Shown: piece after piece, positions 1 through 64,000 of the stretch | Layout: each line of letters starts with the position of its first letter | Numbering within the stretch: position 1 is the stretch's first letter | Assembly (NCBI RefSeq): GCF_018687785.1 | Contig: NZ_LTBL01000001.1 | Coordinates: forward strand, 1,851,780 to 1,915,779 | Direction of reading: 5' to 3' | DNA: 64,000 nt | Source of the DNA: Methanovulcanius yangii | Lineage (GTDB): Archaea; Halobacteriota; Methanomicrobia; Methanomicrobiales; Methanomicrobiaceae | Position numbers and translations under genes: made by a program | Notes under the pieces: generated by a model | The model's input: the letters and a program-made list of their open reading frames with translations, nothing else | The model's database searches: none | Told to the model about the DNA's origin: nothing

Positions 1-1374
1 GGTAAGGGTACTGTTGTGCAGCAGGCCGCAGTTCAGGTCAACGAACATCACCGAGAAGTTGTCCGTCGTATCGGTCATGTCCTGCCCGTGGTAGATGGGG
101 TAGGGGTCCGCGTTGCCGGTCGGCTTCCAGTACTGCGGACCGTAGAAGAGATCGGCCTTGCCGAAGGACTCGTCGAGGGCTCCAGGGGTGTATGTGGCAG
201 ATGAATGGTCAGGCTGGCTGCCGTCCGTCGCTGCTGTCCAGACGTATCCCGAGGCGTTGAGGGCAAGCGTAAAGTCGGCCGGGACATCGCCGCCCACCGC
301 GACCATGAGCACCAGCTCGTCCCAGAAGTCCTTTTCAGCGGATGATGTCACGTAGAACGTCCCGGACTGGGCATCGGTGACGGAGGGTTCGCCGGTCACC
401 GAGTCGGCGGACTGCGCGAGATGGAGCGAGTTGAGGCCCTTGTCCTCTCCCTTGAATTTGATGCGGTAAGTGCCGTTGTCGAAGATGTCGTACCGGGCGC
501 CGGCGTCATTGGCGACCCACACATAGGTGTCGGAAACTGGTACGGGGCCGGGGAGTTCCCGCATGACGAGGAGGCCGCTCGGAGTCGTCTGGTCGCCGGT
601 GACATCGTTGGTCCACTGGACGAGACCCGCGGTGTAGGCGTAGGCATTGAACGCACAGGATGCGCCGAGGCCGCTGATTGCATAGTCGACACGGATGGCG
701 CCGAGGTCGGTGCAGTTTTCATAATTCGCATTTGCGCCGTTGAGCGCCCCGACGTTGAGATCGATGAGGGCAAGGTGGAAGGTGTTCGTCGTATCGGACA
801 TGTCCTGTCCCACGACAAGGGGATAGTCCTCGGCCCCGGCCGGCTTCCATGTCTGGGGGCCATAGCCGAAGTCCCCTGCGGTGAAGGTCTCATCAAGGGC
901 GTTTGGTTCGTAGGTCAGGTTCTCGAAGAGGGGCGCCCCCTCGACGGTCCAGTTGTACCCCGCAACATTGAGCGTAAGGGAGAAATCATCGGCAATGGTC
1001 CCGTTCACGGCAACGAGGAGCAGATTGTCCTGGTAATATCCGGTCCCGTCGGTCGAGGTGACAAAGAAGGTGCCGCTCTTGGCATCCGTCACCATTGACT
1101 CCCCGGAGGGATTGTCATAGGCATCGCTGATGTGGAGGGATTTGAGTCCCTTCGTTGCCCCCTTGAACTGGATCAGGTAGGTGTTGTCGCCATAGTCATC
1201 GTACTTCGCCCCTGCGTCGTTTGCCACCATCACGTAGGTGTTGTTGTAGGGGTTGATCGGTCCGGGGGTGGCAGATGCCGCCCCGCTCATCATGATCACG
1301 CACAGGAACAGGCAGAAGGCACAGAGCACGGCCGTGCCGCTCCTGTTCGGCGGGTAATTATTTCGTCTCATCAT
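1..1374 (-). CDS. Secreted surface protein of alternating A/B modules (3' end outside window)
   Basis: An open frame of 458 codons runs from an ATG at 1374 to the left edge without a stop. A GAGG ribosome site lies just upstream. The N-terminus is a signal peptide with core VLCAFCLFLCVIMMSGAASA. The rest alternates two modules. Module A has NTYLIQFKGATKGLKSLHIS, a SGTFFVTS strand and a DDFSLTLNVAGY.W ending; module B has FGYGPQTWKPAGAEDYP, GQDMSDT and a DLNVGAL strand. The order seen is A-B-A-B with the last B truncated. The same modules occur in the proteins at 6810 and 10504. I do not recognise a named family. Inference: an extracellular, S-layer-associated or ligand-binding protein. It is divergent from the MoxR operon, with an AT-rich shared promoter region at about 1440-1550. 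Confidence 0.8.
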   Translation of the reverse strand, partial: MMRRNNYPPNRSGTAVLCAFCLFLCVIMMSGAASATPGPINPYNNTYVMVANDAGAKYDDYGDNTYLIQFKGATKGLKSLHISDAYDNPSGESMVTDAKSGTFFVTSTDGTGYYQDNLLLVAVNGTIADDFSLTLNVAGYNWTVEGAPLFENLTYEPNALDETFTAGDFGYGPQTWKPAGAEDYPLVVGQDMSDTTNTFHLALIDLNVGALNGANANYENCTDLGAIRVDYAISGLGASCAFNAYAYTAGLVQWTNDVTGDQTTPSGLLVMRELPGPVPVSDTYVWVANDAGARYDIFDNGTYRIKFKGEDKGLNSLHLAQSADSVTGEPSVTDAQSGTFYVTSSAEKDFWDELVLMVAVGGDVPADFTLALNASGYVWTAATDGSQPDHSSATYTPGALDESFGKADLFYGPQYWKPTGNADPYPIYHGQDMTDTTDNFSVMFVDLNCGLLHNSTLT

Positions 1375-1595
1375 CGGTTCCTCGAAAGTTACTTTCTTCA
1401 TTTTGAACAGGCGGGATATGGCCGGGTGTCCCTGTCAGTGGGGCATCAGGTTCCTCTGGGGAAAACCATATCTAGAAATATATGGAGGAAAAAGCTGTTA
1501 ATAAATTGGCGTTTTCCTCACAATGTTAATTAAAATAAGTTTACAGAGTTGACGGCTCCCGGTCCCGGTCCGGGAGGCTGTCCGGAGACACAGAT

Positions 1596-2588
1596 ATGAC
1601 AACTGACAAACAGATTGAGGTCCTGAACCGCCAGGCGGGGGAGTACTCCCGCTCCCTCGCGGCAGCGGCAGCTGAGATTGCCCGGGTGATGGTCGGGCAG
1701 CAGGAAGCGGCCGACCGTCTCCTCACCGCCCTCGTGGCCGGCGGACACGTCCTCCTCGAGGGGGTTCCCGGCATCGCAAAGACCCTTCTCGTGCGCACCC
1801 TTGCGCAGACGATCGACTGCTCGTTTGCCCGCATCCAGTTCACCCCCGACCTCCTCCCCGCTGATATCACGGGAACGACGGTCTTCCGGCAGGACACCTG
1901 CTCCTTTGCGACGGTGAAAGGTCCGGTCTTTCACCACTGCATCCTCGCAGACGAGATCAACCGTGCCCCGCCGAAGGTGCAGTCGGCGCTCCTCGAGGCG
2001 ATGCAGGAGCGGCAGGTGACCATCCAGGGGGAGACCTGGCCTCTCCCCGACCCCTTCTTCGTGCTCGCGACACAGAATCCCATCGAATCGGAGGGGACCT
2101 ATCCCCTCCCCGAGGCGCAGGTGGACCGGTTCATGTTCAAGACCCTGATGACCTATCCCTCCCGCGACGAAGAGATCGCCATACTGGAGCGGTTCACGGG
2201 GGGCGAGGTCCACCTTCCGTCACCGGCATTGAGCGCCGCCGACGTGGCCGCGGTGCAGGCCTTCTGCCGCGAGGTCTACGCCGACGCCGAGGTGATGCAC
2301 TATGTCGCCTCGCTCGTGGATGCGACCCGCCATCCGGCGGAGTACGCGGTGGAGAGCGGGGGGTATCTCGCCTTCGGGGCATCGCCCCGTGCCTCGCTAT
2401 CTCTCCTCCTCGGCGCCAAGGCAAATGCCGTCCGTGCGGGCCGCGGGTATGTCATCCCGGATGATGTCAAGGGCATCGCCAGGGATGCTCTCCGTCACCG
2501 CCTGATGCTCACCTACGAAGGAGAGGCGGAGGGCATCGCGCCCGATACCATCATCGATGAGGTGCTCTTACGGGTGCCGGTGCCGTAA
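1596..2588 (+). CDS. MoxR-family AAA+ ATPase
   Basis: A 330-residue AAA+ ATPase of the MoxR/RavA class. Walker A is GVPGIAKT at about residues 56-63 and Walker B is ILADEINRAPP at about 115-125, followed by the sensor-1 stretch FVLATQNPIESEGTYPLPEAQ typical of MoxR. The length is normal for the family. It opens a four-gene same-strand run with DUF58, VWA and a large membrane protein, a known MoxR-associated arrangement in which the ATPase acts as a chaperone for the VWA proteins. The ATG at 1596 follows a GGAGA-type site. The substrate of the complex in methanogens is unknown. Confidence 0.93.
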   Translation: MTTDKQIEVLNRQAGEYSRSLAAAAAEIARVMVGQQEAADRLLTALVAGGHVLLEGVPGIAKTLLVRTLAQTIDCSFARIQFTPDLLPADITGTTVFRQDTCSFATVKGPVFHHCILADEINRAPPKVQSALLEAMQERQVTIQGETWPLPDPFFVLATQNPIESEGTYPLPEAQVDRFMFKTLMTYPSRDEEIAILERFTGGEVHLPSPALSAADVAAVQAFCREVYADAEVMHYVASLVDATRHPAEYAVESGGYLAFGASPRASLSLLLGAKANAVRAGRGYVIPDDVKGIARDALRHRLMLTYEGEAEGIAPDTIIDEVLLRVPVP

Positions 2589-2602
2589 GAAGGAGTGTTC
2601 GT

Positions 2603-3496
2603 ATGCACCATCTGGCGGATGACGAGACCCTTGCGGCGGTGCTCCGGGACACCCGTGCCGTCCTTTTGCAGGAAGGACTGGCAAAGAGCCCGTATGCCGG
2701 GGCGCATGCAACGCGGCTGCGGGGGCAGGGCATTGAGTTTGCCGAGATTCGCGATTATGTCCCCGGCGATGATGTCCGGGCGATCGACTGGAACGTCTCC
2801 GCCCGGCACGGCCGTCCCTTCGTCAGGGTATGCACCGAAGAGCGGGAGCAGACGCTCTACCTCATGGTGGACTGCTCGGCCTCGATGGCGACGGGTGCGG
2901 ATGTTGCCCGGTGGCACACCGCCGTGCGCATTGCGGCCTCCCTCATCCTCGGGGCGGTCCGGTCGGGTGATCGTGCCGGCCTCCTTCTCTACAGCGACCG
3001 GGTGGAAGGGTTCTATCCTGCCAGAAAGGGGCGCAGGAATGCACTCTTTCTGATCCAAAGGCTCATTGATGTCCGTCCACACTCCAAGGGGAGCGACATG
3101 CGGCCGGCGCTGCGCCACTTTACCGCCCGCGTGCCGCGGGAGAGTGCGGTCGCCGTGATATCGGACTTTCTTTCCCCCCTCCCCGCAAGGGAGCTTGCCG
3201 TCTTTGCCCGCAGGCATGACGTCCGGGCAGTGGAAGTGAACGCTTCGCATGAGCATGCACTGCCTCCGGTCGGCCTCGTGTGGCTCGAGGATCCCGAGAC
3301 CGGCGAGGCGGTCCTTGCCGACACGACGGACCCTGTGCTGCGGGAGGCCTACCGCCGCATCATCGCAGAGGAAGAGAGGGTGCTGGACGATCGTTTCGGC
3401 CGCTGCCGCATCCCGCAGATACGGGTGGACGCAGGCGGTGCCTGGGACCTTCCCCTGCGCCTCCTCTATGGGAACATTTCCGGGAGGAGGGGGTAG
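2603..3496 (+). CDS. DUF58 domain protein (VWA-like)
   Basis: A 297-residue cytosolic protein with the DUF58 hallmark DDVRAIDWNVSARHGRPF at about residues 55-75, followed by a von Willebrand-like stretch beginning LYLMVDCSASMATG, which has a MIDAS-like D-x-S-x-S. It starts 14 bases after the MoxR stop and its stop abuts the ATG of the VWA gene, so the three genes are probably cotranscribed. DUF58 proteins are established partners of MoxR ATPases; their molecular role is not settled. Confidence 0.9.
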   Translation: MHHLADDETLAAVLRDTRAVLLQEGLAKSPYAGAHATRLRGQGIEFAEIRDYVPGDDVRAIDWNVSARHGRPFVRVCTEEREQTLYLMVDCSASMATGADVARWHTAVRIAASLILGAVRSGDRAGLLLYSDRVEGFYPARKGRRNALFLIQRLIDVRPHSKGSDMRPALRHFTARVPRESAVAVISDFLSPLPARELAVFARRHDVRAVEVNASHEHALPPVGLVWLEDPETGEAVLADTTDPVLREAYRRIIAEEERVLDDRFGRCRIPQIRVDAGGAWDLPLRLLYGNISGRRG

Positions 3497-4447
3497 ATGG
3501 CAGGATTCTTCCATCCGCTCTGGCTGACCGGGCTTCTCCTCGTGCCGGTGCTCGTACTCTGGCACCGGCGGGCGGTCCGGCAGCGGCGCCGTGCGGCGCT
3601 TGCCTTCTCGCGGGTGGCGGCGATACGGGAGGCGGCCGAGGGGACACGGACTTCCCGACGGCCGCTCGTGCTCCTTGCATGCCCGCTCCTCGCCCTCTCG
3701 CTCATCTTCATCGGGCTTGCCGGCCCCCATGTCCCGCTGGACCAGGCCGAGGAGGGAGTGAGCGTCGTCCTCGTAATGGACGTCTCGGGGAGCATGCAGG
3801 CGACGGATTATGCCCCTACCCGTCTCGATGCCGCAAAGAGCGCCGCAAAGGCGCTCCTCGAGGGGCTGCGGGAGGGGGACTATGCGGGGGTCGTCACCTT
3901 CGAGTCGGGCGCCCGGAGTGCCGCCTACCTCTCGCCCGACCGGGACCGGGTCATCCGAGACCTGTATGCCATCGCACCACGGACCGGCTCCACGGCGCTC
4001 GGCGACGGGCTTCTCCTGGGAATTGACATGGCCGACGCCATCCCGGGCAGGAGGAAGGTCGTCGTCCTCCTCTCCGACGGGGTCGCCAATGCCGGTTCCG
4101 TCTCGCCCGATGAGGCTGCCGCCGTTGCACTGGAGCGGGGCATACCGGTCCATACCGTCGGGATCGGCTCCGACGGGCCGGTCATCACCGGGTATGACGC
4201 CTTTGGAACCCCGGAGTACGCCGAACTGGATGAGACAACCCTGCAGCGGATTGCCGCCGAAACCGGCGGGGACTATTACCGGTCGGTCAATGCAACCACG
4301 CTCAGGACGATCTACGAGGGCATTGCAGGAGAGATTCCCCGCGAACCGCAGGAGACGGACATCGGATATGTCTTTTACCTCTGCGCCGTAGGCGTGATCA
4401 TCGCGGAATTCTCCCTGCGGTATGGCAGGGGGAGGATTCTGCCATGA
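3497..4447 (+). CDS. Membrane-anchored VWA domain protein (BatA-like)
   Basis: A 316-residue protein with two N-terminal hydrophobic segments (about residues 5-22 and 57-76), a VWA domain whose MIDAS is VLVMDVSGSM (about 91-100), and a C-terminal hydrophobic segment. The T of the second metal motif lies in GSTALGDG and the D in VVLLSDG. This matches BatA-type proteins of MoxR operons, where the VWA domain faces the outside or the membrane surface. It begins directly after the DUF58 stop and overlaps the next gene by four bases (ATGA), indicating translational coupling. Confidence 0.9.
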   Translation: MAGFFHPLWLTGLLLVPVLVLWHRRAVRQRRRAALAFSRVAAIREAAEGTRTSRRPLVLLACPLLALSLIFIGLAGPHVPLDQAEEGVSVVLVMDVSGSMQATDYAPTRLDAAKSAAKALLEGLREGDYAGVVTFESGARSAAYLSPDRDRVIRDLYAIAPRTGSTALGDGLLLGIDMADAIPGRRKVVVLLSDGVANAGSVSPDEAAAVALERGIPVHTVGIGSDGPVITGYDAFGTPEYAELDETTLQRIAAETGGDYYRSVNATTLRTIYEGIAGEIPREPQETDIGYVFYLCAVGVIIAEFSLRYGRGRILP

Positions 4448-6015
4448 GAAGGGCGCCCCGGGCGCTCCTCGCAGCCGCTCTCATCATTGTCCTCTGCACG
4501 GTATCCTGCAGTGCGGGGGAGATCACCTTTGCAACGGATCGGTCCGACTACTATTTTGCCGTCGGGGAGAATGTCGGCATTCCGGTCGCCGTGACCACGA
4601 CGTTCGGGAAGGATGTGACGGGAACGCTCTCGGGCGTGGCATCGGTCATCCCCGCCGGCGAAACGGAGGCGCAGCGGAGCAGCAGCACCCGCTCCTTTGC
4701 CGTCTTTGCCGGGATGAAGGGTTTTGTCTATCCCGCCGGTGTAGCCGAAACGCCCCGGGAGACGGACCTTGCGATCGTCTTCACCTACGAGGACGAAGGA
4801 CGGGTATGGACCGTCGCCCTCGAGGGGATCCGAGTCCATATCCTTCCCGAAGGGGTGGCGGAGGGCTCCCCCGGGGAACCGCTCGTGAGCACGCCCGCCG
4901 AAGGATCGGTGACCCCTCCCGGCAGCGCTTCCTCACCGGTCTCATCTTCCTCCGCGAAAGCCTCCCCCTCGTCGGTGGTCGAAGATCTCCTCTTCTCCGG
5001 GACCGAAGATTCGCCCTCATCTTCTGCCGTCCTTCCCGAGGATATGGCCACGCGCCTCGACAGGATGGAGGAGACCGATGAAGTGGAGAATACGATGGAG
5101 GCCCTGCTCCGGGATGCCATCACCAGCAATCCTCTCTATACGCAGGCGGGAGCCCTTCTTGCGGATGCCGGGTACGGGGCCGGGAATCTGTTCGTTGCAG
5201 CGGCATCGCCGCAGGACGGAACGTTCGAACGGACCGACGCATTGGGAACACAGAAGGTGCTGATGAACGGGACGGTCGCCGGCGGGTCGATCATCCGTCT
5301 CGAGCTCTCGTCATCGGGACCGCTCCCCCGCATCCCCTCCCTAGAGGCCAATGCGACCTATCGCTCCGCCGAAGCGACGATTGCCTCATCGGGCTACCGC
5401 CGCGTCTCCTCGGAGATGGAGATGAACGGCGAAGGGACGGCGACTCGTGAGGTCTTCACCTCGGGGGAGGGCATGGAAGCCGTGCTCTCGGCGCATCTTG
5501 TGCCGGACGGAACCGTTACCAATGTTCTTTTCGAGGAGACGACCCCCGGCGGGGATCTTTTGATCTCTCTTTTCATGGGACTGGCAATGGTCTGTCTGGC
5601 GGGCATCATCGGGTGGAGGATCCGGAGGCGGAAGGAGGGCGGGATGACCGCCCCCGATCCCGGCATGGCGCCCCCCGACTGCGAATTCACCCTTTCCGAC
5701 CGCCTGCGGGCGGCCGAGGATGCGTTCGGGCGCGGTGAGTACAAGTCGGCGTACCTTGCCGCAGGGCGATGCCTCCGGGCGACCCCTCCCGACGGAATAT
5801 ATGCCGATGGTCCATTCCATGCCGGAATCACCGACGGGGAGTATCTGCAAGGTTTCGCAGACCCCGTCCGGCGGGAACGGGCGGCGGCAATCCTTCGCCG
5901 GTGCAGTGAGGTGGGGTATGCAAAAGGCAAGCCGGATGCCGGCGAATTCGATACCATCTGTTCGGAAATCCGTGGCATATGGGCGGATGAAAGGAAATGT
6001 CTGTTCGATAAGTAA
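4444..6015 (+). CDS. Membrane protein of the MoxR operon, BatD-like
   Basis: A 523-residue protein. A signal peptide ends near residue 24; an extracytoplasmic beta-rich region (ITFATDRSDYYFAVGENVGI onward, about 25-140) follows, then a Ser/Pro-rich linker (about 145-210), a second folded region, one membrane helix (LLISLFMGLAMVCLAGIIGW, about 375-395) and a basic, cytosolic tail of about 125 residues rich in Ala/Arg (RAAEDAFGRGEYKSAYLAAG, TPR-like). The topology resembles BatD of MoxR-Bat operons, but the similarity is one of position and layout, not clear sequence. It overlaps the VWA gene by four bases. Confidence 0.75.
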   Translation: MRRAPRALLAAALIIVLCTVSCSAGEITFATDRSDYYFAVGENVGIPVAVTTTFGKDVTGTLSGVASVIPAGETEAQRSSSTRSFAVFAGMKGFVYPAGVAETPRETDLAIVFTYEDEGRVWTVALEGIRVHILPEGVAEGSPGEPLVSTPAEGSVTPPGSASSPVSSSSAKASPSSVVEDLLFSGTEDSPSSSAVLPEDMATRLDRMEETDEVENTMEALLRDAITSNPLYTQAGALLADAGYGAGNLFVAAASPQDGTFERTDALGTQKVLMNGTVAGGSIIRLELSSSGPLPRIPSLEANATYRSAEATIASSGYRRVSSEMEMNGEGTATREVFTSGEGMEAVLSAHLVPDGTVTNVLFEETTPGGDLLISLFMGLAMVCLAGIIGWRIRRRKEGGMTAPDPGMAPPDCEFTLSDRLRAAEDAFGRGEYKSAYLAAGRCLRATPPDGIYADGPFHAGITDGEYLQGFADPVRRERAAAILRRCSEVGYAKGKPDAGEFDTICSEIRGIWADERKCLFDK

Positions 6016-6090
6016 ATGTAATTTATTTAACCTAAAGAGCAATGCCAGCCATTATTACTGAATGGATGGAAACATTCTGAGTAGGTATAT

Positions 6091-6795
6091 ATGACAATAT
6101 TTCTTGGGATGGATGACACCGACAACCTCGAATCACGCGGAACCGGGAGGCTTGCACGTGCGGTCGCAAAGGCCATCGATGAGCATTACCCTGTCAGCGG
6201 CGTAACCCGCCATCAGCTCTACGTTCACGCAGACATTCCCTTCACGTCGCACAACAGCTGTGCCGTGCTTCACATAGAATCCGATGAACCATCGGTCGTG
6301 CCTGAGGTCTTTGACATCGCAGAGGAGATGATGCTGGAGGATTTCATCGAGGGGAGCGATCCCGGCCTCTGTGCGGCGCATGCATCGGCCATCACTCCGG
6401 CGCTGCAGGCCTATGGGTGGGATGCGAAGGTGACGGTCCTTACCCAGGAGCGTGCCCGGACCCTTGCAAAGAACCATGGCATCGCCCTCAAGGGTCTCGG
6501 GGGGACGGAGGATGGTGTCATCGGTTCACTTGCCGGGCTCGGCCTTGCCTCGACAGGAAATGACGGCAGGCTGCTGATGAAAGGCACCATCCGTGACCAT
6601 ACCGGCCCTCAGGATGCGCAGGTGCTCCTCGCCGCAGGCATCGATGAGATCTGGAGCCTTGACGGGCAGCGGGTCACCGACGGGACGATCTTCACCCAGA
6701 CAGGAAAGTCGGTGAAGGCGAATATGGTCGGCGGCCGCGTCGTCCTCATGGTGGAAGCCTGCGACGGCGGCTGGACGGCGCTGAAACGGCACTAA
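6091..6795 (+). CDS. TiaS-like protein (catalytic-domain-only paralogue)
   Basis: A 234-residue protein beginning MTIFLGMDDTDNLESRGTGR, which is the N-terminal motif of the tRNA(Ile2) 2-agmatinylcytidine synthetase family (TiaS: G-DDTDS...GT). True TiaS enzymes are about 400 residues and carry OB-fold and zinc-ribbon domains after the catalytic domains; these are absent here. It could be a TiaS paralogue with another substrate. A second conserved-looking block is GIALKGLGGTEDGVIGSLAG. A TATA-like AT-rich stretch precedes it (about 6016-6050). It lies just before the ECF transporter cluster but reads as its own unit or the first gene. Confidence 0.7.
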   Translation: MTIFLGMDDTDNLESRGTGRLARAVAKAIDEHYPVSGVTRHQLYVHADIPFTSHNSCAVLHIESDEPSVVPEVFDIAEEMMLEDFIEGSDPGLCAAHASAITPALQAYGWDAKVTVLTQERARTLAKNHGIALKGLGGTEDGVIGSLAGLGLASTGNDGRLLMKGTIRDHTGPQDAQVLLAAGIDEIWSLDGQRVTDGTIFTQTGKSVKANMVGGRVVLMVEACDGGWTALKRH

Positions 6796-6809
6796 AGACC
6801 TGAGGCACG

Positions 6810-7616
6810 ATGGACCTGAACCGGCGGATAATCATTGCAGCCCTCCTCTTGGGCGTCTTTGCGATGGTGATGATATTCGCCCAGATCGTGGGGGATCTCT
6901 TCATCGAAACCGGGGGCACCCTTCCCACCGTCGAGATAAAAGAAACCTACACAAAGGAGGATTTCGTCTATGGTCCGCAGGATTTCCGGCCGTGCTGGTA
7001 TTCTCTTCCGGTCTATACGCCTGCAGAGAATGACCCCTCCGCCGGGGATGACTGGTATATTCTGGTAGTTCCCCTGCACGGGGTGCCGTATGGGGGCAAC
7101 CCCCTTCTGGGCCGGCGGGGGTATATCGAAGTGAACTATTCCTTCAGCGGGCTTTCGGATATGGCGGTCTTTCATGTCATCGGGTTCCAGGACAGCGAGG
7201 TGAAGACGCGGACGAACCGGCATGACGGGTGGGGTGCGTCCTGGTATGCCGTCCCGGGAGAAGCGGCTCCGGGAAGCAGCATGCCGGCAACCGCCCCGAT
7301 GTCGGAGTCGAACAGGTTTGTGCTGCAGATCTCCGGGTCTGGTGTCCCTGTGGATGCGGACGAGGAGGTGGCCGTGGGATATCCGGTGAATTTCAAGGAG
7401 GGTGGCGGTATGGATGCCATCCATATTACGACGATTCCCGCAATGAAGAAGGGGCAGATCACCCGTGACGGGCCGGCAGAGGGGACGTTGTATATCACCC
7501 ATACGGGCGGGTCGACGATGGGGGCGACAGCACTTCTCGTTGCCTGCCGGGGAATGCAGAATGACGATTTTTCGGTTGCGATCACATCACGGTTCGTGGA
7601 GGAAGAGGGATGGTAG
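6810..7616 (+). CDS. Membrane-anchored protein with permuted B-A surface modules
   Basis: A 268-residue protein with an N-terminal membrane anchor (IIIAALLLGVFAMVMIFAQIV, about residues 7-27) and an extracellular part. The first half contains FVYGPQDFRPCWYSLPVY, a module-B signature, and the second half FKEGGGMDAIHITTIPAMKK and GTLYITHTGGS, a module-A signature. This is the reverse of the A-B order in the proteins at 1-1374 and 10504. It follows the TiaS-like gene by 14 bases and overlaps the ECF S-component start by 7 bases (ATGGTAG), so it is coupled to the transporter. Inference: an accessory ligand-binding component of that transporter. The family is not named. Confidence 0.8.
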   Translation: MDLNRRIIIAALLLGVFAMVMIFAQIVGDLFIETGGTLPTVEIKETYTKEDFVYGPQDFRPCWYSLPVYTPAENDPSAGDDWYILVVPLHGVPYGGNPLLGRRGYIEVNYSFSGLSDMAVFHVIGFQDSEVKTRTNRHDGWGASWYAVPGEAAPGSSMPATAPMSESNRFVLQISGSGVPVDADEEVAVGYPVNFKEGGGMDAIHITTIPAMKKGQITRDGPAEGTLYITHTGGSTMGATALLVACRGMQNDDFSVAITSRFVEEEGW

Positions 7617-8191
7617 AGACCCGCATCCGGGATGACCCGAAGGAGGAGAGGGCGGCGGGAGGCTTTTTCACCCTCAATGAGATCGCCCTCCTCTCCCTCT
7701 GCGGGGCGCTCGTCTTTGTCCTGAAGATCGTCCTGAAGATCCCCCTTGCCCTTCCCGGTCATTCCGGAGCGTTCTGGGTGATCCCCATCATCATCGGCGT
7801 TGCTGTTGTCAGGAAGTTCGGCTCCGGCACCTACATCGGCCTCATATCGGGCATTCTGGCCTCATTTTTCGGCTTCGATCCGGTGCATATCTTCTCGATC
7901 TTCAAGTACTGCGCCATCGGTCTCGCCATTGATCTAACCTCCTTCGGCTTTGGCTACCGGCTGGAGAACCCGGCCGTCGGGTTCATCGTCGGGGCGACGG
8001 GCAACATCGTCAAGATGGTCGTCAACTACGCCGTGCAGGTCTTCTTCGGCATCAACGCCGGGTTCATCCTCCTCGGTATCGGCCTCTCGTCGGTGACCCA
8101 CCTGATCTTCGGGGGCCTCGGCGGCATGATCGCCGCGTACATCGCCGGGCGCCTCATGCGGGCAGGGGTGATTCATGGTGGCGACGAGTGA
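7610..8191 (+). CDS. ECF transporter substrate-binding (S) component
   Basis: A 193-residue integral membrane protein with five or six hydrophobic segments, starting after a cytosolic N-terminus (IALLSLCGALVFVLKIVLKI, then WVIPIIIGVAVVRKFGSGTY and others). Size, topology and the position immediately before the ATPase and T genes identify it as an S component of an energy-coupling-factor importer. The substrate cannot be read from the sequence; I see no motif specific for biotin, thiamine, cobalt or queuosine. The start overlaps the upstream surface-protein gene and the stop overlaps the ATPase start by 17 bases. Confidence 0.8.
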   Translation: MVETRIRDDPKEERAAGGFFTLNEIALLSLCGALVFVLKIVLKIPLALPGHSGAFWVIPIIIGVAVVRKFGSGTYIGLISGILASFFGFDPVHIFSIFKYCAIGLAIDLTSFGFGYRLENPAVGFIVGATGNIVKMVVNYAVQVFFGINAGFILLGIGLSSVTHLIFGGLGGMIAAYIAGRLMRAGVIHGGDE

Positions 8192-9683
8192 TCCGCTCAT
8201 CACCGTCGATGACCTCTCGTATACCTATCCACGTGCGGGCGTACGCCGGCAGGGGAAGGCTCTTGATTCTGTGACCCTCACAATCGGGCCCGGTGAGATG
8301 ATCCTCCTCTCGGGAGAGAGCGGGTCGGGAAAATCGACCCTCTGCCGGGCGCTCACCGGCCTCATCCCCGGCAAACGCCGGGGAAAGATGGCCGGGAGGG
8401 TTACCGTCTGCGGGCAGGACACCCGGAGAACCCCGGTTCACGAGATCGCCCGGCAGGTGGGCTACGTCTTCCAGAACCCCGACAGCCAGATCCTCTGCAC
8501 CAACGTCGATGCGGAATGCGCCTTTGCCCTGGAACAGGCGGGATGGGCCCCGGCTGCCATCCGCGACGCCGTGGCAGAGACGGCAGACCGGCTCGGAATG
8601 GCGCATCTTCTCGGACGCGAAACCACGGCCCTCTCCTGGGGCGAGCGCCAGCGGGTTGCCGTTGCATCGGTGATGGTGATGCACCCTTCGGTGCTGATCC
8701 TCGACGAACCGTTCTCCGGAATCGACGCAGACGGTGCAGAGCTTCTCAAATCAATGCTCGTCTCCCTCAACAAAGAGGACGGCATCACCATCATCCTCGT
8801 CGAACACCGCCTCTCGCTCTTTCCCGGGTTCTTCACCCGTCAGATTGTCATGGAGGAGGGGCGGGTGATCTATGACGGCGGGCAGCGGACGGCGGACCCC
8901 TGTCCTCATCATCCGGTGGCCACCGGTATGGCAGACCCGGAGATACCGGAGCCGGACGGAAGGAGGGCGGCGGGTATGGATGCCGGGCGGGCCGCCGGGC
9001 CGGCTGCCATCCGGCTTGAAGGGGTGAGCTATACCTATCCGGGAGCGACGCGTCCGGCCCTGAAGGGAATTGATCTGGCGCTTCAGCCCGGGACGATCAC
9101 GATCATCCGGGGCCCGAACGGCTCGGGGAAGAGTACGCTCTTCCGGCACTTCAACGGGCTCCTGCAGCCGGACGAAGGGATGATCGGGATATTTGGGGAG
9201 ACGATCGCCGGCCGTCCGGTTGCAGAGATCGCCCGGTCGGTCGCCGTCCTCGGCCAGCATGCCGACTCCCTCCTCTTCGAGGAGACGATCGAGCGGGAAC
9301 TGCGGTTCGGCCCGGAGAACCTGGGCATCGATTCCCGGACGACGGACCGGCGCATCGACGAGGTCTGCACCCTCATGGACATCGCCCATCTCCACCGGGA
9401 GACCCCTCCCCTCTCCCTCTCCGCCGGCGAGCGCCAACGGGTGGCCCTCTCGGCGGTCCTGATGATGGACGCCCCCATCCTCGCCCTGGACGAACCGACA
9501 CTCGGGCTGGACGGGCGGCGAAAGGAGGAGCTCGCACGGGTGCTGAGAACCCTTGCAAACGGCGGTGTTTGCGTGGTGGTTGCCACGCATGACCGCGTTT
9601 TTGCAGCGCAGTGCGGCGGCGACGTGCTGGAGATGGCCGGCGGAGAGATGAATGCACCGTCACCGGGGAGCGGGGACTCATGA
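8175..9683 (+). CDS. ECF transporter ATPase, two ABC domains fused (EcfA1A2-type)
   Basis: A 502-residue protein with two complete ABC ATPase domains in tandem. Domain 1 has Walker A GESGSGKST, signature LSWGERQR and Walker B ILDEPFSGID. Domain 2 has Walker A GPNGSGKST, signature LSAGERQR and Walker B LALDEPTLGLDG. A low-complexity linker around residues 235-275 joins them. It powers the ECF importer with the neighbouring S and T components. Fusion of the two ATPases in one chain occurs in other ECF systems. Its last codons overlap the T-component ATG by four bases. Confidence 0.93.
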   Translation: MVATSDPLITVDDLSYTYPRAGVRRQGKALDSVTLTIGPGEMILLSGESGSGKSTLCRALTGLIPGKRRGKMAGRVTVCGQDTRRTPVHEIARQVGYVFQNPDSQILCTNVDAECAFALEQAGWAPAAIRDAVAETADRLGMAHLLGRETTALSWGERQRVAVASVMVMHPSVLILDEPFSGIDADGAELLKSMLVSLNKEDGITIILVEHRLSLFPGFFTRQIVMEEGRVIYDGGQRTADPCPHHPVATGMADPEIPEPDGRRAAGMDAGRAAGPAAIRLEGVSYTYPGATRPALKGIDLALQPGTITIIRGPNGSGKSTLFRHFNGLLQPDEGMIGIFGETIAGRPVAEIARSVAVLGQHADSLLFEETIERELRFGPENLGIDSRTTDRRIDEVCTLMDIAHLHRETPPLSLSAGERQRVALSAVLMMDAPILALDEPTLGLDGRRKEELARVLRTLANGGVCVVVATHDRVFAAQCGGDVLEMAGGEMNAPSPGSGDS

Positions 9684-10486
9684 TAGGCCGTTTCACCGGA
9701 AAAACGGGGCGCAGGGGCCATCTCATTCCCTATATTGCGGGGGATTCGGTGGTGCACCGGCTCGATCCGCGGACAAAGCTTGCCCTCCTCCTCGGGACGA
9801 GCCTGCTCACGCTTCTCACGGAGAGCCCGGTCGTGATGCTCATTCTTCTCGTTGCGGTCGCCGCGGCGGCTGCACTGTCGGGGCTCATGCGGCCGTGGCT
9901 CCATGCCCTGCGCATGCTCATCCCGTTCATGATCGTCATCATCGTCCTCGACCTCTTCTTCACGTCCCATGCGTCGGGGACCGTCTGGTGGTCGGCGCAG
10001 TGGTGGCTCCTCGCCCCGGCGCTGACGAGCGGAGGGACCGCCTTTACGATTGCGATGGCCCTTCGTCTCTTCGCCATCGGGGGGGTTTCGTTTCTCTTCG
10101 TGATGACGACCTCGTTCGACGACTTCGTGGGCGCGCTTCGGGCGATGCGGGTCCCGGACACCTTCTCCTTCTCCCTTGGGTTCGCCCTCAAATCGGTCGA
10201 ACACCTCTCCCGTGACGCCTCCTCCATCCTCGACGCCCAGCGCTCACGCGGGCTCGGCATCGACCGGGGCTTTATGCGAAATACCACCGGGATGCTCTCC
10301 ATCTTCATCCCGCTCACGGTCTCGGTCCTGCGGCGATCGGATGAGGTTGCCGATGCGATGCAGTGCCGGGGGTTCGGGCGTGAGGAACGGACGACGAACA
10401 GTACCGAATACCATTTTGGGTGGCACGACGCCGCCTTCTTCATCGCCCTTGCCGCGATTGCGGCGGCGGTGACGCTCATATCATGA
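9680..10486 (+). CDS. ECF transporter transmembrane (T) component
   Basis: A 268-residue EcfT/CbiQ-family protein with hydrophobic segments and the coupling-helix motif DAQRSRGLGID (the family's A-R-S/G box) near residue 190, followed by a second box around MQCRGFGRE. I chose the ATG at 9680, which overlaps the ATPase stop, rather than in-frame codons farther upstream inside the ATPase gene. It couples the ATPases to the S component at 7610. Together these form a complete ECF set in S-AA-T order. Confidence 0.9.
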   Translation: MIGRFTGKTGRRGHLIPYIAGDSVVHRLDPRTKLALLLGTSLLTLLTESPVVMLILLVAVAAAAALSGLMRPWLHALRMLIPFMIVIIVLDLFFTSHASGTVWWSAQWWLLAPALTSGGTAFTIAMALRLFAIGGVSFLFVMTTSFDDFVGALRAMRVPDTFSFSLGFALKSVEHLSRDASSILDAQRSRGLGIDRGFMRNTTGMLSIFIPLTVSVLRRSDEVADAMQCRGFGREERTTNSTEYHFGWHDAAFFIALAAIAAAVTLIS

Positions 10487-10503
10487 TGAGAGAGGACAAT
10501 CAG

Positions 10504-12126
10504 ATGCAGACAAGACAGGACATTCGACGAACCATCCCGAAGAGAACGCCGGCACGTATCCTGCAGTGCGCTTGTACTGCCGGGGTGGTACTTCTTCTTC
10601 TCTGCGGGATATGTGCGGCCCCGGTAGCGGCGGCCGATGTGCCGCTGACACCGCTGCCCGACGTGAAGCATGTAACCCTTGCCCTGCAGAACGGGGGAAC
10701 GAAATATCTCAAATTCGACGGCGGCGGCCTCAACTCCCTCCATATTACGACCAGCACGGCAGAGCCCTACGGACAGGTGACCATGACCGAGACCACCACG
10801 GGGACCTTCTATGCCTCGGATACGGGGAGCAGGGGGTTCGATGACGATATCGTGCTGATGGTCGCGGTGAAGAACCGGGCCGACGGGACGCTCCCCGACG
10901 ACCTGCGCATCACGGTCGGCGCCGGGGGGTACCAGTGGGAACCGATGCCCGAACTCAACCAGCCCCCGGGGATGGGGGATATCACCTATGTGGCGGAGAG
11001 TGCGGCGGTCACCCTCACGGCCGGCGACTTTACCTATGGCCCCCAGTCGTGGAAACCCGCAGGGGACAACGACCCCTTCAATTACCCCATCTACTACGGC
11101 CAGAATGTTGCTGCGGGGGAGGACTTCTCCCTCCTCTTCGTCGACCTGCACGCGGGGACCATCGGCCTGAATTCGGGTCTCTCCGGTCTCATCGATGCGG
11201 GCATGGTCCGCATTGACACCAGCGTCGAAGGGTGCGACACGCTGGTCTCGTTCTCCGTCTACGGCTGGTGCAAACAGTCCAATCAGGGTGAAGGCATCTC
11301 ATGGACGAACCGGCTCTCCGGGGCCGGCAGCAGCGGGTACGCCGTCGCCGGCAGCGGCGGCGGTGGGGGTGGCGACGCTCCCGCAGGCAGCGGCAGCACG
11401 GGCGGTGGGAATTCGGGCGACTCATCGGATGCCGTCCCCGCCTCCTCGTACATCCCGCCGTCTGCGCCTGCCGACTGGGACTCATCCTTCGGCGCCCTGA
11501 ATGTGACCTCCTCTCCTGGCGGCGCTGCCATCTTCATCGACGAGGTTGCGGTCGGGGGAACGACGAATATGACGATCGAGACCCTGCCGTCAGGGTTGTA
11601 CATTGTCCGGGTCGAACGCGAGGGCTATGAGACCCCGGACGATGCCGTGGTGACCATCCGCGACAATGCGACGAAGTCGCTCCACTTCACCCTCATCCCG
11701 AAGGAAGGGGTGATCTACGTCTACTCCGATCCGACGGGGGCGGAGGTCTGGGTGGACGGGGTGAAGACCCCGGTCAGGACGAACGGCGTCGTTCATATTC
11801 CCTGCGGGAACCACACGGTCAGGATGAACTACGGGGAATTCCTTGCGGTGGAACGGAACGTCACGGTATCCGATGCAGAGCCGGCCACGGTATTCGTCTC
11901 CTTCACCGAGGGGGGGACGTCCCTGACTTGGATGCAGGGGACACATCTCCCGACGAAACACCGGTTGCCACGGCATCTATTGTCACCGGGACTCCCGCCG
12001 GGACTTCCGGGGCGGAGCAGGGCGGCGACGGGGGCGATGCTTCCTTTTTTGGCGGAATGTGGTCATGGCTGCTCGGACTCTTCGGGGCCGATGCATCTCA
12101 GGGCACCGCGGACGCCGCCGGGATGA
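10504..12126 (+). CDS. Surface protein, A/B modules plus PEGA stalk, first part of a frameshifted gene
   Basis: The reading frame has 540 codons, of which about the first 470 are homologous coding sequence. A signal peptide precedes AADVPLTPL. Module A carries YLKFDGGGLNSLHITTS and TGTFYASDTGSRGF; module B carries FTYGPQSWKPAGDNDPFNYP and GISWTNRLSG. A Gly/Ser linker (about residues 280-310) leads to two PEGA domains (LNVTSSPGGAAIFIDE; VYSDPTGAEVWVDG). At a G7 run (11910-11916) the frame slips: the residues after FTEGGTS become Pro/Arg/His-rich, while the homologous sequence continues in the frame annotated at 11928. One added G would fuse both into one protein of about 880 residues. The ATG at 10504 has a GAGAGGA site; an ATG at 10483 overlaps the EcfT stop but lacks one. 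It lies directly downstream of EcfT. Confidence 0.75.
   Translation: MQTRQDIRRTIPKRTPARILQCACTAGVVLLLLCGICAAPVAAADVPLTPLPDVKHVTLALQNGGTKYLKFDGGGLNSLHITTSTAEPYGQVTMTETTTGTFYASDTGSRGFDDDIVLMVAVKNRADGTLPDDLRITVGAGGYQWEPMPELNQPPGMGDITYVAESAAVTLTAGDFTYGPQSWKPAGDNDPFNYPIYYGQNVAAGEDFSLLFVDLHAGTIGLNSGLSGLIDAGMVRIDTSVEGCDTLVSFSVYGWCKQSNQGEGISWTNRLSGAGSSGYAVAGSGGGGGGDAPAGSGSTGGGNSGDSSDAVPASSYIPPSAPADWDSSFGALNVTSSPGGAAIFIDEVAVGGTTNMTIETLPSGLYIVRVEREGYETPDDAVVTIRDNATKSLHFTLIPKEGVIYVYSDPTGAEVWVDGVKTPVRTNGVVHIPCGNHTVRMNYGEFLAVERNVTVSDAEPATVFVSFTEGGTSLTWMQGTHLPTKHRLPRHLLSPGLPPGLPGRSRAATGAMLPFLAECGHGCSDSSGPMHLRAPRTPPG
11910..11916 (+). other. G7 homopolymer at a frameshift site
   Basis: Seven consecutive G interrupt the surface-protein gene that starts at 10504. 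With eight G the reading becomes FTEGGDVPDLDAGDTSPDET and continues without interruption to the stop at 13145. The tract could be a slipped-strand (phase-variable) site, a recent mutation or a sequencing error. Confidence 0.75.
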
Positions 12127-13145
12127 ATGGCACAAATACGGAAGTGGCCGGTGATACGTCTGTACCGGCGCTGATGCCGGAACCGACGTCGGTGGCGGCG
12201 ATGGTAAATGGCACCCCCGCATCGGTGCCGGATGCCGGTGAATGCGCCCCCTCGCTCCTCCCCGGCGGCGTGTATGTCTCTTCCCTCCCCGGCGGAGCGG
12301 AGGTCCGGGTGGATGGCCTGACGGAGCCGGGGCGAACCCCCTGCGTCGTCGCCGGTCTCAAACCCGGTCCCCACCAGGTGGCGGTGATCGGAGGGGCCGG
12401 GGCCCGGACGATGCTTTCGCGGACCGTCTGGGTCTATCCCGGCGCGGTGACGCCGGCGGACTTTGATTTCGTCGGCACCGTCTATACGGCAACGATGGCG
12501 GCGGACCCCGACCAGGGATATGAAGGATTGCCGATGACCGTCGACGGCGCCTACCCGGAACTCTCCACCTCGACGGCAGTGACGGTGAAGCAGTCCGGCT
12601 CCTACATCACGTTCCGTGAAGGGGAGAATCTCTATTCCTGCATGGTTGCCACCGTGGGGGACATGAACCATGTCGTCGAGTGGAAGCGCCGTCCGCTTGC
12701 CTCGGTGGAGGTCGTGACCGAACCTGCAGGTGCGATGGTATTTGTCGACGGCTACCTGATGGACGACCGGACGCCGTGCACCATTGCCACCGTCTCCGAA
12801 GGGCGGCACTATGTGATGGTTGCAAAGGAGGGATACCTTCCCGACGGACAGGAGATCAATATCGCCGATACGATTCAGGACTGCGACCGGACGGTCCCGT
12901 TCCTGCTGAAAGAGTATGCGGCAGGCACCCTGAACGTCACCAGTGAACCGGATGCGGCCAGCATCTTCCTGAACGGGCGCTATACGGGGCTCTCGACTCC
13001 CGCGACCTTCGCTGACCTTCCTATCGGCACCTATGAGGTGGGATGTTCGAAGAACGGCACCATGGCAGGTTCGCGAAGCGTCACCGTGACCCCCGCCGCC
13101 ACGGTCGCCTGCGCCATCCTTCTGGATCCGGTGACAGGGACCTGA
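11928..13145 (+). CDS. Surface protein PEGA stalk, second part of the frameshifted gene
   Basis: An open frame of 405 codons whose only start near its beginning is TTG and which lacks a signal peptide, so it is most likely the continuation of the gene at 10504 rather than a separate gene. It holds a Thr/Pro-rich linker, the motif MWSWLLGLFG, then three PEGA-type repeats: GGVYVSSLPGGAEVRVDG, VEVVTEPAGAMVFVDGY and LNVTSEPDAASIFLNGRY. The arrangement matches the C-terminal half of the intact protein at 16197 (ILSWLAGLFG followed by three PEGA repeats). A T-rich run right after the stop (13152-13158) looks like an archaeal terminator. Confidence 0.7.
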   Translation: MDAGDTSPDETPVATASIVTGTPAGTSGAEQGGDGGDASFFGGMWSWLLGLFGADASQGTADAAGMNGTNTEVAGDTSVPALMPEPTSVAAMVNGTPASVPDAGECAPSLLPGGVYVSSLPGGAEVRVDGLTEPGRTPCVVAGLKPGPHQVAVIGGAGARTMLSRTVWVYPGAVTPADFDFVGTVYTATMAADPDQGYEGLPMTVDGAYPELSTSTAVTVKQSGSYITFREGENLYSCMVATVGDMNHVVEWKRRPLASVEVVTEPAGAMVFVDGYLMDDRTPCTIATVSEGRHYVMVAKEGYLPDGQEINIADTIQDCDRTVPFLLKEYAAGTLNVTSEPDAASIFLNGRYTGLSTPATFADLPIGTYEVGCSKNGTMAGSRSVTVTPAATVACAILLDPVTGT

Positions 13146-13215
13146 AATCACCTTTTTTTGCCTCTTCGCGATGATAAGAGGCAGTATTATCACTGAGGAT
13201 GACCGATGAACTACC

Positions 13216-13470
13216 ATGGGCACCGAGAAGATCATCGAGAGTGATCTGGACCAGGGAACCGGCGTTTCCGGACGGCGACCACCGGAACGGCACCCCGTGA
13301 TAGAGGAGGAACCGGAGCGTCCTCTCTCCCACGATGAAAAGATCGACGCCGGGGGTCCGCACACGCCCGAAAAGGCAGAGGCCGTGAAAGAACAGGTAAA
13401 GCAGGGGAAAAAGGGATTCGGCCGCATCTCGTTCGACAAAAAGAACGATTCCGATATTTTTTCTGATTAG
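13216..13470 (+). CDS. Small, highly charged hypothetical protein
   Basis: An 84-residue reading frame rich in Glu, Asp, Lys and Pro with no hydrophobic segment and probably little fixed structure (EEEPERPLSHDEKIDAGG; KKGFGRISFDKKNDSDIF). It starts at an ATG preceded by GAGGATGACC and ends just before the convergent gene at 13467, overlapping it by four bases. I do not recognise it. Its composition is unlike a shadow frame in high-GC DNA (few Arg and Ala), which favours a real gene. Confidence 0.5.
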   Translation: MGTEKIIESDLDQGTGVSGRRPPERHPVIEEEPERPLSHDEKIDAGGPHTPEKAEAVKEQVKQGKKGFGRISFDKKNDSDIFSD

Positions 13471-13871
13471 ACGGGTCCGGGGGCGAATGTCAGGACGACT
13501 ACATCGTCCGGCCGTGCCGGGACCACTTCCCGTGTTCCTTCGTAGAGCTCCAGCGTTCCGGTGACGGAAAGCACCTGCCCTCCGGCGAAGGTGCGGCCGT
13601 CCGCCACCTGCCGGGGGATGAAGACCGTCGTGCCGTTGATCGTGAGGATGGTATGGCCGCCCTGTGCGGTGGTGCGGGCGTCGTCGACCGTCCCCTCGAG
13701 GATGACGAGGTCGCCCGGTGCGGCCTCCCCGCTGTACGCGGCGGCAAAGGGGGCGGTACCGAGGGCCCCCAGGACGAGATGGGCGGCGGTGAGAAGGGCG
13801 ATCACACCGGTAAGAAGGGCGATGGCGGTCTTCTCCTGCGGATGGAGCATATCCCAATATTTCTGTTTCAT
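13467..13871 (-). CDS. Membrane-anchored OB-fold protein
   Basis: A 134-residue protein: a short cytosolic N-terminus, one membrane helix (TAIALLTGVIALLTAAHLVL, about residues 15-34), then a domain of about 85 residues with the OB-fold pattern GDLVILEGTVDDART..GGHTILTING..VFIPRQV..GQVLSVTGTLELY. Similar single-helix plus OB-fold proteins occur in archaea and are thought to sit outside the membrane. The ligand is unknown. It is divergent from the phosphoesterase at 13984, with which it shares a short promoter region. Confidence 0.75.
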   Translation of the reverse strand: MKQKYWDMLHPQEKTAIALLTGVIALLTAAHLVLGALGTAPFAAAYSGEAAPGDLVILEGTVDDARTTAQGGHTILTINGTTVFIPRQVADGRTFAGGQVLSVTGTLELYEGTREVVPARPDDVVVLTFAPGPV

Positions 13872-13983
13872 GACGTAAAAGAGCCGGTTTTCATACCGGG
13901 TCCCGCCTCATCCCAGTGGAGTCAACGGGTTCTGCTGAACAGCGCAGTGAACCGCAATCTACCTAAAGGGGGCATTCCTTCAG

Positions 13984-15294
13984 GTGTGTATGCATGTGAA
14001 GGCCGGAGGGGCGGGCGGCCACCGGGAAAAAGTTGTGGTCACCGCCCTCCTGATCTGTGCTCTCCTGATACCCTGCACGGCGGCCGTTCCGGGCAGGAGC
14101 GACGGTCCGAATGGGGCGGAGGACCTCTGGGGACCGTACCTGACGGGCATGGATGCCGAAAGCGTTCAGGTTCGCTGGCATGGTGATGGTGTCTCCGGTG
14201 TGGAATACCGGCAACCCGGGGGTACTGTCTGGAACGAAGCATCCGCCGTCTCCGCCGGGGAGGGGTTCTGGTATGCCCCGATCACCGGTCTTGCCCCGGA
14301 TACGACCTATGAGTACCGCCTCGCGGACGGTCTCGGCGGCGGCCCGTACACCTTCACCACATTCCCTGCGGCGGGGCCTGTCACCTTTGCGGTGGTCGGC
14401 GACACGCAGGACGACCCGACGGTCCCCGTCCCGGACGGGCGGACGCCCCTCGTGGCAGCGGCGATCGCGGAGGATGAAGACTGCATGTTCCTCCTCCACC
14501 TCGGCGATACAGTCGGCGACCCCCGCGATGAGGCCGAATGGGGGCGGTTCTTTGCGGAGATGGGCCCGGTCATTGCGCATATTCCCCTCTATCCGGTGAT
14601 GGGGAACCATGAACGCAACCTCACCGTCTGGTATGCCGCCTTCGGGTATCCGGAGTGGTACACCTTCTCCTGCGGCGATGTGCCCGTGGTCGTGCTCGAC
14701 AGCAACGACTGGGCATCGCCGCGGGCTGAGGAGCAGGACGCCTGGTTGCAGGAGACCCTGGCGGAAACGGAAGGGTCCGCCATCGTTGCATTCCACCATC
14801 CGCCGTACGCCGACGACGCGAAGCACCCCGGCGGATGGCGGCAGTTCGCCGAGAGGTGGGAACCGCTCTTTGCGGTGCACAACGTGCCGCTTGTCCTCTC
14901 CGGCCATGTCCATGCCTACGAGCGCTACGATCGGGACGGACGGGTCTGGATCGTTGCGGGGACCGGGGGCGGTCCCCTGTATCCCCTGACGGATGAGAAG
15001 GGGGAGGGATGTATCGTGGCGGTCGAGCGCACCATCGGGTACCTCCGTATCGGCTATGATGGTGCAGGCGGGTGGACCGGCGTCTATACCGCCGCAGGAG
15101 AGATCACCGGCGAGGGGACGGCACGCCCATATGATGAACCGCAGGTGATGGATACGTTCTCTTTGCCTGCGTCCGCTCCGGACGAGGACATGACCCCACC
15201 AGTGGCCGATCCGTCCTGTCCCGCTCTTGCCGCGGTGGCATGGGGGGCGGCAGGGCTCCTCCTCGGAGTGCGCATACAAAACAGGGGTAATTAA
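13984..15294 (+). CDS. Secreted metallophosphoesterase with N-terminal FN3-like domain (purple-acid-phosphatase type)
   Basis: 436 residues. A signal peptide (about 17-36) precedes an FN3-like domain (VQVRWHGDGVSGVEYRQPGG ... GLAPDTTYEYRL, about 50-130), then a calcineurin-like phosphoesterase domain with all metal motifs: VVGDTQD, LHLGDTVGD, MGNHER, FHHPPY and GHVHAYERY. A short hydrophobic C-terminus (ALAAVAWGAAGLLLGV) followed by RIQNRGN anchors it. Domain order matches purple acid phosphatases, suggesting phosphate release from organic esters outside the cell. The GTG at 13984 is 10 bases from an AAAGGGGG site; the in-frame ATG at 13990 is an alternative. Confidence 0.9.
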   Translation: MCMHVKAGGAGGHREKVVVTALLICALLIPCTAAVPGRSDGPNGAEDLWGPYLTGMDAESVQVRWHGDGVSGVEYRQPGGTVWNEASAVSAGEGFWYAPITGLAPDTTYEYRLADGLGGGPYTFTTFPAAGPVTFAVVGDTQDDPTVPVPDGRTPLVAAAIAEDEDCMFLLHLGDTVGDPRDEAEWGRFFAEMGPVIAHIPLYPVMGNHERNLTVWYAAFGYPEWYTFSCGDVPVVVLDSNDWASPRAEEQDAWLQETLAETEGSAIVAFHHPPYADDAKHPGGWRQFAERWEPLFAVHNVPLVLSGHVHAYERYDRDGRVWIVAGTGGGPLYPLTDEKGEGCIVAVERTIGYLRIGYDGAGGWTGVYTAAGEITGEGTARPYDEPQVMDTFSLPASAPDEDMTPPVADPSCPALAAVAWGAAGLLLGVRIQNRGN

Positions 15295-15317
15295 ATAAAA
15301 TTAACTTTTTAAGGAAA

Positions 15318-15332
15318 AAAAGGAATCCTTTT
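15318..15332. promoter_or_regulatory. Perfect inverted repeat before the five-gene surface operon
   Basis: AAAAGGA-A-TCCTTTT has two 7-base arms around a single base. The loop is too small for an RNA hairpin, so a protein-binding site is more likely than a terminator. It lies between the phosphoesterase stop and the start of the operon at 15371, in an AT-rich stretch with possible TATA elements (15293-15310 and TTTATA near 15356). Confidence 0.4.
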
Positions 15333-15370
15333 CACATCCCCGGCCAACGCTATCATTTATACCAGATAAG

Positions 15371-16195
15371 GTGGTGTTCAGGCACGTGGTAAGAAAACAG
15401 TCAGTGATGCTGATCCTCATCCTCATGTGCTGTGCGGGATTTGTTCTGCATGCAGGAGCGGCAACGACGGAGGTCACAGTTACGCGGTACAGTTCCGACG
15501 GGGCGCTCCTCTCAGAGAACGGTCCCTACACGTTCGAGTGGATGGAGGCAAACCTGCCGGTCATGGGCGACGGGAGTACGCATTACTATATGCAGGGGCC
15601 GAGCTTTGACGAAGCAAATCTCTGGGATCCGTCGGAAACCGTCAATACGGAGAGCAGGGATCTGGGTGCGCTGAAGGGTACCGATGTGGCGGATCTCTGC
15701 GACCTTGCGGGAGGCATGAAGGAAGGGGACGTCCTCCGCATCATCGCCGAGGACGGGTTCTTCAAGAACTTCCCCTACACGTCTGTCTATGACCCCCCGG
15801 TACGGCAGGGGCCGATGGTTCTCGCCTGGTACAACGGCGGGGAACCCTCGGCCGCCGAGCCGCAGGGGCTGGGGTATCCACCTGACTACTACACCGGCAT
15901 GCGCCTCGCCTTCTTTGCGGACACCTCGGTGAACCCGGATGGCAATCACATCTTCGGGAACACCGACATGCAGGCAGTACTTCCCGACGAATACCGGCAT
16001 TATTTCAGCGGAAAATGGCCATCATCGAGCGGTCTTTCGGTGAAGTACGTCAGTGAACTCCGGATCATCGAAGCAGAGGGGCCGGCACCCGCCACCCCTG
16101 CCCCGGAGGAGACTACCGCGCCCGCTCCCGTGATCGCGGCGGCAGCCGCCCTGCTCTGTGCCGGGTGGTATGCGACCCGGCGCAGACGTGAGTGA
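15371..16195 (+). CDS. Surface protein with degenerate SUOX/molybdopterin-fold-like domain (paralogue 1)
   Basis: 274 residues: signal peptide (MLILILMCCAGFVLHAGA), one domain, a Thr/Pro-rich linker (PATPAPEETTAPAPV) and a C-terminal hydrophobic tail with RRRRE, like an archaeal sorting or anchor signal. The domain contains WMEANLPVMGDGSTHYYMQG, KGTDVADLCDLAGG, a GFFKNFPYTSVYDPPVRQGP strand, FFADTSVNPDGNHIFGN and ends LSVKYVSELRI. The block order (G-x-x-L-x-D-L, DGF..FPY, W-Y-N-G, G-x-R-L, VK-V-x-I) resembles the sulfite-oxidase/molybdopterin fold with an insertion, without the molybdenum-binding Cys. Start choice is uncertain (GTG 15371/15374 or ATG 15407). First gene of a tight operon. Confidence 0.8.
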   Translation: MVFRHVVRKQSVMLILILMCCAGFVLHAGAATTEVTVTRYSSDGALLSENGPYTFEWMEANLPVMGDGSTHYYMQGPSFDEANLWDPSETVNTESRDLGALKGTDVADLCDLAGGMKEGDVLRIIAEDGFFKNFPYTSVYDPPVRQGPMVLAWYNGGEPSAAEPQGLGYPPDYYTGMRLAFFADTSVNPDGNHIFGNTDMQAVLPDEYRHYFSGKWPSSSGLSVKYVSELRIIEAEGPAPATPAPEETTAPAPVIAAAAALLCAGWYATRRRRE

Positions 16196-16196
16196 T

Positions 16197-19100
16197 ATGA
16201 AGGTTGGCCGGCTCGTGTGTAGCGTATGCTGCCTTTTCCTCCTGATGCTGGTACTCGCAACTGTTCCTGCAGCCGCCGCCACGACTGAACTGACGGTTGT
16301 GCGATACACATCGACGGGCGCGGTTGCGCAGGAGAAGACCGTCACCTATGAGTGGATGGAGGCAAACCTGCCGGTGCAGGGCGACGGGACGACCCATTAC
16401 TACCATCAGGGGCCCGTATTTGAAGGCGAATGGGAACGGGTGCATCCCGGTGAGACCTATGATTACTGGGACCCTGCCGAGACCGTGAACTACCGGACAA
16501 AGGACTATGGCGCGGCGAAAGGGACGGCGGTGCGGGACCTCTGTGATCTCGTGGGAGGCATGTCCGACGGAGATACTGTCAAAATCATTGCATCGGACGG
16601 TTTTTACAAATATTTCCCGTATGATGCGATATATCGCCCACCATCCCGTATGGGAACGGCGGTGGTGACATGGTACCGTCCTGATTACGGGTATGTCCCG
16701 AATTATTTTGAAGGCATGCGGCTCGTCTTTTTTGCGGATACCTCCACGAATCCGGACGGATGGCACGTATTCGGCATTACCGATATGAAGGAAACGCTGC
16801 CTGAAGAGTACTGGCACTGGTACTGGGGGAGTCCCACTGACAAGTATCCCACAACAACGGGTCTCTCGGTCCAGTATCTCTCCCGCATTGAAATTTATCC
16901 CGGTTCCTCGGGGGTCGGCCCCGTTAGCGGAGGGGGTGGGAGTGATGATTCCTTTACATGGAAGCCCGAGATGGGCCGCCTGAATGTCACCTCGAGTCCG
17001 TCCGGAGCCGCCGTAATTCTCGACGGCGAGGAGACGGAGTACCTCACCAATGCGAGCATTGCGGATCTGCCCGTTGGAGATTATGGGGTGACCGTTGTCC
17101 GGGACGGATATGCGTCTCCCCGCGAAGTTTGGGTCACCGTCCCGGCCGACGGGACGGCGCAGTGGCATTTTGATCTTGAGGAGCTGTATGCACCACTCAT
17201 GGTCAGGACGTGGCCGGAGGATGCCGTGTTCTTCCTTGATGGGGAGAATATCGGGCGCCCTGCCGGGGTGGCGTTGGGCGCCGTCACCGTCGCAAACCAT
17301 TCGGTGACGGTGACGGCGGAAGGATATGTCCCCGAAACCCGACATTTCCGGGTGGAGGACGGCGAGGGAGCGGAGATTCTGATTGCACTGTCTCCGGTCA
17401 TTGCCCCTGAAATTCCGGACAGGACCAACGAAACACTCTGTTCCTTCGGCCCCGGCACCGTGGGGGAGAATGTATCCCTCCCCTCCCTCTCCCTGATCGA
17501 TGGAGAGGGGAACATTCTTACTCCGGGAGCGTCTGTCGAAGCGGTCTCTCCGGCCGGGCGCCTCTATATCTGCCTCTCCAACGGGTACAACAGCACCCGT
17601 GGCGAGGGGGTTCAGCCACAGTTCGAGGTGCAGTCCGGCGAGACCGTTCTCTTTCCAAAAGAGTACTACGGGTGTTCCGTTACCGGCCCCGCTGGAGAGA
17701 CGGTGGCGGTTACGGGCATCTATGAAGCACCGGCAGGCAGGGTCAGGGTGACAGGGACCGGCGGGTGCAACGATACGGCGATCGTCGGGGCCGTTGCCGT
17801 CCTCACTGCAAGCGAGGGGCCCCGGAACGGGTGGTATGCAACCTTCGAAGGAGTCACCCCTGCATCGGGCGTGATCGGTGAGATCACCCTTCCTTCTGCA
17901 GCGTATGCACACGAGGGGAATGTGTCAATGGAGGTACTCCTCACCACCAAACCGGATTCGGTCCTGCCTGACTTTTCCCTTGGGGATCACCGGCTGGAAA
18001 CGGCGAGTGTGGAACGTTTGCCGCGTGCGGTGCTCGTACGGTTTGTCCCCGTTCCTGTTCCCGGGACGGGAGCCGTGTTCATGGCAGATGGTGACGGGGA
18101 GGCGCTGATGCATCTTCTCCTCGTGAGTGGGGCCTCCGGCGACGTGGAAGGTATGGAGGGCGCGTTCGCCACTGAAGAGACCCCCGAACCCCGCGATGAC
18201 GGAGGATGGTTCGGTGCAATCCTCTCATGGCTGGCAGGGCTCTTTGGACAGGACAGCCCCAATTCAGAAACCTCGCCGACTCCGGTAGCGGAAGTGCCGA
18301 CCTCCCCTCCTCAGGAGGAGACGCCGGCGGCCGCTGTACCGACCCCGGAGGAAACGGCCACTCCGGCGGACCGGGAGACCGGGGCCACCATCCCTCCCCG
18401 GGGCATGTATGTCACATCCGTCCCCGTCGGTGCTGCCATCTCCCTCGACGGGAAGGCGACGGGGGATACCACCCCCGCCCTCTTCACCGGGCTCAAAGAG
18501 GGGTTGCACCGTGTGAGCGTACGGCATAGCGCAAGCGGACGGACGGAAACCTCCGATGTCTGGGTGCATGACGGGATGCTTGTCCCGGTGGACTTCACCC
18601 TCGTGGGGGATCCCATAGAATCGGAGGTGACGATACGCTCTGCGGATGGGGAACCGGTGGAATTCACCTTGAATGGCGCTTACCCCCTCTACGAAACCCC
18701 GAAAGATGTGACCCTTACCACTCCCGTTTCATGGGTGGCGACGCAGACGGACGGGGCATTCATCTCCGTGATGGTCCCGTTCTCACCCCGCAATGGTGAG
18801 ATTGTCCTTCCGGCAGCAGGTATGACATCGTCCCCCTGTTCCCTTCGCGTTCAGTCGGAGCCGGAAGGGGCGGCGATCTTCGTCGACGGGTATCCGACCG
18901 GCCTTCATACCCCTGCCACCGTCGAAAAGCTCTCGACGGGAGTTCACACCGTAACGATTCACCTGGACGGCTACCTGCCGGATTCACGGGAGATACAACT
19001 CGTGGACCTGCCCCGGGCCGTCGATGAGGAGGTCGGTTTTACGCTCGCCCCCTATGCTTCGGGCGACATGTGCCTCACCTCGGATCCGGCGGGGGCCAAG

Positions 19101-19319
19101 GTCTACCTCTACGGGAGATACATCGGGTGCCGGACGCCCTGCACCGTCTCCGGGATGGCAATCGGGACCTATGCGGTCGGGTTCACTCTCGAAGATACGT
19201 CACGGGTGGTTGATGTGACCGTCATCCCCGGGGGCGTGGCAGAGGGGGTATGCATCTTCCACGATCTCGTGGATGAGAATGGCAATGGACAGACAGAAAC
19301 GAATGAGGAAATTGAATGA
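16197..19319 (+). CDS. Large surface protein: SUOX-like domain on a five-PEGA stalk (paralogue 2)
   Basis: 1040 residues from the ATG at 16197, one base after the previous stop. A signal peptide is followed by a domain paralogous to those at 15371 and 19319 (WMEANLPVQGDGTTHYYHQG; VRDLCDLVGGMSDGD; FFADTSTNPDGWHVFG), two PEGA repeats (LNVTSSPSGAAVILDG; VRTWPEDAVFFLDG), a beta-rich region with VGENVSLPSLSLIDGEGN, the motif ILSWLAGLFG, a Pro/Thr/Glu linker and three more PEGA-like repeats (MYVTSVPVGAAISLDG; LRVQSEPEGAAIFVDGY; MCLTSDPAGAKVYLYGRY). It ends without an anchor, in DENGNGQTETNEE, which resembles one EF-hand/dockerin-type loop. PEGA domains are common in archaeal surface proteins. Function unknown; ligand binding is inferred. 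Confidence 0.85.
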   Translation: MKVGRLVCSVCCLFLLMLVLATVPAAAATTELTVVRYTSTGAVAQEKTVTYEWMEANLPVQGDGTTHYYHQGPVFEGEWERVHPGETYDYWDPAETVNYRTKDYGAAKGTAVRDLCDLVGGMSDGDTVKIIASDGFYKYFPYDAIYRPPSRMGTAVVTWYRPDYGYVPNYFEGMRLVFFADTSTNPDGWHVFGITDMKETLPEEYWHWYWGSPTDKYPTTTGLSVQYLSRIEIYPGSSGVGPVSGGGGSDDSFTWKPEMGRLNVTSSPSGAAVILDGEETEYLTNASIADLPVGDYGVTVVRDGYASPREVWVTVPADGTAQWHFDLEELYAPLMVRTWPEDAVFFLDGENIGRPAGVALGAVTVANHSVTVTAEGYVPETRHFRVEDGEGAEILIALSPVIAPEIPDRTNETLCSFGPGTVGENVSLPSLSLIDGEGNILTPGASVEAVSPAGRLYICLSNGYNSTRGEGVQPQFEVQSGETVLFPKEYYGCSVTGPAGETVAVTGIYEAPAGRVRVTGTGGCNDTAIVGAVAVLTASEGPRNGWYATFEGVTPASGVIGEITLPSAAYAHEGNVSMEVLLTTKPDSVLPDFSLGDHRLETASVERLPRAVLVRFVPVPVPGTGAVFMADGDGEALMHLLLVSGASGDVEGMEGAFATEETPEPRDDGGWFGAILSWLAGLFGQDSPNSETSPTPVAEVPTSPPQEETPAAAVPTPEETATPADRETGATIPPRGMYVTSVPVGAAISLDGKATGDTTPALFTGLKEGLHRVSVRHSASGRTETSDVWVHDGMLVPVDFTLVGDPIESEVTIRSADGEPVEFTLNGAYPLYETPKDVTLTTPVSWVATQTDGAFISVMVPFSPRNGEIVLPAAGMTSSPCSLRVQSEPEGAAIFVDGYPTGLHTPATVEKLSTGVHTVTIHLDGYLPDSREIQLVDLPRAVDEEVGFTLAPYASGDMCLTSDPAGAKVYLYGRYIGCRTPCTVSGMAIGTYAVGFTLEDTSRVVDVTVIPGGVAEGVCIFHDLVDENGNGQTETNEEIE

Positions 19320-20176
19320 TGAAAGAAATGAATGTACGATCAATCGCCTGTATCCTGGTACTCTCTCTCGCACTCCTCTGTGTGGGCGTAGGACCGGCTG
19401 CCGCCACCCCGACGGAGGGAATCACCATTTCCCTCCTTGACGGGGCAAACGAAACCATCCTTGCAACGAAGTACGTGGATTACCGCTGGATGGAGGCGAA
19501 CCTTCCCGTCTACGGCGACGGCACGACCCATTACTACCATCAGGGACCGGTCTTCTCCGAGGACCCGATGGTGGCCTGGGACCAGAACGAGACCGCGAAT
19601 TACAAGGACCACGGTGCCCCGAAGGGAACGGACGTGGCCGACCTCTGCGACCTCGTGGGCGGTGCGGCCCCCGGCGATGAGGTGATGATCAAGGCGGGCG
19701 ACGGGTACAACGTCGTCTTCCCGTACGAGAACATCTACACCCCCGACCCGCGGCAGGGGCCGATGGTCCTCTGCTGGTACAACGGCGAGGAGGCGGAGTA
19801 TGGTGCCCGGCAGGGCGTCGGCTACGTGCCGGACGACTACTACAACGGGATTCACCTGCTCTTTTTCGCCGACACCTCCACGAATGCGGAGGGCCTGCAT
19901 GTGTACGGCAACTGGGACATGCACGAGACGATGCCGGGTTCGGCCCAGCACTTCTATGACCTGAGCCCCTCGACAAACGGCTTCACCGTCAAGTGGGTCG
20001 ACGAGGTACGCCTCTATCGCGGCGGCTACAGCGGCGACCGGACGGCGCCCGTCAAGTCGCTCGCCGGCGAGGACGGTGCGGCGGACGGACCGGTTCCGAC
20101 CGAGTCTCCCGCTCCGCTCGCGGGCCTTGCGGGGCTTGCAGCAGCGGGCCTTCTCCTCAGGAGGGTGGGGGCATGA
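19319..20176 (+). CDS. Surface protein with SUOX-like domain (paralogue 3)
   Basis: 285 residues from the second of two adjacent ATGs (19316 and 19319), overlapping the previous gene; GAGGAAATTGA precedes. A signal peptide is followed by the shared domain: WMEANLPVYGDGTTHYYHQG, KGTDVADLCDLVGGAAPGDE, GYNVVFPYENIYTPDPRQGP, FFADTSTNAEGLHVYGNWDM and FTVKWVDEVRLY. A Pro/Thr linker precedes the tail PLAGLAGLAAAGLLLRRVGA, a hydrophobic/Arg C-terminal signal like those recognised by archaeosortases. Its stop overlaps the next start by four bases. The domain has no Cys at the molybdenum-ligand position of sulfite oxidases, so catalysis of that type is not expected. Confidence 0.82.
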   Translation: MKEMNVRSIACILVLSLALLCVGVGPAAATPTEGITISLLDGANETILATKYVDYRWMEANLPVYGDGTTHYYHQGPVFSEDPMVAWDQNETANYKDHGAPKGTDVADLCDLVGGAAPGDEVMIKAGDGYNVVFPYENIYTPDPRQGPMVLCWYNGEEAEYGARQGVGYVPDDYYNGIHLLFFADTSTNAEGLHVYGNWDMHETMPGSAQHFYDLSPSTNGFTVKWVDEVRLYRGGYSGDRTAPVKSLAGEDGAADGPVPTESPAPLAGLAGLAAAGLLLRRVGA

Positions 20177-20736
20177 AACGGGCACCGGTGTGGACGCTCC
20201 TTCTCCTCCTCGTCCTTGCCGCCGCCTGCGGCTGCACGGACAGCGGCCAGACGGCACCGGCGGCGCCCGAACCGCTTGAGGGGACGGTCACGATAATCCA
20301 CGGAGGCACTTCCGTCACCTATGATTACGATGATATCGCCACGATGCCCGCCTGGGAAGGGATGGCATATGCCGTCTCGACCGTCGGCATCAAGTATGGG
20401 CCGTACCAGGCAAAGGGCGTCCCCCTCATCGACCTGATCACCCTCTCCGGCTCCTTCGAAGAAGAGAACCAGGCCTGGATCTCGGCGGACGACGGGTATA
20501 TGTGGGTCTTCGATTACGATCAGGTGATGGGCGAGGGGTTCATCACCTTCGACGAGGATCTGAAGGAGATCCCGTCTCCGCCGCTCACTGTCATCCTCAT
20601 GTACGAACAGGACGGCCAGCCCCTCTCCTATGACGATGGCGGGCCGTTCCGGGTCGTCGTTGCCACTGATGAAGGAGGCGTCATCACCGAGGGAAGTTCC
20701 TGGGTGAAGTGGGTATCGGCGATCGAGGTGAAGTAA
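20173..20736 (+). CDS. Lipoprotein with SUOX/molybdopterin-fold-like domain
   Basis: 187 residues. The lipobox LAAACGC near residue 20 predicts a membrane lipoprotein. The domain of about 150 residues shows the order expected of the oxidoreductase molybdopterin-binding fold: VTYDYDDIATMP, KYGPYQAKGVPLIDLITLSG, WISADDGYMWVFDYDQV, LMYEQDGQPLSYDDGGPFRV and a final SWVKWVSAIEV. The molybdenum-ligand Cys is absent. It is a smaller version of the domain in the three preceding genes, without their extra THYYHQG and ADTS..HVFG segments. A GGAGGGTGGGG site precedes the ATG; the stop is one base from the WtpA start. Inference: binds a pterin, metal oxyanion or related ligand. Confidence 0.82.
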   Translation: MKRAPVWTLLLLLVLAAACGCTDSGQTAPAAPEPLEGTVTIIHGGTSVTYDYDDIATMPAWEGMAYAVSTVGIKYGPYQAKGVPLIDLITLSGSFEEENQAWISADDGYMWVFDYDQVMGEGFITFDEDLKEIPSPPLTVILMYEQDGQPLSYDDGGPFRVVVATDEGGVITEGSSWVKWVSAIEVK

Positions 20737-20737
20737 G

Positions 20738-21745
20738 GTGACCGACCGGACCGCCCCCGCCGCCCTCCTCCTGCTCCTCCTTGCCGGCATGCTGGTGACC
20801 TGCGGGTGCACGGGGAATGGCGGGGAGGACGAGCCGGTCGTCCTCAACGTGGTGGCGGCGGGTAGTGTCCTCGGCCCCCTCGGGGAGGTCGAGGCGGCCT
20901 TCGAGGCGGACCACCCGGGCGTCGACGTCCGCGTGGAGGGCCACGGGTCCATCCAGTGCATCCGGCAGGTGACCGACCTTCACCGCGACTTCGATGTCGT
21001 CATCGTCGCTGACGAGACGCTCATTCCGGATATGATGTACCGGGAGGATGAACGCACCGGTGAGGCCTATGCAGATTCCTATACCCCGTTCGCCCGCAAT
21101 GCGGTGGTCGTCGCCTACACCCCGCAGAGCCGGTACGGCGATGCGATCACAGCTGAGAACTGGTATGAAGTTCTCTCCCGCCCGGATGTGCGGGTGGGAT
21201 TCTCGAACCCGATGCTCGATGCCGCAGGGTACCGGGCGTTGATGGTTCTTCTCCTTGCAGAGGAGTACTACGGCGAGGCGGGGCTCTTCGCGGGCATCGC
21301 CGGCGACCACTGTGCCCCGGCCCTGACGGTGACGGAAACGGGCGGCGTGCAGAGGGTCACCCTCCCGGAGGTGCTCGAGCCGGACGGGACGAAACTCGTC
21401 ATCAGGGACGGGAGCATCTTTCTCCTCTCCCACCTTGAGTCGGGAGGCATCGACTATGCCTTCGAGTATAAGAGCGTCGCAGAGGAGCACGGCCTGCAGT
21501 ACATCTCCCTTCCGCCGGCAATCGACCTGAGCACCCCGGTCCATGCAGAGAATTACCGGACCGTTGAGGTGACTCTTGGTTTCCAGCGCTTCAGTAGTAT
21601 CGGGAGCGTCAGGACCGGCGTGCCGGTGGTCTATGGTGTCGTGGTGCCGGCGGGGGCGACGAACCCGGCGCTTGCAGAGGAGTTTGCCGGGTACGTGACG
21701 GCGATGTTCGGTGAGGGCGGGTACGGGTGGCCTGCGGTGTATTGA
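20738..21745 (+). CDS. wtpA: Tungstate/molybdate ABC transporter substrate-binding lipoprotein (WtpA family)
   Basis: 335 residues with GTG start, signal peptide and lipobox VTCGC. Family features include LNVVAAGSVLGPLGEVEAAF, GHGSIQCIRQVTDL, DVVIVADETLIPDMMY, VRVGFSNPMLDAAGYRALMV, the ligand-loop region DYAFEYKSVAEEHGLQYISL, and PVVYGVVVPAGATNP. In WtpA proteins the acidic residue of the EYKSVA region contributes to the oxyanion site, and it is kept here. Normal length. No WtpB permease or WtpC ATPase gene follows, which is unusual; the permease may be elsewhere. Last gene of the five-gene operon. Confidence 0.88.
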   Translation: MTDRTAPAALLLLLLAGMLVTCGCTGNGGEDEPVVLNVVAAGSVLGPLGEVEAAFEADHPGVDVRVEGHGSIQCIRQVTDLHRDFDVVIVADETLIPDMMYREDERTGEAYADSYTPFARNAVVVAYTPQSRYGDAITAENWYEVLSRPDVRVGFSNPMLDAAGYRALMVLLLAEEYYGEAGLFAGIAGDHCAPALTVTETGGVQRVTLPEVLEPDGTKLVIRDGSIFLLSHLESGGIDYAFEYKSVAEEHGLQYISLPPAIDLSTPVHAENYRTVEVTLGFQRFSSIGSVRTGVPVVYGVVVPAGATNPALAEEFAGYVTAMFGEGGYGWPAVY

Positions 21746-21811
21746 AGAGAATGGATGTGGGGTTTTTCGCCCGTTTCTCTTCGTTTGCCCACATCCATTG
21801 GAGGTGCTGAG

Positions 21812-21860
21812 CCATGGGGGACCTGCGGTCCCCCCGGCAGCCCCCCCGCTTTTTGCGATA
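21812..21860. repeat. Dispersed non-coding repeat, copy 1 (box A only)
   Basis: About 50 bases beginning CCATGGGGGACCTGCGGTCC, nearly identical to 36275-36323. It contains a perfect hairpin, GGGGGACC-TGC-GGTCCCCC, followed by CGGCAGCCCCCC and GCTTTTTGCGATA. No gene covers it: it lies between the wtpA stop and the convergent archaellin-like gene. The second part of the element (box B) is missing. The rest of the 240-base gap shows only AT-rich sequence. Confidence 0.75.
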
Positions 21861-21985
21861 TTCCCGTTCCGGCTGCTTCATTCGTTTTGAATCGTTTATC
21901 TTTGAATCGATCCACGTAGTGGTATTTGGGACGGGGGTGAGCGCTATCGTTTTTTTTCTTCTGGTGTTCCGATCCCTGTTCCTCT

Positions 21986-22669
21986 TCACCCCAGATCCAT
22001 TACCGAACGTATCGCCGGGGGAACGGTCCGCCGCAGGGAGAAGGGCATCCCGCCCTCTGCGGTGATGCCGACCGTGAACCGGGTGTTCGGGGCGAGGCGC
22101 TCTTCGGGGTAGAGGAGGACTTCGAAGATTTCGTTCGGCTCGAGGACGAGGTCATCGTCCGCCTGCCGGAAGGGAATCACATGGGACCGCGAGGCGACGG
22201 TCCACTGCCCACGGTCAAGGGGGCGGTTGGCGGCGGAAAGGGAGAGGGGTGCCGTCCGGCCGTCTGCGGTCATCGTCACGGTGGCGCTGCTCAGATCGAC
22301 CCCGCCCAGATCACCGGTCGCGAGGCGAACACTCACGAGGACCGCCCCCATCATATCCGGGTGCAGGCCGCCTTCACCGGTGACGGCCACCCCTTCGTAC
22401 GGCCCGCCATCGTCCGCAAAGCCGTACACCTCGCCGTCCTCTATGAGGAGGCTTCCGCCCTCCTCCATTGCGCCCACGACGACCCCGCGGTCGTCGCCCC
22501 CGGCCGGGGCGAGGACCGTCAGGTGAAGGACGAGGTACAGGCCGCAGAGAACAAGGGCGCAGAGGATGAGCAGTTCGAGGCCGGTGAGCCCCTCGTCAGC
22601 GGCGTGGATGAGAGGGGATGGGCGGTGCCGGCATACAACGGGCCCGATTGTCATCGCCGCTGCCGCCAT
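21986..22669 (-). CDS. Archaellin-like (class III signal peptide) protein
   Basis: 227 residues. After a 27-residue leader comes DEGLTGLELLILCALVLCGL, matching the archaellin/type IV pilin-like processing site (x-G | x-TGLE followed by a hydrophobic helix). The rest has the archaellin beta pattern: GVVVGAMEEGGSLLIEDGEV, GGVDLSSATVTMTADG, FEVLLYPEERLAPNTRFTVG, ending SLRRTVPPAI. It is on the short side and sits alone, not in an archaellum operon, so it may build a pilus-like or minor filament. It starts inside the end of the phospholipase-D gene upstream (19-base overlap), so the two are cotranscribed. Confidence 0.75.
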   Translation of the reverse strand: MAAAAMTIGPVVCRHRPSPLIHAADEGLTGLELLILCALVLCGLYLVLHLTVLAPAGGDDRGVVVGAMEEGGSLLIEDGEVYGFADDGGPYEGVAVTGEGGLHPDMMGAVLVSVRLATGDLGGVDLSSATVTMTADGRTAPLSLSAANRPLDRGQWTVASRSHVIPFRQADDDLVLEPNEIFEVLLYPEERLAPNTRFTVGITAEGGMPFSLRRTVPPAIRSVMDLG

Positions 22670-24348
22670 GCGTAGTAGCAGGCGAGGCAGGCGAGCATGC
22701 CTGCGGCCGCAAGGATGCGCAGGGTCCGGTCATCCGCGTCCGCCGTCCCGGTGAACGGGGTGCCCGCCGCATCCTCCCAGTCGTCCTCGAAGACCGCCGT
22801 GAAGTACGCCCCGACGCCGGGGTGACGGATGATGACGCCCGCCTCCCGGTTGAAGGAGGGGGAGTGCTCGTTCCAGTTGATCGACGACACGAGCACCTCC
22901 TCCCCGTCGACGATGACGCCCTTCGTGTGCACCTTGACGATGTCATCATCCGTCGTGCGGGCAAGGCGGGCTTCGAGGGGCAGGCCCTCCGCCGCCGCCC
23001 GGGCGTTGATGGCCGCCGCCATCTCGTCGTTGTCGTCCTCCCCTTCCACGTTGAACCAGTAGCTGTCGAGGATGATGCGCACCGGAACGCCGCGCCCGGC
23101 GGCGGCCACCGCCGCGGCGAGGTACGGATTCTCCCGCCCGTCCGACCAGTCACTGATGTACGCCTGTTCGATGTCGACCGAGACCTGTGCCCCCTCGATC
23201 ATCGCCGGGATGAGGCCGGCCGTATCGGGTGCAAGGACGGGGGTGACCGTGGCGCCGGTGAAGGTTGCGGGGCCGAACTCCGGGGTGCGGGAGACGGAGC
23301 CGTCGCCTCCTCCGTCCGCGTCCCCGGGGGGGCTTCCGGGGAAGGGGGCGGCATCAGGCCCGCCCGCATCGTCAACGAAGACCGTCGTGAAGTAGTCCGC
23401 CACGCCGGGGTGGGTGACGACCACTCCCCAGCCGCGGTTGCCTGCAGTGCCTGCCGGGGGAAATCCGCTCGCCCCGAAATTCTCGGTCGTAACAAGCACC
23501 GTCTCCCCGTCGGCGACGACATACTTCGCATGATCGTAGCGGTACCGGGCATGAGCCTCGTCCGTCGTCGCCATCGTTAGGACCTCCGCACCCGCGCCGG
23601 TGAGGAGCCACGCGATGCCGTCCTCGCCCTCGGGGATGCCGCCGACGGGCCCGCCCTCGAGGAGGACGCGGACCGTGGCGCCGCCTGCGGCGGCATTTGC
23701 CGCTGCGGCCGCGATGTCTGCATCGGTGAACTCATAGACGTTGATCAGGAGGGAGGTGTCGGCGGATGCGAGGGTCTCCGTCAGGACCTCGCGCGAACAG
23801 TCGGGGGATGCAAAGGCGGTGACCGTCGCACCGGTATAGGTCGCGGGGGCGAACCGGGACTGTCCGATGAAGTACGGGCGCCTATCCCACATGCCGTCCT
23901 CGTACACGTGTACCTGCCCCTCCCGGCAGACGACATCGTCCGGCCACCCGACGGACTGAATCTCCGTGCCACGGACGAGGACCGTCACCGTATCCCCGGC
24001 ATTGCCGAGGGCGAACTGCCCGGTCCGGACGAGGTCCGGGACGCCGGGGGAGGAGTCGTACCACTCGAAGTCGGGCCATCTGCCGTGGACGTCATGGTAG
24101 GCGGTGCCCTGGGCGGCACAGGTGAGGGGCACCGTCGCCCTCGTCCCCGCGGGGAACCGGACGGACCCCTCTCCGTCGGTGACGAGCACCCCGTCCATGC
24201 TCCCGCCGCCGATGACGAAGAACTCGTCGGCCTCTCCCTTGAGCCACGTATCCGGGCAGATTTCGGTGATCATCACCGTTCCGGAGGCATGCATGCAGCA
24301 GAGAAGAAAAATGGCGCAGAGTGCGAACGCAGTGGCGGGGATACGCAT
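22651..24348 (-). CDS. Secreted phospholipase-D superfamily protein with lamin-tail-like domain
   Basis: 565 residues: signal peptide (about 1-23), a lamin-tail-like domain beginning MITEICPDTWLKGEADEFFV (about 25-150), then two PLD half-sites. The first HKD motif is YDHAKYVVADGETVLVTTEN (about residue 273) and the second is KVHTKGVIVDGEEVLVSSIN (about 490). A C-terminal helix (ILAAAGMLACLACYYAW) with basic residues anchors it. The combination of lamin tail and PLD is known in extracellular nucleases of bacteria and archaea, so a surface nuclease or phospholipase is likely. It is followed by the overlapping archaellin-like gene. Confidence 0.88.
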   Translation of the reverse strand: MRIPATAFALCAIFLLCCMHASGTVMITEICPDTWLKGEADEFFVIGGGSMDGVLVTDGEGSVRFPAGTRATVPLTCAAQGTAYHDVHGRWPDFEWYDSSPGVPDLVRTGQFALGNAGDTVTVLVRGTEIQSVGWPDDVVCREGQVHVYEDGMWDRRPYFIGQSRFAPATYTGATVTAFASPDCSREVLTETLASADTSLLINVYEFTDADIAAAAANAAAGGATVRVLLEGGPVGGIPEGEDGIAWLLTGAGAEVLTMATTDEAHARYRYDHAKYVVADGETVLVTTENFGASGFPPAGTAGNRGWGVVVTHPGVADYFTTVFVDDAGGPDAAPFPGSPPGDADGGGDGSVSRTPEFGPATFTGATVTPVLAPDTAGLIPAMIEGAQVSVDIEQAYISDWSDGRENPYLAAAVAAAGRGVPVRIILDSYWFNVEGEDDNDEMAAAINARAAAEGLPLEARLARTTDDDIVKVHTKGVIVDGEEVLVSSINWNEHSPSFNREAGVIIRHPGVGAYFTAVFEDDWEDAAGTPFTGTADADDRTLRILAAAGMLACLACYYAWRQRR

Positions 24349-24473
24349 GATATCCGGTTGGAGGGAAGGCCGTTAATGCTTTCCCGAATGGATGTTCCCG
24401 CTCCTGCCCCCGGGGCGGTGGGGGAGGACGCCGGCCGTCTCGGTTATGAGGCATCACGGACAACGGATAGATC

Positions 24474-25136
24474 ATGACCCGCCCGTCCGCCCCCCCGTCC
24501 CGGAGTGAGCCCCCTTCCCCCTCTCCCATGATGGCGCCGTTTCGCGAGGGGCTCCTCGTCGTCAAGGCGGGGGGAAGTCTCATGGACTGCATCCCAAAAC
24601 TCGTCTCCGTCCTTGCAGAGAGCGGCCGCGATCTCCTCATCGTCCCCGGCGGGGGACGGTTTGCGGACGCCGTCCGCGATGCGGGCGTTCCCGACGAGGA
24701 GGCCCACTGGATGGCCGTCGCCGCGATGGAGCAGATGGCGTGGTGCTGGGCCGCGGCGGGGGCACGGCCCGCCGGTCTCGACGACCCTGTCCGTGGCGTC
24801 TGCGTCCTCCTCCCCTACGGGCCCCTGAGGGAGGAGGACCCCCTCCCCCACACATGGGAGGTGACATCGGATACGATTGCAGCGTGGGTGGCGGACCGGC
24901 GGGGGGCACCGCTCCTCCTTCTCAAATCGGTGGACGGCATCCCCGCCCCGTCGGGAGGTGTTCTGCCGGAGATTGCGGCACCCGTCGCCACCGATGTCGT
25001 GGACCCCTGCGTCCTCCCCTATCTCTTTGCACACCGGGTGCACGCCGCTATCGTGAGCGGCCGCCGGCCCGAACGGGTACGATCATTCCTCGGCGGGGGC
25101 GATGTCACAGGGACATATATCAAACCAATAGTTTAA
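24474..25136 (+). CDS. mfnE: Methanofuran biosynthesis kinase MfnE (amino acid kinase family)
   Basis: 220 residues of the amino-acid-kinase fold: LLVVKAGGSLMDCIPKL near the N-terminus, LLIVPGGGRFADAVRDAG, WEVTSDTIAAWVAD for nucleotide and metal contacts, and LLLLKSVDGIP. Size and motifs fit MfnE, which phosphorylates 5-(aminomethyl)furan-3-methanol phosphate in the methanofuran pathway of methanogens. The first 18 residues are Pro/Ser-rich and the true start may be the ATG at 24528/24531. The gene stands alone between the divergent PLD gene and the zinc-ribbon gene. Confidence 0.75.
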   Translation: MTRPSAPPSRSEPPSPSPMMAPFREGLLVVKAGGSLMDCIPKLVSVLAESGRDLLIVPGGGRFADAVRDAGVPDEEAHWMAVAAMEQMAWCWAAAGARPAGLDDPVRGVCVLLPYGPLREEDPLPHTWEVTSDTIAAWVADRRGAPLLLLKSVDGIPAPSGGVLPEIAAPVATDVVDPCVLPYLFAHRVHAAIVSGRRPERVRSFLGGGDVTGTYIKPIV

Positions 25137-25192
25137 GACTCGTCAGGGCGAATTTATTGGTTACTTTCAGTTGATACCAAGAGGTAGAATAC

Positions 25193-25354
25193 ATGGCGGT
25201 AGAAAAATGCACATCCTGCAACGTCCCCCTGGCCGAGGCCGGCTGGACCACCTTCGAATGTCCGAAGTGCAGGGAAACCATCAACCGGTGCCACAGCTGC
25301 AGGCACCAGAGTATCCAGTACGAATGCAAGAAATGCGGATTTGTGGGGCCTTGA
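25193..25354 (+). CDS. Small zinc-ribbon protein (HVO_2753-like)
   Basis: A 53-residue protein with four CxxC knuckles: CTSC, CPKC, CHSC and CKKC (the last as ECKKCGFVG). This is the archaeal small double-zinc-finger family encoded next to elongation factor 1-beta in many Euryarchaeota. The context is conserved here: its stop is three bases before the aEF1B ATG. Preceded by GAGGTAGAATAC at a good distance. Two zinc sites are expected; possible roles are in translation or nucleic-acid binding. Confidence 0.9.
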   Translation: MAVEKCTSCNVPLAEAGWTTFECPKCRETINRCHSCRHQSIQYECKKCGFVGP

Positions 25355-25357
25355 GAC

Positions 25358-25615
25358 ATGGGTGACGTCGCAGTTATCATCAAGGTGATGCCCGAGTCCC
25401 CCGAGGTCGACCTCGCGGCACTCGAGGCACTCATCCGTGAGAAGCTTCCCGGTACTCAGGACGTTGTCGTCGAACCCATCGGATTTGGTCTTTCCAGTCT
25501 TAAGCTCGCCATCGTCGTCCCTGACGGCGAGGGTACGACCGAAGAGGCAGAAGAGACCCTTCGCACCCTCGAAGGTGTCGAGTCCGCCGAGATCATCTCC
25601 GTCACCCTGACCTGA
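25358..25615 (+). CDS. ef1b: Translation elongation factor 1-beta (aEF1B)
   Basis: 85 residues, normal for archaeal EF1B, the guanine-nucleotide exchange factor for aEF1A. It shows the ferredoxin-like pattern: VAVIIKVMPESPEVDLAALE, an acidic middle (PIGFGLSSLKLAIVVPDGEG) and a final VESAEIISVTLT. It is cotranscribed with the zinc-ribbon gene. A terminator follows (25619-25640). Confidence 0.93.
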   Translation: MGDVAVIIKVMPESPEVDLAALEALIREKLPGTQDVVVEPIGFGLSSLKLAIVVPDGEGTTEEAEETLRTLEGVESAEIISVTLT

Positions 25616-25618
25616 AGC

Positions 25619-25640
25619 GGATATCATATCCTTTTTTTTC
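25619..25640 (+). terminator. Terminator after aEF1B
   Basis: The inverted repeat GGATAT-C-ATATCC (25619-25631) is followed by eight T. T-rich runs are sufficient for archaeal termination; the repeat strengthens the call. Confidence 0.6.
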
Positions 25641-25736
25641 TTTCGCGTTCGCACCATTCTTTATCCTTTCTCCCGGAATGAGGAGTCTTTATTAAAAATA
25701 ACCGTGAGTATTCTATAACAGCAACAGTCAGGTTGG

Positions 25737-27524
25737 GTGCGGCCGACGCTGTTGTACCAGTGGGTGTGGCGTTTGAAAATTACTTCGAAGACGACACTGA
25801 TGGTCGTGGCCGTCATCGTCGCTCTTGTCATCGTTATCTTTGCCGCTTCAGAGCTTTTCGTCAAGGAGGGGTTCAATGCCGTTGAGGATGAAAAGGCGAT
25901 GCAGGATACCGACAAGGTTGCCTATATCCTTGCCTCTGATATGAATATGCTCCATTCCGTCACGATGGAGTGGGCCCACCGCGACGACCTCGTCCGTTTT
26001 ATGTCCGGTGCAGCCGGGGACGGGCCGCCTTTCATCGATGATGCCGCCTTTGAGCAGGTGGGGGTGAGCTTCATCGTCCTGACTGATGTGGAGGGGGCCG
26101 TCATCGAAGGGCGGTCCTACGATGGGGAGAAAGGAGCCGGCACCCCGATGGGCGAGGCCCTTGAGCACCACCTCGACTCCATCTATGCCTTTCCTGCGAT
26201 GGCCATCGACGACGGCCGGGTTTTGGGGGTCCTGATGCTCTCGGGGACGCCATATATGGTCTCGTCCCAGCAGGTGACCGCAAAGGACGGGACGCTTCTC
26301 GGCACCATCTCGATGGGGCGGGTCTTTGATGAACAGGAGATCGCCCGGCTCGAGTCCCTCTCCCTCTTTCCCATCACCATCCTTACCTATGAGGAGCTCG
26401 TTGCGGTCGTCAGTCCGGAGCTTGCGACAGGGAATGTGGGCCAGCCGTTTCTAAACTGGCATGGCGGGGATCTCCTTGGTGTCAATTCTCCTGTGGTGCT
26501 GACGGCGCCGACGGACGAGAGGATGGAGGGCTACGTCTTCGTCAACGATCTCTACGGCGACCCGGCGGTCATCCTGAAGGTGGAGATGCCCCGTGACATC
26601 TCCCTGCAGGGGGAGAAGACCACCGCCTACTTCATGGGGTGGATTCTCCTGACCGGGCTCGTCTTCGGCGTCATCCTTCTGGGGCTCCTTCATATCTTCG
26701 TCTTCTCCCGGCTCTCGACGTTCTCCGTGCGCATGGAGGAGATCGGCGACGAGAGGGACTTCTCCGCACGGGTGCCGGAGGACGGGGACGATGAGATCAC
26801 ATCGCTGTCGCGTTCCTGCAACGTGATGCTCAGGGAACTCGAGACCTCCCAGAACCATCTGAAGGGGCGCCTGAGCGAGACCGAAAAGCAGTACCAGCTC
26901 ATCTTCAACTCGACAAAGGATGTCATGCTCGTCAACCGTCTCGGCAGTGAAGGGGACGGCGAGGGGAACAAGAATGCATTTCTTGGCACCTTCATCGATA
27001 TCAACGATGCCGCGATCTCCTCGCTGGGGTACACCCGGGAGGAGTTTCTGACGATGCGCCCCTCGGAGATCATGGTGCCGACGGATATCGAAGTCATGAG
27101 AGACCGGATTGCTCAGCTGGAGGCCACCGAAACGCTCCTCTACGAAACGGAACTGGTCGCAAAGGACGGGGCGACGACGCCCTATGAGATCAGCGCCCAC
27201 ATTTACCTGAAGGAAGGTGAACCCGCGGTTGTCTCCACGGCCCGTGACATCACCGAACGCCGCTCGATCGAACGGCTGAAGGGCGAGGCATTCGCCCAGA
27301 TAGAACAGAACATGGTTCAGTTTGCGATCCTCAACGACCATCTGAGAAATCCGCTCCAGGCGATCGTGGGCCTTGCCATCCTCAACATCGAGGACCAGGA
27401 GGTCGTGGACAAGATCCTCTCGCAGGCAGACCTCATCGACAGCTACGTGAACCAGCTCGATCGGGGCTGGATCGAGTCCGAGCAGATCCGTGACTGGCTG
27501 CGCAAATACTACGAGTTTAAATAA
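25737..27524 (+). CDS. CHASE4-HAMP-PAS membrane sensor lacking an ATPase domain
   Basis: 595 residues from a GTG; in-frame GTG 25764 or TTG 25773 are alternatives. Membrane helix 1 (TTLMVVAVIVALVIVIFAAS), an extracellular CHASE4-like domain (about 40-290), helix 2 (AYFMGWILLTGLVFGVILLG), HAMP (about 320-375), a PAS domain (YQLIFNSTKDVMLVNRLGSE to ARDITERRS, about 385-505) and a C-terminal helical stretch with NDHLRNPLQAIVGLAILN, which looks like a dimerisation/phosphoacceptor helix. The protein ends about 55 residues later, with no HATPase domain. A kinase from elsewhere would have to supply phosphate, or it signals by interaction. Hairpin plus T-run follows. Confidence 0.85.
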   Translation: MRPTLLYQWVWRLKITSKTTLMVVAVIVALVIVIFAASELFVKEGFNAVEDEKAMQDTDKVAYILASDMNMLHSVTMEWAHRDDLVRFMSGAAGDGPPFIDDAAFEQVGVSFIVLTDVEGAVIEGRSYDGEKGAGTPMGEALEHHLDSIYAFPAMAIDDGRVLGVLMLSGTPYMVSSQQVTAKDGTLLGTISMGRVFDEQEIARLESLSLFPITILTYEELVAVVSPELATGNVGQPFLNWHGGDLLGVNSPVVLTAPTDERMEGYVFVNDLYGDPAVILKVEMPRDISLQGEKTTAYFMGWILLTGLVFGVILLGLLHIFVFSRLSTFSVRMEEIGDERDFSARVPEDGDDEITSLSRSCNVMLRELETSQNHLKGRLSETEKQYQLIFNSTKDVMLVNRLGSEGDGEGNKNAFLGTFIDINDAAISSLGYTREEFLTMRPSEIMVPTDIEVMRDRIAQLEATETLLYETELVAKDGATTPYEISAHIYLKEGEPAVVSTARDITERRSIERLKGEAFAQIEQNMVQFAILNDHLRNPLQAIVGLAILNIEDQEVVDKILSQADLIDSYVNQLDRGWIESEQIRDWLRKYYEFK

Positions 27525-27541
27525 AACAGAATATAGGGGGG

Positions 27542-27594
27542 AAGAGCGACGCCTCATCTGCGTCCTGCTCTTATCATCTCCCCGTCTTTTTTCA
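27542..27594 (+). terminator. Terminator between convergent sensor and malate dehydrogenase genes
   Basis: A hairpin with arms AAGAGC-GACGC and GCGTC-CT-GCTCTT (27542-27572) is followed after a short gap by a T-run at about 27587-27593. It lies downstream of the plus-strand sensor gene. Confidence 0.5.
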
Positions 27595-28548
27595 GCACCC
27601 TTCTTCGCTGAGTCTGTCGAGCACTTCCTTGGTGATCCCCCGTATCTTGTCCGCCGATGCGGTGAACTCCCCGACCTCCTTGTCGTCGATGGTGATGGCA
27701 ACGGGGAAGACCCCGGCCCTGTTCAGCTTGGCGGGAACACCGATGCAGACATCGGCGACACCCTCGATCTCGGAGGATATCTGGGCGGAGACGGTGAGGA
27801 TACGGTTCTCGTTGCCGAGGACCGTTCGTACGATCGTGGAGATGGCATCGCCCGGCCCGTAGACGGTCGCCCCGATGCGGCGGATGATGTGGGTCCCGGC
27901 GGTCTTCACGTTCCTCATGATCCGCTCCTCGGGGAGGTGCTCGAAGCGCGGCAGGTTCTGGATGGAGATGCCACCGATCGTCGTCGCGGACCAGAGGGGG
28001 ACCATCGAGTCGCCGTGCTCGCCGATGATGCGGGTGTGCACTTCGCTCACATGCACCCCGAAGAAGTGGGCGATGTTCCACTTGAGACGCATCGAGTCGA
28101 GGTGGGTCCCGAGGCCGAAGACCTGGTTGGGCTTCATACCCGAGTACTTCAGGGCCACCGCCGTCATCACGTCCACCGGGTTCGTCACGATGAGAAAGAG
28201 GCATTCGGGGGCGTACCATCCGACCATCGCCGCCATCTGGGCGACGAGCCGGGCGTTTGCATGGGCAAGGTCCATGCGGTCCTGACCATCCCTTCGGGGA
28301 ACCCCCGAGGTGAGGATGACGATGTCGGACCCCGTGATGTCCTTCGGGGTGGTGGAGAAACTGACTTCCAGTGTCGTCCCGCGGGCGGCAAAGGAATCAT
28401 GCAGGTCACAGGCAAGGCCGTGCAGCACTTCCTCGCTCCCTTCCCTGCCATAGAGGACGATCTCGTCCACGTAGGGAATATAGGATACGGCGAGAGCTGT
28501 GTATCTGCCGACATGGCCTGATGCGCCGATGATGGTCACTTTTGCCAT
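27592..28548 (-). CDS. mdh: Malate dehydrogenase (LDH/MDH superfamily)
   Basis: 318 residues. The N-terminal Rossmann motif is VTIIGASGHVGRYTAL, with the acidic nucleotide-selecting position replaced by Gly/Arg (YGREGSEE), which may favour NADP. The substrate loop GVPRRDGQDRMDLAHAN has Arg at the residue that selects oxaloacetate over pyruvate; NPVDVMT and the catalytic GEHGDSMVPLWS are present. It interconverts malate and oxaloacetate, part of the partial TCA route of methanogens. It is transcribed toward 27592 and preceded on its strand by the SRP RNA gene. Confidence 0.92.
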   Translation of the reverse strand: MAKVTIIGASGHVGRYTALAVSYIPYVDEIVLYGREGSEEVLHGLACDLHDSFAARGTTLEVSFSTTPKDITGSDIVILTSGVPRRDGQDRMDLAHANARLVAQMAAMVGWYAPECLFLIVTNPVDVMTAVALKYSGMKPNQVFGLGTHLDSMRLKWNIAHFFGVHVSEVHTRIIGEHGDSMVPLWSATTIGGISIQNLPRFEHLPEERIMRNVKTAGTHIIRRIGATVYGPGDAISTIVRTVLGNENRILTVSAQISSEIEGVADVCIGVPAKLNRAGVFPVAITIDDKEVGEFTASADKIRGITKEVLDRLSEEGC

Positions 28549-28573
28549 GAATAATCAGTCCGAATAATAATAT

Positions 28574-28881
28574 GGGGACCTTCCGGAGTTGACAATACGT
28601 GCCTGCATTCCTCCCCCGTCCCATCCTCCACCCCGCACCCCCATGGGCGCCGGATGTCCGCGGTAAGCCTGCTCCCTTCCGGGCCTCGGCCGGTCCCCGC
28701 AGCAAGAAGATGTTCACTCCCTCCGGAATGAAGGGATCTTCGCCATCGACCTCACAGGACAAGGCTTCTCAGTCAGGAACGAAGGATTCGGGCAGATCGA
28801 CAGAGCCGCCCCCGGTGTTCGTCCCCCGCATATCGGCGGTTTCAGGTTACAGGTGACGCCTAACCACCCGGACTAGTCCCC
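28574..28881 (-). ncRNA. ffs: Signal recognition particle RNA (7S RNA)
   Basis: About 308 bases. The 5' domain reads GGGGACTAGTCCGGGTGG, then GTCACCTGTAACCTGAAACC and GCCGATATGCGGGGGAC, matching archaeal SRP RNAs (the ...CTGTAACC.GAAACCGCCGATATGC block is highly conserved). The S domain has GAGGCCCGGAAGGGAGCAG, the helix-8 SRP54-binding motif. The ends pair: GGGGAC-TAG-TCCGG with CCGGA-AG-GTCCCC. A TATA box sits 25 bases upstream. It binds SRP19/SRP54 for co-translational targeting. Confidence 0.95.
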
Positions 28882-28895
28882 GTATAATGTGCGCA

Positions 28896-29918
28896 CTAAG
28901 GGATAAAAACAATGCCGCCTATGCGCTGCCGGAGGTCTTCCTGCTCGCGCTCCATGCGTTCGTGCTCCTCCTTGCCGAAGAGATCCAGTACGGTGAGAAG
29001 GTGGCCGTCGGGGAGATGCGGCCCGATGAGGCGGAAATCGCCCTGCCAGACGGCAAAGGCCGTCTCCGGGCCGTTTGCCTCTGCGATCTGCACCGGTTCG
29101 CGCCGGACCGGTGTCGTGCGGCATTCGTCATAGCTGAAGAAGTAATCAACGGTTTCGAGGCCGAGCATCGTTCTGTTCACCTCGAGGTTGACCGCCGCCC
29201 AGTATGCCGCGCCGTACCATGCATCGTTCATGACGACCTGCGGGATGCCGTACTGGGCGGCGGCGAGGGTGAGGCGGCCGGCGCCGCAGCAGGCATCGAA
29301 GAAGACCTCCGGGCCGTGCATCAGGGTCTGCATGGAGGTGTTGATGATCTTCGGGTCGAAGGCCCGGGGAAACTCGATATGGAAGACCGACTGCTGGAGG
29401 TAGGTGACGACCGGTGCGTTCTCGGTCTCGAAGATGTTGGCCCTAACGTCGCAGCCGGCGAGGAGCTCGTGGGTGTGCCACTCGCCGCCGATGTCTTTGA
29501 GGCCCGGCACCCCCCCGAAGTCCCGGACGACACCCTTCACCTCGGCGACTTCGGCGATGATGCGGTCTGCCGAGGCCGTCGTCACCTTCTTCGAGAGGAA
29601 GACGAGGCCGTCTTTGCCCACATGGGGGGGTGCCTCGAGGACGCATCCGGGGTCGATGAGCGGCACCCCGGCGTTCATGAGGGGGTCGTCGGGGGCAAGG
29701 TCGCCGGTCTCCGCCATGATGGTCCAGATGTCCGCGACGATCTCGTCGAGGGGCCGGCGCCCGCAGGAGCACGGGGGCTGGCGGGTGAACGCCGGCGGCG
29801 CCGTCTTCGGGAGGACGGTGTCCCTGCAGTCAGGACAGGGGGCGTACCGCTCCTCAAGTCCGCGGGTCAGCTCTTCTGCGGGGCGGATGCAGTCTCCGCC
29901 GCATACGGGGCACTCCAT
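28896..29918 (-). CDS. Zinc-ribbon SAM-dependent methyltransferase-like protein
   Basis: 340 residues. The N-terminus has three Cys pairs: CPVCGGDC, CPDCRD and a CSCG, likely one or two zinc sites. The central and C-terminal part holds a class I methyltransferase motif I, VFFDACCGAGRLTLAAAQYG (about 210-230), and a later MNDAWYGAAYWAAVNLEVNR block. Between them lies a long region without a clear name (GVVRDFGGVPGLKDIGGEWH). I recognise no characterised orthologue; the protein seems typical of methanogens. The substrate could be RNA or protein. The short leader before 30031 is AT-rich and shared with the divergent phosphoesterase. Confidence 0.75.
   Translation of the reverse strand: MECPVCGGDCIRPAEELTRGLEERYAPCPDCRDTVLPKTAPPAFTRQPPCSCGRRPLDEIVADIWTIMAETGDLAPDDPLMNAGVPLIDPGCVLEAPPHVGKDGLVFLSKKVTTASADRIIAEVAEVKGVVRDFGGVPGLKDIGGEWHTHELLAGCDVRANIFETENAPVVTYLQQSVFHIEFPRAFDPKIINTSMQTLMHGPEVFFDACCGAGRLTLAAAQYGIPQVVMNDAWYGAAYWAAVNLEVNRTMLGLETVDYFFSYDECRTTPVRREPVQIAEANGPETAFAVWQGDFRLIGPHLPDGHLLTVLDLFGKEEHERMEREQEDLRQRIGGIVFIP
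28901..28911 (-). promoter_or_regulatory. TATA box of the SRP RNA
   Basis: On the minus strand the sequence reads GTTTTTATCC about 25 bases upstream of the RNA 5' end. It lies within the last codons of the methyltransferase gene at 28896. Confidence 0.6.
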
Positions 29919-30030
29919 TGTTTTTTGGTAGGCGGTATGCGGATTTAAGGATAGGTGCCTGAGGTCCGCGGGATTGCCACAAACCTACTCAATATATATA
30001 GCTCTTCCTAAATGATCTCGAGTAGATTCC

Positions 30031-30969
30031 ATGATCGACCGAGGTCCCCGTATTCTCAAAGAGCATTACTTCGTCTTCTCCTTCGGCCTGCTTCTCATCG
30101 CCGCAGCAGGGGGGGCGATGGTAGTCGAAGGCAGTTCACCGGAGATTACCGTGCTCGAACTCCCCGGAGCACCGAATGACATCGTCTTCATCGCCGACCC
30201 CCATGTCAAGGACGGGAATGTGGAGTATCTGGAAGGGGTGATTCAGGAGATCAACGCCCTTGAACCCTCCATCGTCCTCATCGGCGGTGATTTCGTGACC
30301 TCCGACGAGGATGAGCTCGACTTCTCGAACCAGTATATCTGGGAGGAGGTGGACGCTCCGGTCTACGCGATCCTCGGGAACCACGACTATGTGGCAGGGG
30401 TGCATGGCCTCAACGGCCCGGCGAAGATGCTGGCGATGCAGGAGGCGAACCTCACGGTCGAGGGCTATGACGTCTCGATGCTCGCGGACGACCCGCTCAT
30501 CGACTTTGCGTTCGGTGACGCGGTCGAAGACGAGCTCGAGTCCTACGGCGTCGATGTGCTGCGAAACGAGTACCGGCTCATCGATGTGGACGGCACCCCG
30601 CTCCTCCTCGTGGGCGTGGACGATGCCTGGGCGGGCCTTGCCGACCCGCCGGACGTGCCCGGGACGGATGCCTACACCATCTATATGATCCATGAACCGG
30701 GCGCACGGGCGAACTGGGACGCGGACCTAATCCTCGCGGGCCACCTCCACGGCGGCCAGTTCAGCTCGGCGGGCATCAACCTCCTCGATGAGACCGCGAT
30801 CGTCGACATCGCCGGGTTCTGTGACGGGGAGGGGACGCCCACCTTCATCACCCGCGGCATCGGCTCCTCCAGCCTCGTGGGCGTCGACATCCGCTCCAGC
30901 GCCCCGCCGGAGATCGTCGTGATCAATCCGTCCTCCCCGATTGAAGGGGCGACGGTGCTGACGGCGTAA
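30031..30969 (+). CDS. Membrane-anchored metallophosphoesterase
   Basis: 312 residues. An N-terminal helix (FVFSFGLLLIAAAGGAMVV) anchors a calcineurin-like phosphoesterase domain: IVFIADPHVKDG, VLIGGDFVTSDEDELD, ILGNHDYVAG, MIHEPG and ILAGHLHGGQF. This is the UDP-2,3-diacylglucosamine hydrolase/YkuE-like class of membrane-bound phosphoesterases; the archaeal substrate is unknown. Preceded by TATATATAG about 30 bases upstream. Confidence 0.9.
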   Translation: MIDRGPRILKEHYFVFSFGLLLIAAAGGAMVVEGSSPEITVLELPGAPNDIVFIADPHVKDGNVEYLEGVIQEINALEPSIVLIGGDFVTSDEDELDFSNQYIWEEVDAPVYAILGNHDYVAGVHGLNGPAKMLAMQEANLTVEGYDVSMLADDPLIDFAFGDAVEDELESYGVDVLRNEYRLIDVDGTPLLLVGVDDAWAGLADPPDVPGTDAYTIYMIHEPGARANWDADLILAGHLHGGQFSSAGINLLDETAIVDIAGFCDGEGTPTFITRGIGSSSLVGVDIRSSAPPEIVVINPSSPIEGATVLTA

Positions 30970-31060
30970 ATCCGGACAATATTTTCGGAACCTTCTGCCG
31001 GCCGTCCCGGCACCATATTCTCCTGTTTTTAGTACGAAATATCCTCTTTGCCGCTGGCTC

Positions 31061-32014
31061 TCAGTCCCTTCGTATCAGCTCGATTTCCCGTTCCAGCTCC
31101 CCGTCCAGAAACGCCGCGGTCTCCGCCATCCCCCTCGCATAGTCGTCGTGCCAGCGGGGCGGAACCGGATACCTTTCGTAGAGCTCCCTTCGGTCCGCCT
31201 CCATGAGAAGCGGCGTCCGGCCCATATATTCCGCCGCCGGGCAGACCCTCCCCTCCGCCTCCGTGTCCAGTTCCTTTAGCCAGCGCCACCCCTCTCGCGA
31301 GCGGAGCAGGTGGTGGTCGAGGATGAGGGTGGAAACGGACGCCGCGAGGGCGAGGACGTTCTCCCGTGCTGCGGCCAGTTCATCTGCACAGAGCCGCCGG
31401 AGATAGAGGGGCGGACCTGCGGCGAGCACGGTGTCGGGCTGCCAGCCAAGGATGATATCGACCGCCTCCCGGTTGAGCATCTGAATATCGGAGGCGTGGA
31501 CGAAGGTACCCGCCCCGTCACGGATGCAGGTCATCATGACGGTGCCGGTGTGCGATGCCGGCGTTCCGTGGAGGACGGGGCGGGAGAAGCAAAGGACATC
31601 GTCGCCGGTCTCCTCCGCCGGGGCAGGCTCCCTTCCGAGATGCGCCGCAAGGTCCTCCCGCCGCCCGAGCGAGAGGGGGGAGAGGCCCTCTTCGCCCTTG
31701 CACCAGAGCCGGATGCGGTCTGGAAGGGGCGGGACGCGGGCGAGCGGGAGCTGGAAGGGGTTGGCGTCTTTGAGGGGGACGTGGTCGCCGTGGTAGTGGC
31801 TGATGACGATGTCGGTTGCACGGGGCACCTCCGCAAGGATCCGCTCCCGGACGGCTGCGCCGACCGCCACCTGCCGGGGGTGGGGGAGGCGGCCGTTTCG
31901 CATATACCCGAGGGCGACACCGGGATCGATGAGGATGCGTCGGCCGGCGGCCTGTACCACACAGCAGAGGGCCCGCACCCCGAGGGATTCGGTCCCGATG
32001 ACGGCGATCTGCAT
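31061..32014 (-). CDS. Metallo-beta-lactamase fold hydrolase, UPF0282 family
   Basis: 317 residues. The metal motif is VISHYHGDHVPLKDANPF; FVHASDIQMLNREAVDIIL supplies later metal ligands, with AAGPPLYL and LDHHLLRSREGWRW. The start MQIAVIGTESLGVRALCCVV is typical of UPF0282, an archaeal family with no assigned substrate. Length is normal. Convergent with the phosphoesterase gene at 30031, with about 90 bases between the stops. Confidence 0.85.
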   Translation of the reverse strand: MQIAVIGTESLGVRALCCVVQAAGRRILIDPGVALGYMRNGRLPHPRQVAVGAAVRERILAEVPRATDIVISHYHGDHVPLKDANPFQLPLARVPPLPDRIRLWCKGEEGLSPLSLGRREDLAAHLGREPAPAEETGDDVLCFSRPVLHGTPASHTGTVMMTCIRDGAGTFVHASDIQMLNREAVDIILGWQPDTVLAAGPPLYLRRLCADELAAARENVLALAASVSTLILDHHLLRSREGWRWLKELDTEAEGRVCPAAEYMGRTPLLMEADRRELYERYPVPPRWHDDYARGMAETAAFLDGELEREIELIRRD

Positions 32015-32096
32015 ACTGCGGAATTGGCAGGGGAGGGAGGATAAGGTTTCTGGCGGCGGAGCAGACGTTAGGGGCGGAAAGTGTCGAAAAAAAGAA

Positions 32097-32666
32097 TTAG
32101 TAGGGCCCCATCACCGGGCCGGAGGTAACCGAGGCGATCGTGAAAAAGCCGATCGCGAGGATTGCGAGGATGACGACAAGGGCGAACGGGATGACGACCG
32201 CAAAGACCGCACGGGCGGTGGAGATCTCGTGGAGTTCGCGGATGGCGAGCACCTCGAGGACGAGGGCCCAGAGGGAGGCGATGAAGCCGACGAACGGGAT
32301 CCAGCCGAAGAGGAGACCCGGTGTCGCCGCATAGATGACCGCCTTCAGGGTCGCGGACAGGCCCATCCGTCCCCCGACGATGAGGACGAAGAGGTGCAGG
32401 ATGACGCCGCCGATGACAAAGCCGAGAAGACCGCCCACGATGCCGAAGACGATTCCGAGAAGGGCGAAGACGGCAACGGTCATGCCGGGGAAGGCCATCG
32501 CCCCGATGAAGACGGAGGTGAAGAGTGCCTGCAGGACGGCGAAGATGACGAGGAGGACTACGAGATATTTGAATGCGTCCTCCAGCGCCTCGCCCCGGTG
32601 TGCGACGAGGGTTGCGACGGGGTCCAAGAGGAACCCCTTGATCTTGTCGATATAGGATATTTCCAT
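32097..32666 (-). CDS. Yip1-family membrane protein
   Basis: 189 residues with five hydrophobic segments (for example FKYLVVLLVIFAVLQALFTS and TVAVFALLGIVFGIVGGLLG). The motif ATPGLLFGWIPFVGFIASLW is characteristic of Yip1-domain proteins, and the short cytosolic start MEISYIDKIKGFLLDPVAT is usual for archaeal members. Function in archaea is unknown. Confidence 0.85.
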   Translation of the reverse strand: MEISYIDKIKGFLLDPVATLVAHRGEALEDAFKYLVVLLVIFAVLQALFTSVFIGAMAFPGMTVAVFALLGIVFGIVGGLLGFVIGGVILHLFVLIVGGRMGLSATLKAVIYAATPGLLFGWIPFVGFIASLWALVLEVLAIRELHEISTARAVFAVVIPFALVVILAILAIGFFTIASVTSGPVMGPY

Positions 32667-32832
32667 GCTTCAAAGGTTTGAACAGGGGATATTTATACCT
32701 CGCACCTTCCCGATTGGCTGTTATCCTGCAGAATGGAGGCGGAATGGATGCAGAACTAAGGGGGGGGGGAAGGGGGCGGAAAGATTGATAAACCTGCATT
32801 CCCATTCCCGTTCATTACCGAGGTGATAAGGC

Positions 32833-33477
32833 GTGAATGTACTGATAGTCTATGCACATCCCTATCCGGCCTCCTTCAATGCGGCGATGAAGGACCGGGC
32901 GGTCGATGTACTCCTGAAAGCGGGGCACGAGGTGAAGGTATCGGATCTCTATGCGATGAAGTTCAAGGCGGCGCTGGACCAGGACGACTTCCCCGACCCC
33001 TGCAGCAGGAGTTTCTTCTCGATTCCCAATGAGATGATGGCGGGCTTTGTCCGGGGCAAACTCGCCCCGGACGTCATGGCGGAGATTGCGAAGGTGAAGT
33101 GGGCGGACATGCTCCTCTTCCAGTTCCCCATCTGGTGGAGCTCGATGCCTGCCATCCTGAAGGGGTGGTTTGACCGGGTCTTTGTCCAGGGCTTCGTCGT
33201 CGACCTCCCGAACGGGATGATCTACGCCGATGGTCTCCTGAAGGGGAAGAAGGCGATGATCTCGACCACCATGGGGTCATCGGCGGACCTCTATACGGAG
33301 GACGGCCCGCACGGCGACCTGAACCTGCACCTGAAGAGCCTCTGGCACAACACCTTCGAGTTCTGCGGGATGGAGGTGGTGCCCTCGTTCTATGTCTTCA
33401 ACGCGGGGGAGATGGAGGAGTTCCAGGTGGAGGCGGAACTCGACCGGTGGGAGGAGTATCTCCTCTCGGTCGCCTGA
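32833..33477 (+). CDS. NAD(P)H:quinone oxidoreductase, flavodoxin fold (NQO1/MdaB-like)
   Basis: 214 residues from GTG 32833, preceded by GGTGATAAGGC. Flavodoxin fold: MNVLIVYAHPYPASFNAAMK at the start (phosphate loop), FQFPIWWSSMPAILKGWFDR (flavin ring contacts and dimer interface, typical of NQO1-like enzymes), and a C-terminal helical end. It probably transfers two electrons from NAD(P)H to quinones or other acceptors, in detoxification. Convergent with the GNAT gene; a T-rich run (about 33481-33492) separates them. Confidence 0.88.
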   Translation: MNVLIVYAHPYPASFNAAMKDRAVDVLLKAGHEVKVSDLYAMKFKAALDQDDFPDPCSRSFFSIPNEMMAGFVRGKLAPDVMAEIAKVKWADMLLFQFPIWWSSMPAILKGWFDRVFVQGFVVDLPNGMIYADGLLKGKKAMISTTMGSSADLYTEDGPHGDLNLHLKSLWHNTFEFCGMEVVPSFYVFNAGEMEEFQVEAELDRWEEYLLSVA

Positions 33478-33512
33478 TTGTTCTCTCTTTTTATCACTGA
33501 AACGGGCGCGGT

Positions 33513-34112
33513 TCAGGAAAAAAGTCCCTGCCACGGCGGCAGGCCCGACGGCAGATCATCTGCGAGGAGGCCGTAGAGGAGGCGGTCATGGTAGCCCCCG
33601 CGGACGTGCCAGAACTTGCGCTGGCGCCCCTCGCGGACGAACCCGCATCCCTCCATAATCTTCACCGATGCGACGTTGCCCGCCGCACAGTCGCCGTTGA
33701 GGCGGTAGGCGCCTGCAAGGGTGAAGGCGAACCAGACGAGAAACCGGCACATCTCGGTCCCGTATCCCTTCCCCCATTGCGTATCGTCCGTCTGGTAGCC
33801 GATGAGGTAGGCCCCCTCGGAGAAGTCGTCCTCCACGATGGCGCACTGGCCGACGAAGGCGCTCGTCCCTTCCGGGCCCGGACGGGTGCGGACGGTGAAG
33901 ACGTAGCTCTTCGGGGGGGTGCCCTCGGCCAGCGCCTCCGCCATGCCGTCGATGAGCGGTTCGAAGTAGGCGTGGGTCACCTCCGGCGGGTTGGGGCCGA
34001 AGAAGAGCCACTCGCAGACCGTCGGTTTTACGAGCATCGCCGCGATCTCCGGAAGGTCGGGACGGGTGCAGAAGGTGTAGGTGAGGCGGTCGGACGACCA
34101 CGCGGTCTTCAT
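33513..34112 (-). CDS. GNAT family N-acetyltransferase (RimJ-like)
   Basis: 199 residues starting MKTAWSSDRLTYTFCTRPDL. The GNAT fold shows SAFVGQCAIVEDDF, the acetyl-CoA loop TQWGKGYGTEMCRFLVWFAF (Q/R-x-x-G-x-G/A) and ASVKIMEGCGFVREGRQRKF, typical of RimJ/RimL-like enzymes. It may acetylate an N-terminus or a small molecule. An in-frame upstream extension to 34400 runs antisense through the RHH gene and is rejected. It is divergent from the RHH gene at 34219. Confidence 0.88.
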   Translation of the reverse strand: MKTAWSSDRLTYTFCTRPDLPEIAAMLVKPTVCEWLFFGPNPPEVTHAYFEPLIDGMAEALAEGTPPKSYVFTVRTRPGPEGTSAFVGQCAIVEDDFSEGAYLIGYQTDDTQWGKGYGTEMCRFLVWFAFTLAGAYRLNGDCAAGNVASVKIMEGCGFVREGRQRKFWHVRGGYHDRLLYGLLADDLPSGLPPWQGLFS

Positions 34113-34192
34113 GCTGTTGTTTCGGGGCGGCGGTCTAATGAGTGTTGTGATCGCTCCGGTGATGGGTGGCGGGGGTCCCGGAAAGGGTTTAT

Positions 34193-34219
34193 GGTATACT
34201 TGGGTATACCGAGGTATAA
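34193..34219 (+). promoter_or_regulatory. Triple GGTATA operator before the ribbon-helix-helix gene
   Basis: GGTATAC, GGTATAC and GGTATAA occur at 34193, 34203 and 34213, exactly 10 bases apart, one helical turn. GTATAC is itself a palindrome. The third copy reaches the ATG at 34219. The array sits in the divergent interval with the GNAT gene, fitting autoregulation by the encoded small DNA-binding protein. Confidence 0.55.
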
Positions 34220-34437
34220 TGAAACCTGCCGCCACGACGATCAAGGTGACGCGGGAGCTCAAGGACCGGCTCGACCGCTGCAAGGTCCACCCGCGGGAGC
34301 CGTACAATGACGTGATCGCACGGATTCTGGACGAGCGGGAGGGGGAGATGGTGTATGCCGCAGGGACGGTTCCCGCATCCGGGCCATCCGGCGGGTTCAA
34401 TCCCGCGGTCTGCTATCGTCTTCCCGATGAGAAATAG
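34219..34437 (+). CDS. Small ribbon-helix-helix-like antitoxin/regulator
   Basis: 72 residues. The N-terminus ATTIKVTRELKDRLDRCKVH fits an RHH (MetJ/Arc) or VapB-type fold: a short strand followed by two helices (NDVIARILDEREGEMV). Related proteins in methanogens resemble VapB antitoxins of VapBC pairs, but no PIN-domain toxin follows; the next gene is convergent. GAGGT precedes the ATG. The tail (GFNPAVCYRLPDE) has no clear family. Confidence 0.75.
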   Translation: MKPAATTIKVTRELKDRLDRCKVHPREPYNDVIARILDEREGEMVYAAGTVPASGPSGGFNPAVCYRLPDEK

Positions 34438-34493
34438 GGTGGGGGGTGACTGCTCCTGCGGGAAAAAGAGAATGTCCCGCATCGGCGGGGATT

Positions 34494-36179
34494 TCAGGGC
34501 TCTTCTTCCCGGCCTGCCGGCTGCGCCCGCCGGGGCAGGAAGAGGGCCGCCAGAAAGGCGATGCCGAGGAAGATGGCGATCGCATCGAAGCAGTGGAGCA
34601 TACCTGCGCTGATGGCGGAATTGATGATCTCGGTGAGTTGCGCGAGAACCGCATCGGGGACGACAAGGTCCGGTGTGCCGGTCTGCATCTTATCCACCCA
34701 GCCATGCAGCCCGGCTGCCACTTCTTCTGTGGGAATGCCGGCGATTGCCGCCTGATGCTCTATCTCGCCGATGATGCCCGTGTAGATGAAGATGATGAGG
34801 ATCACCCCGATGAGCGCCGTACCGAGCGAGGTGCCGAGCTGGCGAAGGGTGTTCAGGACCCCTGCGGCATCGGTCGCATGCCTGTCGGGGACGGCTGAGA
34901 GGGTGAGGTTCGTCACCTGCGAGAGGATTATGCCGCTTCCTATCCCGAAGACGACGGAGCCGGGGATAAATTCGGCGGAGCCGGTATCAAGCCCGAAGAT
35001 GCCCCGGAGCATGAATGATCCGGTGATTCCCAGGAGGAGGCCTATCATGATGAGGTGCTTCGGGGAAAGGAATGCGGCAAGACGGGCGCCGGCGATCGAG
35101 AAGATGAAGATCGCAATCGATATCGGAAGGAGGAGGAGCCCGGTCTCGAAGGCGGAGATGCCCGTCACCTGCTGGTAGAAGACCGGGATGATGAAGAAGA
35201 ACCCGGCCAGCGTGAGGTTCTGGAGGACACAGATGCTGTTGCCGAGGACGAAGGACCGGCTCCGGAAGATGGCAACGTCGACGAGGGGGACCCGGCCCTT
35301 CGTCTTGCGCCGCTTCTGCCAGAGGAAAAAGACTCCCATAAGGAGGAGGCCTGCGCCGATGAGGGTGGAGATGTACTGCCAGAGCTCGTAGTTGCGCAGG
35401 AGGAGGATGCCCATTACGATCGCACAGAGTCCCGCAAAGGAGAGGAGGGTGCCGACGACATCGAGGTCGCGCCACTTCAGGGTCGGGCGGGAGTCGGTGA
35501 GGAGATAGGACATGAGAAGGATGATGATGACGACGAGGAGTTCGATCCGAAAGGCCCAGCGCCAGCTGTAGAACGTGGTGAGATACCCGCCGATGATCGG
35601 CCCGAACGCGGCGCCCGCGGCGCCGATGCCGCCCCACACCCCGAACGCGACGGCACGGTCGCGCCCCTGGTAGGTGGAGGTCAGAAACGTCGTCGTCGCG
35701 GGCATCATGAGAATCGCCCCCAGCCCCTCGAAGATGGACCAGCCGATGAGGAGGACGGCCGCGTTCCAGCTCATCGAGGCGGTAAAGGTGCCGACCCCGT
35801 AGATGCCGACCCCGATGAGAAACGCCTTCTTCCGCCCGAGGACGTCCTGCAGCTTGCCGCCGATGAGCATGAAGGACGCCATCGTCAGGGCATAGATGGC
35901 GATGATCGCCTGGATGGTCGGCACGTCGGTGTTCAGGTCGACGACGAGGGCGGAGATGGAGACGTTCATGATGGTGGTGTCGATGACCATGATAAAGACC
36001 GCCATGGAGATGATGGCAAGAACGCCCCACTTGCGGCCGTCCGTTGCCGCCGCCCCCACCGCAGGGGCGGCCCCGCCGGCACCCGCGGCCCCCCCGGGCT
36101 GTCCGGTTTCGCCCGCATTCTCCCCGGATGCCCCGGACGCCGATTCTTCCTTCTTTGTGCGACCGAACAGGTGTATCAT
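34494..36179 (-). CDS. MFS drug efflux transporter, DHA2 family (14 TM)
   Basis: 561 residues from an ATG at 36179 with GGAGA upstream. A Gly/Ala-rich cytosolic N-terminus (about 1-45) precedes 14 membrane segments. The DHA2/EmrB pattern is clear: AVFIMVIDTTIMNVSISALV in helix 1, GGKLQDVLGRKKAFLIGVGI in loop 2-3, and GIGAAGAAFGPIIGGYLTTF (motif C) in helix 5. It exports drugs or organic cations with protons. The upstream open frame (to 36332) runs into the repeat element and is not part of the gene. Confidence 0.9.
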   Translation of the reverse strand: MIHLFGRTKKEESASGASGENAGETGQPGGAAGAGGAAPAVGAAATDGRKWGVLAIISMAVFIMVIDTTIMNVSISALVVDLNTDVPTIQAIIAIYALTMASFMLIGGKLQDVLGRKKAFLIGVGIYGVGTFTASMSWNAAVLLIGWSIFEGLGAILMMPATTTFLTSTYQGRDRAVAFGVWGGIGAAGAAFGPIIGGYLTTFYSWRWAFRIELLVVIIILLMSYLLTDSRPTLKWRDLDVVGTLLSFAGLCAIVMGILLLRNYELWQYISTLIGAGLLLMGVFFLWQKRRKTKGRVPLVDVAIFRSRSFVLGNSICVLQNLTLAGFFFIIPVFYQQVTGISAFETGLLLLPISIAIFIFSIAGARLAAFLSPKHLIMIGLLLGITGSFMLRGIFGLDTGSAEFIPGSVVFGIGSGIILSQVTNLTLSAVPDRHATDAAGVLNTLRQLGTSLGTALIGVILIIFIYTGIIGEIEHQAAIAGIPTEEVAAGLHGWVDKMQTGTPDLVVPDAVLAQLTEIINSAISAGMLHCFDAIAIFLGIAFLAALFLPRRAQPAGREEEP

Positions 36180-36274
36180 GATGTCTCCGCGTGCTGATGC
36201 GGAATAATTCGGGGCTGGGTATTTATGGGTTTGGGGGGGTGGTAATGTGTTCAGAACTGATGGACGGTGATAAG

Positions 36275-36466
36275 CCATGGGGGACCTGCGGTCCCCCCGG
36301 CAGCCCCCCAGCTTTTGCGATAGCCCCTTCATCGGCGAGCTGTTTTTTTGTCTGCTTGATTATTGGAAGTATGTGGAATGATTCCAGAACAGGGACTATC
36401 ACAATGACTGCCTCCCCCTTCAGGGGGAGGAGGAGCCCGGCCGAAGGGCGGGCGGGAGAGGGGGTG
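36275..36466. repeat. Dispersed non-coding repeat, copy 2 (boxes A and B)
   Basis: Box A (36275-36323) is nearly identical to 21812-21860, including hairpin GGGGGACC-TGC-GGTCCCCC. Box B (about 36406-36466) starts ACTGCCTCCCCCTTCAGGGG, with hairpin CCTCCCCC-TTCA-GGGGGAGG, then GCCCGGCCGAAGGGCGGGCG. About 85 AT-richer bases separate them. It fills the gap between the divergent-looking MFS start and the methyltransferase stop, and no protein is encoded. Confidence 0.75.
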
Positions 36467-36475
36467 TTACTCCTC

Positions 36476-37051
36476 TTACGGCCGCCGAAACTCCCCGGAA
36501 AACAAGTGCCCAAATAAAATCGAACTCGATGCAGCCGCGGTTCCCTCCACTTCCACCAGTCCTGCGGCCTGCATGAGGGCCCGGATCTCGGATGGAGGCA
36601 TGCCATGGTTCCTATTGATGGGTTCGCGTATGCATATTCTTCCGCCGGGTGCAAGGTGAGAGGCGAGGGCGGTGGCGATCGCCTTCCGGTCGGCGGCGGG
36701 GACGTCATGGAGCACAATGTGGATGAAAATAACATCGTATTCGTCGTCCGGCAGAGGGGTTGTCGTAATATCGCCACAGATGAAGGTGGCCCGCGAATCG
36801 CCTGAAAGCCGCTTCATTGCCTTTTCCATCCAGAATGCGGATATGTCCACGCAGGTCAGTCGCCCGTCCCCACCAAGCCGGGCGAGGATATGCCGGGACA
36901 TCGTCCCTCCGCCGCACCCGAACTCAAGGACCCGCTCGTCGGCGGTAAGGCCGGTGGTTGCCAGATAGGTACGGTAGAACCCCCCACCCAGCCGGTATAA
37001 TAGCAGATCCTCCACTGCTACATCAGGGAGGCCCGGGTTTTCATAACTCAT
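36476..37051 (-). CDS. Class I SAM-dependent methyltransferase
   Basis: 191 residues. Motif I is VLEFGCGGGTMSRHILARLG (about 40-60), motif II LTCVDISAFWMEKAM, then ICGDITTTPLPDDEYDVIF and APGGRICIREPINRNHGMPP. This matches UbiE/methyltransferase-11 type small-molecule methylases. The substrate is unknown. 163 bases upstream, on the same strand, is the end of the frameshifted symporter gene. Confidence 0.88.
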   Translation of the reverse strand: MSYENPGLPDVAVEDLLLYRLGGGFYRTYLATTGLTADERVLEFGCGGGTMSRHILARLGGDGRLTCVDISAFWMEKAMKRLSGDSRATFICGDITTTPLPDDEYDVIFIHIVLHDVPAADRKAIATALASHLAPGGRICIREPINRNHGMPPSEIRALMQAAGLVEVEGTAAASSSILFGHLFSGEFRRP

Positions 37052-37214
37052 ACGGCATCACCCCGGCCTGATATGGCATCAGGCATCATTGCCACCCTCA
37101 TTCGATTCATCGTCCGTCCGTCCGTACCTGTCTTTTCCGGCATAGGGTGGGAAATCATATTATTATGGTCCTGACGGTGGCCTCACTCATGAAGTGCGTC
37201 CGTATTTTTTGGGT

Positions 37215-38151
37215 TCATCCCGGAGCATCCGGAGGTAATCCGGCCGCTTCCAGCTTCCGCCTCCTCCGCTCAATCCGCCCCCACTTCACCGCGATCAGCC
37301 CTGATACAATCGTCTGCACGATTGCATAGACGATGATGATGATGAAGGCCTCGCCGTAGGCGGCGAGGGCCGAGGCCCCGACGAGGAGGGAGACGCCGAG
37401 GTTTCCGGTTCGCCGACGAGGTCGCGAGGACCTGCCGGTTTTCGCGATCCGGGCCCGCGAGGAAGTAGCCGAGGAGCATCGAGGCGGCGACGATGAGGAG
37501 GACGGCGAGAAGGGCCGTTATGCCGACCTTGAGGAACATGTCGTAGAACCTCACTTCGCCCGTGATCTGCACGGTGATGAAGATGATGCCGACGAGGACG
37601 ATGGAGAGGTTCGAGAGGAGAAACGCCCCGTACCGGATCCTGTCGGCGAACGATTCGGCCCACGTGTTGATCGCAAGGCCCGCCATCATCGGGACCATGA
37701 TGAAGATGGTAAGGGTCGTCATCACATCGACGAAGTCCACCCGCTCGACGATGGCGCCCGGCAGGATGAGGGTGAGGGTCGCAGGCGTCGTGAAGATGGC
37801 AAGGACGCTCAAAAAGAACATGATGCTGATCGCAAGCGAGATGTTGCCCTTCGAGAACTCCGCGAGCTTCGGGCCGATCGTCGATCCCGGTGCGCAGGCG
37901 ACGATGAGGATGCCCGCCGCCACCGCCGCATCCATGGGAAGAAGCCGTACGACGAGGATCGCCGCCATGGGGATGAGGAGGAGATTGACCAGAAAGGCCG
38001 TGCCCATCAGGCGGCGCTGGCGGAGCGGTTCCACTATCCGGCGGGTCGTAAGGGCAAGCCCCATCGAGAACATCGTGAGGACCAGAAAGAGATAGATGGA
38101 GATCTCAAGCGGCAGTGACAGGCCCACATCCGGAAGCATTTGTACTGGCAT
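37215..38151 (-). pseudogene. Bile-acid:sodium symporter (BASS)-like transporter, frameshifted
   Basis: The frame from ATG 38151 encodes a BASS-family-like membrane protein: EISIYLFLVLTMFSMGLALT, ACAPGSTIGPKLAEFSKGNI (the conserved S-x-x-x-P/sodium region), PMMAGLAINTWAESFADRIR. Near 37402-37404 (AAA on the coding strand) the frame breaks: it continues as Arg/Pro-rich junk to 37270. Removing one A gives RNLGVSLLVGASALAAYGEA, then VYAIVQTIVSGLIAVKWG, ending in a basic tail and a stop at 37215, as expected for the family. A one-base insertion or a sequencing error explains it. If real, the last helix is lost. Confidence 0.75.
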
Positions 38152-38288
38152 AGGGCGGAATTCCTATAATAATGCCGGTTTATCGATTATTTGCAAATCG
38201 GGCGGATTATATCGGATTTATTTGCCATCATTGGCCGTTGTGCGGGATTTGTGAATAAATATAAATACTACAAAATGGATTTCTGGGC

Positions 38289-38894
38289 ATGGAAAAGCAG
38301 TATGGCATGTACCTTGCATACTTCTTTCAGGCGCTCATCGGTCTGAACTGTGTGTATGCATTCTTTACCGGAAATCTGGTCGGTTTCTTCTCCGCACTCA
38401 TCATGTTCATCTTCACTCTCGTCCCGTACGTGGTCGCCCAGCGGATGAACATCCACCTGCCCTGGTTCGTCTTCTTCCTGATCGCCCTTGCGTTATGGTT
38501 CCATACGGCAGGCTATATCCAGGGGTACTATGAGCTCTACTACCCGTACTACGACAAGGTGGCCCACCTCGTCTCGGGGACCGCCGTCGCCCTGCTGGGC
38601 TTTCTGGGCGTCGTCTTCCTCGACAAGTACTGGAAGATGAACCTCACCGCCCCCTTCATCGTAGGTTTTACCATCATCTTCGGGATGGCGCTCGGGGGGT
38701 TCTGGGAGATCTACGAATTCCTGATCGACACGTTCTTTGGAGGGTCGCTTGCCGGTCCGATGCAAAACGGCCTCACCGATACGATGCTCGATATGATGTT
38801 CGTCCTCGCAGGCTCCATCCTCGTCGCCATCATGGGCGTCTTCTACTTCAAACACCACCGGAAAGAAGAGATCACGGGCTCCCTGAGTGAATAA
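38289..38894 (+). CDS. DUF2238-like integral membrane protein
   Basis: 201 residues with about six membrane segments (AYFFQALIGLNCVYAFFTGN; FSALIMFIFTLVPYVVAQRM; PWFVFFLIALALWFHTAGYI). The conserved signature is YYDKVAHLVSGTAVALLGFL followed by GGFWEIYEFLIDTFFGG, typical of the DUF2238/YjdF and VanZ-like group of unknown function. A TATA-like AATATAAATAC lies about 25 bases before the start. Confidence 0.8.
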   Translation: MEKQYGMYLAYFFQALIGLNCVYAFFTGNLVGFFSALIMFIFTLVPYVVAQRMNIHLPWFVFFLIALALWFHTAGYIQGYYELYYPYYDKVAHLVSGTAVALLGFLGVVFLDKYWKMNLTAPFIVGFTIIFGMALGGFWEIYEFLIDTFFGGSLAGPMQNGLTDTMLDMMFVLAGSILVAIMGVFYFKHHRKEEITGSLSE

Positions 38895-38981
38895 AAAATT
38901 GTCATGGAGGATAAGGGAATGGAGTGTGTCTGTTCCCTTAACCAGTGATGCGGGCCTCTGCCCCCCGTCCCCTTTCGGGTG

Positions 38982-39284
38982 TCAGAGCCCCATCAACTGC
39001 TTTTTTTTCGCCTCAAATTCCTCTTCGGTGATAACACCCTTCTCTTTGAGGCCGGCGAGCTTCTCGAGTTCATCGAGATAGTCCGGTTCTTCATCCGGAA
39101 GATCGATACCCGCCGTGGTAATCGCTTCATCCAGTTCGTCGTTCGTCATCTCATCCGGGTTCTTCCCGGTCTGCTGCCGGATTTGGGCTTTCTGCTGTGC
39201 ACTCAGCATGAGTGACATGCGCCTCTTCCAGCGGCGGCGGGTCCGTCGGCGGGCCCCGCCTCTTCCCAAAGGTCCAAGTTGCAT
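38982..39284 (-). CDS. SHOCT domain protein
   Basis: 100 residues from ATG 39284, chosen because GGAGGCAAAAGTT precedes it at ideal spacing; the shorter start at 39218 has none. A basic N-terminus (MQLGPLGRGGARRRTRRRWK) is followed by an acidic helical region and a C-terminal SHOCT motif: LDELEKLAGLKEKGVITEEE with EFEAKKKQLMGL. SHOCT segments are short oligomerisation motifs at protein ends. Confidence 0.85.
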   Translation of the reverse strand: MQLGPLGRGGARRRTRRRWKRRMSLMLSAQQKAQIRQQTGKNPDEMTNDELDEAITTAGIDLPDEEPDYLDELEKLAGLKEKGVITEEEFEAKKKQLMGL

Positions 39285-39510
39285 AACTTTTGCCTCCGGG
39301 CACACATTTTCCCGGACCGGGGCGGGCATCAGGGCCCGTCGTCAATGCCCCGTATACGCCATCCCCAGTCAAACGCAAAATTGACGTACAACTATTAAAG
39401 TGTATGTGCGGGAGGGGGGCAGATCCGGCCTAAATGTGAGGTGGTTTGGTAAACGTGGTTGACGTGGGGGGCATTTCTGTGCTGAGGATCTTCCGGTCAC
39501 AGCCATGCAT

Positions 39511-39695
39511 CCATGGCGGACGTGGCCGTTCCCCGGCAGCCCCCTCGCTGGTGCGATTGGCCCCTTTCGGTCTGTGGCTCCGCTCGCTCGGGCCAGTTTG
39601 GATCGTTCACATCTCCGGCCCGTGGGCTCTCATACTGACTGCCTCCTTTGCAGGGGGGAGGCGCAAGCCCGCCCTTCTGGCGGGCGGGAGACGGG
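39511..39695. repeat. Dispersed non-coding repeat, copy 3 (boxes A and B, diverged)
   Basis: Box A (39511-39556) begins CCATGGCGGACGTGGCCGTT and keeps CCCCGGCAGCCCCCTCGCTG. Box B (39634-39695) reads ACTGCCTCCTTTGCAGGGGG, then a hairpin GCCCGCC-CTTCT-GGCGGGC. Spacing of the two boxes matches copy 2. The surrounding 39285-39984 gap (700 bases) holds no convincing gene: reading frames here have unusual composition. It also holds two copies of CATGCGTTCTCAT about 50 bases apart (near 39830 and 39880). Confidence 0.65.
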
Positions 39696-39984
39696 TTCCA
39701 TCCACATACTCCTCTCCCTCACGATACAAAACAAAAGAACAGGAGCCAAAAGACAGTCCCCACACCCTCACAAGGGCCAATATCAACATATGGTTTATGG
39801 GATCTCGCCCACTTCGCCACCCGCATATCATGCGTTCTCATGCAAAGGACGAACAACCTGGCGAAAACAACGGAAACCATGCGTTCTCATCCGGTCAAAT
39901 AACCCGGTGGGTGCCCGCTCCCGACATGGCATCCGTCATCTTTCAAAACAGGTATGTCGCCAGTTCCCGAACAGTACAGGGTCA

Positions 39985-40887
39985 ATGGATCACCGCACGT
40001 CCGCGTACCTGGCAGCCGTCCTGAATGCCGTCTTTATCGGCCTGAGTTTTCTCTTCGTCAAGGAGTCCCTTGATGCCGCCGCACCACTGACGACGCTTGC
40101 GTTTCGGTTCACGCTTGCGTTTCTGGTGCTGCTGCCCGTCGTCGCCGTCGGCGCTGTCCGGGTGCGCCTCCCCAGGGCCGGGTACAGGGATCTCCTCATC
40201 CTCCTTCTTGCCCAGCCGGTCCTCTTCTTCTCCCTGCAGGCCTACGGGCTCATCTCCATCTCATCATCGGAGGCCGGGATCATCTCAGCCTTCACCCCCG
40301 TCTGCGTCGGCATCCTCGGGATCATGCTCATCGGGGAGCGGGTCAATGCAAAGCAGTTCATCTGCTTCTTTGTCGCGATCGCAGGGGTCGTCTTCCTCTT
40401 CCTGATGGAAGGGGCGGGGGCCGGCGGGGCCGACACCATGGGTCTCGTCCTGACCGTTCTCTCGATGATGGCAACTTCCCTCTATATCGTGATGGGTCGG
40501 CGCCTCTCCGGCACCATCGACCCCGCAAGCCTCACCGTTCTCATGATGCTTGCGGGGTGCGTGGTCTTCCTCGCCGCGGCGGTCGGGGTCGAAGGACTCG
40601 ACCTCGGGGTCGCGGCCGGTCTTCTCGGCAACACGGCATTTCTCATCGAGATCGCGTACCTCGCCCTCTTCACCTCGGTCGGGACCTCGTTTCTCGCGAT
40701 GTACAGCCTGAAAAACCTCGAGGCGGCGCGGCTGGGGATCATCCAGAACCTCTCGGTCGTGGTCGCGGTGGTCGCGGGGGTGTTTGTTTTGCAGGAGACG
40801 TTCCTCTTCATCCACGCCGTTGCAAGCGCCCTCATCGTCGCCGGGGTGGTGCTGGCCAACTACGTCGCCGACCCGGCGGCGCGGTAG
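39985..40887 (+). CDS. DMT superfamily transporter (EamA family)
   Basis: 300 residues from ATG 39985 with CAGGGTCA upstream. Ten membrane segments in two EamA repeats: AVLNAVFIGLSFLFVKESLD and PLTTLAFRFTLAFLVLLPVV in the first half; LEAARLGIIQNLSVVVAVVA and FLFIHAVASALIVAGVVLAN in the second. Such proteins export metabolites or drugs; the substrate cannot be deduced. The in-frame extension to 39505 runs through the repeat element and is rejected. Confidence 0.9.
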   Translation: MDHRTSAYLAAVLNAVFIGLSFLFVKESLDAAAPLTTLAFRFTLAFLVLLPVVAVGAVRVRLPRAGYRDLLILLLAQPVLFFSLQAYGLISISSSEAGIISAFTPVCVGILGIMLIGERVNAKQFICFFVAIAGVVFLFLMEGAGAGGADTMGLVLTVLSMMATSLYIVMGRRLSGTIDPASLTVLMMLAGCVVFLAAAVGVEGLDLGVAAGLLGNTAFLIEIAYLALFTSVGTSFLAMYSLKNLEAARLGIIQNLSVVVAVVAGVFVLQETFLFIHAVASALIVAGVVLANYVADPAAR

Positions 40888-41037
40888 ATCCCTGCCGGTC
40901 GGTCCTCAGGGACGGTCGTTCTCCGGGAAGGAGGAGGGGTTCGCCTGGGCGGGAGACGGATGATGAGGCAGAAGAGAGATGGGGGGTACGGGCGCACCCA
41001 TGCATCGCTACCCCCCTGGACGACAGGAAAAGAAGAA

Positions 41038-41109
41038 TGGGCCTGATGCGATTCGAACGCATGACCGTCCGGTTATGAGCCGGACGCTCCACCACTAAGC
41101 TACAGGCCC
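41038..41109 (-). tRNA. tRNA with anticodon CAU (Met elongator or Ile2)
   Basis: 72 bases without intron. Acceptor GGGCCTG/CAGGCCC, D-stem GCT/AGC, anticodon arm TCCGG-CTCATAA-CCGGA, variable loop CGGTC, T-arm ATGCG-TTCGAAT-CGCAT, discriminator A; CCA is not encoded. CAU is shared by elongator Met and by Ile2, whose C34 is modified by TiaS in archaea. The acceptor stem beginning GGGCC is compatible with Ile2; I cannot decide. Confidence 0.92.
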
Positions 41110-41244
41110 GCAGATGAGCGTGCACGGGAAATGTGCATACTCTGTATGGCGCGAATCGGTAAAAAAAGTATCATCGGGGCGGATTCGGAAACGGGGGCGC
41201 GGGGTATCGGAAGACTGGCCACCCCCGCATGACGTCTCCCTTCC

Positions 41245-42282
41245 TTACCGGTTCTTTCCGCGTGCCGGCTCTTCGGTGCTGATGATATGGTTGATCACGT
41301 GCTCGCAGATGTCCGTCGAGTAGTCCCCCACCCGGCGCAGGGAGTCGGAGATGTAGACGAAGTGGATGGCGGAGACGGCGTCGAAGGAGAGCGCCGTTTT
41401 GCTGATCTCCCGGCAGTGGCGTTCAAGGGCATTGCGTTTGCCGATCGTGTCGTTCGCCCGCTCGATGTCGGAGGAAAAGAAGGCGCCAAGGGCCGCCTGG
41501 AAGACGGCAAGCGCCTCGGTTCCCGTCCGTTCGATGAAGGCAAGATAGTCGTCGTCGATGGGCACATCCGAAAGCTCGGCCGCATTATGGGCGATCTTGG
41601 CCGCGTGATCGGCGATCCGCTCGATGATCTTTGCGATCTGGACGTAGACGGAGGCGGTGCCGACGGGGAGGTCCATCTTCCGGGAGAGGTTGACATCTGC
41701 ATAGATCAAATTCGCCTGCCGGGCGATGAGCCACTGGAGACGGTCGACGTCCCCGTCGCGCTCGATCACATTGTGGGCAAGGTCGACGTCGCTCGTCTTC
41801 AGGGCGGCGACGGCGTCCTCATTCATCTTGGTGACGATCACTCCCATACGGCGAATCGTACCCGCGAGCGGCATCTCGGCGGGGTTCAGGAGATCCTTGA
41901 CGAGTATCTCCTTGTCGGTCTCCTCGACGACCTCCTGGCCGATGGAAAGGGCGGTGAAGTGGCGGACCTGTTCGATGATGTCGGCCGGCAGGCGTACCTT
42001 CGACTTCACCTTGATCTCCGTGTACCCGGAGATGTAGGCGCCGATGAGCTCCCGGAGGAGAAGGGTGCGGTCGGTCGCCATATCGACCACGAACTCCTTT
42101 CGCTTCCGGAGCTGCACGCCGCTCGTATTCGGCGTGATGAGGAGTGTCCCGTCGGGCTGGATGATCAGCCCCACGGGGTCGTTCTTCTCGATTCTTGTCG
42201 CATCCACCCACTTCTTCGGCAGGGAGACGATGAAGGACGATCCCCCGCTCCGCTGCACCTTCCGGATCTCCATATCGGACAT
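41245..42282 (-). CDS. Phosphate uptake regulator, AbrB-like DNA-binding domain fused to PhoU
   Basis: 345 residues. The N-terminus MEIRKVQRSGGSSFIVSLPK with WVDATRIEKNDPVGLIIQPD is a SpoVT/AbrB-like DNA-binding domain (about 1-50). The rest (about 80-340) forms two PhoU helical repeats (DAVAALKTSDVDLAHNVIER; IIERIADHAAKIAHNAAELS; FVYISDSLRRVGDYSTDICE). This architecture is typical of archaeal phosphate-dependent regulators. It is divergent from pstS, and the palindromes at 42343-42373 are candidate operators. Confidence 0.92.
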   Translation of the reverse strand: MSDMEIRKVQRSGGSSFIVSLPKKWVDATRIEKNDPVGLIIQPDGTLLITPNTSGVQLRKRKEFVVDMATDRTLLLRELIGAYISGYTEIKVKSKVRLPADIIEQVRHFTALSIGQEVVEETDKEILVKDLLNPAEMPLAGTIRRMGVIVTKMNEDAVAALKTSDVDLAHNVIERDGDVDRLQWLIARQANLIYADVNLSRKMDLPVGTASVYVQIAKIIERIADHAAKIAHNAAELSDVPIDDDYLAFIERTGTEALAVFQAALGAFFSSDIERANDTIGKRNALERHCREISKTALSFDAVSAIHFVYISDSLRRVGDYSTDICEHVINHIISTEEPARGKNR

Positions 42283-42342
42283 TCATTCCAGTATTGTCTG
42301 CGGGAATATATAGAACCCGTCCTGACTTCGGTACAGTATCTC

Positions 42343-42397
42343 TATTCAGTACTTACTTGAATATTCATGAATAGTCCGGATATGATCTCATTCGGAC
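42343..42397. promoter_or_regulatory. Inverted-repeat cluster between the phosphate regulator and pstS
   Basis: TATTCA at 42343, TGAATA at 42358 and the perfect palindrome TATTCATGAATA at 42362-42373 give four half-sites. A looser pair, GTCCG (42374) and CGGAC (42393), follows. A TATA-like ATTTTTATATAC at about 42411-42422 precedes pstS, and AATATATAG at about 42305 may serve the minus-strand regulator. Confidence 0.5.
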
Positions 42398-42444
42398 ATC
42401 TCTATATGTAATTTTTATATACTTCATCTACGGTGAATTCCGCC

Positions 42445-43308
42445 ATGAAGTGGTTCTCAAAATCTACTGCAACCCTTGCAATCGCAGGCATCCTCCTTAT
42501 CACGGCGATGGTCTGCGGCTGCACCGACACCGGCGGGGACGTGACCCCGACCACCGGCCCGGTTGAAACGCTCACCATCACCGGTTCAACAACCGTCCTC
42601 CCCCTCGCCCAGCTGACGGCCGAGGCATACATGGACGCCCATGCAAATGCCGACATCCAGGTCTCCGGCGGCGGCTCGTCCGTCGGGGTAAAGGCCGTAG
42701 GCGTTGGCACCCATGACATCGGCATGGCATCCCGCGGCCTCAAGGACGCAGAGAAGACCGCCTACCCCGGTCTTGTCCAGCACGTTGTTGCAAAGGACGG
42801 CATCGCCATCATCGTCTATCAGGACAACCCCGTCACCACGCTTTCCCTTGAACAGGTGAAGGCAATCTACAAGGGCGACATCCGCAACTGGAAGGATGTT
42901 GGCGGCGACGACATGGCAATCGTGGTCATCGGTCGTGACAGCGCCTCCGGTACCCGCGAATACTTCTACGAGGAAGTGATGGATGAAGAGGACTTCTACG
43001 CAGGCCAGCTCGAGAAGAATTCGAACGGCGCGGTGAAGCAGACCGTCCGGCAGACGCCGGGCGCCATCGGCTACGTCGGCCTCGGGTACCTCGATGAGAC
43101 CGTCGGCGCGGTCGCCCTCGACGTCGGCGGCGTCGCCGTCGAACCTTCCGTTGGCAATGTCCTCGCCGGCACCTACCCGGTCGCCCGTGACCTGAACATG
43201 TTCACGAACGGCGAACCGGAGGGTCTTGCCGCCGACTACCTCGCCTTCGTGATGAGTGACGAGGGCCAGCAGATCGCGGCAGATGAGGGCTTCGTCCCTG
43301 TCGCCTGA
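42445..43308 (+). CDS. pstS: Phosphate ABC transporter substrate-binding lipoprotein PstS
   Basis: 287 residues from ATG 42445, eight bases after GGTGA. The lipobox is TAMVCGC. PstS features: LTITGSTTVLPLAQLTAEAY, VSGGGSSVGVKAVGVGTHDI, MASRGLKDAEK, VVIGRDSASGTREYFYEEVM and AIGYVGLGYLDE. It captures phosphate for the permease encoded downstream. The start of the Pst operon. Confidence 0.93.
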   Translation: MKWFSKSTATLAIAGILLITAMVCGCTDTGGDVTPTTGPVETLTITGSTTVLPLAQLTAEAYMDAHANADIQVSGGGSSVGVKAVGVGTHDIGMASRGLKDAEKTAYPGLVQHVVAKDGIAIIVYQDNPVTTLSLEQVKAIYKGDIRNWKDVGGDDMAIVVIGRDSASGTREYFYEEVMDEEDFYAGQLEKNSNGAVKQTVRQTPGAIGYVGLGYLDETVGAVALDVGGVAVEPSVGNVLAGTYPVARDLNMFTNGEPEGLAADYLAFVMSDEGQQIAADEGFVPVA

Positions 43309-43483
43309 AGAGACCCCGACCATCGGCCCCGGACGAAAAATTACTGCACCCCGGAAGAGGTGACGGGCCCTCCGGCCCCTCCCTTTTCCCTCACCACCAT
43401 ATCCGCCGCCATCTCTTACCTGCGGGCAATGCAGGCTGCCATACCAATTCCGCCCGGACCGTGATGGTCAATTCTGATGTACT

Positions 43484-45454
43484 ATGAACCTGTTGCGCAC
43501 ATCTCCAACACCCGGCACACCCATGCCGGATGATGACCTCGCCCTCCTGACCGCAGGGCACCGCGGGGCCGCAAAGGAGCGGATCATCCGGAGTATCTGG
43601 TTTCTCACCGCGATATTCGGGGTCCTCACCGTCTTCTTCATCCTCGTCTTTCTCCTCAAAGACGGCCTTCCGCTCTTTGCGAGCGTCAGCCCCATCGAGT
43701 TTCTCTTCGGCGAGACGTGGAACCCGACCGGCGCCGACCCCTCGTACGGGACGGTCCCCCTCTGGGTCGGCACCCTTCTCGTCACCTTCGGAGCGATGGT
43801 GATCGCAACCCCCCTCGGTATCGCGAGCGCCATCTTCATCGCCGAGCTTGCGACCCCGAAGATGAGAACTATCGTCAAGCCCGTCGTCGAACTCCTCGCC
43901 GGTATCCCGTCGGTCGTCTACGGCTTCTTCGGTCTCATCGTGCTGACCGATGTCATTCGAGTCCGGTTTGACATTCCGTCGGGTGAGACCTGGCTTGCGG
44001 GCTCCATCCTCCTTGCGGTGATGGCGCTGCCCACGATCATCAGCGTCGCGGAGGATGCCATCGCCGCCGTCCCGCGGGAGTACAGGGAGGGATCCATGGG
44101 CCTCGGCGCCAATCACTGGCAGACGATTGCAAAGGTCGTCGTCCCGTCGGCCCTCTCCGGCATCACCGCCGCCCTCATCCTCGGGATGGGCCGGGCCGTC
44201 GGCGAGACGATGGCCGTCCTCATGGTGACCGGAAACGCCGCCGTCATCCCCGACCCGATATACGACGTCCTCTCGCCGGTCCGGACCCTCACCGGGACGC
44301 TGGGTATCGAGATGGGTGAGGTCGCGATCGGCTCGACGCACTATCATGCCCTCTTCGGCGTGGCGCTTCTCCTCCTCCTCATCACGCTCGTGGTCAACCT
44401 TGCGGCGATGGGGATCATGGGGCATATCCGCCGCACCCAGGCCGGCGGGAACGGGCCGGGGCGGCTCTCCCTTCTCCTGCAGGCCCATGGCAGGGAGCTC
44501 CGCAGCGCGGCGGCACTCCTCCTCCTCGTCGTGGTCGGCCTCGCCGCAGGGCCGCTTGCGGCCGTCCTCCTCGGCGCCCTCGCCCTCGGGGGATGGTACG
44601 CCGCCGCCCGCATCCCCGCCGCCCACGCCCAGCGGGCCGCCTTTGCGCTCATGTACGCGGCGATTGCCCTCGTCGTCCTCGCGGTCGCGGTGATCCTCGG
44701 TGACATCCTCATCAAGGGGCTGCCGGCGATATCATGGGAGTTTCTCACCGAATCGCCCCGGAACCTCGGGCGCGAGGGCGGCATCTTTCCGGCGATCGTC
44801 GGCACCCTCTATCTCGTCGCAGGCGCAATTGCGATTGCCCTTCCCATCGGGATGGGGGCCGCCATCTACCTCACCGAGTACACCCGCGAGGGAACGGCGA
44901 CGAAGATCATCCGAAGCGGGGTCGACCTGTTAAACGGCACCCCCTCCATCGTCTTCGGCCTCTTCGGGTTCTCGTTTCTCGTCCTCTCGCTCGGGTTCGG
45001 GGTATCGCTTTTCGCGGGGCAGGTCACCCTTGCGCTCATGATCCTCCCCACGATCATCCGCACCACCGAGGAGGCCTTGAGGAGCGTGCCTGCGAGCCTG
45101 CGTGAGGGGAGCCTCGCCCTCGGGGCGACGCAGTGGCAGACGATATCGAGGGTCGTCCTTCCACCGGCGATCCCCGGTGTCATCACCGGCGCCATCCTCT
45201 CCATCGGGCGGGCCGCCGGCGAGACGGCGCCGATCCTCTTCACCGCCACGATATTCTCGAGCCGGTTCCTCCCCGATTCGCTCTTCGAGCCGGTGATGGC
45301 GCTCCCCTACCACCTCTTCATCCTCTCGACGAACGTGCCGGGGGCGACGGAGAACCAGTACGGGACGGCGCTCGTCCTCATCGCGCTCGTGGTGGGCATC
45401 TACCTCGTTGCGATCGCCATCCGAACACACTACCAGAACAAGATCACGTGGTGA
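43484..45454 (+). CDS. pstCA: Phosphate ABC transporter permease, PstC-PstA fusion
   Basis: 656 residues in one uninterrupted frame. The N-terminal half is PstC-like ([40 protein letters not shown]; the EAA loop [20 protein letters not shown]). The C-terminal half, after a helical hydrophobic linker near residues 325-390, is PstA-like ([23 protein letters not shown] loop [20 protein letters not shown]). The two subunits are usually separate polypeptides. The start ATG at 43484 lacks a clear ribosome site; ATG 43523 is in frame. Confidence 0.9.
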
Positions 45455-45459
45455 TACCC

Positions 45460-46224
45460 GTGCCAGAGACAGAACCAATCATAACCACGCGGGGCCTTGA
45501 CCTCTTCTACGGGGAGGCACAGGCCCTCAAAACCATCGACATCGACATCCGCGAGAACCGGGTCACGGCGCTCATCGGCCCCTCAGGGTGCGGGAAGTCG
45601 ACGCTGCTGCGGTGCTTCAACCGGATGAACGACCTCATCCCCTCCTGCCGGGTGACGGGTGCACTGACCTACCGCGGGCAGGACATCCATGCCCCGGGCG
45701 TGGACGTCGTGCACCTGCGAAAACTCATCGGCATGGTCTTCCAGCGGCCGAACCCCTTCCCGAAGTCCATCTACGACAATGTGGCCTACGGGCCACGGAT
45801 CCATGGGGTGAGGGGCACGGCGGAACTCGACGCCATCGTCGAGGAGAGCCTGCGAAAGGCCGCCCTCTGGGACGAGGTGAAGGACCGGGTCGGGGCCCCC
45901 GCGATGGGGCTCTCCGGCGGCCAGCAGCAGCGCCTCTGCATCGCGAGGACGCTTGCCGTCGGCCCCGAGGTGATCCTGATGGACGAGCCGTGCTCGGCCC
46001 TCGACCCCATCGCGACTGCAAAGATCGAGACCCTGATAGAGGAGCTCCGGGAGAGCTATACCGTCATCATCGTGACGCACTCGATGCAGCAGGCGGCACG
46101 GGTGAGCGACTACACCGGGTTCATGTACCTTGGCGAACTCATCGAGTTCGGGGAGACCGAAAAGATATTTGAGGCACCGGACGAGGAACTGACGAGCAAT
46201 TATATCACCGGACGGTTTGGGTGA
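45460..46224 (+). CDS. pstB: Phosphate ABC transporter ATPase PstB
   Basis: 254 residues from a GTG; candidates are 45448, 45451 and 45460, and the last has GGTGAT at suitable distance. Walker [15 protein letters not shown]-loop [20 protein letters not shown] (typical of PstB), signature [17 protein letters not shown], Walker [14 protein letters not shown] and H-loop [15 protein letters not shown]. It energises the PstCA permease. Confidence 0.94.
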
Positions 46225-46231
46225 TGCAGCA

Positions 46232-46897
46232 ATGAGCCTGAAGAGATTTCATGAGGAACTGGAACAGATACAGATTGATCTTGTCGAATACGGCGAATAT
46301 GCCCTTGGGATGCTCACGGACGGGATGGCCTCCCTCCGCGGTCTCGACACGGCGATCGCCGGCGACGTGATGGACCGGAAGGAGCAACTCTCCGTCCTCC
46401 ATTCGAACATCGAAGACCGGACGATGCGGCTCCTGCTGCTCTACCAGCCGGTGGCGGCGGACCTGCGGACGATCACCTGCATCAACGTGATGAACTACTC
46501 GTACTACCGGGTGGGCCGCATCGGCAAGGACATCGCAAAGGCGGTCCTTGCGATGCGAAGCGAAGCCGGTGAGACGGCGGAGACCGTCTCCTTCGAGAGC
46601 CTCTTCGTGATGGCCGACATCGTCTTCGCGATGCACCGGGAGGTGCTCGAGGCTTTCCGGACGGGTTCGGCCGTCAATCTCGAGAACCTCGGCCGGCAGG
46701 ACGACAAGGTGGACGCGATGCGGGTGACCCTCTTTCGCGAGTACCTCACCTACATGCTCGAGGACCCGAAGAACATCCGCTCCGGCATCGAGGCGATCGG
46801 CATCACCCGTCACCTCGAACGCAGCGGCGATCATGCCTGCCTGATGGCCGAGAAGATCTACTTCATGGCCGAGGGCGAGCGTATCGAGATCCGCTGA
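46232..46897 (+). CDS. phoU: Phosphate transport regulator PhoU
   Basis: 221 residues from ATG 46232, preceded by GGGTGATG and seven bases after pstB. Two three-helix repeats with the PhoU motifs: FHEELEQIQIDLVEYGEYAL and RPIA-like TRHLERSGDHACLMAEKIYF. It modulates the Pst transporter. A second PhoU protein with a DNA-binding domain lies at 41245. Confidence 0.93.
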   Translation: MSLKRFHEELEQIQIDLVEYGEYALGMLTDGMASLRGLDTAIAGDVMDRKEQLSVLHSNIEDRTMRLLLLYQPVAADLRTITCINVMNYSYYRVGRIGKDIAKAVLAMRSEAGETAETVSFESLFVMADIVFAMHREVLEAFRTGSAVNLENLGRQDDKVDAMRVTLFREYLTYMLEDPKNIRSGIEAIGITRHLERSGDHACLMAEKIYFMAEGERIEIR

Positions 46898-47104
46898 ACC
46901 GTGGTGTGGTCCCGGCCGGGACCTGCCTGTCCGTAATTTTTTCCGGAGAAGGTAAACTCGCATAATCTGGCATCATATTATTTTTAAAAGTTGGAATGGC
47001 CTGAAAAATCACGGCGGCCTGCATGAGAAAGTATATCTGATCCCTTTTCGCATTGTTTTTTAAGCATTTTCGTGAATCAGGGTCAGCGTTCAGGAATTTT
47101 TAAT

Positions 47105-49996
47105 ATGAGTGTGGAGGATATCGCCCGCCTCTTCGAGGCGCACCCGTTCCCGGTCATCGGGCTGTATGAAGACGGCAGGTGTGCCTTTGCCAACCCCGCC
47201 CTTCTGCTGCTGGTCGGGGAGGAGGCAGGCACCGTCCCGGACCCGGCCGCAGTTCTCGGCGGGCCGGGTGAGGGGGCGGGCGGCAGGATGGCATGGCCCC
47301 CCCGCCCGTATCCGGAAGGGGACGGACAGGAGTGGCCGGTCCGCATCCGTCGTGCCGATGGGAAATGGGAACCGGCCGCTGCCCGGGGCGGATGGGTTGC
47401 CGCCCCCGGCGGGACGCGCCTCTTCATCGTCACCCTTACGGTGGGGGGGGTGCCCGCCGACGGGACCATCGCCCACTCCCTTCTCAACGCCATCAACGAG
47501 GCCGTCATCATCGCAGACCGCGATCACCGTATACTCTATGTCAACGAAGCCGCGTGCCTCCGCTATGGCTACACGCCGGAGGAGTTCGGCGACCTCACCA
47601 TCGACGCCATCGTCTCCCCCACGTCGGCGAACACGCCGGCACGCCTCCACGCCGGGCTCTTTGCCCGAAAGTCCGCATTCTTCGCAAACGAGCATATCAC
47701 CCGGAGGGGACAGGTGATCCCCGTCGAAGTGAGTACGAGGGCGATCATATATCACGGCGTTCCCGCCATCATGTCCGTCTCCCGCGACATCACCTCCCGG
47801 CGCGAGGAGGAGCGGACACGGCAGGCGTTCGAAGAGTCGGAGGAGAAGTACCGGGTGCTCTTCGAGTCGGCCGGGGATGCGATCTTCATCACGGATACGA
47901 GGGGCATCATCTCCCGGGTCAACGACCGGATGGCCCATATGCTGGGCTACTCCAAGGACCGGTTCGCAGGCATGCCCCTCGAGGCCCTCCTTGCAGGCGA
48001 CGATGCCTCCATGGACCGGACCTTCGAGACCATTCTCGAGGCGGGGTCGCTCATCTACCTCGCCGCCATGAGGGCGGCGGACAGGACCGTGCGCAAGGTG
48101 GAGATCCTCAGCCGGACGATCCCCTACGAGGGAGCCACCGCGGTTCTCTCCATCGCCCGCGACATCTCCCGCAGGCGTGAACTCGAGGAAAAGCTCCATC
48201 TCTCGGAGGAGATGTACCGGGCCATCTTCGCAAACTCCGGTGCGGGCATCATCATCCTCGACCGCTCGGATGAGATCATCCTTGGAAACGCCGAAGCGGT
48301 GGCCATCCTCGACCCGGGGCCCGCGGGTCTTGCCGGCAGGGTCTGGACGGAGTTCGTGGACGATCCCCTGCTCCTCAGGTTTGTGGACGTCGATATGGGA
48401 CGGGAAGGATTCGAGGAGTTCCGGATTCGCAACTATGAGACCGAGTGTCTCAACGGGTCCGGCGGGCGGGTCCCGTGCATCCTCTCGGTCTCCCCGATTC
48501 CGGGGGCGGGCCGCTATATCGTCACCCTTCAGGACATGAGGAAAAACCGTGCCATGGTCGCCTCCATCCGGGAACGCCAGCAGCTGCTGGACGAGATCTT
48601 CCGGAGCGCCCACGACGGGTTCATCCTTTTGGACGAGCATCAGACGGTGCAGATATGGAACCGCGGCGCGGAACGGATCACGGGCTATGCCGGGGACGAG
48701 ATGGCCGGACGACCCTTCGGCGAGTGCCCCGTCTTCGGTGAGGACGGGCGTCTCTTCGGGGAGGATATCCGGCACCTCCTCACCCCGGGGGATGCGCCGG
48801 AGGGCGGGGGGCGAAACCGTGCCGACCTGCGCCTCCTGACCCGCCGGGGCGCGGAGAAGGAATGCGAGATGACCGTCTCCTTCGTGCAGCGGGCGGAGGG
48901 GACGAGCACGCTCTGCATCGTCCGGGATGTCACCCGCCAGAAGGCCATCCTCGATGCCCTGACCCGCAACGAGGAGTACCTGCGCCTCGTCATCGACAGC
49001 GCAAACCTCGGGACGTGGGACTGGCGGCCGGGCGAGGAGATGATTGCGGTCAGCCCGGACATGTTCGACGTCCTCGGCTACCCCTATACCGCGGAATGGG
49101 TGGCCATCGACACGGTGAGCACCCTCACCCACCCGGACGACCGGGAGGTGTGGGAGCAGGGCATGCAGGCCTTTGCGGCGGGCGGGACGGCGAAGGAGCA
49201 GACGGAGGTACGGATGCGGGCGGCCGACGGCCGATATCTGTGGTTCGCCCTCGAGGGCTCCGCGGCCGAGTTCGGTGATGACGGGGCCACCCGGCGGGTG
49301 GTCGGCATCATGCGGGACATCACCGGCGAGAAACAGGCGGAGCAGGCGCTGCGTGAGGCGAACAAGAAGCTCAGCGTCCTCTCCGGCATCACCCGCCATG
49401 ATATCCTCAACCAGATTCAGGGCCTCCTCTTCTATTCGGAGGAGATCATCCACGGCGACTACACCGACGAGGAGAAGACGATGATGGCGGAGAAGATCCT
49501 CGCCGCCTCGGAGACGATCAACCGCCAGATCAGCTTCACCCGGAATTACGACAACCTCGGGGCCGAGCCGCCCGAATGGCAGAACCTTTCGACCATCATC
49601 ACGGAGACGAAGGGGGAACTTCCTCCCGGCATGCCCTGCACCATCACCGTCCCCCCGGTCGGGGTTTACGCGGACAAGCTCTTTGCCGAGGCGCTCCGGG
49701 CGATCTTTGAAAACATCAGGACCCATGCAGAGGGGGCGACGGAGGTTACCGTCTCGTTTGCAGAACGGGAGGGATCGGGCGTCCTCACGATCGCCGACGA
49801 CGGGTGCGGCATTCCCGCCGGACAGAAGGCAAGGATCTTCACCCACTCCCCGTCCACGGGGAACAATTCCCTCTTCCTCGCGCAGGAGATCGCCGGGGTA
49901 ACCGGGATCTCCATCACCGAGACGGGGACCGAAGGAAAGGGGGCGGTCTTCGAGGTGGCGTTCCCGAAGACCGTGTACCGCATGGAAAGTGAATAA
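47105..49996 (+). CDS. Cytosolic multi-PAS histidine kinase
   Basis: 963 residues from ATG 47105 with CAGGAATTTTT upstream; GTG 47072 adds 11 residues. Six PAS-like domains: LFEAHPFPVIGLYEDGRC, NAINEAVIIADRDHRILYVN, LFESAGDAIFITDTRGIISR, FANSGAGIIILDRSDEIILG, RSAHDGFILLDEHQTVQIWN and VIDSANLGTWDWRPGEEM. The H-box is ITRHDILNQIQGLLFYSEEI, as in methanogen kinases, followed by an HATPase domain (ALRAIFENIRTHAEGATEVT; LTIADDGCGIPAGQKARIF). No membrane segment or receiver domain. The input is unknown. Confidence 0.9.
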   Translation: MSVEDIARLFEAHPFPVIGLYEDGRCAFANPALLLLVGEEAGTVPDPAAVLGGPGEGAGGRMAWPPRPYPEGDGQEWPVRIRRADGKWEPAAARGGWVAAPGGTRLFIVTLTVGGVPADGTIAHSLLNAINEAVIIADRDHRILYVNEAACLRYGYTPEEFGDLTIDAIVSPTSANTPARLHAGLFARKSAFFANEHITRRGQVIPVEVSTRAIIYHGVPAIMSVSRDITSRREEERTRQAFEESEEKYRVLFESAGDAIFITDTRGIISRVNDRMAHMLGYSKDRFAGMPLEALLAGDDASMDRTFETILEAGSLIYLAAMRAADRTVRKVEILSRTIPYEGATAVLSIARDISRRRELEEKLHLSEEMYRAIFANSGAGIIILDRSDEIILGNAEAVAILDPGPAGLAGRVWTEFVDDPLLLRFVDVDMGREGFEEFRIRNYETECLNGSGGRVPCILSVSPIPGAGRYIVTLQDMRKNRAMVASIRERQQLLDEIFRSAHDGFILLDEHQTVQIWNRGAERITGYAGDEMAGRPFGECPVFGEDGRLFGEDIRHLLTPGDAPEGGGRNRADLRLLTRRGAEKECEMTVSFVQRAEGTSTLCIVRDVTRQKAILDALTRNEEYLRLVIDSANLGTWDWRPGEEMIAVSPDMFDVLGYPYTAEWVAIDTVSTLTHPDDREVWEQGMQAFAAGGTAKEQTEVRMRAADGRYLWFALEGSAAEFGDDGATRRVVGIMRDITGEKQAEQALREANKKLSVLSGITRHDILNQIQGLLFYSEEIIHGDYTDEEKTMMAEKILAASETINRQISFTRNYDNLGAEPPEWQNLSTIITETKGELPPGMPCTITVPPVGVYADKLFAEALRAIFENIRTHAEGATEVTVSFAEREGSGVLTIADDGCGIPAGQKARIFTHSPSTGNNSLFLAQEIAGVTGISITETGTEGKGAVFEVAFPKTVYRMESE

Positions 49997-50080
49997 GGCC
50001 CGAACGGCCGAAAGCGAACTCCACCACTTCTATTTTAACCGCTCTCTCCTGCATGGCCGTACGGTGGAGGGATGCTATCT

Positions 50081-51844
50081 TCAAAGGTGATCGACGCCGC
50101 CGGCATCTTCGGGCGTGACGGGCGACCTCCGCCGCCAGCCGCCCGCGGGGACGGTGATCACGAAGCACGCCCCGTCGCCTTCCGTCCCGGTCTCGTGAAT
50201 CTCCATCCCGGTGATCGAGAGGATCTCACGGGTCAAAAAGAGGCCGAACCCCGTGTTCTTCCCGAACGAACGGTCGAATATCCGCTCCTTCAGTCCGGCG
50301 GCGACGCCCTCTCCGTCGTCTCGGACAGTGATCTGGAGGGCGCCGCCCCCGCCTGCCACCGGACGGGCGGTCACGACGGACCGGGAAACCCCGTCGCCCC
50401 CGTGGCGGGCTGCATTTTCAAAGAGATTGTAGAATACCTTGACGAGGAGCGGGTCGGCATAGACATCGTAGCCGTCCGCCTCCACCGAAACGGCGAGCTC
50501 TCTGCCGGAGAGGAGTGATGCGGCATGTTCGGTAACGCCGCCGACGGCCTGCCAGACCGGGGACTCCACCCCGAGGTCCTGGTAGGTGCGGGTAAAGGAG
50601 ATCTGGTCCTCGATATTCGCTGCGCCGGTTTCGATCATGCCGAGATACCGTTCGAGCGGTGTTCCGGCACAGGCGCACTCCTCCAGCCGTATCAGTTCGA
50701 GAACCATGCTGATCCCCTGCACCTGGTTGAGAATGTCGTGCCGGGTGATGTCGGCCATCAGGTTGATCTTCCGGTTTGCTTCCGTGAGAGCGTCCCGGTA
50801 TCGCCGGTTCTCGGTGATGTCGTGGATGAAGATGATCGACCCTTCCTGCCCGGCGACCCGGCCGGTGAGAGGAGTGAACGAGAGGTCGTAGTGGCGCCCT
50901 GAAAGACGGCGGTGGATGGCATCCCCCGCCACTTCGAGCGATCCCTCCCGTGGGATGTCGCCCTCGAACCCCTTCCAGAGGAGCAGGGCATGCGAACCGA
51001 GACTGCGCTCTCGCGAGGCATCGAAGATGGCAAGCGCCGCCCGGTTGATATCGATGACCCTGCGGTTCTCATCGAGAACGAGGTACCCTTCCCTGAGGTC
51101 CTCGATGGCATGGTCCCGTGCTATCGGGACGATGGCAAGAAACTCGTGCATCACGATGATATAGAAGAGGATGACGCCTGAGATGAGGAAGCAGAACGGC
51201 GTCGGATCAAAGTGAAGGCGGTATGTACCGATGCCGGAGATGCCGATGATGTTCCCTGCAAGAGGGATGAGATATGCCACGAGGATGAGGAGCGTCTGGC
51301 GGCGGTACTCGCGGTTTGAACGCAGGTAGTACTTCGCCAGCATAACGATGCCCGTGACGGTCAGGACATAGGCATAGGCGATCTGGACCGGGTAGAGGGG
51401 GCCGTGGGTGGCAGAGAGATGGGGGAACGCTCCGGTATCTGCCATCGTGATGCCCGCATAGTAGAGGTGGTGGAGATCATTTGTCAGGATGGCGACGATG
51501 ATGAGGAGGGGAATTGCGCTGAATGCTGCGATGGCGCGCCGGGAGAGCCATTCATCGTGCCCGGTGTATTTGACGGCAAAGAAGAAGGCACCGAGGGTGA
51601 CCATCTGGACCCCGATATAGACGATCTGCATGATGCGGAACTGGAGAAGGACGTCATCGACGCCCAGCCGTATGGCATACATGAATGACCAGAGGGCAAC
51701 GCCGCCCATGATGACGATGAAGATCCGGGCGAGGACGGCGGAACGGTGCCGGTATCCCTCCATCGCGAGAAGAAGAGCGATACCCGTATTGAGAAAGAGT
51801 GCTATTATGAGCGGTACCGCTGCCTCATACGCCGGCCATGTCAT
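50081..51844 (-). CDS. 7TM-PAS histidine kinase
   Basis: 587 residues from ATG 51844, preceded by GGGGGATTTG. The N-terminal seven membrane helices match the histidine-kinase N-terminal 7TM region (about 1-220; MEGYRHRSAVLARIFIVIMG, YTGHDEWLSRRAIAAFSAIP, HFDPTPFCFLISGVILFYII). A PAS domain (DLREGYLVLDENRRVIDINR) leads to the H-box ITRHDILNQVQGISMVLELI and an HATPase (VFYNLFENAARHGGDGVSRS; DDGEGVAAGLKERIFDRSFG; TGFGLFLTREILSITGM). The same H-box occurs in the kinase at 47105; the two are convergent. Confidence 0.9.
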   Translation of the reverse strand: MTWPAYEAAVPLIIALFLNTGIALLLAMEGYRHRSAVLARIFIVIMGGVALWSFMYAIRLGVDDVLLQFRIMQIVYIGVQMVTLGAFFFAVKYTGHDEWLSRRAIAAFSAIPLLIIVAILTNDLHHLYYAGITMADTGAFPHLSATHGPLYPVQIAYAYVLTVTGIVMLAKYYLRSNREYRRQTLLILVAYLIPLAGNIIGISGIGTYRLHFDPTPFCFLISGVILFYIIVMHEFLAIVPIARDHAIEDLREGYLVLDENRRVIDINRAALAIFDASRERSLGSHALLLWKGFEGDIPREGSLEVAGDAIHRRLSGRHYDLSFTPLTGRVAGQEGSIIFIHDITENRRYRDALTEANRKINLMADITRHDILNQVQGISMVLELIRLEECACAGTPLERYLGMIETGAANIEDQISFTRTYQDLGVESPVWQAVGGVTEHAASLLSGRELAVSVEADGYDVYADPLLVKVFYNLFENAARHGGDGVSRSVVTARPVAGGGGALQITVRDDGEGVAAGLKERIFDRSFGKNTGFGLFLTREILSITGMEIHETGTEGDGACFVITVPAGGWRRRSPVTPEDAGGVDHL

Positions 51845-52087
51845 CAAATCCCCCGGATAACAGAACTGGTACGACCGACCGTGGCGATCGGATAAACCAT
51901 AATGATTTTTGGGGCGGATGCATAAAAAAACACCGAAACGAGTGTATCGGGAGGTTTTCACGGCGGCTTTCCCTGCGTGTCCGCCGGGGGCCGCCCCGTG
52001 GTCCGCGACATCAGGCACCTCCCCTCTCCCGCCCCGCCGTCCGGTACGGGGGATACCCTGATGATGGGGCCCGCCTGATAAACTACC

Positions 52088-52831
52088 ATGAAAGACCGAC
52101 ACTGGATCATTGCCTTTGCCCTCTCCCTGATCTTCGCCTCGGGACTCCTCTATGCCCTGCATCTCGAGATCTTTCACGACCCGCATCACATCGGGGTCTT
52201 CTTCCTCCATGAACTCGCGTTCCTTCCCCTCGAAGTCCTGATCGTCACCCTCATTCTCCACCGCCTGCTCGAGTACCGCGAGAGAAGGAACCGGCTCGAG
52301 AAGATGAACATGGTCATCGGGACCTTCTACTCGCGGGTCGGGCGCACGCTCATCCGCTGCTTCTCCCGCGCCGATCCGAACATCGGAAAGGTGTTGGATG
52401 ATGTGCTCCTCTCCGATGCGTGGACGGACGAACGGTTCGGCGAAGCGCTCCGCGACCTCGGGCGCTACGAGTACCGGGTGAACATCTGCGACATCGACCT
52501 CGAACGGCTCCGGGCGTTCCTCGGGAAACAGGAGGACTTTCTCGTGCGGCTCCTGGAGAACCCCGTCCTCCTCGAGCACGAGGAGTTCACCGGCCTCCTC
52601 CAGGCGACGTTTCACATGACGGAGGAACTCGGCCACCGCACGGACTTCGCCGTCTGCCCCCCTCCCGACATGACCCACCTCGAAGGGGACATCAACCGGG
52701 TCTACGGGATGCTCATCAGGGACTGGATCCGCTACATGCGCTACCTGAAGAAGAACTACCCGTATCTCTTCTCGCTTGCGATGCGGACGAATCCGTTCGA
52801 CGAAGCGGCGCCGGTGATGGTGCTGGAGTAG
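52088..52831 (+). CDS. Conserved two-helix membrane protein of unknown function
   Basis: 247 residues. Two N-terminal membrane segments (WIIAFALSLIFASGLLYALH and AFLPLEVLIVTLILHRLLEY) are followed by about 180 cytosolic, helix-rich residues beginning with a charged stretch (EYRERRNRLEKMNMVIGTFY), probably a coiled coil. Later segments include DIDLERLRAFLGKQEDFLVR and FTGLLQATFHMTEELGHRTD. I recognise no domain; the layout resembles a signalling or scaffold protein and it lies between kinases. T-run near 52848-52855 after the stop. Confidence 0.75.
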   Translation: MKDRHWIIAFALSLIFASGLLYALHLEIFHDPHHIGVFFLHELAFLPLEVLIVTLILHRLLEYRERRNRLEKMNMVIGTFYSRVGRTLIRCFSRADPNIGKVLDDVLLSDAWTDERFGEALRDLGRYEYRVNICDIDLERLRAFLGKQEDFLVRLLENPVLLEHEEFTGLLQATFHMTEELGHRTDFAVCPPPDMTHLEGDINRVYGMLIRDWIRYMRYLKKNYPYLFSLAMRTNPFDEAAPVMVLE

Positions 52832-53087
52832 GCATCCATGCCGCCGGGCGCACTTTTTTTCCGATTGCCCTCCCTGCATTTCGCCTGCCTGAATGCGAAA
52901 AAATCCCTTGTTGGTGCGATACATCCGCGGATTGCGGCAATTGTAATAAAGAGCTGCGTTTTGCGATTAAATCGGATATGTGCCGGGAATTTCCCAGTAC
53001 AAATTCGGAGAATATTAATACTTGGTCATCATTCAGAAACTATCTCGCGGTGCCCCCGTTTGGGGGGGCCGGAACCGGGGTTTGACC

Positions 53088-53468
53088 ATGGAAGTGCAGC
53101 GATACCGGTGCAAAGTATGTGGCTATATATACTCGCCACTTCGCGGGGAGCCGAGAAACGGAATTCCCGAAGGAACGAAATTCGAGAACCTCCCCGAAGA
53201 CTACAGCTGCCCCGTCTGCGGGGCGACGGGGAAGGGAAGGATAGGCAAATGGGGTTTTGTCCCGGTCGTGCCGACGAAGTGGCGGTGCCGGATATGCGGG
53301 TATATCTATGACAATGCCCGCGGGGAACCGCAGCATGGGATCCCGGCGGGAACGCGGTTCGAGGATCTCCCGGCGGATTACCGGTGCCCGGTCTGCCTCG
53401 GCGACCCGAAGATCACCGAATTTTACGGAGACGTGAGAAAACAGCAGTTCGAACCGCTCGATCTCTGA
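53088..53468 (+). CDS. Tandem rubredoxin-domain protein
   Basis: 126 residues. Two rubredoxin domains: [20 protein letters not shown] ... [12 protein letters not shown] (about 6-50) and [20 protein letters not shown] ... [10 protein letters not shown] (about 64-112). All eight Cys are present, so two Fe(SCys)4 centres are expected. It probably carries electrons in oxidative-stress defence or to an oxidoreductase. ATG 53088 was chosen; longer in-frame starts run into non-conserved upstream sequence. A gap of 256 bases before it holds AT-rich promoter-like sequence (AATATTAATAC). Confidence 0.92.
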
Positions 53469-53583
53469 ACCGTCTCCGGCGGCACCTATATTAAGTGCCG
53501 TTCACCAATGGTTTTTCAAAGCGGTCGTATGCGATGCCATCACCCGGTGAGCCGTCGCATCCGGCCGAACGGGCAGGATATTC

Positions 53584-56500
53584 ATGCGGAGGGGGTATGC
53601 CGACGACCTGAAAGAGTTCGTCAGGAACTACAGAGTGGAGAATGACGACGGGTACATCGTCCTCTCCATCGCGGGGGCCCTCATGCTTCTGGTATGGTCC
53701 CTCTCCATGGGGCTGACGAGCGTCTATCCCCATGCCCTCGACATCCCTATCGTCCTTGTTGCCGGAAGATATCCCAAACGGGCGTTATCCTTTGCCGCGG
53801 GGACCAGCATCGTCTATCTCTGTCTCTATGCCCTCTTCATCGTCCCCCTCTTCCCCTCCTTCTGGTATGCCGCCGCCCGGTGTTTCGTCTTCTTCCTCGT
53901 TGCCATCTCCGTCTCCTACTATTCAAAACAGTTCTCCTTCTCCCGGCACGAGTATTTCAGCCTCTTCGACAATCTCGCGGAATCGGCGTACCTCTTCGAA
54001 CTTCGGCCCGATGGAAATCCGGGCAGGATCTTCGAGGCCAATGACATGATGTCGCGGCACCTCGGGTATACCAGAGAGGAGCTGATCGGCATGGAGCTTT
54101 CGGTCATCATCGCTCCCGAGTATCGGGATGCCGTGCAAGAGTCCCTGAGCGAGACCGTGAAGGCCACCTATCTCACCCTCGAGTCGGCCCACATCTGCAA
54201 GGACGGGACCCGTATTCCCGTCGAGGTGAAACTCCACTGCTACAATTCCCCGAACCGGGGGATGGTGGTTCTCTCGGTTGCCTCGGACCAGACCGAGCGC
54301 AAACGGCGTGATCGGGCACTGCAGGTACAGCGGGACGTTGCATTCGCCCTGAACCGTGCGGTCTCCGTGGATGAGGTGGGGTGGGAATCCTCGGCGGGCG
54401 TCCGGAAGCTCGCCCTGGTCCCCGCGTCGGGATTCTATCTCCGCGACGAGGAGACCGGGGAGATGCGGCTCCTGTACTCCGAGGGGGTCCCCCCCGGCTT
54501 CCGGAAAGAGAATGCGGTCTTTTCCCTGGAATCACCCGCTCTTGCCGGTCTTCGCAAGGGAACAGCCCTCTACTGCCTCTTTGGCGATCTCCACACCTTT
54601 GGTGCCGTCCGGGCATCGTCGCTCCCCTTCCGGGGAACTGCTGTCCTGCCGGTGATTGCTGCCGATACGCTGGTCGGCCTCATCACCCTCGCCTCGATGG
54701 ACGAGGACGAGATCCTGCCGCTCATCCGGCCGCACATCGAGTCCATCGCGGCGCAGGCGGGTGTTGCCATCGGGCGGCTCCGGGCGGAGGAGGCATTGCG
54801 GAGGAACGAGGAATCCCTGCGTGCCCTCGTCGATTCGATGGACGAGGTGCAGGTCCTCGTCGGGACCGACGGCGTCATCATCGAGGCGAATGCCGCCCTT
54901 GCCCGGCGGTACCGGCTGTCCAAGGAGGAACTCGCAGGGACCTCCATCTTCCGGCTGTACGCGGATTCCCCGGCGACGCTGGATCTGCGGAGAGGAAAGA
55001 TGGAAGAGGTCGCCAGCCGGTGCGAATCGGTATTGTTCAGCGATGAGCACCGGGGACGATCCTTCACCCATATCTACTATCCCGTTGTCGACAAGGAGGG
55101 TGCCGTGTACGCGATCGGGCTTCTTTCCCATGATATAACGGAGATTAAAGCCGAACAAGAGGCGCGTGCCGAGGCAGAAGGACTCTACCGTCTGGTCGTC
55201 GAGGCGATCCGGTTCGGGCTCTTCGATTATGATGTCCCGCGCCAGCGTTTCAAGTTCTCCCCCGAATGGTATCAGCTTCTTGGGTATGAGCCCTATGAGA
55301 TGCCGGAGGCGTACGAGACATGGGTCGCGCTCCTGCACCCCGACGAACGCGATACCGTCACCGGCAATCTCGAAAGAACCCTCCGGGCGGGCAATGTCTA
55401 CTTCAACGAGTACCGGATGCTGAGAAAGGACGGTTCGTGGGCCTGGATCAAGGCACGCGGCCGGGTGATCGAGAGGGATGACCACGGGCATCCTCTCAGG
55501 ATGGTGGGCGTCCACACGGATATCACCCCGTGGAAGGAGGCACAGGAGAAGGAGCACGAATCGGCCCTCCGTCTGAAAAAGGCGCAGAGTATCGCGAGAA
55601 TCGGGTATTTCGAGTATGATCCGGCGGAGGATGTCATTGATTCCGATGTGATGGCTGATCACATCTTCGGGGACGTGTATGCCGATGAGAAGTCGGGCTT
55701 TGCGGATTTCCTTTCGATGATTCATTCGAATGACCGGGTCCAAATACATACCCGGTTTGCAGAGCTCCTCAAAAATGGGGGGACCTTTGACGATACCTGC
55801 CGCATCCGGCTGGCGGGAGGCGAGGTGAAGTGGATCCATCTCATCGGCGATTCCGTGCTGGATGAGGACGGGACAGTGGTCCGGCTCATCGGGACGGTCC
55901 AGGACATCAGCGACATCCAGGAGGCCCGCGACCAGCTCGTCCGCACGCAGCACGTGGTGGACCATTCCCCCGAGGCAATCTTCTTCGTCAATGTCGACGG
56001 GACGATCTTCTACGGGAATGAGACCGCCGCCCGGTCATACGGCAAGGGGGGGGAGGTGACGGGGCTTTCCATCTTCGATATCAATTCGGAGATCGACGAG
56101 GATGTGTGGGACGAGCACTGGCGTCTCCTGAAGAACCAGCATGTCAGCACCTTCGAGACAGTGTACCGTCATCGCGACGGCACGGACCATCCGGTGGAGA
56201 GCACGTGGGAGTATATCCGCACCGCCGACCACGAGTTCGGCTGCGCATTCGTCCGGGACATCACCCCGCGCCGCCGTATCGCCGAAGCGCTGCGGGAGAG
56301 CGAGAAGCGCTTCTCCCTTGCGGTGGAGGGGGCCCGCCTCGGGGTGTGGGACTGGAATGTGGCCGCCGGCGAGATCCTCTATGATCACCGGTGTGCGGAG
56401 ATCCTCGGGTACCGTCCGGAGGAGATCCCGCTCAGGATCGATGAGATACGGTCGTTGTTCGCCCCCGGGGATGCGCACGTGATCGCGGACATCTACCAGA

Positions 56501-58077
56501 GCCTTGAAACCGCCGACGACGCCGGAACCATCGAGTACAGGATGTACGCAAAGGACGGAACGGTGCGGTGGATCCGGTCCCACGCGGTCATCCTCGAGCG
56601 GCAGCCGGACGGCACGCCGGGGCGGGTCATCGGCACCAATCTGGATATCACTCCCCTGAAGGAGGAGGGGATGCTCCTTGAGCAGAGCGAAGCGGAACTG
56701 CGCGAAGCCCAGACGATCGCCGGCCTCGGGTACTGGGACTATGGAGAGTACGGAACCTCCCAGCACTGGTCGGATAGGACGTTCGAGATCTTCGGGATCC
56801 CGCCGACAGAGGACCGTCTCGTCTCCGCGCAGCGGTTCCTCGGCATCCTCCACCCGTCGGAGCGCGAAACGGTGGTCCGGGAGTTCTTCGACTCCATCAG
56901 GGGACGGGAGGATTACGAGCATACCTACCGGATCATCTGGCCGTCAGGAGAGATCCGGCACGTGCACGAACGCTGCCACCATACGTATGATGACGGCGGA
57001 AACTACCACTCGTCCCTCGGCACGCTCATCGACATCACCGACCTCAAGCGGGCGGAAGCGGCACTCAGGGAGAGCGAACAGAAGTTCCGTCTGCTGGCCG
57101 AGAACTCCATCGTCGGCATCTACATCATCAGCGGGGAACGGTTCATCTATGTGAACGAAACGATGGCGGAGATGTTCGGGTATACGGTCGGGGAGCTTCG
57201 CAACAAACCGAACCTCGAACTGATCAGCCCCGCCGATGTCGGGATGGTGGTCGACCATGTGCACGACCTGGTTGCGGGGAGGATGGAGACCGCGCATTTC
57301 GAGACCGTGGGCGTCCGCAAGGACGGGAGCACGTTCGAGATTGAGATCTTCGGGTCGGGGGCGCAGCTCGACGACGAGCACCCCCTTATTATCGGCACGC
57401 TGCTCGACATCTCCGAGCGCAAGGCGTCCGAGGCGATGCTGCAGGCCTCCCTTGCGGAGAAGACGACGCTCCTCAACGAGGTCCACCACCGGGTCAAGAA
57501 CAACCTTGCCCTCATCACCTCGATGCTCCAGATGCAGATGCGCTCGATGGAGGACGAGGAGGCAAAGGCGGTCCTGCGGGAGACCTCGAACCGCATCCTC
57601 TCGATGGCGCTTGTCCACGAGTCCATCTACCGGTCGGACACGATCGCCCACATCAATGCCGGGGATCACTTCCATTCCCTTGTGATGGAGCTTATCAGCA
57701 CCTTTGCCCCCTTCACCGTGATCACGGCGCATGTCGACGGCGGCGGCTGCCAGCTCACGCTGGAGGAGGGCATCCTCTATTCCCTCATCGTCAATGAGCT
57801 CGTCACCAATGCCATCAAGTACGCCTTTGCAGGCAGAAACCGCGGCACGATCAGCGTGGTGATGGAATGCGGCGAGAATGGGAAGGTGCTCACCGTCGGG
57901 GATGACGGCATCGGGGTGTCGGAGGATTACCGGCCGGGCGCATCCACGTCTCTTGGCATGAACATCGTCAGAAACGTGGTGATGCACCAGCTGGGAGGGA
58001 CGATCGAACTCCAGCGGGATGGCGGGACATCGTGGGTCATCCGGATACCGGACCGGGAGACGGGGCACGGGATATAG
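53584..58077 (+). CDS. Large membrane PAS/GAF sensor histidine kinase (HisKA_2 type)
   Basis: 1497 residues. The N-terminus has about four membrane segments (about 28-120). It is followed by a PAS domain, a GAF domain (about 245-395; VLPVIAADTLVGLITLASMD), then about seven PAS/PAC units (for example FDYDVPRQRFKFSPEWYQLL, FFVNVDGTIFYGNETAARSY, GVWDWNVAAGEILYDHRCAE, FRLLAENSIVGIYIISGERF). The kinase core is HisKA_2: TLLNEVHHRVKNNLALITSM (about 1298-1317) plus an HATPase (LIVNELVTNAIKYAFAGRNR; GDDGIGVSEDYRPGASTSLG). It differs in family from the other two kinases here. No receiver domain or response regulator is adjacent. Confidence 0.92.
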   Translation: MRRGYADDLKEFVRNYRVENDDGYIVLSIAGALMLLVWSLSMGLTSVYPHALDIPIVLVAGRYPKRALSFAAGTSIVYLCLYALFIVPLFPSFWYAAARCFVFFLVAISVSYYSKQFSFSRHEYFSLFDNLAESAYLFELRPDGNPGRIFEANDMMSRHLGYTREELIGMELSVIIAPEYRDAVQESLSETVKATYLTLESAHICKDGTRIPVEVKLHCYNSPNRGMVVLSVASDQTERKRRDRALQVQRDVAFALNRAVSVDEVGWESSAGVRKLALVPASGFYLRDEETGEMRLLYSEGVPPGFRKENAVFSLESPALAGLRKGTALYCLFGDLHTFGAVRASSLPFRGTAVLPVIAADTLVGLITLASMDEDEILPLIRPHIESIAAQAGVAIGRLRAEEALRRNEESLRALVDSMDEVQVLVGTDGVIIEANAALARRYRLSKEELAGTSIFRLYADSPATLDLRRGKMEEVASRCESVLFSDEHRGRSFTHIYYPVVDKEGAVYAIGLLSHDITEIKAEQEARAEAEGLYRLVVEAIRFGLFDYDVPRQRFKFSPEWYQLLGYEPYEMPEAYETWVALLHPDERDTVTGNLERTLRAGNVYFNEYRMLRKDGSWAWIKARGRVIERDDHGHPLRMVGVHTDITPWKEAQEKEHESALRLKKAQSIARIGYFEYDPAEDVIDSDVMADHIFGDVYADEKSGFADFLSMIHSNDRVQIHTRFAELLKNGGTFDDTCRIRLAGGEVKWIHLIGDSVLDEDGTVVRLIGTVQDISDIQEARDQLVRTQHVVDHSPEAIFFVNVDGTIFYGNETAARSYGKGGEVTGLSIFDINSEIDEDVWDEHWRLLKNQHVSTFETVYRHRDGTDHPVESTWEYIRTADHEFGCAFVRDITPRRRIAEALRESEKRFSLAVEGARLGVWDWNVAAGEILYDHRCAEILGYRPEEIPLRIDEIRSLFAPGDAHVIADIYQSLETADDAGTIEYRMYAKDGTVRWIRSHAVILERQPDGTPGRVIGTNLDITPLKEEGMLLEQSEAELREAQTIAGLGYWDYGEYGTSQHWSDRTFEIFGIPPTEDRLVSAQRFLGILHPSERETVVREFFDSIRGREDYEHTYRIIWPSGEIRHVHERCHHTYDDGGNYHSSLGTLIDITDLKRAEAALRESEQKFRLLAENSIVGIYIISGERFIYVNETMAEMFGYTVGELRNKPNLELISPADVGMVVDHVHDLVAGRMETAHFETVGVRKDGSTFEIEIFGSGAQLDDEHPLIIGTLLDISERKASEAMLQASLAEKTTLLNEVHHRVKNNLALITSMLQMQMRSMEDEEAKAVLRETSNRILSMALVHESIYRSDTIAHINAGDHFHSLVMELISTFAPFTVITAHVDGGGCQLTLEEGILYSLIVNELVTNAIKYAFAGRNRGTISVVMECGENGKVLTVGDDGIGVSEDYRPGASTSLGMNIVRNVVMHQLGGTIELQRDGGTSWVIRIPDRETGHGI

Positions 58078-58143
58078 GCCCCACTCTGCCGGATGCCGCA
58101 CCACCTTTTTTATCTCTCCATTCCATAGTTCACAGGTGATACC

Positions 58144-58548
58144 ATGGTTCAACTGACCGAAGAACTGATTGCGGCATTCAATGCCCTCAAGGTCGTCCCC
58201 CTCGCGACCGCCGACAGGAATGGTGTACCGAATGTGGCCCCGATGGGCGCAAAGGCGGTGGCGGACCCGGAGACGATTCTCATCATGAACAACTTCATGC
58301 AAAAGACCCTTGCCAACGTGAAGGAGAACCCGAAGGCGGCCGTGTACCTCTGGGGCGACGGCGTCAAGGGATGCTACCAGATCAAAGGCGACGTCGAGTA
58401 CGTCGAGTCGGGCGAGCAGTTCGAGGCGTTCAGGGCGGATGTGACGGCACGCCTTCCGCATGTGCCCGCGGTGGGAATGCTGAAGATCACCGTAACGGAT
58501 GTCTTCAACTGCGCCGCCGGCCCGAATGCCGGGGACAGGATTCTCTAA
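58144..58548 (+). CDS. Pyridoxamine 5'-phosphate oxidase-like FMN-binding protein
   Basis: 134 residues with a split-barrel FMN-binding fold: LKVVPLATADRNGVPNVAPM, LIMNNFMQKTLANVKENPKA and AVYLWGDGVKGCYQIKGDVE. Small archaeal members are of unknown substrate and may bind FMN or F420. Followed by a T-run (about 58551-58556). Confidence 0.85.
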   Translation: MVQLTEELIAAFNALKVVPLATADRNGVPNVAPMGAKAVADPETILIMNNFMQKTLANVKENPKAAVYLWGDGVKGCYQIKGDVEYVESGEQFEAFRADVTARLPHVPAVGMLKITVTDVFNCAAGPNAGDRIL

Positions 58549-58780
58549 TCCTTTTTTGTTCGTTCTCTTCGCCCGGGTGGCGGACAGCATCGCTACGACC
58601 GCTGCAAACGGACCCGCCGTTGTTTCATCATCCTGGTTTCCCGGACCCGGCCGCTGAAATCCCCGTGTTCGCCCAAAAGGCCGAAATATGGATATTTTAA
58701 TTATTTTGTCCCGGAGACGCCGGAAATCCGAATATTTATTGCCCTGTGGATTTTTTTACTCATAAGAAGTGAGTGATACC

Positions 58781-60805
58781 GTGAAACCATTACCAATTTT
58801 ATCAGCCCTTACGATTGTTCTCCTCTTTCTCCTCGTCCTGCCCGCATCGGCGGGGTATGTCTGGGAGAATGTCACTGTCGATTCCTCAGGACATGTCGGC
58901 GAGTATTCCTCGCTTGCGTTCAACGGGAGCTATCCTGCAATCAGCTACCTCGACTGGGATACCCGCCACCTGAAGTATGCGTGGAAGGATGCCGACGGCT
59001 GGCACAACGAGACCGTCGATTCCAATGACTCCGTTGGCCAGTGCACCTCGCTTGCGTTTGATGGTGACGGCAACCCTGCAATCAGCTACTACGATTTTGC
59101 TGTTGGCAACAGGGACCTGAAGTATGCATGGCAGGACGGCGGCGTCTGGCAGATCACCACCGTCGATGCCGTCGGGGAGGTTGGCTCGTACAACTCCCTT
59201 GCATTCAATGGAGACTACCCGGCAATCAGCTACCACGACGCGGTAAATGACACCCTGAAGTATGCGTGGCAGGATGCCGGCGGCTGGCATACCACCGTCG
59301 TCGATTCCTCAGGACAGGTCGGTTCGGACACCTCGCTTGCGTTCAACGCAGGCTACCCTGCAATCAGCTACTACGACTATATTTCCAACTACGACCTGAA
59401 GTATGCGTGGCAGGACGGCGACGGCTGGCACAACGAAACCGTCGATACCGCTGGAAATGTCGGCATGGACACCTCGCTTGCATTCAACGGAGGCTACCCG
59501 GCGATCAGTTACAAAGGTGACAACCACCTGAAGTATGCATGGCAGGATGGTGACGGCTGGCACAACGAAACCGTCGATTCTGAGGCAACTGCTTCGGACA
59601 CCTCACTTGCATTCAGTGGCAACACCCCTGCCATCAGCTACTTTGATGGGAGCTTTGGCAACCGGAACCTGAAGTTTGCCTGGAAGGACGGGAATGATGA
59701 CTGGCACATCGGCATCGTCGACGACGCAGAAGAAGTAGGTACGTACTCCTCGCTTGCGTTCAACGGAAGTTGCCCTGCCATCAGCTACTACGATGGCGAT
59801 CCTGCCAACCAGGACCTGAAGTACGCCACCGGCACGCCGGCCGGCAACGTCACCGTCACCTCGACTCCAACAGGGGCGGCGGTCTGGCTCGACGGCGTTG
59901 ATACCGGGTTCACGACCCCCGCAACCCTTGCGGATGTTGCGACAGGCACCCACAATGTCACGGTAACGCACGCCGGGTATTTCCCCGGCGTCAATAACAC
60001 GGTGGAGGTCATCTTTGACGAGACCACGGACGTCGCCTTCACCCTTGCACCCGTCCAGACACCGACCACTCCCGTCCCCACCCCCACCCCCGACACCGGC
60101 GATGGTGACGACCCGATGGACGATACGGCCATCGCAGTGGCGAAAGGGCTTGCCGGCGGCGGGAATGCCACGTTCAGTCTCGATCCCTCCCTGTCCCCGA
60201 TCTATCAGATACAGGTGACGGTGAAGGGCACGGTCGAAACCCTCCTCGTCACGGCCCGCACCACCGGGTCGCCGGGAAGCGGCATCCCCGCCCCGGACGG
60301 CATCGTCTACCAGTTCATCGAGGTGACGCTTGCCAAGACGACCGATGATCAGATCGATCACACGGAAATGATGTTCACGGTGCCGCTCACATGGCTGGAG
60401 GCGAACGGATACGCTCCGGCGAATATCATCCTCTCCCGCTGGCACGACGGTGAGTGGCAGCAGCTCCCCACGACGTTCGTGAAGGAAGAGGGCGGAAAGG
60501 CCTCCTTCACCGCGACGAGCCCCGGCTTCTCGCTCTTTGCGATCGTCGCCGTTGATGAACCGGTGACCATCGCCGTGGACGAGGAGGAGGAGATTCCTGT
60601 TCCCACCGAAGAGCCGACCGCGGAGATGACGGCGACTGATACGACCGTCTCCCCCACGGCTGTCACGACCGGTACGGAAGAGGAGACCCCTGCCGCGGAG
60701 GAGACGGCCGCTCCCGAGCCGACGGACACCCCCCAGTCCCCGCTCTTCGTCTTTGCACCGGTGGCAGCCCTCGGTGCCCTGCTGGTGCTGGGGAAGAAGC
60801 GCTGA
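58781..60805 (+). CDS. Surface protein with seven propeller-like repeats, PEGA and PGF-pre-PGF domains
   Basis: 674 residues. Start is GTG 58781 after GAGTGATACC; GTG 58769 is the other option. Signal peptide, then seven repeats of about 46 residues with consensus VDSxGxVGxYxSLAFNGxYP and AISYYD...LKYAWQDGDGW (about 25-355), a PEGA domain (VTVTSTPTGAAVWLDGVDTG), a Pro/Thr linker, a PGF-pre-PGF domain (VAKGLAGGGNATFSLDPSLS; MMFTVPLTWLEANGYAPANI; FTATSPGFSLFAIV), an acidic Thr/Pro stretch and the C-terminal tail SPLFVFAPVAALGALLVLGK. Seven repeats suggest a seven-bladed beta-propeller. The tail and pre-PGF domain are typical of archaeosortase-processed proteins. Confidence 0.9.
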   Translation: MKPLPILSALTIVLLFLLVLPASAGYVWENVTVDSSGHVGEYSSLAFNGSYPAISYLDWDTRHLKYAWKDADGWHNETVDSNDSVGQCTSLAFDGDGNPAISYYDFAVGNRDLKYAWQDGGVWQITTVDAVGEVGSYNSLAFNGDYPAISYHDAVNDTLKYAWQDAGGWHTTVVDSSGQVGSDTSLAFNAGYPAISYYDYISNYDLKYAWQDGDGWHNETVDTAGNVGMDTSLAFNGGYPAISYKGDNHLKYAWQDGDGWHNETVDSEATASDTSLAFSGNTPAISYFDGSFGNRNLKFAWKDGNDDWHIGIVDDAEEVGTYSSLAFNGSCPAISYYDGDPANQDLKYATGTPAGNVTVTSTPTGAAVWLDGVDTGFTTPATLADVATGTHNVTVTHAGYFPGVNNTVEVIFDETTDVAFTLAPVQTPTTPVPTPTPDTGDGDDPMDDTAIAVAKGLAGGGNATFSLDPSLSPIYQIQVTVKGTVETLLVTARTTGSPGSGIPAPDGIVYQFIEVTLAKTTDDQIDHTEMMFTVPLTWLEANGYAPANIILSRWHDGEWQQLPTTFVKEEGGKASFTATSPGFSLFAIVAVDEPVTIAVDEEEEIPVPTEEPTAEMTATDTTVSPTAVTTGTEEETPAAEETAAPEPTDTPQSPLFVFAPVAALGALLVLGKKR

Positions 60806-61062
60806 GTAACGAAGGAAAATACCCGGTTTTCCTGAAATACCGAAATATTTCTTTTTTTTATCCCGGCAGAAGATTGGCCGGAACCGGGATTCTCCGGGTT
60901 CGTTTCAGCACATCCATCATCGGAACTGCCCGCCGGTGGCATGACCGCGTTCTGATTCGTGCCCTCCCCGGCGCCGGGGTATGCCGGGCCGGTGCATGGC
61001 CGCAACCTATTTGAAGGATCACCGATTATTATTTTTAATAAATTGTAAAAGTGGTGAAAGAT

Positions 61063-61572
61063 ATGGGGGACACGACAGGACACCTCGAGGATGACTTCAT
61101 CCGGATGTTTCAGACAGGGATAGGGGGGGCAAACGGGCTCGACGCCCTCTCATCATGGCTCCTCGCCCGGCTGTACATCGAACCGGGCGAGATGGCGATG
61201 GCGGCGCTCGCCGAGGAGGCGGGGTACTCGCTCGCCTCGGTCAGCAACAAGTGCCGGGTGCTGGAGCGTGCCGGGTGCATCGTCAAGCGGACCCGTCCGG
61301 GGACGCGAAAGGTCTATGTATATGCCCACAAGGATCTCATCGGCACCTTCATGCGACAGCTTGAGCAGATCCGGCACACCCAGACCATGGTCGTCAAAAA
61401 GGAGATTCCGCCGATGATCGAGCGGTACCGGAGCGATGATATGCCGCCGGAGATGGCGGAGAGGATTGCCCTTCTCCAGGGAATGTACGATGACATGATG
61501 ACGATCGACGATTGTATCCGGGGCATGCTGGAGCGCCTCGCCGCCGAGGGGGGGGACCGGGATGGACAGTAA
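61063..61572 (+). CDS. MarR/GbsR-like transcriptional regulator
   Basis: 169 residues from ATG 61063 with GGTGAAAGAT upstream. A winged helix: ARLYIEPGEMAMAALAEEAG, YSLASVSNKCRVLERAGCIV and KRTRPGTRKVYVYAHKDLIG, then a C-terminal helical region likely to dimerise (MIERYRSDDMPPEMAERIAL). This resembles the GbsR family. Its stop overlaps the CPBP protease gene by 11 bases, so it may control it. Confidence 0.82.
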   Translation: MGDTTGHLEDDFIRMFQTGIGGANGLDALSSWLLARLYIEPGEMAMAALAEEAGYSLASVSNKCRVLERAGCIVKRTRPGTRKVYVYAHKDLIGTFMRQLEQIRHTQTMVVKKEIPPMIERYRSDDMPPEMAERIALLQGMYDDMMTIDDCIRGMLERLAAEGGDRDGQ

Positions 61573-62437
61573 CCACCGCACCCTTCTCCTCGTGCTGGGC
61601 GGCCTCCTTTTCGTCTCGTTCGTCTGGGAAGGACTCATCCTCCTCGCAGGCGGCGTCGCCGGCCCGTACTTCACCCTCATGGCAACGGCGCTGATGTTCT
61701 TCCCCACGATCGCGGGATTCGCGTACCTGCGCCGGACGGGGAGGAGCGCACGACCGATCCTCACGCAGGTCGGGAAGAAGCGCTACCTCCTCGCTGCCGC
61801 CCTCTTTCCGGTCGCCCTTACCGTGCTCGTCATAGGGGGCGCCGTCGCCGCGGGCGTGATGACGCAGACGCTCTACGACGGGACGACCGGGATGGTAACC
61901 CTCCCCGGCGTGGACGGAGAGCAGATCTCCGTCGGGGTGTTCCTCCTCCAGTTCCTCGTCACCATGGTCGTGGGCATCGCGGTCACCTCGATCGCCACCT
62001 TCGGCGAGGAGTTCGGGTGGAGGGGCGTCTTCCAGAACCGTCTCGTGGCACGGTACGGGGTCGTTGCGGGCCTCGTCTTCCTCGGGATATTCTGGGGCAT
62101 CTGGCACGCCCCCATCATCTACGCAGGCTACAACTTCCCCGGCTACCCGCTCCTCGGGAGCCTCGTCCTCATGCCGCTCTTCACCCTCGGCACCAGCGGT
62201 GTCTTTGCGTGGTTGACGCTTCGGTCGGGAAGCTTCTGGCCGGCGGTGCTCGCCCACGCATCGTTCAACAGCACCGCAGGCCCCCTCATCTACCTGCCGG
62301 TCTTCGATGCGGAACCGCTGGTGAAGTACCTCCTCTTCGTCATCCCGTGGGCGGTTCTGGGCATCGCCGCGATCCTCCATTTGAAGATGACCGAGGGGAC
62401 GGGGGCGTGGGCCCTTTACCCCGCAGAAGAGCTCTGA
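61562..62437 (+). CDS. CPBP family intramembrane metalloprotease
   Basis: 291 residues with about eight membrane segments. The Abi/CPBP motifs are present: FGEEFGWRGVFQNRLVARYG (EExxxR), FLGIFWGIWHAPIIYAGYNF (second His motif) and VLAHASFNSTAG (HxxxN). Related proteins cleave or process membrane substrates, including in bacteriocin immunity. It overlaps the upstream regulator gene. Confidence 0.9.
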   Translation: MDSNHRTLLLVLGGLLFVSFVWEGLILLAGGVAGPYFTLMATALMFFPTIAGFAYLRRTGRSARPILTQVGKKRYLLAAALFPVALTVLVIGGAVAAGVMTQTLYDGTTGMVTLPGVDGEQISVGVFLLQFLVTMVVGIAVTSIATFGEEFGWRGVFQNRLVARYGVVAGLVFLGIFWGIWHAPIIYAGYNFPGYPLLGSLVLMPLFTLGTSGVFAWLTLRSGSFWPAVLAHASFNSTAGPLIYLPVFDAEPLVKYLLFVIPWAVLGIAAILHLKMTEGTGAWALYPAEEL

Positions 62438-62621
62438 GGGTCCGGGGTCTCATCCCTGCAGCCCTCCGGTTGAGGATCTCTTCTCCCCGCCTTATTTTTA
62501 AGTCATCCCGATCACCTCCTCTTCATTCCCGGATTGTCTCGTCCCGGTGGGCAGGCCGCCACCGCCTCCTCCATCACCACTCATTACATATAGCAGACGG
62601 GCAATCAATGCATGATCAGCC

Positions 62622-63437
62622 ATGCAGGATGAGAGGATGTTCCTCGCCCGGGGGGAGGACGACTGGTATGCGCTCATGGAGCATGCCCCGGTGATGTTCC
62701 AGAGTACCGGCCCGGACGGGCATTTTGTCCATGTGAACCGGGCGTGGCGGGAGGCCCTCGGATATACGGCGGAGGAGGCGATGCGGCTTACCCCTGCGGA
62801 TGTCATCGACCCGTCCTGTGAGGGGATGTGCCGGACCCTCTTCGGGGAGCCGGTGCCGGGCTGTGGGGCGGATGCGGTCGATGCGGTTCTCCTGACGAGC
62901 GGGGGCGAGGAGCTCCGGGTCCGGGGGACCTCGCTCTGCCTCACCCGGATGGGCCGTCCCGTCGGGAGTATGGCCCTCTTCGTCCCCGCCGCCTGCGAGC
63001 CCGCGGGCCCGGCAGAGGAGGGGCGGTCGGCATGCATGGAGCGCTTTCTCGCCGCCCTCTCCGTGCCGGTCTATCGCAAGGACCGGCAGGGGCGGCTCAC
63101 GTGGGCGAACGGCGCCTTCGAGACGTTCACGGGCGTGGCCGCCGAGGCGCTCCCCGGCATGCCGGCGGCGGATCTCGTCCCGCCCCCCTTTTCTGCCCGC
63201 CTCCGGGAGATGGACGAACAGCTCCTTGAAACGGGCGGGGTCCAGCAGTTCGAGGAGCCGGTCACCCTCGCAGACGGCACCGTCCGGCTCGTGACCGTCA
63301 CGCAGGTGGCCTGTGAGGACGCCCCGGGAGAGATCGCAGGGATTCTCGGGACCTTTCACGAGAGATCGTCAGGGCAGAGAGGGGTGGAAAAAAAGGACGC
63401 GGGGGAGTGGTGCGCCGTGCCGGGGGACGAGCCCTAG
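62622..63437 (+). CDS. Two-PAS-domain protein without output domain
   Basis: 271 residues. PAS 1: YALMEHAPVMFQSTGPDGHF and YTAEEAMRLTPADVIDPSCE; PAS 2: FLAALSVPVYRKDRQGRLTW and TGVAAEALPGMPAADLVPPP with PVTLADGTVRLVTVTQVACE. It ends a few residues after a final FHERSSGQRGVEKKD. No kinase, receiver or DNA-binding domain follows, so it may act as a stand-alone sensor or interaction module. Upstream gap (62438-62621) holds no gene. Confidence 0.78.
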   Translation: MQDERMFLARGEDDWYALMEHAPVMFQSTGPDGHFVHVNRAWREALGYTAEEAMRLTPADVIDPSCEGMCRTLFGEPVPGCGADAVDAVLLTSGGEELRVRGTSLCLTRMGRPVGSMALFVPAACEPAGPAEEGRSACMERFLAALSVPVYRKDRQGRLTWANGAFETFTGVAAEALPGMPAADLVPPPFSARLREMDEQLLETGGVQQFEEPVTLADGTVRLVTVTQVACEDAPGEIAGILGTFHERSSGQRGVEKKDAGEWCAVPGDEP

Positions 63438-63506
63438 TAAGACATCAGGATCCGGCGTACGTTTTTGAGCTGCCGCCTGCACTTCATGCAGCCCGTTCCG
63501 GGAACT

Positions 63507-63776
63507 TCAATGGTTACCAGCGTTCACCGTCTCGTCCCCCGGACTTTGCGGATGGTGCCCCGGGGAAATGTCCGGTGCTGCGTTTGAGGCATGATTATAT
63601 TGCTTCGCCCGGGAGGCGAGCGCCGCCCGCAGCGTCTGTTCATCCGTGATGGTCTCATCGGTGATGCCGGCAAAGACGGACTCGGCCATGGGAAGGCCCC
63701 CGTCCAGACCGGCGGTGTCGAGATGGCGGAGCCATCGCAACACATCTGCCCTGAAGCATGGAATGGTGTGCTTCAA
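63507..63776 (-). CDS. Small hypothetical protein (TTG start)
   Basis: 89 residues, no membrane segment, beginning MKHTIPCFRADVLRWLRHLD and containing FAGITDETITDEQTLRAALA. I do not recognise it. The start is TTG, but GGGTGAG lies immediately upstream and TATTATACGG further upstream, which supports expression. Composition is not that of an antisense shadow because no gene covers the other strand. Beyond 63776 to the window end nothing further is recognised. Confidence 0.35.
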   Translation of the reverse strand: MKHTIPCFRADVLRWLRHLDTAGLDGGLPMAESVFAGITDETITDEQTLRAALASRAKQYNHASNAAPDISPGHHPQSPGDETVNAGNH

Positions 63777-64000
63777 TTTCTCACCCGAACTGATTTTCCG
63801 TATAATACTCCTGCGATTGCTGAGGAGATAATACCGGAGACTGCGCTGATGGTGGGCGTGCGACGTGGTCCGGCACTAATCCGCTCCCCGGCGAGGTCAC
63901 CAGGCGGGGTTTTTCGCTTCGGAAGAACCGTTCCGGTGCGGGATTCTGTCATGATGGGTATTGTGTGTGGCCGCCGGTGGGCTGAACACTATTCCTGTCA

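Follow-up and report, generated by a model that had tools for sequence, protein, structure and literature searches.

Tungsten and molybdenum are essential to archaea such as Methanovulcanius yangii because of their formylmethanofuran and formate dehydrogenases and, to our knowledge, little is known about how these archaea gather either metal at their surface. Two binding proteins stand out among the described systems that resemble the locus analysed here. The binding protein WtpA of P. furiosus holds octahedral tungsten through its tungstate ligands, the carboxylates Asp160 and Glu218, of which Asp160 sets the selectivity for tungstate (PMC10221389). PruR is a secreted protein of approximately 170 aa that lacks the Mo-ligating Cys, has Trp at the Cys position and acts with a transmembrane regulator; its pterin-binding residues are Tyr104, Asn/Asp102 and Trp160 (PMC13259868). 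Within a window of 64,000 nucleotides of the M. yangii genome, we analysed an operon of five genes, here A to E, that appears to tie a pterin-binding fold to Wtp-type uptake. An earlier note on this DNA had proposed that the operon collects an oxyanion, pterin or metal-pterin cofactor at the cell surface, an interpretation that our analysis partly supports.

The sequence and its translations confirmed the layout described in that note: five genes for exported products, separated by one base (A–B, with B starting at the ATG at 16197, and D–E, with E starting at GTG) or overlapping by four (B/C, at ATGA, and C/D). By inspection, all five products begin with a hydrophobic signal-like segment; D and E have lipobox-like cysteines (...AACGCTDS and ...VTCGCTGN, respectively), A and C carry a C-terminal hydrophobic helix with basic residues, and B carries five PEGA stretches and no C-terminal anchor. 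The limits drawn for the operon proved too narrow upstream, where the conserved unit also takes in a phosphoesterase gene that had been overlooked (Table 1). Its product matches PF00149 (59.3 bits against a cut-off of 21.5; 8.8e-16) and, below threshold, PF16656, and shares the motifs GDTVGD, GNHE and GHVH with purple acid and calcineurin-like phosphoesterases. Unlike these, it is linked or fused to the domain typified by C: of the 58 named loci, 32 encode a relative beside C or at another point of the locus, and six loci have the phosphatase fused to a C-type domain.

Table 1. Genes and diagnostic residues of the M. yangii locus (positions in the window)
Feature	Position	Strand	Description
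Metallophosphatase gene	13984..15294	+	436 aa ORF, exported, calcineurin-like/purple-acid-phosphatase-like; upstream of A
Gene A	15371..16195	+	Exported, C-terminal anchor, one C-type SUOX-like domain
Gene B	16197..19319	+	Exported, 1040 aa, C-type domain at about residues 30-235, then PEGA stretches
Gene C	19316..20176	+	Exported C-type domain with C-terminal anchor
Gene D	20173..20736	+	Lipoprotein, predicted PruR/SUOX-fold domain without Mo-ligating Cys
D Ser69-Thr70	20377..20382	+	Ser69 at the Mo-ligating Cys position of Cys-containing SUOX-domain proteins (hhalign)
D Asp107-Gly108-Tyr109	20491..20499	+	Unchanged in 34/34; may correspond to PruR Asn102/Tyr104
Gene E	20738..21745	+	WtpA-type oxyanion-binding lipoprotein, separate clade
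E Asp161	21218..21220	+	Corresponds to tungstate ligand Asp160 of P. furiosus WtpA; conserved in 77/77
E Ser226	21413..21415	+	Replaces second tungstate ligand Glu218; Ser 77/77

Gene D encodes a protein of 187 aa that matches the Pfam family Oxidored_molyb (PF00174; 34.1 bits against a cut-off of 24; 2.5e-8), and its AF2 model is confident (pLDDT 92). The best PDB match of the model is PruR (7kom; E 4.9e-7; TM 0.72 by target), followed by YedY and then by sulfite oxidases. Together with the hhalign comparison, these results bear out the prediction that D has a sulfite-oxidase/molybdopterin fold that lacks the Cys ligand, and they amend its SUOX-type reading in one respect, as the closest solved structures are pterin-binding PruR proteins and not oxidases. 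Among 34 D homologues, the Cys position is occupied by Ser in 31, Thr in 3 and Cys in none, so that D is, judged from sequence, unlikely to be a classical Moco oxidoreductase. Its predicted fold is nevertheless that of sulfite oxidase, YedY (MsrP) and SoxC, and it shares a C-terminal W-x-K-W and the DGY motif with P0006, a Cys-containing SUOX-domain protein of the same genome; W177 and W180 are invariant across the 34 homologues. PruR and D are alike in being small and exported, in combining a SUOX-type fold with the loss of the Mo-ligating Cys, and in a DxY motif. They differ at the Cys position (Trp in PruR, Ser or Thr in D) and in their partners, which are DcpA/DTB in Proteobacteria for PruR and a WtpA-type binding protein for D; in addition, D is an archaeal lipoprotein and its pterin binding is putative. 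Searched against the PDB as a profile, D matched PruR (7kos) only weakly (E 0.72), with no reliable residue mapping, and the top-ranking 'Cake' matches were disregarded, each of them adding up weak and partial matches to the repeats of designed repeat proteins. A tblastn search of plasmids with D for a PruR sequence returned only Cys-containing sulfite-oxidase-type and unrelated matches.

The domains of A, B and C are paralogues (45–51% identity), as had been claimed, and C is the most conserved partner of D. Modelling points, more weakly than for D, to the same sulfite-oxidase/molybdopterin fold that had been proposed for all three: the model of C (AF2 pLDDT 83) has Foldseek matches to nitrate reductase, PruR and SoxC (E 3e-4 to 8e-4), and profile comparison relates C to D (97% probability).

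Gene E was rightly read as encoding a WtpA-type binding lipoprotein: its product passes the TIGR03730 WtpA cut-off (309 bits against 242.75), scores 281.6 against the stricter NF003196, under the cut-off of 355, and falls in a clade distinct from canonical WtpA (support 0.998). Of the two-carboxylate tungstate site, E has the equivalent of Asp160 but not that of Glu218 (Table 1). Canonical methanomicrobial WtpA likewise has Ser at the Glu218 position but keeps a Glu two residues on, whereas 69 of 77 E copies have an aromatic residue at this next acidic position; because of these two changes, tungstate binding by E may be altered.

The order C-D-E is kept in approximately 55 of the 58 named loci, strictly over six families and more distant orders, with carriers in Methanomicrobiales, Methanophagales, Argoarchaeum, Methanosarcinales and Methanothrix, and this recurrence argues that the grouping is not due to chance. 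Methanocalculus chunghsingensis is among the cultured carriers, as is a Methanoculleus in which E is the only WtpA. Neither unrelated folds nor a non-conserved wtpA neighbourhood, two of the findings that the earlier note had named as contrary to its reading, was seen. Its statement that E has no permease or ATPase holds for this lineage, as none of Wtp type was present within the 6 kb scanned after E in M. yangii, but not for relatives, in which wtpB and wtpC lie directly 3′ of E in 16 of the 58 named loci, often overlapping. These adjoining genes score best as WtpB and WtpC, yet under the NCBIfam curated cut-offs, and the locus departs from wtpABC in that SUOX-fold surface genes and a phosphatase precede E. 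In five genomes, all having wtpBC, E is the only WtpA: wtpBC is adjacent in two (G031, G033) and lies elsewhere, with no wtpA of its own, in three (G030, G035, G045), which weakens a reading of E as a degenerate orphan. Three congeners (G040, G050, G055) lack the module and keep wtpA beside wtpB. Most module-bearing genomes also retain a full canonical wtpABC, M. yangii among them, where the earlier note had suggested looking for wtpBC elsewhere in the genome. In Methanolinea, a TupA-like gene and a fused double binding protein lie beside the module.

With moderate confidence, we read the operon as encoding an exported module that captures oxyanions of the tungstate/molybdate class for Wtp-type uptake, in which PruR-like proteins present the ligand. 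This reading is supported by the C-D-E order with wtpB/wtpC next to E, by the replacement of canonical WtpA in five genomes and the wtpA–wtpB pairs of module-less congeners, by the Asp160 ligand kept in E, by the phosphatase fusions, by the binding-protein genes adjoining the module in Methanolinea, and by the predicted fold of D, which is nearest to that of pterin-binding PruR and profile-related to C. A transport role is well supported; C and D may bind an oxyanion, a pterin or a metal-pterin, and the ligand of the module is probably tungstate or molybdate, or a pterin that carries one of them. The lipoprotein D and the surface-anchored or secreted A–C would most probably bind a small ligand, of pterin type or a metal oxyanion, on the outer side of the membrane, the upstream metallophosphatase probably removing phosphate groups from the captured compound, and would pass the oxyanion on to E. 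E would then deliver it to WtpBC, whose genes adjoin E in some relatives; in M. yangii, WtpBC would act in trans and be shared with the canonical wtpABC. The loss of Glu218 with the aromatic substitution, the canonical wtpABC kept in most module genomes and the outcome of a simple scan, which found no convincing operator common to the operon and the canonical wtpA promoter, weaken this reading.

It is further weakened by the C-type domains of many giant PKD/PEGA-bearing surface proteins, which suggest structural use. The SUOX-like domains could be general building blocks of surface proteins, their link to WtpA being conserved co-transcription without joint function: the M. yangii genome holds 13 C-domain matches, many within surface proteins of 550–1940 aa, and C-type repeats occur alongside PKD domains. 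If no function were shared, it would be difficult to account for the strict gene order, the attached wtpBC genes and the exchange between E and canonical wtpA, and we regard this reading as unlikely. Salvage of extracellular tungsto- or molybdopterin (or another pterin-bound metal), with A–D capturing cofactor released by other cells, Ser69 as a possible metal ligand, the phosphatase dephosphorylating the catch and E passing the freed oxyanion to WtpBC, seems to us unlikely.

The resemblance of D to PruR, its closest solved fold and itself a secreted protein that lacks the Mo-ligating Cys and works with a transmembrane regulator (PMC13259868), would also fit pterin sensing, in which extracellular pterin is a signal through which D (and C) control a partner and E reports or tunes oxyanion status. 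No DcpA/DTB regulator, sensor kinase or cyclic-di-GMP gene is conserved in the conserved neighbourhood, the partner that stays constant is a binding protein of ABC type, accompanied by wtpBC, and the Cys position differs (Trp against Ser), making sensing quite improbable. The E clade also has changes around its pocket, namely an invariant His ahead of the second Gly-Ser motif, Ser to Val at residue 90 and Asn to Met at residue 159, which, with the loss of Glu218 and the linked metallophosphatase, would suit some other oxyanion, such as sulfate or the phosphate that the phosphatase sets free, in a module that scavenges phosphate or sulfur. This we consider very unlikely: the equivalent of Asp160, the tungstate-selectivity residue (PMC10221389), is kept in every copy, the adjacent transporters score best as WtpB/WtpC despite falling under the curated cut-offs, and the C-D-E trio had no visible phosphate-transport gene beside it.

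The fixed order of a WtpA-type gene with genes for exported SUOX-fold proteins that lack the Mo-ligating Cys suggests an unrecognised surface capture of tungsten, molybdenum or pterin. Hydrogenotrophic methanogens and ANME/alkane-oxidising archaea, among them some that oxidise methane or ethane, have the module in common; in the open-access literature, we found no account of the C-D-E module in methanogens. For the SUOX-like domain repeated in giant surface proteins, the module would provide a first functional handle. At the ends of the operon, a hairpin 3′ of E was not significant against shuffles (z −0.9), and a TATA-like TTTATA ends approximately 10 bases before 15371, so that the true start of A may be 15404/15407.

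The earlier note described five exported genes, A to E, whose layout was borne out by their coordinates and by spacings of +1, -4, -4 and +1 bases (A/B, B/C, C/D and D/E, respectively). Comparison of the three proteins confirmed the domain common to A, B and C (C-type domain), and E proved WtpA-like by the equivalog cut-off. The note did not include a neighbouring phosphatase gene.

Coordinates (window positions) of the operon genes and the neighbouring phosphatase gene
Feature	Position	Remark
Phosphatase	13984-15294	calcineurin/purple-acid-phosphatase-like exported protein; outside the earlier note's operon
Gene A	15371-16195	C-type domain
Gene B	16197-19319	C-type domain
Gene C	19316-20176	C-type domain
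Gene D	20173-20736	lipoprotein; above Pfam Oxidored_molyb cut-off
Gene E	20738-21745	passes NCBIfam WtpA equivalog cut-off TIGR03730

The stretch separating the phosphatase gene from A contains a perfect palindrome, AAAAGGAATCCTTTT (15318-15332), which is a possible operator; it was not found upstream of canonical wtpA. Directly 3′ of E, a 12-bp inverted repeat (AATGGATGTGGG / CCCACATCCATT, 21750-21799) is a possible terminator, with no significance against shuffled sequences.

The C-D-E arrangement is real and strongly conserved. A D profile run against 84,980 genomes yielded 63 loci, 58 of which held true D relatives (L078-L135, the named loci), with C directly upstream and E directly downstream of D in 55/58 each, the strong neighbourhood conservation that the earlier note had proposed to look for; exceptions were mostly contig ends, fragments or an inserted gene. 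Sampling 60 genomes from the order gave C relatives in 29, and nearly all stretches examined from these genomes held C, D and E together; because some of these genomes are the same assemblies as named loci, the two sets are not additive. A phylum-wide sample of 295 genomes contained 32 with D, all in this order or two further families. Carriers include Methanogenium, Methanofollis, Methanoculleus, Methanoregula, Methanolinea, Methanocalculus, Methanocorpusculum and Methanospirillum and, outside the order, Methanophagales, Candidatus Argoarchaeum, a Methanosarcinales MAG and a Methanosaeta (Methanothrix) MAG. The arrangement is apparently undescribed so far, and we found no earlier description in the open-access literature. 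Phosphatase relatives were present in 32 of the 58 named loci, directly before C in about 18, and six loci (L082, L083, L130, L132, L133 and L134) carry C-type and phosphatase domains on one protein.

Module copies also lie on contigs labelled Clostridiaceae (L113) and Omnitrophota (L127); their gene order and sequence are near the archaeal ones, which suggests misbinned archaeal contigs. One genome (G015; L057, L092) has C and D without an adjacent E, and its E-like gene lies on a separate contig (G015:C26) near a giant C-domain protein, suggesting that the link of E to the C-type domain outlasts relocation.

The structure prediction and fold search proposed earlier retrieved PruR/SUOX-type structures for D. 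The AlphaFold2 model (34 homologues as input; mean pLDDT 92.1) matched Vibrio vulnificus PruR best among solved structures (7kom; E 4.9e-7, TM 0.72 by target), ahead of YedY, SoxC, sulfite dehydrogenases and sulfite oxidases, and all 35 matches with E <0.001 were PruR or SUOX-type. PruR binds pterin in the periplasm and has the SUOX fold but no Mo-ligating Cys (PMC13259868). When D was aligned by profile to SUOX-type sequences that contain the Cys, among them P0006 of the same genome, the Cys position fell on Ser69 of D (98.9% probability), and among the 34 homologues it is Ser in 31, Thr in three and Cys in none. The predicted fold and these residues uphold the claim that D has a sulfite-oxidase/molybdopterin fold without its Cys ligand. 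D107-G108-Y109, R160, E173, W177, K179 and W180 are invariant in the homologues; because Cys-containing P0006 likewise has DGY and W-x-K-W, these mark the fold and are not PruR-specific.

The C-type domain passed no family cut-off in Pfam or NCBIfam. Profile comparison related it to D (97.1% probability, E 7.6e-11, 39 columns) through a common core, 'KG..V.DL..LVGG....D.V.I.A.DGY...F.Y..V', and its model (pLDDT 83.1) matched nitrate reductase, PruR and SoxC with E between 3e-4 and 8e-4. The SUOX-like assignment is accordingly moderate: the fold claimed earlier is supported for the core, but it leaves unexplained a large insertion that carries the conserved motif 'GDGxTHYYHQGPxF'.

The strongest argument for E working with a WtpBC transporter is its natural exchange with canonical wtpA. 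Most carriers have canonical wtpABC plus E by a census of WtpA and WtpB. E is the sole WtpA in five genomes, with wtpBC adjoining in G031 and G033, and with wtpBC elsewhere and lacking any wtpA in G030, G035 and G045; in G040, G050 and G055, of the same genus as the latter three and devoid of the module, wtpA adjoins wtpB. The earlier statement that E has no permease or ATPase holds in the window's lineage, where no permease lies 3′ of E, but not throughout the 58 named loci: in 16, E is followed immediately, and often with overlap, by genes whose best-scoring family is WtpB and/or WtpC. Their scores, like those of the canonical WtpB and WtpC in the window's genome, are below NCBIfam curated cut-offs. 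A search for wtpBC elsewhere in that genome found a complete canonical wtpABC, and E would therefore share that transporter or act otherwise.

The 77 operon E copies separate from nine canonical or solved WtpA sequences with support of 0.998. All 77 keep the Asp aligned with Pyrococcus furiosus Asp160, the determinant of tungstate selectivity (PMC10221389), whereas all 77 have Ser where the 3cg1 alignment places the second ligand, Glu218. By sequence, E is accordingly WtpA-like yet lacks one defining coordination feature. Canonical methanomicrobial WtpA also has Ser there, but with Glu two residues further on, where operon E copies mostly have Tyr or Phe. E also shows signature changes near the pocket motifs, at His69, Val90, Met159 and Ala162 of the copy encoded in the window.

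We interpret the C-D-E operon as a variant of a Wtp-type uptake operon for a ligand that we infer. The part of the mechanism with the best support has E as a lipoprotein that would bind an oxyanion for WtpBC, and D and A-C as exported proteins of predicted SUOX fold that are not classical Moco enzymes. Outside the cell, D and C would retain an oxyanion, a pterin or a metal-pterin, which the phosphatase would trim, and the oxyanion would pass on to E; pterin is proposed solely from the resemblance of the fold to PruR. The leading alternative takes the SUOX-like domains as structural parts of surface proteins, consistent with 13 C-domain matches in the window's genome, many in giant surface proteins. 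PruR-like signalling by D or C is less probable, as the genes conserved next to the module include no regulator.

A giant surface protein cluster of the same genome (up to 1944 aa; L066:8128-13962, C1 about 1971628, and L065) lies about 30-60 kb past the window end. Its proteins carry tandem SUOX-like repeats besides C-type and PKD domains, and one of them passes PF00174 (60 bits). P0006 itself (L148:1-630, C1 about 1187147) lies about 3 kb from a 546-aa C-type-domain protein. Directly upstream of the module in Methanolinea UBA275 (L098:6055-8004; likewise L104) stand a TupA-like gene and a gene for a double binding protein that fuses PBP_like_2 with a WtpA-like domain. At window 10420-13145, ORFs of 568 and 405 aa overlap in different frames and together look like a single PEGA surface protein with a frameshift near 11930, a pseudogene or a sequencing error.
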